Origin: Ectocarpus siliculosus
Lineage: Eukaryota; Sar; Phaeophyceae; Ectocarpales; Ectocarpaceae
Direction: 5' to 3'
Length of the DNA stretch: 52,472 nt
Assembly: GCA_000310025.1 (NCBI GenBank)
Contig: FN649726.1
Location: 2,816,146 to 2,868,617 of the forward strand
A model generated the notes under the pieces. The model was not told the DNA's origin, made no database searches, and saw only the letters and a program-made list of their open reading frames with translations. Of the stretch, positions 1 through 52,472 are shown one piece after another (position 1 is the first letter of the stretch; every line of letters begins with the position of its first letter). The position numbers and the translations under genes were made by a program.

Positions 1-769
1 GCGACTCGTGCCGGGAGAGCGGCCGCCTCCCGGCGAAGGCCGGGTGCACCGAGGCCGGGTCGAGGGGAAGCCGCTCCGGCCGGCCGCCGGTGGAGGTGCT
101 GCGGGAGATGCCGGCGGGGGCGCGGGCGGGGGCAGGAGGGGGGGCAGTGGTGGTGGTGGTGATCGCCGGGGCGGTGCCCCCGTTTCCTCGCTGCTGCCCG
201 CCCTCCGACTCGGTTTGTTTCACGCCGCCGCCGTTGGTGCCGGTGGTCGAAGCAGCCCCGTTCGCTTCGACGGAATTACTCGATTTATTGCCGCCGCCGC
301 TGGTGCTGCCGTCGCCGTTGGGACTAAGCCGGGCTGCTGATGTTGCTGCTGCTGCTGCTTCCTGTGCTGCTCCCGCCGGCGTATCCTGCTGCTGCTCGGT
401 CTTCACCGTGGCGACAACGACAGCAGTGGCGGCGGCAGCAGTGATACTCGCGTCAGCGTCCCCAGCCCCACTCTGATCGACGTCCATCCCCGTGGTTGTA
501 CTAGCAGCAGCAGCAGCAGTAGAAGCCGCGCTGATGTCCGTCCCCACAGCGGCGGCGGGGGAGGAGGAGGACAACGGGGTCTCAGGCACAACCCCCGATG
601 CCGCCGCCTGCGGCGTGGAGGGCATCGCGGCACCGGTGGCGTCTGTGCCAGCAGCGCCGACCGCGGGGTGCCCATCTTCCTTCTTGACCACGACCACCCC
701 GCCGGCTGCGGCGGCGGCGGTTTCACCCGCGGTGGCGGTACCTGGCGTTGTGTGCTCCTCTTGCTTAAC
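1..769 (-). other. C-terminal low-complexity exon with a SUMO-type motif (partial)
   Basis: The last visible exon is entered at gcgcag|GTT and stays open to the window edge (256 codons). It begins VKQEEHTTPG, a psi-K-x-E sumoylation-type motif, and has two further candidates, VVVKKEDGHPA and VATVKTEQQQ. The rest is Ala, Thr, Ser and Gly-rich, with long CAG/CTG-coded Ala runs. The frame was chosen because it is the only one open throughout and because its phase matches exon 1293-1084. The stop codon lies beyond position 1. Confidence 0.7.
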
Positions 770-3700
770 CTGCGCGGTAGCAGATACGATAACGGTCATC
801 ACGAACGAGGGTCAAGCGGCCGTACTGTACAACTGCAGGAGTATTCCGGAAAATGGTCCAGCACCGGTATTCTACGTTAACGAGGCATGTACCACATCCA
901 ACAACGAAACGGTGGTGAACCTGGGCGCACACGACCGCAAAGCATGCCGCGTACTGGGGCCACGCCCTCTGACATGTCCGTGTGTATCCTTCTTTACTCC
1001 TTTGAATCTACACATCCATGCTACGTTTACAATGTAGCAGACGGGAGGGGGTACGCAGAGTCGATCTCAAAGCCCCCTCCCACCTGCGCGCCCATGGCTG
1101 GCGTCGTCGCCCCCGGAGCAGCGGCGGCGGCGGTGGCGGAGGCGGCGGGGGTGGGAGCGTCCACGACTCCCAGCCCCGCCTCCTTCATGCTCTCGGCGTC
1201 TCTCCGTCTCTCCGGCTGCAACACCCATGACTCGTACAGGGACTCGGTCAGCAGCGCGAGCGAGTCCGCGGCGTGCCAAAAGTCCGTGTTCTCCTGCATC
1301 GTGATCCAAAAGAGAACCATGGGGAGGGCGGGGGGGGAGATTGCGGCGTGTCACGGTGCCCCCAGAAAACATGGTGCCAGTGTGTAGGCATACGTGACCG
1401 TTACCGTTCGTTGAGGGCACCAAGTATCGGTGTGAAGTATCGGAACCATCATTCGTATGTATGATGCGAAGACGACAAAAGAGGCGGACTACTTCGCGCG
1501 CAACCAACGAAGTACCTGGTTGAACACTTTCGCGTTGGACCACACGAGACGCAGGTCGTCGACAACTTCTTGGTGCCACTGGTAGCGCCGGCTCCAGAGC
1601 CTTCGGCGCACGGTGCTCTGCGCCCAGAGAAGAGAGGGCATGGGGGGGGGGGGGACGAAGGAGGGGAGACACACGCCGCAGCGTCGTGTGTGTGTCAGCC
1701 GGTTTGGACACCAAAGAAATGTTGAAGCAGAACCAACGCTGCAGCAGTCAGTACGAGTACCACCAGGTATCCCAAGATGAACAGCGGCGTCACCAAGCAA
1801 ACAAAATCAAACAAAAGCAACACCACAATGCACACCACAGCGATAACATCAATCTGCTAAAAGTTTTCGATTTGTTGAACGCCAGGAGGAAGGAAGGCCC
1901 GAGCACCAGTAAATCGACACAAAATCGACACCAGAACAACCACTTTTGCAGTGGCACAGCACGCACATCAAGGTTTCAGCCCACGAATCACCGTATGTAA
2001 CAACCAACCTACGCAATGCCGGCACTCCCAGCGGACGAAGAAAATACACAAAAAAACACACAAACACACACACACACACAGGCCAAGAAAAGCTGAGCCT
2101 CACCAGGTCCATAGGCTTGGACACGACGTCCGCGTACCCGGGCACTTGTGCGGGGTCCACCGGTCGCACGAACGCCGCCGCCAGCGGCCTCGAGATCAAA
2201 ATCGCCACCATGTCTCCGCACCTGCGGGAACAGACGGGGCGGCAGGCAGGACGGGGTTACGGCGGGGGGTCGCGGGGTTCCTTTTTCCCACTGGCTAACG
2301 TCTCACACCCCACGCAAGATTGCTGCTGCTGCTGCTGCTGCTGCTGCCTGCGGGCAACTGGGTTCAAGCCATGATCCCTTTCTCAGTCTGCGTTGCGTTC
2401 TGTTGCACCTGATGATGCTGATGCTGCAAAAAAAAAAAGAGCACCTGACGATGCTGTTGTGGCCGAAAAAAAAAAGAGTGGGTCCCAGCAGCATCGTGCG
2501 CTTGTCCCGCGACTGACCTTTGTGAGAGTTCCGTCGGTCACCATTATTCGGGGGAAACCGACGAAGGCTGCAGACATACAAAAAATAGAATCCACACAAC
2601 AGCTACAGGGCTGGTAGGATTCAGCAGCAGCAGCAAAAACAAGAAATATAACAAAGACGACACAACAAATGGCTGATAAGAAAAACAACAACAAAAGCAT
2701 CAGCAGCAGCAGCAGCAGCAGCAACAACAACAACGCACCTCGCGAGCCAGCCCGACGGTCGGACGCTGAGGAGCGCCGCCATCTCACTCGTCCGCATCTC
2801 CGGGTGTGCCCGATGGTTCGCCAACGCCACCAAGGCATCACCAGCCACCTCTGGCCAGGTCAGCAGGTTCACCGGTCTGGGGGAAAACAAAACAGGGTGA
2901 GGTGTGGACCCAATCCCCCCACAACAGCAGGCCAACACGGTTTGTTTTCCAACAAGAAAGGTGAAGCAAGCAGATTGAAAAGGCGGTGTTAGAAAAAAAT
3001 CCTGTTCTTGACATAGGCCCAACTCCAACGCAGAAAAAAAGCCTATCAACCCCACCTCTGTCGCCCAAAACCAGAACCAAACTCCCTAAACACTCAGACC
3101 AATCTTGACCGTGGCTTCAGCCCAACTTCTAACGCAGAGATAAGCCAAATAACAACCCCACCTCTATCGCCCAAAATCACAATCGAAGCCCCTAAACACT
3201 AAGACCAATCTTGACCCTGGCTTCAGCCCGACCTCTGACGCAGAGATAACAACCATCCCACCTCTGCGCCAGTACGTCGTCGACCAGCTTCTTGGACATG
3301 TGCCTCCGCAGGACGTCCCGCACCTCCACCAGGAGTATCTTGGTAAGCAGCATGCAAGCCTCGGAGAAGGCCAGCTCTGATGGCGTGGGGATGGCGACGG
3401 CCTGCTTGCGTGATAAAAAAAGAAGCCGCAACAAAAAACGAGCAACGTGAAAGTAGCGCGCGCAAATTAGCACTCCTCATTAAAAGTGTTTCGAACGCGG
3501 GCGATACCTGGTTGTCCTGGTGCCGAGTACCCGTCCGCCACCGCGACTGTGCGAAAGTGTCTCCACAACGGGCAAGGGCTAAGCAAAAGCTATGTACATA
3601 CGACAGACGAGTTTTCGGGGTCTTTTGCGGGCCATTTCTTACAAAAGGGTGCGTGGGAGAGAGCAGCGACAGACAGAGGAGCGCCAAAAAAAGAAACAAC

Positions 3701-6057
3701 GCTGGAAGAAGAGACGAAAGGGGGTGTCGCGGAGTGGAGCAGATAATCCCCCCCCCCGACACACACACACTTTCCTAATTCTCGAACCACGCCGCACCCG
3801 CTACACAACGGTGCGGAAACCCACAAGACGAAGACAAGCAGCATCGGTTATAATAGGCGAAACAGAAGCAATTTCTTGCCATCTCAATCAACGCCATGAA
3901 CCAACCGTAACCGACTCCTTCTCCTGACACCAAACAATCGTGCTAAAAAAAAAACGCGCAATGCCGTATATACCACACTTTTGTACACATGGTCTGGTAC
4001 AACCGGGCGCTTCGCGCACCTTTCCCGTGGGGGGGGTGAGCGCGTGGATCATGCGCTTCGTCGGAGGGAGTACCATCCCCACCAAGTCGCGCGTAGAGGA
4101 GAGGAAGTCCCACGCCATGAGAGCCTGCTCCACGGTCTTGGAGCACCCGGACAACGCAGGGTCGCTGGAGCGACAGAGGGCAACACGAACAACAATCAGC
4201 GGGGGCAAGGGAGGGGTGTGTGGGCAAGAGGTATCGCGGGAAGACGCGGAAGGGGGGGGGGGGGGGGGGGGGGTATTCTGCGGTACAGCAGCGAGGTATG
4301 AGCACATCTCACTTGAGTCACACCGTTCCAAATCATTCCAACTATTGAGTCATACAGGGCATGGGTTCGTACGGCAAGTGTCACCAATGCTTCGGCGATC
4401 TCAGTCAAGACCCACTTCTACTGCTGCTGCTGTGTCGAAGCCCAGTGGAGACAGAAACACCGAACAGACACCCGTGCGGGATAGGAAGGTGGGGCTGCTG
4501 GATAGAGGCTGCTTCAACCCATGCGTCAAAAACTGAACGGGGTGCCGCTCGTAAAATCTTGCGGAAGACCGACATTCGGACGTGAAAGAACACGCACTTC
4601 CTTCGTGCAACGTAACACAAGAGATCCGGATCTTCTCACCCTCAGAGTGAACGCTCTCTGGCGTCAGTCTATGACGTCAGTCAATAATCAGCCTTCGACG
4701 TAAGGCCAGTCTTCTAACTTGTGCAAGTGCAATGCGATGACTGACTACTACTGTGCCGCACCATGGAAACAGCGGACTCGGTTTTCCCAGGGTCGGTGGG
4801 AGAAGCTCGCTCGACTCGAGAGGGGCCGCAGCTGGTCGCCCCATCTGCGTATCCTCCCTGCCGACCGATATGTACGAGGCAGACAGATGAAGACAGTCAC
4901 ATAAGACAGTCAGAAAAAGCAGTTACATAAGACAAGAAAGGCAATGAGACAGACAACATACGGACACAGACAAGACAGACAGACTAGGCGGATACGTAAG
5001 ACAGACAGACAGACAGGCAGGGGGGGAATACAAGAGGAAAGCACACGGCACTGACTGTGCAGCACCAACACTGAAACGTAGGTATTCAAGAAGGAGCGAA
5101 GGAGCAGACAACAACACAACACAACACCGACTTCCCCTTTTTAGTCTTTGTTGAAGAGAGCTGGTGTTACAACACAATCACTCCCAACAATAGGGATGCA
5201 ACCGAGACCACGCGACGGAGCGCCGGCGGGGACAAAGCCCAAAACATTTTGCCGCCGCTGGTGGGGCGTGGTGCAATCAGGCCGCCCACGGCTCTCTCTC
5301 CGCATTCGATAGATACATCATATCACACCGCTCCCCCGATACCCCTGCCCAACACGATTGGCGCAACAAGTCTGGCGGGGGCTTGGCCGCACCGAGGACT
5401 GAACCCAAAACACAGGCAGCCGAAGCGTGCACCTACAAAGCACGTACAGTAGCACGTCTTAAGGTTACAAGGGCGGGTTTCGTCTCTTCTCTTCGTGTGC
5501 CGCGTCAAGCAGAGCGGTGGTGCAAGATTTCCCACAGCAGTAGGTCAGCCCGCTAGATGGTGGTGCCATCGATCCAAAAAACAAAAACAGAGACAAAACA
5601 CACACGCTGTCTCTTTCTCTGGATCCCCAGGCTGGACGTCTGTCTGTCTGTCCAGTCCCCTCCGCGGGGAACCCTGTCGGAAAATCCGCGCACCACTACT
5701 TCAGCGATCGTGTCGTGTTTCTGCGGGTTTGTTTGTCTCTCTGCGGTAGATATTATGCCCAGGGGTTAGCATCCGATCTGGGCTGCCTTAGGCCTTGGTG
5801 GAGTATTTTGACCCCACCGCAACCGGGTTGGCTGTGACTGGAGGAGTGATTCTTCGCCTCGGAGAAGAGGTGGCAAACCCGCCTGCCGCCGCCTCTTCCG
5901 GGGGGCAGAGATTTCTACGGCACTCCTGGTTCTTGTTAGGAAGGTGGCCGCCTCAAGCGCCGGCGACAAGTCCAGTGTGACCGGTGGCCAGCGCGCCGGC
6001 ACCTTGGAGCAGATGGCCTACGCACACACGCCTTATGGCTATGGTGGCCATTTCTGC

Positions 6058-6088
<31 letters not shown>

Positions 6089-9000
6089 TTTTTCATTTGT
6101 CAAACGTGTGGGTCCTCCCGGTACAGGCTGAGAAGGCAGTTGTGGGCGTTGAAGAGCATGGTTGAAGACGTGAATGACTGAGATTGCACGGCTGCTGGGA
6201 GGAGGCGCCCGCCCGCCCCCGCTCCCGCGCGCTCCGGCGCCCTTGGCGCCCTTAGTCGTCCTGGGCTCCTAACATCCCGAGGAACCGAGGAAGACTAACG
6301 ACGCCAAGGGCGCCGGAGCACGCGGGAGCGGGGGCGGGGGCGGGGGGGGGGTGCCTTCTCCCAGCAACCGCGCAATCTCAACCATTCACGTCTTCAACGG
6401 TGCCCGTCAAGGCAAACAATAGCCTTCTGTGCGGGTGGGCCTACAGCAGTAGTACTGGTGCATTCGTTGACAAATGCAAGAGACAGCGATGCCCACGAAA
6501 ATCACAAGGCGCGTGTGTAGACGCCATCTGCTCCAAGGTGCGCGGGCGCGTTGGCCACCGGTCACAACTCCTGCTGCCCCTCTCACGTTGCGGTTACACA
6601 CAGGCTTTGGCTTAGTTTGTCTCAAGATGTTGTCGGTCGGCGAGTGTGGTTGGTTGTTGCACGAAGCTCTTGGGCCCGTGGCCGTTTCACGTGGTTCCGT
6701 TTGTTTGATTTTTTCCCGACTTCCGGACTTCGCTCGTTTCTATCTAGCCTTTCTAGTTGGGCTGTCCAGGTTTTTCATTTTATTCGCTGATCACGCGCTG
6801 TAGTTCATGTTGGCACCCGTTGTCTTGTTTGCGTCATTGAACTCGTCCCGTTGAGCTAGAGGTACTTCAGAAGCAGGACACTGTCGTCGTCCAACTCCTG
6901 CGCCCCCCTCCTGTCGGTAGAACCCTTTTAACAGCCCGTTGACTAGAAAAGTGTTCGTGTTTTACATCCCGCTACTAGCCTGACGTATTTTCATTGATCA
7001 GCCGGTTAGCGCCATGCTATAATCAAAGAAACACAAACACACACGAGAGTAGAATAGACACACACGCGCGAGAGTAGCATAGCCTTCCCCATGACGCCCC
7101 CCTCACGGGAGTCCCAGATCATGGCCTTTAGAAGCATTTCGTGTTTTCCAGGCGCACTGAGACTGACGTCTCTTCATTGGCCAGCCGGTTAGTTAGCGCC
7201 GTCGATGCTAATAATAATAATAAAAAAAAACACACACACACAACACACCTGCGCTTCTTCGCGGCTTGCTCCTTCGCCGCCGCGTACGTGTCCGCCTTGG
7301 AACAGGTCTGCCGCTCCTCCCCTGACCGCCCCCGTCGGCGTGACCAGTGCCACCGCTCCTCCGACAGCCGAGACCGGAGCTTTCTGCGAACGGCCTGAGT
7401 ACATACACGCCACGCGATGGGGACTTTGGTAAGGGGGGGGAGGTACTCATGCCGTAGTTGTTAGACCATTTGGTAGGGAGAGGGGTGAGACATTTCTGGA
7501 TTTGAATAAAATAACGGTGGGATGTTTAGTTGTATTGAGCTGATGTGTGTAGATTGCCGACGTCTTAAGTTTGACATTACTTTTGTGTATGGCTCGTCTA
7601 GTGTGCGCTGATGTTTTCCGGCATTTTCCAGGCCTTTCTCGCATCTGTGCTTAGTCCTACCTGTTTCACTCTACACCAACAAATAACACCAACACTGACA
7701 AAAAAATACCACAATCAACGGCCACCAAAATCGCCTTGAAATCCATATCATCGTTCTTAGCATCAACGGTAACAGGACGGAAAAAAAATGTCCACGGCAA
7801 CGACCCGTGTTGGTTGATACTGCAGCCGCTGACATGCCTGGAGGGCGCCGAGGGCCTTGCTTCTCTCTACGGCCGCCCTGCCCGCGTCCTCTCGCCGATG
7901 GGCGGCACTCTGCACGGCACGGCATCGGCGGCCACACAGGTCGAGGGAAGCGGTAAACGAAACAAGGGGGGGCACCGTGAAGGAAGAAAAGGGGGGGTTC
8001 CGCATAAGGAGGCAGGAGGGAAGCGGTGGACGCAAACAAGGGGCGGGGGCACGGTGAAGGAACAAAGGGGGGGTCCACAGAAGAAGGCGTTAATTTGGAG
8101 TACCAGGTTTACTTTCGGCCGAAAAGCTAATTAAGAATAGGCGAGAAGAGGGGGGCTACGTGATACGGCAATATTCGGCGACAGAGTGCAAGGAAGGGAT
8201 CGTGACTCTTGACACCTGCTCACGCCCACATGTTCAGACACCGTCGTGCGTTGCACGCATGCAAGATTGTGTACGAAATGATTTGGTTGCTTGCGCGCAA
8301 TCGTTTTGGGTTCAGAGCCGAATTTCCGAAAAGAAAAAAGGAAATAGGTTAACAACGGCAATCCAAACCAAAGCTTCCCCATGTTACACAACCGTAGCAC
8401 AAACACCACCAGCATTTCCTGTCCTCTATTTTAAAAGCCCCCCTATTGAAGGACTTAGTACCCCGCTCCGTTCAGTCATGTTTGGATTAGCCAGGTGCCG
8501 CATTGTCTAAATTTAAAGCATTCCATTCTTTCAAGGCATACAACCTTAAAGGCGTACAAGTCGCAGCTGTCCGCCCCTGGCAGCCCCTCCACCCGTATCT
8601 TGATGTCGGGAGCGATGAGCCCGAGGTGTCCGTCGGCTCCAAGGCCGACACCGCCGTCGGCGGGATCGATGCTCTCCGTCACTCTGTCAAGAACGGAAAC
8701 CAAAAACAAAAAAAGCGAAGAAAGAAAAAACATTATATGAGAAGAAAAAAAACGTGTAGTGGAAACGTGCGTATAGGCGTGTAAAGAACAACAAAATTGT
8801 GCGGTGACTACATGGTGCAACCTAGAATTTTAATCCTCCCGTGAGCCAAGAAAACGGAAAAAGCTTACAAGAAATGTCGACAGCAGCCTGCAGCATCACG
8901 GCCGGCGGCGAAGGCTATCATCACATCACCGCAAAACAAGAAACACACTCAAGAAGCACTAATAATACAAAGAAAGGGGCAGGAACATGTATGTACGATC

Positions 9001-10064
9001 GAATGAGCAATAATTGGTGCTCGCCGGTCCTGACAGAACCGGCGATAAAACAAACGGGGCTCAAAAACAAAAATCCAGGGACGGTTACGGAAGAATTGGT
9101 TTGGTTGCTATTCGAAGAATACAGCAAACATTAACATTTGATTCGATGCATGCTCGCCTGTCGAATCCGGCCACCACAAGATAGTACGCGCTGTCCTCCC
9201 CCGCTTGGCCCGACACCGTAAAGACCACGTCACGCTTCCTTGCGGTCGCTTTCGTCTTCAGAAAAAAAAACAGTGCGTTTATTCGGGGTTGGTTTTTCAG
9301 TTCCGCGTAGCGCCGCGGGAGGGGGGGGGGGGAGGGGGGGGAGACGGGTGTGAGTGACAACTGGACGTTAATCAGCGGCAACGCGGCAACAAAACACACA
9401 GCAGAAGCAGAGGCAAGGCAGCGACTAGTACGTACATCAGCCAGACTACCACAACTCATAACGCTACCAAAACCCCCCACCCGACCCGTAGTGCCACCCA
9501 ACACCATCACCATCACCACAATACACCAACACCAACACCATAACATCGCTACCACCGCCAAGATAAACGTAACTCAAAAGTGCGAGTGATAGTGATCACA
9601 CACCCTTTATTTACTTTTGACCGACTTTCGAAAAGTCTCGATTGCTCCACAACCAAGAGGGGCGCGCACGACAAACCGAACGGCACACACGAATATACGT
9701 GCAGCAAGGAAAGCAACCTCCCGTGTCGACGACACACATCTTGCCCCCCCCCAAAGACAGACCGCCCTTGTCGGCCCTTGGCGCTACCAATACCTGCCAG
9801 CCGCGAAGCAAAATGCGCGTGCCAAGACAGACTACCCGTACAGGCGGCATGGACACCCTGCCGGCTGGCTGCGGAGCAACATACGCTAAAGTACCGAAGT
9901 CCGGTCTACGGGGTGTGCGATCACCCGCTCTCTTCTTGTGTACGGCATGCAGTCTAGTGGACTCACCCTCTGGTCCGAAGAGACCCTGCCCCGGTGGGCC
10001 TTCGCGCACGCGTTCGCCGCCTCGGTGCCGACGACAACAGACCCCGTCGGGGTGAGCACCACCT

Positions 10065-10095
<31 letters not shown>

Positions 10096-10885
10096 TGCTG
10101 TCGCTGCTGTCGCTGCTGCCGCCGCCTCCGTTGTCGCGGTGGACGGTGTTGGATCATCTGCACCGCACGGACGACCGAAGCAGCAGACGGCGACAGCAAA
10201 TACCGAGCAGCAACAGCAGCAGCAGAAGCAGCAGCAGCAGCAGGCAGTGGCAGCGGGACGGGTGCGGCGTTTGTAAAAATCAAAAGAAGAAAAGCAACGA
10301 GGGGGATCCCCCGAAGCGGGAATATTCTAGCTAGCCTAGTGTAGCCCACCCCAAATACTCTACAGCACTTTCCTTCGCCGTGAAAATTTTGCACGCATCC
10401 AAAAAAAGGCGCACTACAGCAGTAACCCAAAAGAGACGACAAACGCAAATACAGCAGCACGCCGGTACAACACGAGGACAGAAAACAAAGCAAAACGACG
10501 AAACGGGAGACCCGTAAGGAAGACATTTTCTCTTCACTACCGTACCGCCTTAACCCACCCCTCATTCACCGCCAACTCTCAATAGATTCGTGAGCCAAAA
10601 CTGTTTGCGGAGGGGGGTAGCCGCCCAGAAGAGTAAACCGGTACTACAGCTGTGCCTGATGGTCGCACCCAGCCTGAGGCCCTGTGTCGGGCAGGGGCTG
10701 CAGTGCAAAACGAAGAGCACACGTGTAGCCAGATGAACAAAAAACATTGTTGCACGCCATACAAAGTAACGTCCTCTGCCGCGTACCTCGAAGCTGGAAC
10801 CCCGCCGGCAGGCTGGGATGCGGCTGAAACTGCGGGGCCGCCGCCCTGGCCCTACCGGTAGCACTAGCTCCGCCAGTACCACTAT

Positions 10886-10926
<41 letters not shown>

Positions 10927-13900
10927 CCAGTACCCTCTTCTTCTCCTTGACTCTTAGCGGTGGGGTGGGCACCAGCACCGGCACCGGCCGCCATGCTTCG
11001 AGACCCTCCGCCAACCCCGCCGCCGTTGGCCCAAGCCGTGCATCTTTTTAAGAGATAAGAGTTGTTTTTTCGTGTGTGTATGGCGCAAAAGATGCCAGAT
11101 TTGCGGGAAAAATAGGAGAGGGGCGGGCACAAAGCGAGTGTGCTGACTCCGGGGCGGGGGAGCGCGTACAGCAGCATGCTACTGCTGGTAGGCTTTTGGA
11201 AAACCTCGGTTTAGTCTACATGCGTGAAAAACTCACGCATGTACAGCAGACCCTACACGGCAGCTCCGCGGCGAACACGCACGTACGTGCGGCCCACACA
11301 AGAAGTTGTCGCTGCTCTTGTTTAATTACTAGTCAAGTGCCAAGTGACGTACATCGGCCTGGTAAGGATGTATACTGCCCTTGTTGTCTCCCCCGCCTCC
11401 CTCCCTGCTGTACCCTCCCTCTTCTACAACACAACACAAAACGCACGCAAAGGCCTTTTGACACGAAAGCTGGGACCGCTAACCACCTGTACCCCCCCCC
11501 AAACCCACGCAGGACCCATCGACAACGAGACCTACCTGGGGCACAGAAACGGCCGTCCTTCCAAGGACGCCTTCGTCGCCGCCGCCACCGCCGCCGGACC
11601 ACTCCCGCCGCCGGCGTTGTTGCCGTCTCCGAGGCAGATCGCGTGCCACTCGTCCTCGCAAGCCGAGCACACAAGCTCGGGCGGCATGCTCTTTCTGCGG
11701 GCGGTCTCCGCCTCTTCCGCCGTCGTCACGGCCGCCGCCGCCGACTTACCCTTCGTGGCCGCCTAGACACGATCATAGGTGAGAAGCGAATGAGAGAGTG
11801 CGACGAGGTGTGCTGTCTTCGGAATGGTGCACGTGGGAGGAGATTGAATCGGACGAGACGTGCAGATCAATGGCTAACGTGCGTACCACTGTACTTGGAC
11901 GGTGGCGTCGGGGGGGAGGGGGTCGGGTTGAACGTAATTGGTTTGGTTGAATCAACGGTAGATGGACGGACGGCTGCGGAAAAGCATGCGGGACAACGGG
12001 GAAAATAAATCATGAGTGCTTCAGCGGGGCTAGTCATTCCTGTGTGCTGCACCTTTTTAGTGTGCGAGAATAGGCCCTTTCTATGCATATGTCTTCATGT
12101 CACATGTTACGTGGGCGGGTCAACTACCCCACATTTCCACACCTTTGCCAGAACTAAACGTAGGTAGAGAGATGTAGGTGGCAGGTGATACACAATATAA
12201 AGAGAAATAGCGCGAGAGACAGAATAGAGGGCGGCAGAGACAGGTCCAGGGAGAGAGAGAGTGAGAGAGACGACGACGACAACAATGACGATGGTCGGGG
12301 ATACACATTGCACATCACACACACACCTTGGCACACCCCCTGCAGCGCTGGAGGTTGTCGAAGTACCTCAGCTCCTGCCAGTCGTCCCACGGCCCTCGCG
12401 CGGGCGCATTCCCTTGCGTGCCTCTCCTGTGGCGTGCACCAAGCGAGTTAAAGCGAGTTGAGCCGGTCAACGGGGGGGGGGGGGGGAGGGCGACGGGGGT
12501 CAAGACTCTAAACAGGGGATGGGAGGGGAGGTTCCGCTGCAATATCTCTTCACCAACCAATCGCCCCATCTTCAAAAAATGTTGAACAGTCAAACAAACA
12601 TGATCAGACGCACACAAACACCTGCATAGCGCGTTCGGTGGTTTCTTTGCTCAACGACACTGCTTGTACGACTGACGCATTTTCATTGGTCAGCCGGTAA
12701 GCGCCACCGACACCACCGAGTAATACGAAGGCATACACACACATACTTGGCGTCTTTTCATTGGTCAGCCCGTTAGCGCGGTCAATACTAACAAAAAAGA
12801 CATACACGCACACACACACGCACCCGTATCCATCAGGTGGGTTGATGACCCACTCGCAGAACAGCGCTTCGAACTCTCGCGACAACCGGTCCGCCGCCAA
12901 CCACAGCTCCGACCCCTCTCTGTTGAAAAGCTTCGCGTTGGACCACGCTAGCCGCACGTCGCTCGCCTATTCCGAAACGAAACAGCATGGCATGTAACCG
13001 GCAGAACGTGGCGCGCCGTGGCATTAGAGATACATAAAGCAGCAGCAGCAGCAGCAGCAGCAGCAAATGAGGATGGGTCCACTCTACTTACTGCTGCGTT
13101 GAGCGCAACAAGCGTAGACGAAACGCACGTATACATTACACACATACACATAACCTTTCTTGCCGACTCCCTTCCTCCCGCCACACAAGGAAGCGCTTCG
13201 AATCTCGCAAAACCGTCATCACACCTCCCGCACGAGGCTAACACCAAGGTGGAGGTTTCGACGAAACCCTATTTTACACTCTCTTCCTCCTTTGCTTCTT
13301 TGGGAGCGGGGGCGAGACTCACAAAAGCGAACTCGTTGACGTAGCCACCCCGCTTGAGTCTCTGGTCCACAAGGCGCATGTGCACCGGCCGCGTGATCTT
13401 GGTGTGGTACCCCGGCACCTACCGCCGTGTCGTCGTTGAAGCGCGCCAAAATTAGTTTTTTAAACATCGGGCTTCTTTTTTCCGCGGGAAAAAACTCGAC
13501 ATGTATTACACACGTGGTATGTTGTATACATGTTCATTTGCTATTCGGGGCGCACCACAAAACCGCGGAGTGCGGAGAGTAGGCAAGGGCAACAAACCTT
13601 GCAGCACGCAAGCACGCCGCAAGGGGTGGGGAGGGTGATGGCGGCGAGACTGGAGGAAGGGGTGCACGGCTAGATACAGGGAGACGAAACAAGAGCAAAA
13701 AAACTGTATAATAATATTACCACGATAGGCAGATAGAGAGGGGAGGGGAGAGAGAGAAAGAGAGAGACAAATGTGGTGGTGGAGGGGAAGGCGATCGTGA
13801 AAAAAAAATACTTCGTATATCTTACGCTTGGCCAGTTTTACACGCTTACGGACAAATAGCATTAAACGGTGACACGGGTTCACACTGTCCTCACGGCTAC

Positions 13901-16861
13901 TAGTCAAACACAGAAGAAACCTCTCTTGTTGAACAAAGGCCAAAAACGATTCGCCAGACAGCTTCTCTGTCAGACACGAACTACTTTTTTCTCGTTCTAC
14001 ATGTACAACTGCTTTCGGTGGTTCGCTTGTACCCCGCGCTCGTTGGTTCGTAAAAGGCAATGGCGACAGCAGCATAAATAGCTTGAAATACCGCGTGCGA
14101 TGACTGTTGGGGGGTGTTTTGCAGTTCAAGGCATCGACGACAGCAGAATATGACGGCAATACAAGATTTCCACTACTGTAATTCATCTTGGCATGCATAC
14201 CTCTGCCGGGTCGACGCTCTCCAGGAACGCTATCACGTCCTCGTTGCAGCACAGCCGGTTCAACACAGACTTGCACCTGCTCCCCGCCAAAGCCCAAGGG
14301 GAGAAGGAGACAAAGCGAACGAAACGAATGGATGAGGGAGTCACAGCAGAAGGGGGCCCCGCGACGAGGCGGGCCGGAGAGGGGGTGTGCTTGTGTGGTT
14401 TTCGCGTCGGGGGCGGAAAACACCAAAGAGCCTCTGTTTTCGGTTCTATAGGTTCCCTTGCAGAACTGCGACTCCTTGCTCCTGTACCGCGTGCCTTGAG
14501 CAAGGTTCACATAGACGAGGGTGTGGTGGGATCACGACAAACCTTAATAGCCAAGAAAGGGACTCGAACAAACGCGGTCGGTATCCATTGCGAAGCATAC
14601 CTTACGAGGCGAAACACCGTTCGCCGAGCCAGAGCCCCGTCCAGCTGAAGGCATGCGTGCCACGCCTCTATCCCCGACGCGGCCTCGGCCAGCAACTGCA
14701 CCAACCACGAATCATGGAGAAGAAGAACAACGCGTGCAAAACATGCGTCACGGATCCATCATCCGTCGTATGAATATCATGGGCATCGATAATGGTTTTG
14801 TACCGCGGATCATGTGGTCGACATTATTCGGAACGCCGCTGTTTTAAGGAACACGGAGGGCGGGACGGAGAATCTGAAGGCATGGCGGAAAAAAACCGAC
14901 TGCTGTAGCATAACCAGAAAACACCAGCAGCAACACCACGGTACCACAGCCAACCAAATTGGTTTAACGAAAATAACAGCAACAGCAACAAATCCCAGCG
15001 CAAATTACCGTCCGTCAGCAACAACGGCCAGCAGCAGAGGCCGTGTGCACACGCCGACGGGGTGTCCCAGGCTGGGAAGGAGTAGAGAGGCGATGACCGC
15101 CCGTGACGCAAACCAAAGTAAACCACCCTCCCCCCCCCCCAAAAAAAAAAGAAAGCCCGTACCTGTCCGCAGTGCTCCACTTGGAACAGCGGGGATCGCT
15201 CCCCTTCAACCACCTCGGAATCGCACCGAACCACAAGCTTCTTCCCCGGATACTGCGACGGAACGTGAGCGGGAAATATCGTAAGCGCCAAGCAGGCAGT
15301 TAGCGGAGCCGTAAGAAAGAACCAAGAGCGAGCCAGATGACAAGGAGAGGGGGAACAAGAAACAGGGTTAAGAATGCATTGCTCTACTGGTGAGGCACCG
15401 ATAGGCGCTCGGGGTGCACGCGCGGGTGTTACTTTCCTCCCGTTGAGAGGTTGGACACGTTCGGTCCGCTACGCCCTCAGCCCTCCTCCTTTGCCAACAC
15501 TTTTTTTGGCAACCGCTCGTTTCTCAGTCGTACATGACGCCCCCGTGAAGGAAATATCTCACCACCGTGGCCTTCAAAGGCAGTTGTCACAACATGAGAG
15601 TTCGAACAGCCGGCATGGCGACAAGTTTCTTACCCTCGTCGAACCAAAGCATTTCATGACATCACCTCCTCAACGACGAACGCCACAGACCTAGCCTAGC
15701 CTAGCCAATACATGTACCCAAACCACGACCGTTTATCCAAAAACAGCAACAACAACACCGACAAGACAAGAAATCCCCAAAACAAAACAACAAATCCCCA
15801 ACCCCCCCCCCCCCCAGCCCTATCTGCGTACCCCTTCTTCTCGCTCTGACCTGTTTGGAATTACACCGCACAAATCGCGAGTGAGTGCACCGGTACCCCG
15901 GCGGGAACATGAACGCCTTCGTGTGAAACCCGGGCCGTGGCGACACGATCCCGAAGCTGACGACCTCGTAGGGCCCGAATCGAAAGGGTAGGAGAGTCTT
16001 GCGCAGCAGCCTCTGGGCCTGGAGGGCGCGGGCGAGGACGAGCGGGAAGGGCACGAGGGACATAAGGAGGGAAAGAGGGAGGGAGGGGGTTCACGGAAAA
16101 TAATTGTGTCGGAGATGCGGGTGCACACCTCCCCTCCCCGGACATGAAGACACAACCAACCGTTTGTCTACGATCGGAACGCCCTTTGACGTCAAGCATG
16201 ACACCCATGACCGATCTCGTCGTGCTTTTGGTACCGACCCGTCTTCTTCACAATGCTCTTGCTCTCGCGCGCACGCATCGAGACGACACTCTTACTCTCA
16301 CGTGCCGAGCAACCATCATCTGCCATCACCGTGAGGCGCCCTCAAAGTGTCGTTCGCTTGGGCTATTCGCCCGTACACACAGTTACATACCGCAACACAG
16401 ACACCCCTACGACAGAGCAACCAAAACGACAGACAACTAGAAACGACGATCGTAAAAACAGATCAACGAACACGTTCCCTGCCCGCAAGAGAGCTATTCG
16501 CCCACCTGCTTGATACACTTCTTCCGTGAGGCCTCCTCGGAGGGGGCTGCTGCTACCCCTTGCCGTAGCTGCAGCTCCTGCTCCTCCTCCTCCTCGAGTA
16601 GCTCCTGCCGCTCTTGCGCGTCCTCGTCCTGCCGCCCCCCATTGCCGTACTTCGCCTCCCCCCCCGCCGCCGCCGCCGCCGCCATCCCCTGCGGGTTCGA
16701 TCCTCCCCTTGGGCGCCGGGGCAGCACCAAGACCCCCGCCCCGGTGTTCCCGCCGCCACCGCCGCCGCCACTTTTGCTACCGCCCTTCATCGTCAACACT
16801 ACGGAAGACGGCCCCCGCTGCCTCTCGCTCCCACCGTCCCTAACACCCCAGGAAGAAGACG

Positions 16862-16895
<34 letters not shown>

Positions 16896-19800
16896 GACCG
16901 CCGGCGCGGCCGGTGAATTGCTCCTGGGCCTGGCGATCTTGATGGTTGTCGGCTTCTTGCTGCTGCTGTTGTTGGGTGGCCCCGCTGCTGCTGCCGCCGC
17001 CGCCGCCGCCGCCGCCGCGGTTGGAGACTGCGACGAGTCTCGCCCGGCAGCAGGAGGCGCGATCTTCGGCGTCCCCTTAGCGTTGAACGTGATCCGGATC
17101 TTAGGGAGCACCTGTTTGACGCCGCCAGTTGCGCCGCCGCCACCCCCGCCGCCGCCGCCGGTCGTCCCTGGTCCTGGATGCGGAGGCTTTCTTTTCTTCG
17201 ACGGTGGGCGGACGGCGCCCGAAGCTGGTGAGCCCCAGTCCCCGTGCTGCGATGCTGGCGCCGGACTAGATGACGTCAAGCCACCGCCGGAACCGCCGTC
17301 CGCCCCGCCTCTGCTGCTCTTTAGTCTAACCTTCAACTTCTTGATCTGTGCGCGTCCATCCAACAAATAAAATTCGACCAATTCGCGCGAAGGGCATGTT
17401 CCATGGGTAGGTTATAAGGCCGACGGGAGGGGGGGGGGGCGGGGGAAGCAGGGGGGAAGGGTAGGTATGAGAGGTTGCAAAGAAAAGCAGGTGTTGCCGC
17501 CAAACCACAATTCACATGTGACTGAAAGAGACGAACACGGTCGTGTGATGCTCGGGTCGTCCCCAAATCCTCGGAAAATTAAAGGCATCCATACACCGCA
17601 AAACCCGTAAGACGCTCTACAAAGCAAAGCAACACACTCTTCCTGTACATCACATCACCCCGAAATTTCCCCAAGCCATTTGGCCCAAACAAAGACCGAC
17701 GAGGCGACTAACCTTGCCCTCCCCCTCGTTCCCGCGCCCCCCCGCCAACTCGTTGTCTGGCGGTTCTCCGTACCCCTCCTCATCCGCCAGCATGTGCGAC
17801 ATGTCCGACTGGGCGGCTAGCAACGGCGCGAGTTTGGCGTTGTACATGGCCTGTGATGGGACAGAAATATATATAGAGAGAGAGACAAACACAAGTGACA
17901 TTGGAGGCAAATCGTGGTAGGGGCAGCTGCAGCTGTAGCAAAATGAAAAAAACAATACTGCGAAAAATGTAAGGTGCCCCTTGGTGCCTCCATGCGGCAC
18001 CACAACAATCTCCTCGTTTTTTTCCTCGGCGATCTCCGTGAATGCTTCTGCCCAATCGCACGCAGCAGGCAAAGGTCAAGACAGACACACTTCTGCCAGC
18101 AGTTGCACGCCGACGCTGACACCAGAGTACTATTAATAGTGCTCCAACAACTTACTTCAAAGGCCCCACCGCAGCTCTCCCCCCACGCCCTCGCCCAATC
18201 ACCGGGAGGGTTGTAAGCGAGACAGTTAGCGAAGACGAGCCGGACCTGGGCAGCAAAGCCCAGAATATCGCCAGCGAACCTGTTTCGGTGTGCCGTTCAC
18301 CATAAATTTACGGAAAGAACGAATTGTCGGGGTCCTCGCTTGAGAGAGCAAGTGAAAGAGCGAAGGCGAGCAGGAGGGAGGGGGCCCAGGAGCGGACTTG
18401 GGGGGAGGGGGGCAGGCGGATAGCTGCCACCTGACTGCTTGACGCAACAGCTTCGCGCTCAGCCTCTCTTCCCTCTTTCTCTCCAGACCTTCCTCCCCCG
18501 TAAAACCACCCGTCCAAAACGCCGTGGGTGAATTGAAACGCGATGTGGCATTGTCCAACCGTCAACCGCCAAGCGACTAGGCTGTCCCACCCCCTCTCCG
18601 GTCTCCCAACCCCGTCGCCTTTACCCCCATCTCTCACCCGCCCGCCTGCAGCTTCCTATCGATCGTCCCGAGGTCCATGGGGGTCTGCACGTACTTCTCG
18701 TAGCTGGGGGCGGTGCGGGGATCGACGGGGGCGAGGAAGAGGCCGGCGTGCTTGTGCTTCATGAGGGAAGACATGACGTCCGCCATCCTGGCCTCCGCAC
18801 GAGCCCGATTCCGCTCCTGGGGGTTACGGTTGCCGTGACGCACGCGCGTGAGCGTGAGCGAGGCCGTCACAGCGGAGAGGGGGGCGGAGAACGGGAATCG
18901 CCCGACGGCTACTGGAAGGGCGTCACACGTTTGCATTTCTCGTAGACTGGGTGGCGCAACCCGTTGCAACAACTGTTGTGTGGTCGATTGAAAATAAGAG
19001 GGGTGGATTATCGCTGTACAAAGCAGCAACGCAGCACCGTGTTTACTGCGGCTGCCACCCAACATGCCGCCCATGGAGACCCAAGAGCGGCAAAATCGAA
19101 GCAGAGCGTACGGTCTAGGCCCACCCAAAAATAACTCCGCCAACTCTCTTGTGTTAAAACAGAGGTGTCTGTTTTAACGTTTGGCTATGCACTGCACCGC
19201 ACTCGACTGCAGACGATTGCCGTAAACGCTGCACCTTCTACTGCTGTTGTATGGTACTCTTTTCTTGTTGTACAACAAAACACGAGCGCGGTGAGGATAC
19301 TTGGAGGCAGGGGACGAAACACCAGCACCTTGGTAAACACGTGTACCAAGCCCGCTTGCACCTTCTATTGACCCTCTGCCTTACAAAAAGTAAGCCTTGG
19401 CCCCCACTCCAGGAACGGGTACACCGCACGAGAGACTCCTTGGTAACTAACTGTTCGGTATTGGATCACGTGCAGTCTGAATCCGGGGGCTGTACCCTTC
19501 CGGCCTGTATCCTACTACTGTACGCCGCCTACCTCTTAGGGGAGCCTGTTGGCTGTTGCGAGCGAGCTCGTTTTCATCCCAGCAACAACCCCCGTCTTTT
19601 CATTGGCCAGTCGGCGAGCGCGGTCGATTTCCAATCGAAGCTTATGTACAGAACACGCGGCCACTCTGTCGGGGAACTCCGCGGACCAGACGTTGTGGTG
19701 TGTCCGCATTTCGTGTCCCCCTCGAGAAATACTTATTTCTGTCTTTCATTCGTCAGCCGTCCACTGCGATCCGTACCAACTACTCAAGAGGAAAGACACA

Positions 19801-20045
19801 CAACATATGTATACATCCCGCTAGAAACTGGCGTCTTTTCGTTGGTCAGCCGGCTAAACATCGCGGTCGATGCTATGCATAGTTCAAAACAAACACACAT
19901 GCGCGTGCGCGCGCGACACGCTGCGCCCACCCACCTCTGGATCTGCTGCCGCCGTGCGCCGTGGCCGTTTCAGCGAGTCACCACTCCCACCACCACCGCC
20001 ACTATATCCACCAAACCCATCACCATACGGGCGTTTCGAAGCCAT
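1..20045 (-). CDS. Multi-domain chromatin reader: 3 bromodomains, FYRN/FYRC, PHD, DDT (3' end outside window)
   Basis: A gene of 28 exons whose phases all agree across the junctions. Exons (high to low coordinate): 20045-19935, 18816-18638, 18334-18301, 18245-18156, 17850-17713, 17345-16506, 16018-15851, 15252-15163, 14695-14601, 14276-14201, 13418-13323, 12966-12824, 12426-12327, 11762-11536, 11043-10787, 10157-9967, 9868-9794, 9255-9158, 8683-8545, 7909-7838, 7394-7249, 4164-4020, 3401-3262, 2876-2739, 2221-2104, 1617-1516, 1293-1084, 769-<1. They sum to 4,987 nt, about 1,662 codons, without a stop. Order of domains: bromodomain (~47-165), low-complexity/basic region (185-464), FYRN (465-520), FYRC (521-581), bromodomain (582-687), PHD (714-798), unrecognised (882-1120), DDT (1125-1205) plus TWPEV motif (~1222), bromodomain (~1270-1370), Ala/Thr-rich tail. 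Likely nuclear, binding acetylated and methylated histones, perhaps within a remodelling or methyltransferase complex; that role is inferred from the domains. Start ATG 20045 was chosen because a basic KRPRR segment follows; an in-frame ATG at 20126 would add 27 codons. No name recognised. Confidence 0.85.
1084..2221 (-). other. Bromodomain 3 exons
   Basis: Exons 2221-2104, 1617-1516 and 1293-1084 encode the third bromodomain. The ZA loop reads FVRPVDPAQVPGYADVVSKP then MDL, followed after the junction by STVRRRLWSRRYQW, DDLRLVWSNAKVFNQENTDF with a conserved Asn, and helix C as DSLALLTESLYESWV. The splice between MDL and STVRRRL is phase 0 and restores the usual MDLxTI-like motif. After the domain the exon continues as an Ala/Pro-rich linker and leaves at GAQ|gtggga. 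Confidence 0.85.
3015..3270. repeat. Tandem repeat (period about 100-106 bp, 2.4 copies) over an exon-intron border
   Basis: Units start near 3015, 3119 and 3225; the third is incomplete and runs into exon 3401-3262. Each contains CCCACCTCT (3051, 3157, 3257), which on the minus strand is AGAG|GTGGG. The copy at 3257 is the 5' splice site used by the exon, so the intron carries two extra copies of its own donor. Confidence 0.85.
4885..5031 (+). repeat. Degenerate GACA repeat in an intron
   Basis: Many GACAGACA units (for example 4967-4984 and 5000-5019), broken by point changes. Located in the 3.1-kb intron before the DDT exon. Confidence 0.8.
5977..6565. mobile_element. Fold-back (long palindromic) element in the intron before the DDT exon
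   Basis: The left arm begins GTGACCGGTGGCC at 5977 and the right arm ends with the reverse complement, GGCCACCGGTCAC, at 6565. The arms match imperfectly inward through CACCTTGGAGCAGATGGC, TTGAAGACGTGAATG and the GGCGCCC-rich block, to a centre near 6270. The left arm carries a (CCG)n tract at about 6060-6087 that the right arm lacks, and about 60 bp in mid-arm have diverged. There is no ORF that could be a transposase. It is probably a non-autonomous fold-back element or an old inverted duplication. No clear target-site duplication is seen. Confidence 0.75.
6987..7019 (+). repeat. Dispersed CCAAT/TGACGT repeat, copy 1
   Basis: TGACGTATTTTCATTGATCA followed by GCCGGTTAGCGCC, then a CA-rich stretch with cacac runs. 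It belongs to a family with better copies at 7169, 12678, 12749, 19593 and 19829, all in the same orientation within introns or the first intron of the chromatin-reader gene. Confidence 0.7.
7169..7210 (+). repeat. Dispersed CCAAT/TGACGT repeat, copy 2
   Basis: TCTTCATTGGCCAGCCGG, then TTAGCGCCGTCGATGCTA, followed by a (TAA)n and CA-rich tail. It is preceded by ACTGACGTC. Confidence 0.75.
7838..10157 (-). other. Unrecognised middle region of the chromatin reader (5 exons)
   Basis: Exons 10157-9967, 9868-9794, 9255-9158, 8683-8545 and 7909-7838 join in phase. The first has an Ala/Pro run and ends in AHRGRVSSDQR. The next three encode a hydrophobic, beta-like stretch (RVSMPPVRVVCLGTRILL, DVVFTVSGQAGEDSAYYLVV, IKIRVEGLPGADSCDLYAF) that I cannot assign to a family. 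Exon 9158 ends at CAG|gcgagc and exon 7838 at CAG|gcatgt, so both would use GC donors; for the second, a GT donor at 7803-7804 is an alternative that adds 11 codons in frame. A structure prediction of this segment would be informative. Confidence 0.65.
10787..12426 (-). other. PHD finger split over three exons
   Basis: Exon 12426-12327 ends in LQRCRGCAK (first Cys pair). Exon 11762-11536 carries CSACEDEWHAIC, the C-x2-C-x4-H-x2-C core, and ends in FLCP. Exon 11043-10787 begins with the rest of a split Arg codon and a Cys, so splicing creates CPRC, the last zinc pair. The completion of CPRC across a phase-2 junction is strong support for the model. The linker between the first and second Cys pairs is unusually long (about 30 residues, Ala/Glu-rich). 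The remainder of exon 11043-10787 is low complexity, with an Ala run encoded by the CTG/CAG tract at 10887-10924. Confidence 0.82.
11217..11243. repeat. Perfect 11-bp hairpin in an intron
   Basis: TACATGCGTGA at 11217-11227 pairs exactly with TCACGCATGTA at 11233-11243 across a 5-nt loop. It lies in the intron between exons 11536 and 11043. Confidence 0.8.
12678..12790 (+). repeat. Dispersed CCAAT/TGACGT repeat, copies 3 and 4 in tandem
   Basis: Two copies about 75 bp apart: ATTTTCATTGGTCAGCCGG at 12678 (after GACTGACGC) and TTTTCATTGGTCAGCCCG at 12755, the second preceded by GGCGTC and followed by TTAGCGCGGTCAATACTA and a CA-rich tail. Both lie between exons 12824 and 12426. Confidence 0.8.
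12824..14276 (-). other. Bromodomain 2 exons
   Basis: Exons 14276-14201, 13418-13323 and 12966-12824 encode a divergent bromodomain directly after FYRC. Helix Z is CKSVLNRLCCNEDVIAFLE, the ZA loop is SVDPAEVPGYHTKITRPVHM (so RPVHM replaces the usual PMDL), then QRLKRGGYVNEFAF and DVRLAWSNAKLFNREGSE. The acetyl-lysine-binding Asn appears kept (LFN in place of YN). The helix C part ends with EALFCEWVINPP. Loss of the PMDL motif suggests altered ligand preference, but the key Asn argues against full loss of binding. Confidence 0.82.
14601..16018 (-). other. FYRN and FYRC domains
   Basis: Exon 16018-15851 encodes a clear FYRN domain: PFRFGPYEVVSFG, then PGFHTKAFMFPPGYRCTHSRF, which matches the family pattern of a FH followed by a yPxGYrs motif. 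Exons 15252-15163 and 14695-14601 continue as FYRC: YPGKKLVVRCDSE, GERSPLFQVEHCG, then SGIEAWHACL, matching the gPlF and SptevW-type features of FYRC. FYRN/FYRC pairs are known from trithorax/MLL-type methyltransferases, ATX proteins and some JmjC demethylases, where the two halves fold into one module. No SET or JmjC domain is seen in the window, so here the FYR module sits in a reader-type protein. Confidence 0.85.
16506..17345 (-). other. Large low-complexity exon (280 codons) of the chromatin-reader gene
   Basis: The longest exon of the gene, entered after cag at 17346-17348 and left at KKCIKQ|gtgggc. It opens with a basic IKKLKVRLK segment and then runs through Gly, Ala and Gln tracts (11 Gln from a CAG/CTG run near 16870, 12 Ala near 17000), PSKKRKPP, which resembles a nuclear localisation signal, and ends in a Glu/Gln-rich stretch (ELLEEEEEQELQLRQG). 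It is a probable disordered linker between bromodomain 1 and the FYR module. The other strand is open for 286 codons here, but only as a mirror of the repeats. Confidence 0.8.
17713..18816 (-). other. Bromodomain 1 exons of the chromatin-reader gene
   Basis: Four exons (18816-18638, 18334-18301, 18245-18156, 17850-17713) encode a canonical bromodomain. The ZA loop reads FLAPVDP...APSYEKYV followed by TPMDLGTIDRKL. The B-C region reads VRLVFANCLAYNPPGDW, with the Asn before PPGD in the place of the acetyl-lysine-binding Asn of the family (the N in YN). Helix C continues as FEAMYNAKLAPLLA across the last junction. The second of these exons is only 34 nt; its acceptor (cgag) and donor (ATG|gtgaac) are chosen because only this pair keeps the frame and gives the expected SFRKFM helix. 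This is the most canonical of the three bromodomains and is likely to bind acetyl-lysine. Confidence 0.88.
19593..19878 (+). repeat. Dispersed CCAAT/TGACGT repeat, copies 5 to 7
   Basis: Copies at 19593 (CGTCTTTTCATTGGCCAG, then GAGCGCGGTCGA), a weak one at 19741 (TTTCATTCGTCAGCCGTC) and a good one at 19829 (GGCGTCTTTTCGTTGGTCAG, then GCGGTCGATGCTA and a CA-rich tail). They sit in the first intron of the chromatin-reader gene, close to its start. Confidence 0.7.
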
Positions 20046-22276
20046 GCTCCAGCCTCCCGTCCCAGCTGGGAGGAGAAGGAGCTGAGCAGCAGGGGTAACG
20101 AAAGAGTCGGGGTAAATTGATTGCATCAGTGGCGACGTGCTAAAAAAAAAATGCACAACGCTCACAAGAGGGTAACAATAGCGGGCCGTAGAGTATCGCC
20201 GCCTGCTGCTATCTAGAGGTGGTACATCATTTTGTGTTGATGCGAGCGTCCTGAGTCAAGCTTGTTTCGATCGATTCCAAACGAGAAAGAGGACAAGTGG
20301 GGGCTGGGCGCACTAGTGAGTGTGATCGGGGGTTGACTGATTGCCCTATGCATAGACTTGTGTGTACAAGAGGGTCGATAGCATTTGTATTCTGATCACG
20401 TTGTGTTTCTGACTTATCTATGCAAGTTAGAAGAGGATGGTATACAGCAGTACTTGGTGTTGGTGTTGGTGTACATGATGACTCATCTTCGGCAATCAGT
20501 AATGTGTGCCAGTGGAAAGCGCCTGTTAATTATTTTAGTTGTGCACTTGGCTGCTGTGTCGGAACTGCTGCTGTTGAACCAACCCGTACGGCGTTTGAAA
20601 ACAAAGGAACACACCGCAGGAATTCATCTGTGCCGCCCAGGACCGGGGCTCTTCACCTAGAGAGGCAATCCATGGCGGTACGTAGGTGGAACAAAGTGCG
20701 AGCGACGGTTAACACACCGGTGGAGTCAACAGCAGTACAGCAGTAGGTGCCGAGTCCAACCCCGCTGTACTGCTGTAGACTGTAGACAGGAGGCAGTCCG
20801 GCAAAACACTTCGTCGCTGTATGTATCCTAGTGCAGCCTGTCTACTTTCTGTGCCTCGCGGCCTTCTGAGAATATTGCCCTGTTTCAACTGCTGTAAGCG
20901 TGGCTACCACTGCTGCTGCCTGTTTCCGAACAAACCACAAGCTCACACTACACTTCCACGGGCGAAGTCAAGTTGACGCAAGCAACTGCTGTTGTCTTGC
21001 ACGCTGGTGCGGCCTCTCTGTCGGTGTTCGAATGTACGAATGTACCAATTCAAAAGTTGGCCTCTATTTCCAAGACAAAATACGGGCGTGTGCGTGTGGC
21101 AACACCACAACTCTCTAGGGAAACCTACCCTAACTAACACCAACCCCAGGCTTCGAAAGGCCCTGCTACCTTGCGGCTTGTCCTGCTTGTGGCGATCTAG
21201 CAAGCGACACACCAAAACCGCTGCTGTGCTTGTTGAGCAACCCGGGTTTTTTCTCCGTGCTTGGTACTAATCGGTCTGTATGGCAAAGAAGCGCGGTTCA
21301 TTTGGTTCCTTCACGAAAATCCTACGCGTCAAACCGCGGAGCGAGACCACGTCCTTCGCCAAGGAAGAGGTGCACTCACCAATGATCCACCCTGTTCGTC
21401 CAAAAGGATCGCCCGCGAGAGAGGATTTCCGGGCCGGCTGAAAAATGAGCTAGGGAGGGGACGTTTTGGATCATATCCCGCCAAAGACGCGCACCTCGAT
21501 CATATGAGTTGCAATACACATGAGGTCGAAAACCCGCACGTGCCGACCCCCCAACCCATACCTATTTGACACCGCTCAATCCCATCCACGGTCCCCTTAT
21601 CTTTTGGGTTGGGTCGCCGCGTCGCCGCGTCGCCGCGTGGTGTGGCACTCTTAGCTCTGCCTCCTGCTCCACACACCGCTCTCCCCGTCCTTCTCTCTCA
21701 CGGTTCGACATCGCGTGACAGGTATGCCGAATACTGTGCGTGCATTGGTGGGCTTGAGACTGTTTTCCTTCACGCACTGCTTTTATCTGTGCGTGGGTCA
21801 AGCCGAAGAAAACATGTTCAAAAGACCACCAAAGCTGACAACTGCAGCCGCGCGGCTCGTGCATGATCGCCGCCTGCGGGAGCGCGAGGGTTGGAATCGT
21901 CGAATTCGGCAGAGGTCGTTGTTGCCTAGGATCCAGGATCGCCATGAGCTCCATGCCCTTTACTTGCAAAAGGCGCGCTCGTCGGTACGCTTGACAACAG
22001 TTGCGGTGTCCGCGGTGTGCAGCAGTTTGGAAAAGATATCTCGCTCCCCCCAGGGAGCACCTCAACGACCAACGAACAAGTTCCGCACGATCGCCCTCTG
22101 TTGCGGGTAAGGGCCACGGCACATGATCTCCGACTCTAGTATGCATATGACGCTGTTCCCTGAGGATTGGAGCGATGGCCCTTTTGCCCGAGGCGGGGGT
22201 AAGTTTGCCTGCGAGGTGGGTTTTAGATCCTGCGCTCATGTGGAGACCACCTTCATAAAGGTACAATCTCCTATCG
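20046..22276. other. Intergenic region upstream of the chromatin-reader gene
   Basis: No coding exon that I can support. On the minus strand the reading frame of the first exon stays open to about 20165, and a poly-pyrimidine tract ending in ag at about 20140 could be the acceptor of a 5' UTR intron. A stem-loop at 20729-20775 (ACAGCAGTACAGC with GCTGTACTGCTGT) and three TACAGCAG motifs are present. The promoter of the minus gene should lie here, but no TATA box is convincing. Confidence 0.5.
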
Positions 22277-23562
22277 GACTGGTTCTTCGTCACAGAGGGC
22301 GTGCGACAAGGATGTGTGCTATCCCCACTGCTATTCAACATCTTCTTCGTCGAGGTCCTCGAGGTCGTCGTTATCCGATTCAGCGAGGATGATGTTGTTC
22401 TGCGGAACCTGGTGTGCTTGGAGGAGGGGAAGACGGAAGCGGGGGGGGGGGAAGAGACACCCCTTGACCGAGTACGGAGGGCAGTATGGGTATGCTTTAT
22501 GCCGATGATTCCGGCGTCGTATCGAGGTCTGCAGAAGGACTGGCGAGAATGATGACCATCATCGTTGAGGTGTTCGGAGAGTTCGGGCTAACGGTGTCGG
22601 AGAAGAAGACGGAGACGCTCCTGATGCGCGCGAAGGACAAGTCGACTACAACATCACAGCCCCCCCCACCTCCACCGCTGACCATCGAAGCCGCGGGACA
22701 GAAATACGCCCAGACGACCGAGTTCCGGTACCTCGGTGGCCTCGTCAACGAACATGGCGACCTCACCCGGGAGATCAGCTACAGGAGCAGAGGAGCGTGG
22801 GCGTGCCTCAGGCGATATGGCCGGGAGCTCTTCGACAGACCGAAAGCGCCATTCCGACTCAAGATCCGCCTCCTCCAGGGGGAGGCGATGGAGGCACTGC
22901 TGTACGGCTGCATGACATGGTCACCACTCAGCGGCCACTGTCAGACGCTGCGGTCGACACACCACCGACTGCTCCTTCGAGTTATCGGGTACAAGCGCAA
23001 GAAAGACACCTACCGGCAGCTCTCTTACGCCCAGACGCTGAAGAGGGTCGGATGCCAGAGCGTTGAAGCCACGATCCGACAACGACGCCTACGGTTCGCG
23101 GGAGCATTGGCAAGGCAGTCGGACGGGCGACTCCCGAAACGACTGATGCTCGGCGAACTGGCGGGGGGGGAGAAGCCACGTAGGGGGGGACAGGAACAGA
23201 ACTGGCCGAAGTGTGTGCTCGACGACCTGAAGGCATTCGGGGCCGACCACGGATCTACGAAAACCGATCCATGTTGTCTCGGAATCCCCGTACCGAAAGA
23301 CACGGCACCGAAATTAAAGTGGACGGAAGCCGCGAAGGTAGAGGGGGGAGTACCCTGGCATGCGGCGGAGCTGCAGGGAGCTGAGAGGTTCATGACCTCC
23401 TGGCACGAGAAGGAAGAAGAGGCCAGCCAACAACGAGCGCTCAGACGAAACCACAAGCCAACAACCAATGGGGCGGGAGGGGGGCAGGAGACGGACGAGA
23501 CGGCGAGGGAAGAAAGCAAACGAGAAGAGACGGACAGAGTGGCACGATACGTGCCGGATTGA
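22277..23562 (+). pseudogene. 5'-truncated, frameshifted LINE reverse transcriptase fragment
   Basis: The first part reads WFFVTEGVRQGCVLSPLLFN, the RT motif with LSPLLFN, up to PLDRVRRAVW near 22485. The frame then shifts by one base and continues at 22486 as GMLYADDSGVVSRSAEGLAR, the catalytic YADD box, then LTVSEKKTE and FRYLGGLVNEHGDL, and goes on for 350 codons to a stop at 23562. The C-terminal part (LLYGCMTW, HHRLLLRVIG, TIRQRRLRFAGALAR) is typical of this non-LTR RT family. The N-terminal RT fingers and the endonuclease are missing. A run of 10 G at 22441-22450 lies between the two parts but does not itself explain the shift. It is a dead copy, unless the shift is a sequencing error. 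Confidence 0.85.
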
Positions 23563-26500
23563 ATTTCTTTTAGCCAATTACCCCCCCCCAACGCTGCACC
23601 ATTGCACCAACCCCCCAGTAGTGATGACGTACCATTACAATGTATCGCTGGTTGGTGGCCATGTTTGCGTGTTTGCTTGTTCGTTAGTGGTCTCTCCACC
23701 GTGTGCCTGTTTCTGCCTCTTATTTCTTGTTATTTTCGGCCTGGTCCCTTTTTGTCCTCGCTCTTTTTCATTTTAGTTTCATTTTATTTTCTCTTCTTCT
23801 TACTGTTTTCATTTTTTTTTTTTTTCTCTATTTCTCTCTTTTTTTTTTTCTCTCTTTTTCTGTGCCAGATGGCCTTGTCTCTGCTTGCGTTGTGAAGTAC
23901 CAAGATTGAACCAAGGGGGTGTACCTCTTTCTCTCCGGCCCATGATAGTGACTCCTAGTCTCAGTTGATACCTCGCATAGCGCGCAGAGGGAGTGGAGGA
24001 TTCCAGAATATCTGTCGTTAATTTCTATTGACTTGCGGACCCCTCGGGGCCAGTTTATTTGAGTGTACCTTTTTAGGGTAAGTTAACCTGTGACCACGGG
24101 AATCGACCGCGTCGAGTGTGGATCAGTACGGACATACGAAGGTACTGGGTAGAGAGAGATCGGAACGGTTTTTAATGTGAAGACAACAACAACAACAACA
24201 ATCTCCCCAACGTCTGTCGAGGACGATTCCCTGCTTTTCACACTCAGCGGTAAGACAGCTGCTGCTGCTGCTGTGGTCCATGCGTGGATGATCTGATTCA
24301 TCCGGCGAGTACACGCTATCGTAGAGGATCGGCCAACAATTTATCGATCAATCGACGGGAGGCCGGGACGGCCACACGGTACGTCTTCGGAGAGTTTCCG
24401 ATTTTGGATTTTTTCTCTTTCGAGTGAGCAGGCCCCAACAGTCGAAAGACGCGGGACGGATGCTCCGATCTCGGTCAACTTGAGCGTTAAAGTTGCCTAT
24501 ATCCGCCTCCGCCTTCATGCTGAAGCCCCCCACAGCAGTCTCCAAGAGCATGGGCAAATACCCCTTCGAGGCCGGGATGGCTGTTTGTCTTTTCTTATTT
24601 AGCCTGCCGGACGGAAAGATTCGGGGCACACCTATGCTAGATAATTTACGCGCGCGCAGCATGCAATTTTACCTGTTTTTTCGGTACACATCAAGCTCTG
24701 ATCCGTGCACCCGCGGATGACGTGTGTTCATCCTGTGCAGCGATGCAACAGGATTTACAGGCACGCATAACTTTTTTGCACTCACAGGCATTGTTTGCGT
24801 GCGAATCCTCATATCTTGCCAGAGTGCCCTCTACATCGGGTGAATACAGCGGAACAGGCGATCGCCGCCGGTCCTTGATGCCTATCGCTTTCATGACAAC
24901 GAGACCGCCGTTACGCACCATCCCCTATCATGACAACGACACCGCCTTGAACAAGTATCGAATTTGCTAATTAAGAGGATTGGCACGCTTGGTTGAGGCA
25001 AAAGCTGTGTTGCGTTGCCAGTCCCCGTGATCATCAGTCGTGCTGCAGAGACGACTACTTGTTGTGCCCTCCGACCAAAAGATTTTTTTTTCAAGGATTT
25101 CCTGCTCCCCGCGCGAAAGAGAAACGGGTGATAGTTTGTAGTATGCCGCTACCGGGGGAGCGAGGGCGAGAGAGGAGACGCACTTCCTCTAATTGACGGT
25201 GGCAAACAGGTTACGAGATTGACATCTGTAGCCCTTCGTCCAAGCAGCATGTCACAACCGTGGTGCCCCAGCAATCATGATGGCGCCGTTTCTCTCGCAG
25301 TTCCGGTGCATGCATACCCTCAAGCAGATCCCCTTTCGTCCGCGGCCCCTTCCGTGTGATGGAACGCGACCTCCACAGGTTCGATCGAGGACCAGAAGGA
25401 ATCCATCGAGCGAGACTTGGCGGCGCCGGCAACATGCAGCAGCGAATTGGGTGCGTAATTCTGTGCCCTCTCTGTGCTTTGCGATTGACACCCACCGGTT
25501 ATTGCAGTGATTGCAGCAGGTCCGGGTGCAGCTATGCGGTTATTTTGTGGTGCAGCAGCAGGCAAGATGCCTTGAGTTCCTCCCCCCCCCCCCCGTCCCG
25601 GTCCGCTCCGGCTGTGTCCATGACTGTACCTGGCATGTACAAAAAACACTCGCGTTGAATGGGGCGCTGACGCCACCATCGTCCCCCAACCGCAGCAATG
25701 ACGAGGGAGTCGCTGCAGGAGGCGCGCGGCCGGAGAAGTTTTGGAGGGCAGTCACTCCACCGCGTGAGTGCAGAGTTCTGAAGTTCAACAAAAGCCATTT
25801 CACTATAATATGGCCTTCGTTCAGATCTTGCCTACATGTGGGCAGCATGACATTGAGCCGTACCGTGAAAACTTGGCAAAAGCATTCTAGCCACCGCATC
25901 TGTTGCCGCCTGACGCTTGCGCCCGGGACGCCGCCCACTGGTTGCCTCGGGTACCTTTTTTTTTTTCGGTGAAAGTGGGAAAATGTTTGTCGGATCGGAC
26001 GCACAGCAAGCACACACGTCTTTCTATAGAGGGAGTGGCGCAGGTTCAATGTAGTTAGCAAGCTTGGTGCAGAGATCGCGCGTCTATTCATCATGTTGGT
26101 GGTCTCCCCCCCCGCCGATTGTAAACAACGAAAAACACGGTAGTATACATATATATGACGAGAAACCCCGACCATTGGAACCACCTGGAAACATGTATCA
26201 CCACCAGTGACGCCGGGTCGCAAAGCGAGTTCTGGTATCAGTCAAGTAGAGGACGCTGATAGGTGCGTTCAAGACCCCCACCCCCCCGGCTTTTGTTTTT
26301 GCCTTTGCTGTGTGGCGTCGACAGTAGTAATCATGGAATCACAAACCCCCAAAAGGGGCTCCGCCATGTATTCTTGGTTATTCTATTTGCTGCGCTTGTC
26401 GCCGTAGGTGCGCGATCCCTACCTATATGCAGGTCGCACGCCGGTGGGTCGTTCAACGCCTATCAAGCTGTGAACACACGCACGCTCTTTGAGCGATCTG

Positions 26501-26985
26501 GATCCACTGACGGACTTGTATCATAGGATTGCAGTTCGGGTTGAAATTTAGCTGTTTCTCGGTTCGGAGGTATGCATAGATAGGCACATTGCCCTATTCT
26601 TGGAGGCCTCATTCGCGCCGCTGCTGGTAGTGCTCGAAATCGGAGTTGATTGGGACCGTTTCCCCCCGGTTTTTGCAGGACGACCGCGACCGACTGCCGT
26701 TGCATAGCAGCGATCCCAATTTTTTAGTAGCATCAATTCGTCTTTAAGCTTTAGCAGACAGCAGTGGAATCTCTTTCTCCCTCCCTTCCTGTCTACATGT
26801 TGCGGAGGGGTCGTGGAGGGAAAGGGAGTCGGGCTTCATTTTTTGGCCGGGGACTGCTCCGGCGATGAATAACACACAAGGCACAATAAATACCCTGTTT
26901 GTTGTCGATTCCCTCTCATCTTCCAAACCCCTTTCCCGCCCCTGATTCTCTACTCACCCTGCTCCCCTCCAACCACGGACCCAAG
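23563..26985. other. Intergenic region between the LINE fragment and the RRM gene
   Basis: No gene that I can support. It holds a T-rich pyrimidine tract (23740-23870), an (AAC)n stretch (24183-24202), a (GCT)n stretch near 24259-24273, a C run at 25581-25593 and many short ORFs without recognisable motifs. The first exon of the plus-strand RRM gene is probably in the last part; an ATG at about 26797 opens a short RGG-rich frame (RRGRGGKG) but has no convincing donor. Confidence 0.45.
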
Positions 26986-29900
26986 CGAGCGCACCCTGTT
27001 CCTGAACAACCTTCCGTTTCAGGCATCGCCTTGTCGAGTGCGACAGGTGATGTCCCGCGTGGGCATCGTCTCAAGCGTTGAGCTCGAGACGATGACCACG
27101 ACGGGCATGCACAACGGGCGAGGGTGAGTGCGTTTCAAGTCCAGCAGTCAGCAGTGCATGCATGGGTACACGAAAATTCTCCTTGTTTCTCTGTTTTTGC
27201 GGTGCGGTGGATGTTTTACCGTGTGGTCGTGGCGGGATGGCGAACACGCACAAGGCACGAATCAAGCCAGGGCTCTCTCCTACTGCCTCGAGGCACTGCT
27301 ACTGTAGTCTCGTTTGGCGTACTGTAGTGTTATGTCCCGGTCGCTTTCGTTGCATGCCGAAGATGGCACTTCACACGCACACGCACACAACCGCCACACG
27401 GCAAACCAAACGGGCAGGGTCGTGGTCTACGAGACCGCAAAAGGGGCGCGGGATGCTCTTCGTGGCTTCAACGACAAGACGATGGTGATCGACGCGCGCC
27501 TCGTCGCCGTAGCCACTACCAAATGGCCCACGGTGGGGCACTTCGCCGGTAAGTTTAACTTTCTATACACGCTAGATAGACTTGCTCTGAGTCGACAAAG
27601 AGTACGATTCCCGATCCCATACGTTCCTAGCAGTGGATCAGTGGTTTTCGTTTCTACGATACTGCGCTCTCGCCTCGTGTGACCGACTTTTATCCCCATC
27701 GAAACCCCGGTTTTTCGAAAGCTTTCACTATTTAGGCCGAAATCAACCATGTTCGCTTCTACTAATAGCGCATGTGCGCTAACGATTTTCGTCCCAAGGA
27801 GTTGAGTTGGACGATCGGATGTACTGCAAATCACGTTGTTACGCCGCCGCCTCCTTTTACGCCTCTTGTTGTCCTTGCGAGTGCATAGCTCTCTAATATA
27901 TTCAAGGCTCAGCGGTCGGGCGCTTCCAAGTCACATCGTGTAGCTTTCTATCTCCGTTGATGTTTGGCCGTTACAGAAGTGAAATCGTTCTCACCGACAA
28001 GATGCCTGAACCCCGCCTCCCCCTCCACCCCCCGCCATCCACGCCGCCACCCTCTTTACGGCGGTGCTCCTGGTTTGCCAAACTCGAAAAAAACAAAAAG
28101 CCACCATCAACCACTGCGGCCGTTCGCGCAGGGGGCCGCAGGTCGAACTGACGCAGGTTTGGAGCCTGTTCGAAGAAACCACGTACCGCCCAATAGCGGT
28201 GTTTCCGTTGTCCGGCAACTGCTGGGTTATTACGCGAGTGGGGGTCGTTGTAAACGGGTCGTGTTTTCTTGCGTTTCTTGGCCGTGATATTTGCTTTTGC
28301 CCAGGTTGCTTGCTGTTGGGTGGCCGGTCGACCGGTTCTGACTCGACGTGCTGTTTCGCCATGCGCATCCCTCCCTTTGTGTTTTGGTCTTTGTGCGGTT
28401 GTTGTATGCGAGAGCTCGAAGGAGCGCCGTGCCCTCAGCGCGCAAGTTACTGGTGCTTTTGCTGTTGACTTAACGATCCGCAGGTTTCAAGTCGTGCGGG
28501 AGCGCGAGAACGTATTAATGGAGCTCGGGCAATTGGGGGCGTCCCTTGGTGGGGACCTTGTGCAGGTTTGTGTGTGAGGGGGATGGGGGAGAGGCGAGCA
28601 GGCGCGTTCGTTGTATGCGAGAAATGAATAGACACAGACCACAACCTCGGAACCACATTAGTTCCTGCAAATTTCAAGTGGTCGAGCCGATTGTTTGAGT
28701 CGTGTGGGAACTGCGATGCGCTGCGCATCATTATTGTTGGCTGGAAGTCGACGTCTCTGGGGCATGCCAACGGGCCCAGGCGACTTTGAGGAATGACGCA
28801 CCCCCCTTTGAAGCGTACCGGAGTGTTTTCTGTCGTGCTGCTGTAAATAGGCGCAAGTGCGTACCGGGCGTGCCTTGCAGCAACCAACGTCTCTCTGATG
28901 TGTGTCTTCCTCTGGTGTTCTGTCTTCGATTTTCTCTCTCGTTTCCTCGTTCTTTCCTCCCCACCGTGTGCCATACTCTAGGCCGGCGCCGTAGTGCTGG
29001 CGTGCTCTACTCTCCTCGGAGATGGCGATGGCGGTGGCGGTGCGAGCAGCGGGGGCGGTGATGGGGGCTACAAGAAGAGGGGGCGTCGTAAGGGCCGCAA
29101 CAGGACGGCGAGTGGGAAGGACGGGCCGCCCACCAAGAGGGCGAGGGGGGGAGGAGGGGGGGGAGAAGGGGACGGGCGTACGGTCGCCGTTGGCCGGGTT
29201 CCCCGGCGTACAACAAAGAAAGAGCTGCGGGAACACTTTGAGGTGCGCAAGGGTGTAGGTGGACACAACATGCGGTCCCGCACATTCACGTCTTTGTCTT
29301 GCTCTTTCGGGACTGCTCTCTTCGTGATCGTTGTTTGTTTGAATTGACCGAACTGTTCCGTCTTGCCGCGCCGACAGTTTCCAGGATTTTGTCGTTGACT
29401 ATGAGATGATTTGTTGTTTCGATGAGGTCTTTTCACTCCGCCCAATCCCTTGTTGTCGGTCTGCTCTCTCTCTCTTTCTCTCTCTCTTGTCGTCAATATC
29501 CTACACAAGACCGTCGCCAGCGTGGAGGCCGTCTCTCTTGTGACGGGCAAGGGAAAGCTCCCCCAAGAAGGGTATGTCGCAGCGTTCTGCTTTATTATGC
29601 ATGCTCATCCGTTGGGTGTATTTTCTTTGGCGTGGTGGGAATTCGTGGTACTTTCTGCGCGACGACAGCAACCACCATTGGTTTGACAGACCCTTGCCTT
29701 GTCTGGTCCTGTTGTCATCTTGCTTGACGAAAATTCTGGGGGGAGGTATTTTGGGGTCAACTTTGTTGTTCGTTTGGGAATGCAGTAGGTAGCGGCAAAC
29801 AAAATGCCCCGAACACGAAATATTCATCATGCTCTCTTTGCTGCGTTTGATGTTCAGGCGGCAGATATCGACCAACACTGCTGTTACGAATCCGATACTT

Positions 29901-30224
29901 CCCTGAGTTGTACGAACACTCCTTACGCGTGCCGCGCTACGTGTGGCTTCACTTGTAGATCAGAATGCTGCGGGGTGGCACGATCGGACCACCGCAAGAT
30001 GGTGTATAGTCTATGTGTTCGAGTTACAAACGTTAGGCGGATGCTTACTGATATTATTGCAGTTTGAGTGTCCGACCCCTCTGCCCTCCCTCCTCGCATT
30101 CCTCACGATCTTGAAAACCGGAAGGTATGTCACCTTCATGACCCAGGCGGGAGCGTCAAAAGCTGTCCAATACCTGGATGGCTCGTAGTTGTGCACCGAC
30201 GAGCTCGTTGTCGCTCTGGCTTGA
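26986..30224 (+). CDS. Protein with two RRM RNA-binding domains (5' end not found; in-frame TAG in RRM2)
   Basis: Exons in phase: 26986-27123 and 27418-27548 encode RRM1, with RTLFLNNLPFQAS (RNP2), GVVVYETAKGARDALRGFND (RNP1 side) and DARLVAVA as the last strand. Exon 28484-28565 (FQVVRERENVLMELGQLG) joins 28982-29242, which has a Gly-rich and basic linker (KKRGRRKGRNR, PPTKRAR) and the start of RRM2 (RTVAVGRVPRRTTKKELREH). Exons 29510-29571 and 30125 onward complete it: VASVEAVSLVTG, GYVTFMTQAGASKAVQYLDG. A TAG at 30186-30188 is followed in the same frame by LCTDELVVALA and a TGA at 30222-30224, just what the last RRM strand should be. An exon at 27977 to about 28156 is probable, but its phase does not link 27548 to 28484 without another small exon. 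Likely role: nuclear or nucleolar RNA binding; family not recognised. Confidence 0.65.
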
Positions 30225-31192
30225 TTTTCTAGGGATTCATGATGGCGCCACTCGTTCGTACTCGCCGTGTCAAACGTGCGCCGAGTTCGTGTGTGATTGC
30301 GACTTCTGTGAAACGCGCCGACCTTGCCAGTTTGTAGGTGGCAGGGCGTGCGTGTTTTGGTTGTTCTTCTCTTTTGTTCGCTCTGTCGCTCCCACATAGC
30401 ACACGTGAGAGCATCACTAGATACAGAAGAGTCCCGGAGTGCAGAGCGCACGTGTCGTCATCAACAGCAGGATGGAAGCTACACCCAGACTGCTGGCTAA
30501 GTCTAATTGTTTCTTCTTTGTTCTCACACATAGTTCGAAAGAGAAGACGCGAGGTACGTGAGAGGTATTCTATCCCCGGTGTTATGTCGAGGAGTCAAGG
30601 GCCAGCCGTATATCTGCGCAGTCAGGCAGCCTGCGATACGGCGTGAGGTTTAGAGTCCAGAATGCCCCACAGGTCAGGTGTGGAGGCTTGTACCGGGTTG
30701 TTGGCTGAGTCGTCGATACGATCGGGACTAGCGCGATGGAAGCATAGCAGGTTGTACCAAGGAGGGTGAGAGGGTAGGTTTGCTATCTGTTCTAGGCGGT
30801 CTCGAACTCTCTGATCCAGCGGTAGAAGAGGAATAGAAAACCATTGCCAGAATTGTTGAGCTCTGAAATGCAATGGACAGGAGCAACGTATGCTTGGGCG
30901 GATTTCGTTGAAATAGCGGGGATTTAGGGTTAACGTCCCCGCCCAGGGTATAGTACCCCATTGTGCGGGGGAACACGCGGGAACTGGAGACTGGTAACCA
31001 TCAGTGGAAGAGGAGCACCGCGTTGGTTCGAAGTAGATCCCACAGCGATATCTATCGGATCCACGAGAGAGACGGAACAAAGGAAGAGAGAACAACAAGT
31101 GGAAGATTGGCAAGGGTTTATTTTACTCGGTAACGATCTCTTAGCGCACACATACATACCATACTACGGTGCGTGATGGAAATAATTTTTCG
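30225..31192. other. Intergenic region downstream of the RRM gene
   Basis: Contains no recognisable gene. A 163-codon ORF on the minus strand (30622-31113) has no motif that I recognise. It could be part of an old retroelement, but nothing such as an RT, integrase or primer-binding site supports that. Confidence 0.4.
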
Positions 31193-31544
31193 GCGGTAGG
31201 CGGTATTACATACATGGTAGGTTTTTTGGCAGTAGTAGCGACTTTGACGGAGGCGGGCGGTAAACCCTAAATAAATATGGCGGAGGCGGTCATTTTTCGG
31301 CGGTAATTTAATGTCATACTATAGTCTATTGCGGTATGTATTTGTTTTGCCGGCGGACGGTATTTTGTGTTGTTGCGTTTTTCGGCGGTAACGAAATTGA
31401 TTGGCAGAGAGGTGGTGAAAAAAAATACTGCGGTAAACTGGCGGTACACCGGTGGTCGGTACCGATCGCCAGGACGGTAACTTCACGTGGCGATGAAGGC
31501 CATACGGACAGCCGTAAATTCAAGCGGCACCAAACAAGGCGGTA
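31193..31544 (+). repeat. Cluster of GCGGTA motifs
   Basis: Nine exact GCGGTA on the plus strand in 352 bp (31193, 31200, 31257, 31300, 31331, 31385, 31430, 31441, 31539), with further ACGGTA and TCGGTA variants. Three have the longer form TTTTTCGGCGGTA (about 31186, 31293, 31378). Spacing is irregular (7 to 98 bp), so it is not a simple tandem repeat. Confidence 0.8.
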
Positions 31545-31724
31545 ATTGCGGCGCTTAGTTAAGGTGCCCGAACGTCCGGCAACCTGTGCCTCTTCGACGG
31601 TTTTAAATTATTACCAGTAATTACCTCGATTTGTTCCTGGCGTTTCATCACCAATCTGTGACTCTAACGATATATATATGGTGGTATTATATAATAATTA
31701 ATCAAGCGTTGACGAAACAATTTT

Positions 31725-32149
31725 TCGTCTGCCTCCCTATACAAAAAAAATGCTTCTCTTGGTTTCAGAGTAATTATTTATTTATTTTTTCCTGTGTGGA
31801 GATAAGATACCATGTGTCCTGCCGCCCGACCTCCCGCGTGTCGACCTACTCGGTCCGTCGGCATGCATGAAGGAGGTTACCAATCTGTTTGAAAGCGCTG
31901 GAGACGTCCTGCAGTCTCACGACTGCCATCCTGGACCGTTCAGGCCTGAATTATGTATCCCGCTTCCGGCTACCTTCGAATTTAGTTGCGAGAGCTGCCC
32001 CCCTCCACCGTCCACGGGCTGTCATAAGTGTGACTACCGTTTCGTCACTATTCCTTCAGTATGTCTTCATAGGCAATCGACAGTTCTGTTGTAGCATGCG
32101 CGGTCGAGTTATCGTGCCTTCCTCGCGTGCTGCTGCTGCGCACAACCGT
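31725..32149 (-). repeat. Inverted duplicated block A, left copy
   Basis: Nearly identical, in opposite orientation, to 39196-39616 (a few substitutions and small indels in A/T runs). On the minus strand both copies end a reading frame with GTITRPRMLQQNCRLP and KTY before a TGA (here at 32058-32056). The copies diverge sharply at an ACGGTTGTGCGC border. Confidence 0.9.
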
Positions 32150-32629
32150 GTAACGGTTCCCACCGAATGAATGACGTCAGTTTTGCGGCGAGATTTTTCA
32201 AGTCAGCCGAACTGGCTTTCTGTTCCGAAACATGGGAATTCTGGTCAGCTCTGTAGATGCCAACTTCCCAAAAGCGCTCGCGATCATGGCGGCCGATGCG
32301 CTCATGGACGCTGGCTTTCCCCTTGCGGCCTCTAGCAGCCCCAGAGCCCTGGGGCGTGCGCATGGAGAATGTTCTTCGCGGAATCTGTTATTCTCGTTTC
32401 TGCCTTCTTTGTGGCTCACGGGTAGTCGGGACGGGCAGCCACTCAATTTTGGGAACAGCAGCGCGAGCTACGTTTGCCTTCCCCCTCCCCACTCCTCCTT
32501 ACAATCCTCTACTCCCCACCACTCGCTCTTCTTAAGCGAATGTCTTCATCCTACGAAGTATCTTTCAACGTTCTCAACAACACTGGGCTGCTGTACATCG
32601 AGAACGGCTTCACCTACCGGGAGCACATC
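32150..32629. other. Segment unique to the left copy of the inverted duplication
   Basis: This 480 bp stands where the right copy has only 114 bp (39082-39195). Both strands have open frames (plus: VLNNTGLLYIENGFTYREH near 32560-32625; minus: frames through 32198-32446) and I cannot tell which, if either, is real. Confidence 0.5.
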
Positions 32630-32905
32630 AAGAAACCGCGGTACTGCTGTTTCTTGATGACAGCATCGACGACAGCAGCGACGACAGCAGTTCGGACGAG
32701 GACTCCAACGCCGACAACTCCAAGACCGGAGGCAGCGGGGCTGAATGCGGAGTGCCGGTCGTCAGCTCCCAGGAAAGCTGCAGCAACGATGCGTCCGCTC
32801 TTCCCGCTCTTCCCGCAAAGAAGCGCAGGTAATGCTTGCCGTGTTCGAAACTTCTTTCCCTTTGCTTTTTTTTAGTTTCGGCGGTCGTCAACATAGTACG
32901 TGCGC
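32630..32905 (+). repeat. Inverted duplicated block B, left copy
   Basis: 276 bp nearly identical to 38806-39081 in opposite orientation. On the plus strand a Ser/Asp-rich frame (LDDSIDDSSDDSSSDEDSN ... PALPAKKR) reaches a donor-like CGCAG|gtaatg, a 47-nt intron-like stretch ending tttttag, and a short continuation (FGGRQHSTCAKEYIKLMKEE) to a stop at 32957. The continuation is absent from the right copy, since the homology stops at ACGTGCGC. Confidence 0.85.
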
Positions 32906-32981
32906 AAAGGAGTACATAAAGTTGATGAAAGAGGAAGAGAAAGGGGACAGAAATTAAATAATTAATTAATTAATTAATTAA

Positions 32982-34424
32982 GGGAAATAGACACAAGTGG
33001 GTATACCCACCCCTTTCTCGGACAAAAGTGGGTACTCGAAAATCCAGCGCGCGCGCACTCCATAGGCGACCCCCAAACGACTCAAAACCNNNNNNNNNNN
33101 NNNNNNNNNNNNNNNNNNNNNNNNNNNNNNNNNNNNNNNNNNNNNNNNNNNNNNNNNNNNNNNNNNNNNNNNNNNNNNNNNNNNNNNNNNNNNNNNNNNN
33201 NNNNNNNNNNNNNNNNNNNNNNNNNNNNNNNNNNNNNNNNNNNNNNNNNNNNNNNNNNNNNNNNNNNNNNNNNNNNNNNNNNNNNNNNNNNNNNNNNNNN
33301 NNNNNNNNNNNNNNNNNNNNNNNNNNNNNNNNNNNNNNNNNNNNNNNNNNNNNNNNNNNNNNNNNNNNNNNNNNNNNNNNNNNNNNNNNNNNNNNNNNNN
33401 NNNNNNNNNNNNNNNNNNNNNNNNNNNNNNNNNNNNNNNNNNNNNNNNNNNNNNNNNNNNNNNNNNNNNNNNNNNNNNNNNNNNNNNNNNNNNNNNNNNN
33501 NNNNNNNNNNNNNNNNNNNNNNNNNNNNNNNNNNNNNNNNNNNNNNNNNNNNNNNNNNNNNNNNNNNNNNNNNNNNNNNNNNNNNNNNNNNNNNNNNNNN
33601 NNNNNNNNNNNNNNNNNNNNNNNNNNNNNNNNNNNNNNNNNNNNNNNNNNNNNNNNNNNNNNNNNNNNNNNNNNNNNNNNNNNNNNNNNNNNNNNNNNNN
33701 NNNNNNNNNNNNNNNNNNNNNNNNNNNNNNNNNNNNNNNNNNNNNNNNNNNNNNNNNNNNNNNNNNNNNNNNNNNNNNNNNNNNNNNNNNNNNNNNNNNN
33801 NNNNNNNNNNNNNNNNNNNNNNNNNNNNNNNNNNNNNNNNNNNNNNNNNNNNNNNNNNNNNNNNNNNNNNNNNNNNNNNNNNNNNNNNNNNNNNNNNNNN
33901 NNNNNNNNNNNNNNNNNNNNNNNNNNNNNNNNNNNNNNNNNNNNNNNNNNNNNNNNNNNNNNNNGAAATATGCCATGGATACGGTTTGGGAGGTTATGAG
34001 ACGTTCCGAGTCTACTCGATGTTCTGCCGTGCGGTGACGTGGAGGTCGATTTCCGCTCGATTTTCGCCGTTCGTAAGTGGACAAAAGTGGGTACAATTTG
34101 GACAAAAGTGGGTCAAAATACAGACACAAGTGGGTACATGAAAAATTAGTTGACGCCGGTGGGTATACCCACCGCGATGTCGGACATAAGTGGGCACTCT
34201 GGTGAGGCCTTGCGCGCATCGGCGGTATTAGGGCCAAAGGTGTGCCTAAAAGTGGGAAAAAATCAATGCCCGTGCTGTGTATGGTCCCTGGCTGTGTCGA
34301 CCAGGTGTCAGAATGGGGTTTTGAGTCGTTTGGGGGTCGCCTATGGAGTGCGCGCGCGCTGGATTTTCGAGTACCCACTTTTGTCCGAGAAAGGGGTGGG
34401 TATACCCACTTGTGTCTATTTCCC
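32982..34424. mobile_element. DNA transposon with 108-bp perfect terminal inverted repeats and TTAA-type flanks
   Basis: Left end GGGAAATAGACACAAGTGGG from 32982 and right end its exact reverse complement to 34424. The identity continues for at least 108 bp, up to the assembly gap on the left. Both sides are flanked by TTAATTAATTAA (32970-32981 and 34425-34436), consistent with a TTAA or TTAATTAA target duplication in a (TTAA)n tract. The inner right part (34078-34200) repeats GGACAAAAGTGGGTA-like units and a GGGTATACCC palindrome, as expected of subterminal transposase-binding sites. No transposase is visible; 875 bp are unknown. It could be a MITE-like, non-autonomous element; a piggyBac-type relation is suggested only by the target. 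Confidence 0.85.
33090..33964. other. Assembly gap (875 N)
   Basis: A run of N inside the TIR element. Its position directly at the point where the two inverted ends would stop being distinguishable suggests that the gap was caused by the repeat. Confidence 0.99.
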
Positions 34425-35339
34425 TTAATTAATTAAACAGGGATATATTGCGGGGCCCCCAAGAGAAGAATTGAAGAGGGAGAGATTTTGGGGACGCAGG
34501 TTCCGTGTCGCGAGTTAGCGACGTCGATGCCATTCCGTCAATTCCGGCACAAGCAGGGGCTACTAGATCCTGTCCCCTGCTTTTTATCCTTCCGTGGCGA
34601 GTTACATCTCTCCGCGCCTTCTAGAAGGAACCAAGCTCTTCTATGTTCCGTCTACACATCTGAATCCTAATAACAGTCACGCAAGGATCCCAAAACCCAG
34701 ATCGAGGGAGGAAGTTGGCACGAAAAATCCAAATGGGTGACCTGGCCACGGAACGCGGCAAATCATGATCGCGGATGACGAATATCCATCCGGAAGGACG
34801 GAACACAACCGCGAGAAACGGATGTTAACCCCTAATTCTTAATATGCACGGAACACAAAATAGCGACGGGAGACCTAAAATAGGGCAGGATGGTACCACC
34901 ATGGATCAGAGGTACACTGGCCAAAGTACGGGAAACCGTAAAAAATAATTCCGCTAAGACTATACAAATAACATGAAAAACACACGACGAATACGAGCAC
35001 GACTCGAAATTAGACTGGCTAAATGACGGGAAGACCGCGGAGATGTAAATCTACTGCGCAGTGAATGAATCTACGGGAAAAGTGCAGTGGTACGCGTACG
35101 AAACCTACAACGTGCGTACCCGAAAGCTACTAATAAGAAAACGATCACGAAACGAAAAATCACGACGAGAACCGGAACGGGACGGCGCGGGTCATACCCG
35201 CCAGACGGTACGAGGAACTGATACGCTACAGGCGAGTGGGAGACGTTCACAGCAAACAAAACAAGACAGTAAAGCAGCGGCACTACGCAACGAGAAGTTG
35301 GACATGACACAGATCTACGGAAAGGTCCCCAAACAGAAA
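34425..35339. other. Region between the TIR element and the Rep-like gene
   Basis: No gene seen. It may contain the 3' UTR and one end of the Rep-like element, but no terminal repeat could be recognised. Confidence 0.4.
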
Positions 35340-38300
35340 TCAGTACAAGCTAGCGCGAGACTTCCTCTTCCCATGGGAAGTCGTGGAGCAGGGGGAGCAC
35401 CGGATGCGTTGAAACTCCACGACGTCGGCGTCCGCGTCCTCCTCACCCCCGCGCACTCCGCACGATCGGTGGAGGTCCCCGTCGCACAGGTTGCACGCGA
35501 CCATCGCGATGTTGCCGGCCTTGGTGCACCCTGGCTCCACACACTTGGGGCAGACAATGAGCTGCAGGTCCTCCGATGCCGACGACGTGTCCGCCGCAGT
35601 ACGGCCGATGCGGTCCCACTGACGACGAGCGGGAGGCGGCGGCGGGGCGGCGGCGACGTCGGAGTCGGAGCCGGCGGCGGAGTCTGCGTCCACGGGGAAG
35701 TTGACGACCCCTGCCGGGGCGCGATGAGACTCCGCAATGTCGCGCATGATGCGCTCGCGGGCGATGTCCATGGCTCCCTCCAGCTCCAGGCGGTCGTGGG
35801 AGCACACCTTCGCCTGGTCGACCGTCATCTCGGAGAACTCGCGGTCCTGGTAGTCCCACTTCTCGAAGGACCGCTCACGCGCCCGCCCTGCCCGCCGGAG
35901 AAGAAGAGCAAGTAGGCGTCCTTGCGCGTAAAGAGCGATGGGGACATCAGCGCCGTGAAGTAGGCATCGGCGCGCGCGGCCTCCATAGCGAATGCGCTGG
36001 TCGGGCAGATCCACGTGTGGCTGGGCATCCCCTCCCCGTCGTTGATGTACCACGAGATCAGCTGCACCGGTGAGACGGAGATCCCGCGCAAGTGCTCCTG
36101 CTTGAAGCGCCGAAGGACACCCCAGAAGTTCTTCTTCCCGATCTCGGTTCGAAGCTCGGAGACGACGGATCGCTGGAGGGTGCGGTACTCGGTGAGGGCG
36201 ATATTGACCTCGGTCCGCGACACGCCCTTGGTGACCGTCTTGAAGTGTGATCGTCCTTCGTCCTTCGAGCAGTCCCCGACCATCCCTTCAACGAATAAAG
36301 ACATACGAATTGTGGGAGGGGAAACGCAAGGGAAGAAAAGAGAAGGATTAGCCACCGGCAAGATGAAATAATGTAACCGTCGAAGCAACAAAACGCAACC
36401 AGAAAAAAGTCCAGGAAGGAAAGGACGAAACGTACATGGGGTATGATAGAATAAGAAAATGTCGAGGGGGTACGCATGTGGAGAACATAAACAAAAAAAT
36501 GGAGAGGGTATGCAAGAGGAAAAGAGAGAAAGACGAGCAACAGGCAAGACGAAACCTATCTGTGGAAGCAGTAAAGGGCAAAGAACCAAAAACAAACGCT
36601 GACGAGAGAAGGAAGAAGCGTACTTGGGCGATGAACGCAAGGAACAGTAGGCAACAGAGACGGATGGGTAGACTTTATTCACAGATACAGGGCACCGAAA
36701 CACACCGTCGGAAAGCAGGGCCACGGACGACAGACAACACATCAAACAACGAACATAAAGGAGCTACAGAAGACGTGTCTCCACTTGAAAATGAGATGCC
36801 TAAAAATACAGACGGACATTAAAGCTCTACAGAAGTCTCGAAGAGAAGAACTCACCGCTGAATGTCTGTTGCTTGATGAGGCGCTTGATGGTGATCTTCA
36901 CCTTGTCCGCCGCAGTCCACCCGCAGTCCACCCGAAGCTTCCTCCTCAAGGCCGCCTCCTCCTTCTTGCTGTCACCGAAGTCCTTCTTCAGGGCCAGGGT
37001 CCAGATGCCCTGGAGGTGTAGGTTTCCGTTCATGTCTCCGCGCTCCATGCTGGTGACGCCACGAACTGCACGCTTCGTCATCCATGCGCAGCCTTCGTTG
37101 AAGAGGCTCTCCTTGATGTTGGCGCCACTGCGGTTGCCGATGGTCACGGAGAAGTCGTGTGGAGCGCCGACGCCGCTGTCGATGATGTCATCGGCGATGT
37201 CCCCTGTGGTCGGACAGATCCAAGAGGGCTGGCTCCCTGGAAGCAGGAGGACTCTTGCGAGGGCGACCAGGACGGCGAGCCGATGTCGCAATCGCAGAAG
37301 GAGTGACGGGGGCCGCTGGTGCAGACGTAGACGGTGCTGTCGTTGAAGGAGGAGATGCCGACCAAGGTCGTGGAGAAGAGGGCGTCGAAGGCTGAGAAGC
37401 TGCTCCACCCGCTGCCCCGCCCCCGCCGTCGGGCGGGGCAGCGGGACGACCGGTGTCCTTGCGGGGACGACCTGTGTCCTTGCGGGGACGACCTGTGTCC
37501 TTGCGGGGACGACCTGTGTCCTTGCGGGGACGACCCGGACCGCGACGCGAGGAGATCTCCGAAGCAGGAGAGGGAGGGGCGGAAGCGGCATCCTTGCGGG
37601 GGCGTCCAGGGCGACGGCGATGGACGTCTCCGGCTGCGGCTCCGGCACGGCTGGCGGCGGCCTGGGCTCCAACAGACCGACCCCGCGGGCGCCCGACAGG
37701 ACGACGAGGCGAGGTAGTGGCGGGAGGACGGGTAGAAGAAGGGGAAGAGGGAGCGGCGATAGCCTCGCTGGAGTCGTCCGCCGTGGGAGGACGGCGAGGC
37801 CGGGTGTCATGTCCTGTCGTGGGAAAGGAAGTGGCGGGGACAGAGCATAAAGTAGCGAGGAAAGAATAAGATGATATGGCATACAAATACAAACGCTGTG
37901 CAATAGCAATATTTGTTGAGGCAGCGAGAGTAAGGCGGGACGATGACAAAATACCTATCCCAACAAGAAAAAACTATAACGACCACCCAAGTACTCAACA
38001 CTTGAACACATAACGCATTGGGGACTGGACGCAAGACACCAATGATGGTAAAAGCAGACCAAAGACAAGAACAGTGAGCAGGAAGAAGAGCAACCAACCA
38101 AAGGAAGTGCGTCAAGGACGACGAAGTGCTGCAGTTGTCTGGAGGAAGCAAAAAAGAGGAAGATGATACATTGAGCCATACAGACAGACACAAAACCGAA
38201 CTCGATAACAGGCAATAACCTCGCCTAAAGCAGTGAACGCACCTGAGTTGCTCCTGGACCTGGACCTGGTGACGACGGCGTCACCAGGATCTATTCCAGG

Positions 38301-38533
38301 TGCTTGCGGAGAAGAGAGGGGTCGACCACGACCCGCCCCCCGCGCGATCGCCCCCCGAGCGGGCGTAGAAGAAGCACTCGTAGCCGGGTCATGAACGGTA
38401 GACGAAGGCTCGTCCAGGGCCGAAGTCGACGCGGTGAAGACGTCGGAACTGCGCACGGCCACGTCTGACGTCGTCGGGACTGGGGCCGCAGCCGCAGCAC
38501 CTGCGGAAGAGGCTGCGGCCTCTTCAGCGCAGC
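35340..38533 (-). pseudogene. HUH/Rep-like endonuclease with AT-hooks and PHD finger, Replitron-like transposon gene (damaged)
   Basis: Exons: 38533-38243 (Ala/Ser/Thr-rich), 37813 to about 37240 (AT-hooks), about 37236-36856, and 36285-35340. The third exon has PHDFSVTIG, then MNGNLHLQGIW (Rep motif II, HLQG, near 37007-37018). The phase-1 junction joins QTFSG to MVGDCSKDEGRSHF, the place of Rep motif III (YxxK). Here the residue expected to be the nicking Tyr is Asp (codon 36272-36274). A PHD finger follows: CPKC, VACNLCDGDLHRSC, CSPC. AT-hooks: GRPRKDT repeated four times, RRPGRPRKSP and others. Two frame breaks, near 37240 (AT-hook frame to WICPTTGD) and near 35885-35912 (DAYLLFF to RSFEKWDY), plus the missing Tyr suggest a dead copy. 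Rep-type HUH transposons of eukaryotes other than Helitrons (Replitrons) are the best match that I know. Assignment rests on motifs only. Confidence 0.5.
37453..37545 (-). repeat. 21-bp tandem array encoding four identical AT-hook units
   Basis: Four near-perfect copies of a 21-bp unit (plus strand TGTCCTTGCGGGGACGACC followed by two bases) encode GRPRKDT each time. Identity at the DNA level points to recent expansion. Confidence 0.9.
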
Positions 38534-38805
38534 CTAAACGAAAAAAACGAAAGAAGAGGCGAAGGGTATGAGTATCAGTTGAGAAGAAAGAAGAGGAGAT
38601 ACTTCGAAGTATTGTTGCGTAAATGAGTTAATTGTATTTCGCACAAGGTGAACAACAAGAAGACTAAGTTAAATGTACAGGCGGCGCAAAAGCACAAGAA
38701 AGGGAGACACAGGGGAACAAAAACCAGGAGGGGGAGGGAAAAGGCTATCTACAGCACCCAACGACAGACGGTAAGAAGGAACAGGCAAAAACAACGAACC
38801 AACTC

Positions 38806-39081
38806 GCGCACGTACTATGTTGACGACCGCCGAAACTAAAAGAAAGCAAAGGGAAAGAAGTTTCGAACACGGCAAGCATTACCTGCGCTTCTTTGCGGGA
38901 AGAGCGGGAAGAGCGGACGCATCGTTGCTGCAGCTTTCCTGGGAGCTGACGACCGGCACTCCGCATTCAGCCCCGCTGCCTCCGGTCTTGGAGTTGTCGG
39001 CGTTGGAGTCCTCGTCCGAACTGCTGTCGTCGCTGCTGTCGTCGATGCTGTCATCAAGAAACAGCAGTACCGCGGTTTCTT
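38806..39081 (-). repeat. Inverted duplicated block B, right copy
   Basis: 276 bp matching 32630-32905 in reverse. The minus-strand reading here that ends RSA|G at the donor CGCAG|gtaatg is in the correct phase to join exon 38533-38243, so block B may be the 5' exon of the Rep-like gene. The plus strand also has a good frame (see 39062-39289), so this is unresolved. Confidence 0.85.
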
Positions 39082-39289
39082 CCTGCCGGCTGGGGTCCCC
39101 AAGGTCGCCTCTATTCCTGCCAAGGTGTGGATCATCAAACGCTCGGACGACTCCGCGATTCGGGCCGTCGCACAACAACTCAGGAAGGACCTGAAACGGT
39201 TGTGCGCAGCAGCAGCACGCGAGGCAGGCACGATAACTCGACCACGCATGCTACAACAGAACTGTCGATTGCCTATAAAGACATACTGA
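39062..39289 (+). pseudogene. C-terminal exon fragment of an unrecognised gene
   Basis: The plus strand reads QYRGFFLPAGVPKVASIPAK, then WIIKRSDDSAIRAVAQQL, LKRLCAAAAREAGTITRP and ends NCRLPIKTY before TGA at 39287-39289. Its composition is strongly protein-like, unlike random ORFs in the window. No upstream partner exon was found, and the Rep-like gene runs on the other strand. The left inverted copy keeps only the last ~30 codons on the minus strand (stop 32058-32056). Probably a captured or duplicated gene end. Confidence 0.5.
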
Positions 39290-39616
39290 AGGAATAGTGA
39301 CGAAACGGTAGTCACACTTATGACAGCCCGTGGACGGTGGAGGGGGGCAGCTCTCGCAACTAAATTCGAAGGTAGCCGGAAGCGGGATACATAATTCAGG
39401 CCTGAACGGTCCAGGATGGCAGTCGTGAGACTGCAGGACGTCTCCAGCGCTTTCAAACAGATTGGTAACCTCCTTCATGCATGCCGACGGACCGAGTAGG
39501 TCGACACGCGGGAGGTCGGGCGGCAGGACACATGGTATCTTATCTCCACACAGGAAAAAATAAATAAATAATTACTCTGAAACCAAGAGAAGCAATTTTT
39601 TTGTAGGGAGACGAAA
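39196..39616 (+). repeat. Inverted duplicated block A, right copy
   Basis: Counterpart of 31725-32149. It ends in AAATAATTACTCTGAAACCA and AGCAATTTTTTTGTAGGGAG, after which the two sides are unrelated. Confidence 0.9.
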
Positions 39617-42178
39617 TAAACAACGATTAATTAATCAATCAATCGCGTTCGTTCGTTCGTCGTGTGTGTGTTGTTTGTTGTTGTTGTTGTGTGGTGGTAA
39701 ACATTGCATTAATATGATAATAGCAATAACAGCAGAGGATGGATGTGGATAGGTATGTATGTATAGTACGTATTATCCGTCACACACAGCAGCAGCAGCA
39801 GCAGCAGTCAGTCTTCTTCTCGTCATGATGATTGATTGACTGCTTGCTTGCATGATGATGATGTGCGACAGAAAGAAGGAACGGCGGCAGCAGCAGCAGC
39901 AGCAGCAGCAGTCAGTCAGTAAAAAAAATACACCTCGAGCCAGACTACAACAATATCATTGGGTCACGTAAAAAAACGATAAAATGGCGTCTCATGGGTG
40001 CCCATGAGGTACTACATAGGACCAAGAGGTGCAATGATGGGGGCCACCACATAATAATAGATAGATGGGAATAACCCTCTCTCCTCATGATGACTGGATG
40101 GAATGAGATGGGCACAAAAAAAATGAGAAAAAAGAGAGGAAAAAGGAAAAAAAGGTTGGGGGACTATTATAGGGCATTAGCCGGTGCACAGTCGAACGCA
40201 CGTCGACTTATGTGAATGTCATACGCAGGGACGGCACTCAATCTATTCCACTGGTCACGGTAATGCTCATACCGGCAAATTTTTACCCTCTAAAGCATAG
40301 ACTCCTGGTTTTTTACCATCCTCGACATACTCTCAGCGATGCTGATGCAACACCACAACCACCCACTACTCCTCCTTCCTGAGGACCTCCCCATCCGTCG
40401 CGTGCACCAATAATTCTACGCTACACGTAGAACTCACTGCACAAACAAACCTAACCGCGCAGATGATGAGCAGTTTGCATAGACTACTACGGCTGCGGTA
40501 CAGTATCTTGGTACGTAGACTATACTTTTTGGGGGGGCTGGCGCGTGCAGCACACACACGCACACCATCATGTTGCCGCTACTAACCTGCTGCTGCTACA
40601 CTGCCGTGGCACACACATACATGCCGCGGATGGATCGGTGGTTGGTTGTTGTGTTGGGTCACAGAAAAGGGAGCAGCATCCGCCATGAGTCAATCCCATC
40701 AGCAAGCAGGGACGCTCGCTCGTCGCGTGTGCTGGGTGTGGGAAGTTGATGGCGGTTGGGGCTCAAGCGATGAGTATATAGCGAACGAAGGGCAAGCTCG
40801 CGAGCAACCGCTCCGTCTGTAGCTTGCAACCTGCCCTCCTTTCGTCTACGTTCAGCATGAAACGAGGAGAGGAGGAGAATGAACCAGACATGCTACACTG
40901 CTGTAATAGCATATAATATTGGTAGGTAGGCCCATGTCTATTTATTTGCGGGGCCATTCTTACAACAGCAGCAGCAATATGCACACCGATCGGTTGTAAG
41001 TCTAGTAGAACAGCGGTGCTTCTTGCAGCAGGGATGCAAGAGGCGTTAGTTTCTTGGTTCATCTGAAGTCCCTATTCGTAGCCTGCAAACAGACACGGTG
41101 TGGTTTGTCTCACACAGACACCCACAGCACAGTGTTGTTGCCGTAGGACCGGCGGCAAAACAACAGCAACCAGCACGGACTATTGTCATTCAGAGTTCGT
41201 GATCAGCGTCGTATGCATACATGAGACAGATTGTCGCGGTGAGCGGAAGCCAAACACGAAAAACCTCCTCTTGGGGGACCGACTTTTACAGTCAACGCGT
41301 CGTCAGCACTCCTACTCCTGAGGCGGAATAACTGCGCCAACGTCAAAACCAGCAACGAACGCGAATGAATGCCGCCGCCGTCCTGAAGCTCAACAGGAGG
41401 AGCTCCGTGAGAGCAGGCCTGTCCACCTCTTGGGGCGACTCTCCGCAAGCGAACAATAACATTTCCACGATGAGGCTCAAAATCAACCGTCTTTCTTTTC
41501 GTATCTACAGCAGTACAAAGTTTTAACTTTCCTCACTCGAAAGCTGGCCCGACAAAGTGACAGCCATCATCATGACTTTGCTGCGCGAAAAAAATCAGTC
41601 TACATAAATGAGCACTGGCTGGCGCGTCAAACAAACGTGAACAGAAAGGTATGACTGCCGCCCAGGACAGACAGATGGATGGGACCGACCAACTGAAACA
41701 AAAAACACGATGTCCCTTCCCCCCGTCGGCGGCGCAACCTACGCCGCTAGTGAGTACGCCCTCCCTTCCACTCCCGGTTTTTGACCTCGCACTGCGTACA
41801 ACAACAACGGCCGCTCTCTTATTGCATACTTTGGGCGAGACAATGCTTAGCTGGTGTTGGGCAAAGTTCAACAAATACATGCCCTTGTCTGCCACACCTC
41901 TGCCTTTCTGCATCTACATGTACTACGGCTCGTGCTCCACTCCACTGGGGCCGGCCTACCATGCGTGTTTTACACAGGAGTTATGCAGTCGGCAACAGAG
42001 GGTCGTTCCAGGACCGCGACAGTTCAACAACACCGACCAACCCCCGACCGAACGCGAGTGAATAACCTGCCCTCACCTACACACAACACGCGCAAACCAG
42101 GTTGAGGTAAGGGGACGATACGACTGCTGTAGAGGCGAGGGCCCGCTGCAATCACCGCGAGCTGCCGACGTAAGTCAG
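39617..42178. other. Microsatellite-rich intergenic region
   Basis: Contains (TTCG)n at 39647-39662, TGTTG-rich tracts, (CAG)n at 39788-39808 and 39886-39911, and (ATG)n-like stretches. No exon could be supported between here and the stop of the coiled-coil gene at 42179; a 99-codon ORF at 40763-41062 (minus) has no recognisable feature. The 3' UTR of the coiled-coil gene should lie just below 42179. Confidence 0.5.
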
Positions 42179-43414
42179 TCAGTCGTAGTCGAAGTCCTCT
42201 TCCTCATCGCCGCCCCCCCCACCGGGTCCTCTCTCTTCTCTCTCCTCAGCAAAATCGAACTGTGACCTCCTAGGGTGCGCCTCGGGCCTCGGCGTGGGCG
42301 GCGCGAGGTTCCTCGCGAGCGACTTGGTCCCGATCGAGCGCCGCTTGCCCAGCGTCTGCCCGATGAGCGACTTGCGCATCCTGTCATGGCGGCGGGTGGT
42401 GCCGTCTACCGACACCCGCTGGCTACCGCCGGCGATGCCGGTGCCGTTAGGACCGCCGGCTTTCCCGAACGAGCCGCGACGGCCGCCGGAGTTGCGCGAC
42501 CGCCTTGTGTTTGGGAAGTGTACAAGTGGCACGTGCGTGTCATCGAGGGTTACAAATAATGCGGTTGAACGATACGTATTTCATGAGCGACGGCGAGAGT
42601 TGCACGCGAGAATAGGATTGAGACTCGCGAGTAGCACACGAGGACACGCAGGAATGAATGCGGCAGCAAGAGGGAACGAAAACAAACCATGTCTACATAG
42701 ACGAAACCGCAAAAACAGCAACAACGACTGCTGTCGTGCCATGATCTTGTGTCTGGCTTGTAGCGACCGGCTACGCTACTTCGTCGAAGTTGAAAGCGAG
42801 TGGGACAAAAGCAGAAGGAAGACAAGGCCGAAACACAGCAAAACAGCAGTGCAACAAGTGAACAATGTCAACACATCCCCTTCGACCGTGGGATTATCTC
42901 GAACGCGTATAGTCTTTCAGTGATTGTACATGAAAAAATTGATTACTCCAACAAAGGCAAGCGAAACTAAAACGACGAGCGCTGCCTCCGCCCAGCCACA
43001 CACACGCTAATCAACGAGCCTTGTGGATAAAAAACATGCTCGTGTGGTCCAACAACCCCGCCGGAGTAATCAACCTCTTTGGCAGAGCTCCGGGAATTCA
43101 CGTTACAGTAGGCAGGTGCCTGCCGATACACGCGTCGCGTTCGCAACCAATTGACGCCGTCCGCTGAACGTGCGCACTTGCGACACCATCACAGGGACAC
43201 CTATTCCCCCGCGCGTACCTGGCCGCTGTTCCTCGAAGCCCCGCCGACTTTCGCAGAGGCCCCAGGTCGTCGTCTCCGGCGTCCAGGTCGCTGCCAAAGA
43301 TGCTGTCCTCCTCGGAGGACGACGTCGACCCATCTTCATCGTCGTCGTCGTCGTCATCGTCATCGTCGTCGTCGTCGCTGCCTCCTACCTCCGAACCCTC
43401 CTCGGCGCTGGAGA

Positions 43415-43453
<39 letters not shown>

Positions 43454-46400
43454 CCTGGTCTTCGATCTCTCCTGAATAAAGGGAAGCGACGTTGCATGTT
43501 TTCTTGGACTCTTCACGGCAAACACGCGCGTACGATATATGGTAAGACTACATCGCGAGGCGGCTTCCCCGGCTCGGGTTCGGATTCGGGCCTCCACCGA
43601 TGAACGAACGTCCTACTACACGGGGTGGATAGAAACAAGTATACCGTGGTTTGAACGAGCGAAGCCGTGGACTGGTGGGTTCGAGTTCGGCAGGCAGAAG
43701 TGGAGTGCAGAGGGAAAGTGACAACACACTGATGTATAACGAGGGGGGGCAGGGAGGAACAATGTTGTGGTTCTAGCACATGGAGGGCCGAGGCAATATC
43801 CCCACTTCCTTCCTCTGTCTCCGTCCGTCTGCCTGCCTCTGTGCGTTGTTCCCCCCCCCCCCCTCTCTCTTACCCTCCTTCACTCCCGCAAACACCCCCG
43901 GTGCAACTCACCCATGGCTTTGCTGCCTTTGTTGCGCTTCTTGCCCTTGAGCTTCGAGTCCCCCCCCCCCTCGTCCTGCTCATCCATGGAGAACATGTCC
44001 GACTGTTGCCGTATGGGCGCGGAGCGCGAGGCTTTCTTGGCCGAATCGTTGCCGCCGCCGACGGACGACTGCTGCCTGAGAGTCGGTTGCCGCCTCCCAC
44101 CGCCCTCGCGCCTTGCAGCTGTGCGTCGTCGCCGCTACAGTAGCACGGCGAACCGAAAGCATTCCAAGTTTGATTTTCAGCAGGCGGGAGGGGCGGGGAG
44201 GAGGAGCGGGGTGTGTGCTCATGTCAACGCACACCGAGGTCGTTACACCATTGACCTCGCATCCCTACAATGTCGGGACGGAGCGATACGTATGCCGGGT
44301 TTTCGCCGGCCAATAGGCTAGCACGTTGCATAAGGATGAACCAGAAGCTGGTCACCATCCTCGCGTTTGCGGGGGGCATGAATACCATGCGTGGCCGTAC
44401 TCTGAAGACCGTAGAATCATCCTCGCGTTCCTACGAAGGCGGGATAGACGAAGTTGCGGGTCTTACCAACAAGAGGACTTTGCGTTGAGGAGTAGGGGGT
44501 AGGGGGGCACGCTTGGTGGATGATACGAAATCCGTCAGGAAAGGGGGGACCGCGCTACATGCACAATACAAGTACCAACCAAGCAGCGCTGCCGTGAAAA
44601 TAATCGTGAGTCATTTTCTTGACAGAAAATATGCAGTGTACGACGCCCAAGCAAAGGTGTATCACATCAACCCACACGCTAAAGAATGCTCTCAGTCGCC
44701 GAACATTTACTACAACATTTATTTACGAAGGCGAATAAACTAGGCGAACTGCCGCCAAACGCCCTGGATACGGCACAGCTACTTTTGTGTTTCTGACTGA
44801 GTACCAGCAATAGCCTCTCTCCGTCCGTATTGCAACCTCCCCCCCCCTTACAGTATCCCCACCTTGCTGGAGCTCTGCATGAGACTCTCCTGCCTCTTGA
44901 GCTCCTCCGCCTTCGCTTCCGCCTGCAGCTCCCGGAGGTCCCTCAGCAGCTGCACCTTCGACACGAGCGTCGCCATCATCAGCATGTCCTGATCACGAAC
45001 AGACATAAAAAAAAAGGCGGTTGGTTGTCGGCGGCGGCGGCGGCGGCAGGGCGCGGTTGGGGAGAAGGGACAACGGGAAACACTCACTACTTGCAAGCAG
45101 CCCAGGCCTGCCATGCGGTTGACCGCGACAAAGAAATCACACACAAACATCGCGGAATCGATACAGAGAAGACGGGTGGGAACAACGTCGCAGCGTTACA
45201 GGCGTCCAGCTTCCTTCCTCCCCCTCCCGTTTTCAAGGCTCGCAACAAATACTGCTACCCACCTCAGTACCCCTCGTGCCCGTCTTGTCCAGATGAAGGC
45301 GGTACTTTCCGGCCTTCCTGAACTTCTCGAGGTTTTCGATTCCGTGTAACTTGGCGTCGTCGGCCCACTCACCGAACACACAGCCGGCGATCAGGATCTT
45401 TCGGGAACCAACCGACGAACAGCAGTCAAAGAAAGCGTAGAAAACACGACACGAGAGCGTCAACGACAACGACAGAACAGCACGACATGCACACGGCGAG
45501 CGGTAGCAGCAGCAACCATCAGAAGCGCACCAATAGCACACTCTGTTCCATCCATCCATCCACCTATCCCAGCCGTCCATTCGATTGCTACCATCTTCAG
45601 CAACCTCGCGGAGCCGCCCCCCCCCCCCCGCAGTTCTCGAGAACGGCGACGGAGATCTCCCTGGGCGAGCACCAACCTTGCTGCCTGCTTCGGGGGTGCG
45701 AAACCACACGCACAGCCTCCACATGCACACAAGCAAACAAACTACCGACCAAGCCAGGCGGCCATGTGTGAGCACGAGAGCGCACCGGAAAAATCGAACC
45801 AGCTTTGCGTGAAAGAACTACACGTCGGTATATACCAGCAGGTGTCTACAGAGAAAAAGGGTTTCGTATCGCAACTCTCGCGGCTTTCGTGTCGCCTTGT
45901 CTCGTCTCGCTTGGTGCAGCCGAGAGAGCGGCCGGTAACTGCTGTAGGTACTGCTGACATGTAACGTACCTCTTCTTCCTTCTCTTCCGCCTCGTCGCAC
46001 TCGGTGCGGGCGCGGCGCTCCTCCAGCTCCACCCTGCCCGGGACAGGAAACAAGGCACGCGACTGAGCTCAACAACTGACAACATCGCCGCACAAAAAAG
46101 TGGATGTGATGGATGCGTACAGCAGTCTTTTCTTACGGTTGAATAGCGCCGGTGTTCGCGCCGGTGGGCACACAAACAAGGCTGCATGAATAGTCCAAAG
46201 TAGTGGCCAAAAACAATCCCTGACGGAAAGAAGAAGACAGCAGGCACAACAGACAACAAGGACAAACACACACCGACAGTGCATGTATACATGCTACATG
46301 CACGTGCACCGCTGATTGGAGCATGCGGTACCGGCGATGGGCGAGTAAGGCGTGATTTTCGCGTGGGTGGTCTCATCCTTTGGACTTGAAAGACCTGTGG

Positions 46401-49400
46401 GCTGCCATTTTCGTTGTACAGTAGTGCTTGGGATCGTTCCTTCTCAACCTCGATTGCAGCGTGAACTCCCTCACCATCACCTCCCTAACCCCAACAATGA
46501 AACACTTGCTGGCATGGGCGAAGCTTGCTTTTCTTATGTACCACTGCGAAACAACGATAAACAGAACTGGGGTCCTCATCTGCCGACAGCGCCAAAGAAC
46601 CCAACTCCAAAAACAAGCTTGACTCTCATTTTCAGCAACTGTTGCCCTCATCACGCCAACAATCGAAGGAAAGCACCGCAGGAGGTAAAGGCGGAGAATT
46701 CCTCCCGTGTTACCACGGCCGACGAGTCAAAAACAACCACCGAGAGGATTACACCGGCAGCCAGCGTAGATGGTACCAGAAGAAAGAGAAGCCAACATAA
46801 CCGTTCGATTGATACAGATATTGTTCTCTTCTGCGCTGCTTGGTATTCCCCGATTGGTCTCCGAGTGTGCTTTCCCCCTACTTTCATATAAAACCTCAAC
46901 GAGGCTTGACATGTCCATGGAGGGAAAAAATGCGGAGCTTTCTCTCACGATCAACACGAAGGCATGAATCCAAAAAAGAGCCATTGTGCAGGACACGTGC
47001 GCCTTGCGTTTGGTGTGAATCACGGCAAGAAAAATCGCAAAATGGTGTTTTGACCCCGGCTGGTGAGCCGAAAACGTGTACTCGTACAAGCTAAATCGTA
47101 GACCCTGGCGTCCAGATTGGACGGGATGATACAACAAAGAGACCCAGCGGTCGGGGTCCACACGAACGACACTACTCCGGTACCGATACGATGCGTCATC
47201 CAGCGTCAGGGCCACCTCTTGTCTCTTTTTCCAGGGATACAGCAGTGCTTTCATGGCGAATGTCGCCCCCAACAAACGTCCTATGCATCAGTACTCCCGC
47301 GGCGCACACGCGAGCGCTCACGCCCCTGCGCGCGTCCTCACCTCCGGATAATCTTCTCGGCTGTGGCCACCTCCTCGAGCGCGGTCTGCATGTCGAACCG
47401 GGCGTTGTCCGCCGCCCTCGCGGCCAGCTCCTGGGCGTTGGCGGCGATAGCCAGTACAACCTGAACATGCACACACAAATACGAGAGACATATGCATGCA
47501 CACACAAAGACAAGCGCATTCGTTCAAATCGCCTCCCGCACACGCGCAAGCCAAACGCATTCTTGTTCCCGTGGAACACTTCCCCTTCCGTGTCACGAAC
47601 ACCGTGCGCTATACCTCCCCGCAGCATATGCTAGCACCACTGTATACCGTAGGCAAACGCCACCACATCTCTCTTGCTGAGAGACGGAGCCCCCGCAGAA
47701 TGAAGTCAATCGATCGTGTGCGTGCACACATCACCACAAAATATACACTCTACAGTAATGATTGGGTTCTTGGATTTTGGGGATACGTACACAATGACAT
47801 TAATAAGCGTACCTCTAGCGCGGAGACGAGAAGCGACTCTTCCGTGTCTGCCGGCTCCATCTCGCCCATCGCCCCGCCACCACTGTTGTGGACAACTTTC
47901 ACCCTGTTGGACGTTTTTTTTTTTTTTGCGTCCATGCATGCAGCACACACGGGTGTGTACGCACGACACAGAAGAAAGCGGGGGAGCAGAAAAAGCAGAG
48001 CGTTGGGCGAGGGCAATGATTGAGCGAGAAAGCACCAACGATGACCAAAGGGCACGGCGGTGGAAGAAACATGACGAAAACCTTCAAGGGTGTCTGTCCT
48101 CCGCGCTTGAGTCTCCTGTTCGCGTTGTCGTGGACCAGGTGCTACTGCAGCAGTAGGGTCACAAAAATATGATGTTGCCGGAATGAATGCACTTGCTTGC
48201 ACATAGCAGGAACACCAATAATGAGAAAATATTTCCTTCAACTCCGGTCCTACTGCGTTGATAGGAGAACGATAAGGAATCAACTTAGAAAAATGCAACT
48301 GAAATAATACGCCTTCAACGAAAAAGTATCAGCAACCTCCGTTTCTTAGATCGCCTGTTATTTATTTCCCGACAGGCGGATGATATGAGTGAGTACAACG
48401 AAGAAAAAACTTACAACACCAATGCTAACAGGTGTTGGCGTGGGCAGGAGGGAAAGCGGTCCGTACGAGGAGCAGCATTGCAGTGGTCTGTATGACGTCC
48501 AGACTGCCAACAACGAGAACACAACTTGTGCGACGACACACAGGATCAACTTTCTTTGCACGAGAAAAGGAAAAGAAGACAAAACCGGTGATCGAAAGCC
48601 ACCAGCTGAAAGAGCACAAAAAACTCTTAAAAATCAAACGCAGATACAAACAACGAAGTAAAGCACACCGCACTTTCCAGACCGGTCGATTGGTGCGTAT
48701 AAATACGACACACCCATGCCAACCATCCAATGCGGAAATACTTGATTCAAGTGATGTTACACGTACGAATTTACCCCCCGCTGTGATGATTCGGCCCTCT
48801 CAAGGTTCCCAAACAGGTGCCGTACGAAAAGATAGATGGATACGCTCGTGTATAATCAATGCGAGAAATGAAGTCAAATGTATTCTTTCTCATGCATTTC
48901 CCGTCCAAGCACCGTGTACCCTACATTTCTACCGCAAGTACCCGGGTACTAACCTTGTCCTTTATATACCCCATATGTAGGCTATGTACTAACTAACCTG
49001 TCCTTTACCCCCGTGCCGAGGATATCGAGCTCTTCGAAGAGCTGCTCGGCCGACTCCATGAGAGACACCGCTTGTTCCGCGTACTCGTTGGCCGGCTTGG
49101 CGTCCTGGCAAATGGGAAGGAAATTTTTCAGAGACAAAAAAATTACGAGGGCATGCATACATGGCTCAGAAAAGGGAGGGAAAAAGAGACCGGTGGAAGC
49201 AACGTGATTGGTACATCCTACATGCACGGGCCGTGTTGCCACGATGGTGGCGCTTGCATGCGATACCAGAAGAGACCAGGACGCGTCGAGCATTTCTGGC
49301 GTGAAAACGACCGGGGTCAGACAGACCATTGAGCAGCAACAGCTTCAACTTTCCTTTTTCTTTATCGATCGTGTAACACCTACAATACCTCCGGGGGGAG

Positions 49401-49869
49401 GAGGGGATCAATTCCTTAGTATTTCGTCCATCATCAATGAAAGACTTGCATCAAGCCTACAGCAGCATTTACCTACAAAAGGTCCGCGAATTCTCACGCG
49501 CCGGTTAGGGGTGTCTGATGGATTAGTGGTAGGAAAGGGGGTGACTTGAACGTGCGCTTCGAACCCCGGGGCCTTTTGCGCAAACGAGATCAACTGCTTG
49601 CGTGAAACACACACCAAACACATCTACGACATCTACTAAAACAACAAGTGAGCGTGCCGCGTACATCCTCGATTAAAGCTCGATTCGGATTAGGCAGCAA
49701 ACGCGACCGCCCCCTTGTTGTAGCATAGCACATGCCCGTGCTAGGCATCGTGTGCTACGCCGCACCTTGACAGCGTCGCAGTACTCCTCGTGAGCGGCGT
49801 CAGCGGCCGCCTCGAGCCGCTCCTTCAGCTCCCCGAACATGTCCGTCGCGATCGTACCCGACCTGAAAC

Positions 49870-49902
<33 letters not shown>

Positions 49903-51417
49903 CTAAGGGCGCCGTTCGTTCGTTCGTTCGTTCGTTCGCTCGCCATGCCACAAGAGTATTTTAATCAGCGCCTGGTTCGCCGACACAAGAAAACAAGAAA
50001 TGTAAAGGGGCCCGAAACCCTGCATTGTAAGATAGCAAACCACTTCCGTACCCTTTGAGGGCAATAAAAAAACCACAACAAGCGACTTACAGCGAGCGAC
50101 TACTGTAAGCATTCTTCCGCCTGAGACAACGGAAGCACGGGCTCCTCCTGCCGCTAAAACCATCAAAGTAACGGCCCGTGCTATCGGCCAGACCAAAACA
50201 GGCGACTACAAATATTAACAACGATGGCTGCAACAATCACCCAACACAACACGCCTACAAGTAGACAACGGCCTGGGTACACACCCAACAGCCCCGCTCT
50301 ATAAGGTGCCATCTCAATCGAGCCTTGCTGCGTTCTTCAACACCACAGGGGGATGAAAACGTGCACCAGGTACGGTAACAAGCGTACCGGATCTTCTCGA
50401 CGGCCTTGGAAAGGAAGCCAAGAGCCTTGCGAGCGCGCTGGACGTCCGCGCGCACCTGTGCAAACCGGGAAAACGGGAAGTGTTCGAGTGAGTGGTAAAA
50501 GGGGGCCACAGCCAAACCAGGTTCAAAAACCAGCCGCAACTTATGGAACAAAAACGGACACCATGGCGAACGCGCCTACCGTGGTGGAAAATGAAGCCGT
50601 GCATCGGGCAATGGAATGGAATAGGGAAGAAAAATCGATGGATCCCACAGCAATCAAAACGCACACATGTAAGTGGAGATGAACACCAAAACGTATATAA
50701 TTGGCTTGTCAACAGGGATGGAATCGGCCCAGGCATCAACAAAAGAGCACACGGCAGCGTGTCGACTCAGTGCCAGTGAGCATCCAACTGACGATGGCCC
50801 GTCTGCAAAGACAAGCATGTATCGAGCAACGGCTAACGACGTGCAGCACCAATCGACAGTCAGTCTTCCACTTCCCTCCACCAATCACAATCAACAGCTT
50901 TGGGTGGTGCTACAGACGTGAACACTCGCCTTGCCGTCCTGTCCCCCCCAACCCGCAACCCGCAGGCGAAGTACCTACAATCTATATGCTTGTTGGTCGC
51001 TACGCTAGTTGGTAAAAACCGCTCGCCACTGACGACTGACGGTGTGAAAGGGGTGATGAAAACACACGAACCGGTGTGCTCAATCCGAGGGCGCTTCTGC
51101 CGTTCAAGCGCACTCACTACCTGCGGTGCCCCCCCCGTAACGACACCTTCCCGGAGGAAAGCGGGGGAACTACGCAACCCTTCAAACTGTGGTGTGCCTC
51201 ATGCTACCACGTCAACTCGGCCGCGGCGAGCAGACGACACACACCGCAACCGCCACCACCACCACCACCACCACCACAGCAACAGGGGTACCCTACGTCG
51301 ACCACGGCACCCTCGTTTAGTCCATCTCAGCTCACCTCACGCGCCGCTTTCCTCGAAGCACGCGAGGCGTCTTCCGCCTGAGCCTCCGCCACCAGCACGC
51401 CGACCACCAGCCTGGCT
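42179..51417 (-). CDS. Coiled-coil protein of unknown function, C-terminal 14 exons
   Basis: Exons, all in phase: 51417-51336, 50455-50388, 49862-49766, 49104-48998, 47903-47813, 47460-47342, 46033-45970, 45684-45592, 45397-45259, 45107-45088, 44988-44863, 44134-43912, 43471-43219, 42503-42179 (stop TAG/TGA-type end after DFDYD). About 601 residues; the start lies beyond the window or was not found. The first ten exons are helical and charged, typical of coiled coil (ADVQRARKALGFLSKAVEK, DMFGELKERLEAAADAAHEE, NEYAEQAVSLMESAEQLFEE, ANAQELAARAADNARFD, VELEERRARTECDEAEEKEE). A less helical segment, AGCVFGEWADDAKLHGIE, is unrecognised. Then LVSKVQLLRDLRELQAEAKA, a basic RRRRTAARREGGGRR, a Ser-rich part with KGKKRNKGSKAMG, an acidic tract (13 Asp in a row), and a tail ending EEEDFDYD. 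It may be structural, perhaps cytoskeletal or nuclear; no family is assigned. Confidence 0.75.
43219..43471 (-). other. Acidic exon (Asp/Glu tract) of the coiled-coil gene
   Basis: Entered at ttcag|GA and left at AG|gtacgc. It encodes VDEDEDEDEDEDEV, then a Ser/Glu stretch, a run of 13 Asp from a GAC/GAT repeat, DGSTSSSEEDS and a more ordinary end (LGPLRKSAGLRGTAAR). The SSSEED segment looks like a CK2-type phosphorylation region. Repeat length is likely to vary between individuals. Confidence 0.8.
49867..49939 (+). repeat. (AAC)n and (GTTC)n microsatellites in an intron
   Basis: ACAACAAC repeats at about 49867-49902, then six GTTC units at about 49915-49938. They lie in the intron between exons 50388 and 49862 of the coiled-coil gene. 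Confidence 0.9.
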
Positions 51418-52472
51418 CTGTGGGGAGCGGTGGGGCGGGCATGAAAACACACGAGGCGGCGGGGCGGCACGCTAGCGTGAGCTTGAGGCCGACAACAAAC
51501 ACAACAACACAAAACATCGAAAAAACGTGGAGACAAAGTATTAGCACGACGGCCTGAACGCGAAAACTCTGCTGGCAAACAGGGCTGCTCCTTCAGAAAG
51601 GCTGCATGCTCAAGTACACCTGCTAACCACTCAGAAACCGCCACATTGTTTCGTTCATCCCTCGAACAAACGACACCCCGAGAGCTTGCCTGGTATTCTC
51701 GCTTATTCTACACCGCTGTTTGCTGTGGTGGACCATCCATCCACCGCGCGCACCAGTTTCTACACAAGCAAGCAGAAAAACACAATGCTGCGTCAAGAGG
51801 CGACCGCGACTAGACAGCTACGTGGACAGCCTCGGGGGGGAAAGACACACCCCCCGGCCCCCCACCCCATCGGGGTTGGGTTTTCGTCGCTTGGCAACGA
51901 CGTTGTAAAACAAGCCCCCCCCTCGGTGTTTGCCATCGGGATTGAGTTTTCGTCGCTTGGCAACGTCGTTGTAAAGAAGCCAATTCACATCGTGAACTCG
52001 GCAACCAGGTTACCGGTTTTTTTTTTTTAACTCTGTTTTTTTTTTGGCGGTAACGGTGAATGGTGGTCGAGTAGATCATGTTGTGCGGGGTGAAGAAACC
52101 TCACTCCGCGCAAGGGGGATGATCGCACCACGTTGTGTTAAAATGGTCAAGCATCCTCGAGGCAGCTACATAGTGCTTATAACTGTCTCTGGAAGTGAAC
52201 GCACCAGAAAATAAATTAAATCATACGCAGCTGTCATCCGTACGCAAGGAAGTAAGCACAAGATGCCGAACACCCTTAGCAGGATGCAGCTCACCCTTCA
52301 TGCGACTCGCCGAATACCTCACGGTGCTTCGCGCTTGGTGATGTGAGAGCCTGGTCCGGTGAGAACCCGGCGTGCTCCGTCCCGGCTTTGTAGGGATGCG
52401 AGGTCAATGGTCTAACGACTACGGCATGCACGACTATGAGTACACCCCCCCCCCACCCCCCCCCTCCCTCCT
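51418..52472. other. Right-hand end of the window without a supported gene
   Basis: Upstream exons of the coiled-coil gene could lie here or beyond the edge; none has convincing splice sites. It contains the 66-bp duplication, a T-run followed by GGCGGTAA (52048-52053 for GCGGTA) and a C-rich end (52446-52470). Confidence 0.4.
51868..51981 (+). repeat. Tandem duplication, period 66 bp
   Basis: CATCGGGGTTGGGTTTTCGT at 51868 and CATCGGGATTGAGTTTTCGT at 51934, both followed by CGCTTGGCAACG and GTTGTAAA. Two copies with a few mismatches. Confidence 0.85.

Follow-up and report, generated by a model that had tools for sequence, protein, structure and literature searches.

A Replitron of the brown alga Ectocarpus siliculosus with AT-hooks and a PHD-like zinc finger, very probably in a decayed copy

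Results

A Replitron gene and its relatives in the genome

We found that a 52,472-nt stretch of the Ectocarpus siliculosus contig FN649726.1 (hereafter the window, in whose positions all coordinates are given) very probably holds one of the few copies of a Replitron DNA transposon in this brown alga, and a decayed one. The gene lies on the minus strand, between a putative first-exon start at 38533 and a stop codon at 35340-35342. Its joined exons match the Pfam family Replitron_HUH (PF21859) over 128/128 positions (E 6e-49, 166 bits against a cut-off of 28.5), a clear match by which the gene is a Replitron transposase itself and not a remote Rep relative. Downstream of the intron the protein reads GMVGDCSKDEG, and the following stretch matches Replitron_C (PF21860) up to positions 9-77 of 77 and in the right order, below the cut-off for both the joined exons (E 0.16) and the second exon alone (E 0.031). 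A search of the genome with the Replitron_C profile gave two matches, neither of them over the cut-off.

An earlier reading of this DNA, made from its letters only, had described a Rep-like relative of Replitrons: the link to Replitrons holds, while "merely Rep-like" gives way to the clear Replitron_HUH match. The HLQ motif, the phase-consistent intron, GDCSKDEG and the AT-hook array were all present on the minus strand as this sequence-only reading had them, but it had overlooked the strong Pfam family model and two breaks of the coding frame.

Next we examined the genome for copies (189 Mb in 492 contigs; the window is on C1, and other contigs are numbered C2, C10, C17, C18 and so on). In keeping with a brown-algal host, this genome has at least 150 matches to the EsV-1-7 family, which is reported to be expanded in brown algae (PMC7457493); 150 of 880 candidates were scored, and all of these exceed the cut-off. 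Searching with the protein gave 15 matching exon places, two of them in the window. PF21859 gave 13 exon matches, 12 of them over the cut-off (two being the window's own), and matched none of 14 control genomes. The exon matches are distributed over C1, C17, C420, C18 (two copies), C10 and C2, and the model search also picked up a fragment on C44. Copies with 51-72% identity to the window in their exon parts again have HLQ, YxSK, the finger and an intron at this position, so these features are not chance.

Several of these copies have features of their own. On C18 (locus L018 3298-6027), two diverged Replitron copies stand head to head, with palindrome arms 96-98% alike. The isolated C44 fragment (locus L057, about 4808-4912) is from the Tyr exon of a more distant Replitron, GYCCKDSGKPQYKT, and scores over the Pfam cut-off. 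The C10 (locus L019, about 4906-5206) and C2 copies show an apparent extra intron, with a GTAAG donor after RRFK, that is absent from the window lineage. A third-frame reading of the window before SWICPTTG (SSFSAFDALF...) was dropped, as the AT-hook frame of C17 and C10 runs straight into the HUH domain.

Folded alone, the first HUH exon is modelled at low confidence (pLDDT 61) as strand-helix-strand-strand-helix-strand, the third strand carrying HLQ; we take this to be the order of the HUH palm. The TnpA proteins of ISDra2 and ISHp608 account for 10 of the 50 Foldseek matches listed, at E values of 0.015 or worse that are not significant, and VIA-align ranked other ferredoxin-like folds first. 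Searched by sequence, solved structures gave four unrelated matches to the first HUH exon (E 0.87 or worse) and none to the finger region. Of the HUH fold suggested by the sequence-only reading, the palm order is seen in this low-confidence model, and the best matches are generic ferredoxin-like folds. The model is compatible with an HUH palm and not decisive; it is the Pfam match that places the gene among the Replitrons.

Table 1. Positions of the Replitron gene, its lesions and the surrounding element copies in the window
Feature	Position	Strand	Basis
Partial copy A (5' part), opposite orientation, beside copy B	31722..32905	+	shared 5' end, sequence match
Replitron copy B with gene; rearranged 5' region, nested repeat inside	32932..39617	-	shared ends
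Nested TIR element in copy B, 120-bp inverted repeats 100% alike	32970..34436	.	repeat analysis
C4HC3 PHD-like zinc finger	about 35388..35552	-	spacing, ligand alignment
YxxK-motif exon and C-terminal domain	35888..36286	-	PF21859 E 1.7e-11; weak Replitron_C match
Asp codon at YxxK (nicking Tyr) position	36272-36274	-	Tyr in 7/7 other places
Intron GT...AG, 570 bases, phase 1	36286..36855	-	position common to C17 and C10
HUH palm exon part	36854..37228, exon end 36856	-	PF21859 positions 1-94
HLQ motif	37010-37018	-	sequence
4 extra bases vs C17 and C420	approx. 37231-37234	-	three-copy DNA alignment
AT-hook array, 7 GRP cores	approx. 37254..37697	-	GRP core motif

Lesions of the window copy

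The sequence-only reading had singled out the Asp codon and asked whether other copies of the same genome have Tyr in its place. This is the case for all seven of the other places (C17, C420, two on C18, C10, C2 and C44), five of which are aligned, the Tyr of C2 and C44 having been seen separately from the Tyr-exon alignment; one of the C18 copies reads YRSK and not YCSK. With Tyr at the same position in all seven, the Asp is private to the window copy. It is decay and not new chemistry.

The coding frame of the window is furthermore broken twice, by a gain of four bases and a loss of one. Relative to C17 and C420, which are its closest copies and each of which has other deletions of its own, the window has 4 extra bases where the AT-hook frame meets that of the HUH domain, and is 1 base short near 35875, where the frame is lost upstream of the finger. 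At the site of the 4 extra bases, the frames of C17 and C420 continue from the AT-hooks into the HUH domain and that of C10 does likewise; since C17 and C10 keep this frame unbroken, it is the window copy that has the break. The two breaks and the private Asp bear out the description of the gene as degraded.

We considered whether collapsed or mis-joined repeats in the assembly could have produced both the Asp and the frame breaks. The same element copy does hold inverted duplications and an 875-base gap, but about 1.9-3.3 kb separate the three lesions from the gap and the stretch containing them otherwise aligns to C17 at 96.5% identity over 4,044 alignment columns, and we regard such an artefact as unlikely. 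Still less probable is that the true nucleophile is the Tyr of EYR at 36185-36187, in which case the Asp in GDCSK would be no catalytic loss. The EYR Tyr is invariant in 6/6 aligned rows, the window included; against it, the Tyr of YxxK, which is the usual motif III of Rep proteins, is kept in 7/7 other places, one of them without the neighbouring Cys, and the frame breaks of the window stand whichever Tyr nicks.

Returning to the window as a decayed Replitron copy, we examined the ratio of non-synonymous to synonymous change. Between deep lineages, and for pairs with computable dS, dN/dS is about 0.34-0.49 in the first HUH exon, 0.25-0.39 in the finger region and about 0.12-0.19 in the Tyr exon. 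Recent pairs are mixed and have small counts, with about 0.25 for the Tyr exon of window and C17, 0.35 for the first HUH exon of window and C420, and up to about 0.6-1.3, or no synonymous change, in others; the finger region of window and C420 differs by 10 non-synonymous and 0 synonymous changes. From the deep-lineage dN/dS and the 96.5% identity to C17, we read this as a family that probably evolved as a working protein and of which the window copy would have died recently.

Ends and copies of the element

The 5' end of the element, ATTTCGTCTGCCTCCC, lies at 39617 in the copy that holds the gene (copy B) and again at 31722 in the partial copy beside it, and is also found on C16, C17, C83 (twice), C420 and C474. 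The 3' end, AATTTCTGTCCCCTTTCTCTTCCT, lies at 32932 and also on C16, C83 and C420, with a short match on C24, and the diverged C10 and C2 copies close with a similar AATTTCTTTCCATTTCTCCT, beyond which the flanks differ. The C420 copy measures about 5.55 kb between its ends. The C16 and C83 copies have both ends but are internally deleted and have no gene, and in this resemble non-autonomous derivatives. For the two-ended copies (C16, C83, C420 and the window), whose ends are uncertain by a few bases, we found no convincing target-site duplication (TSD) or exact terminal direct repeat.

Other repeats accompany these copies. An inverted 3' end motif of the C10/C2 type, flanked on both sides by GAAAATAGTATAGG, precedes the 5' end of a C83 copy immediately (locus L054 4552-4614). 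Within copy B, the nested TIR element includes an 875-base run of N (33090-33964), and dozens of places match its end, frequently as inverted pairs about 1.2-1.4 kb apart. Elsewhere in the window, an open frame at 22468-23559 matches reverse transcriptase weakly (RVT_1, E 8.5e-6, which does not reach the cut-off); the other nine window open frames scanned gave no Pfam match.

Domestication, which the sequence-only reading had offered as the alternative to degradation and by which the host would have kept the protein as a non-nicking binder of DNA or chromatin with the Asp as an adaptation, could draw on the HLQ, AT-hooks and finger ligands that the window copy still has, but it is highly improbable given an Asp in a single copy only, two frame breaks, element ends both still recognisable in the window copy, damage in C17 and C420 as well, and a repeated element whose sharp ends, few copies and internally deleted derivatives without a gene speak against it.

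A PHD-like finger and AT-hooks

Next, we examined the domains that accompany the HUH nuclease. The finger follows the pattern C-x4-C-x10-C-x2-C-x4-H-x2-C-x20-C-x2-C, and its eight ligands (C112, C117, C128, C131, H136, C139, C160 and C163) are invariant in the 6/6 rows of an alignment that leaves aside C17, where a loss of 10 bases cuts the finger. Because C10 and C2 have Ser for the first Cys of CPKC, the first ligand pair is probably C-x4-C. None of the PHD-type Pfam profiles reached its cut-off, the best E value among six members being 0.097; the window finger scores 9.8 bits where the cut-off is 28 and 8.7 bits where it is 24. Znf_SCAND3 outscores the PHD models on the finger (best E 0.0068, in 4/6 members), and a structure model of the finger was uninformative. 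With PHD scores below cut-off and a better score for Znf_SCAND3, "PHD-like", by spacing alone, is the most that can be said: the full set of zinc ligands noticed by the sequence-only reading is there, its identification as a PHD finger is not upheld.

The number of GRP cores varies from seven in the window to six in C17, four in C420 and two each in C10 and C2. Part of the window array is a 21-bp tandem unit present in 4.4 copies (37443-37535), the number of which differs between copies. Pfam AT_hook was reported in only one of the five proteins scanned, and there below the cut-off, so the AT-hook call rests on the GRP core motif.

The ends of the element are themselves AT-rich. The AT fraction of the terminal 100 bp is 0.62-0.68 at 8/8 5' ends and 0.57-0.70 at 6/6 3' ends, compared to a median of 0.45, a 95th percentile of 0.58 and a 99th percentile of 0.63 among 100-mers drawn at random from the window. 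As a check of target-site preference, the 100-bp 5' flanks gave a mixed result (0.44-0.66 at eight ends). Predicted DNA hairpins at six 3' ends were weak for the most part and dissimilar between copies. Since the element ends are AT-rich, binding of the element's own ends is a putative role of the AT-hooks that is as good a guess as the choice of insertion sites in chromatin, which the sequence-only reading had suggested for a PHD finger plus AT-hooks.

Discussion

Taken together, the transposon in the window is of a known kind and has decayed. The protein of this family would be a single-Tyr HUH endonuclease, in which HLQ presumably shares in metal binding and the Tyr of YCSK would nick the element end and hold the DNA covalently, after which a single-stranded or replicative intermediate would be moved. 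The fused AT-hooks and the C-terminal zinc finger most likely serve for docking on DNA or chromatin. Having lost the nicking Tyr and its frame, the window copy cannot act itself and would be inactive, moved at best in trans by another copy.

Y1 transposases of the IS200/IS605 group have a single Tyr, as has the family described here, and TnpA of ISDra2 and ISHp608 is among the Foldseek matches of the first HUH exon; however, these systems are prokaryotic, and the gene here has no meaningful sequence match to solved structures. The HLQG and YCxK-like motifs presumably resemble those of CRESS-DNA (circovirus-type) Rep, but the gene here is part of an interspersed repeated element, and no Rep family was reported by Pfam for this protein. 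Helitrons share with it a eukaryotic host and an HUH nuclease, and no TSD was seen here either, whereas the gene matches Replitron_HUH and no Helitron or helicase family was reported by Pfam for the pieces scanned. No relatives were found in viral contigs (with narrow patterns), in genome contigs (with a pattern) or in phages (with the protein of the first HUH exon); as the patterns are narrow or the data are from prokaryotes and phages, this absence says little.

The defining paper of Replitrons is that of Craig in PNAS in 2023. We made the comparison through Pfam PF21859/PF21860 and a review (PMC10741241), which gives Replitrons direct repeats of 5-11 bp, TSDs of 2-8 bp and a length of 0.9-4 kb. 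The element has in common with them an HUH domain matching over the full profile, HLQ and the Tyr motif, gene-less copies and, with a Replitron_C score below the cut-off, a correctly ordered C-terminal stretch. It differs from the description in that review by its length (about 5.55 kb for C420 against 0.9-4 kb) and by a TSD and a terminal direct repeat that were not found at the inferred ends, and possibly by the AT-hooks and C4HC3 finger on its protein. Searching the literature for a PHD finger with a transposase and an AT-hook, we found no such transposon by title among the papers listed. In a 2025 survey of transposons in Ectocarpus (PMC12477816), co-authored by R. J. Craig, Table 1 has Helitrons (13 families) and unknown classes, and the main text contains the word Replitron 0 times.

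We tentatively propose, as a possibility that we would not yet favour, a brown-algal Replitron lineage, unnamed in the main text of that survey, whose single polypeptide would combine an HUH nickase with an array of AT-hooks and a zinc finger that selection has conserved, and would thus carry its own reader of chromatin or of the element's AT-rich ends. For the catalytic Tyr that is missing in one copy, the lesson is to compare sister copies before proposing domestication. The lasting interest is in a probably brown-algal Replitron lineage whose AT-hooks and zinc finger recur in diverged copies, which places Replitrons in a brown alga with DNA-binding and possibly chromatin-binding additions. 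If these accessory domains steer insertion or bind AT-rich ends, the recognition of Replitron ends becomes testable.
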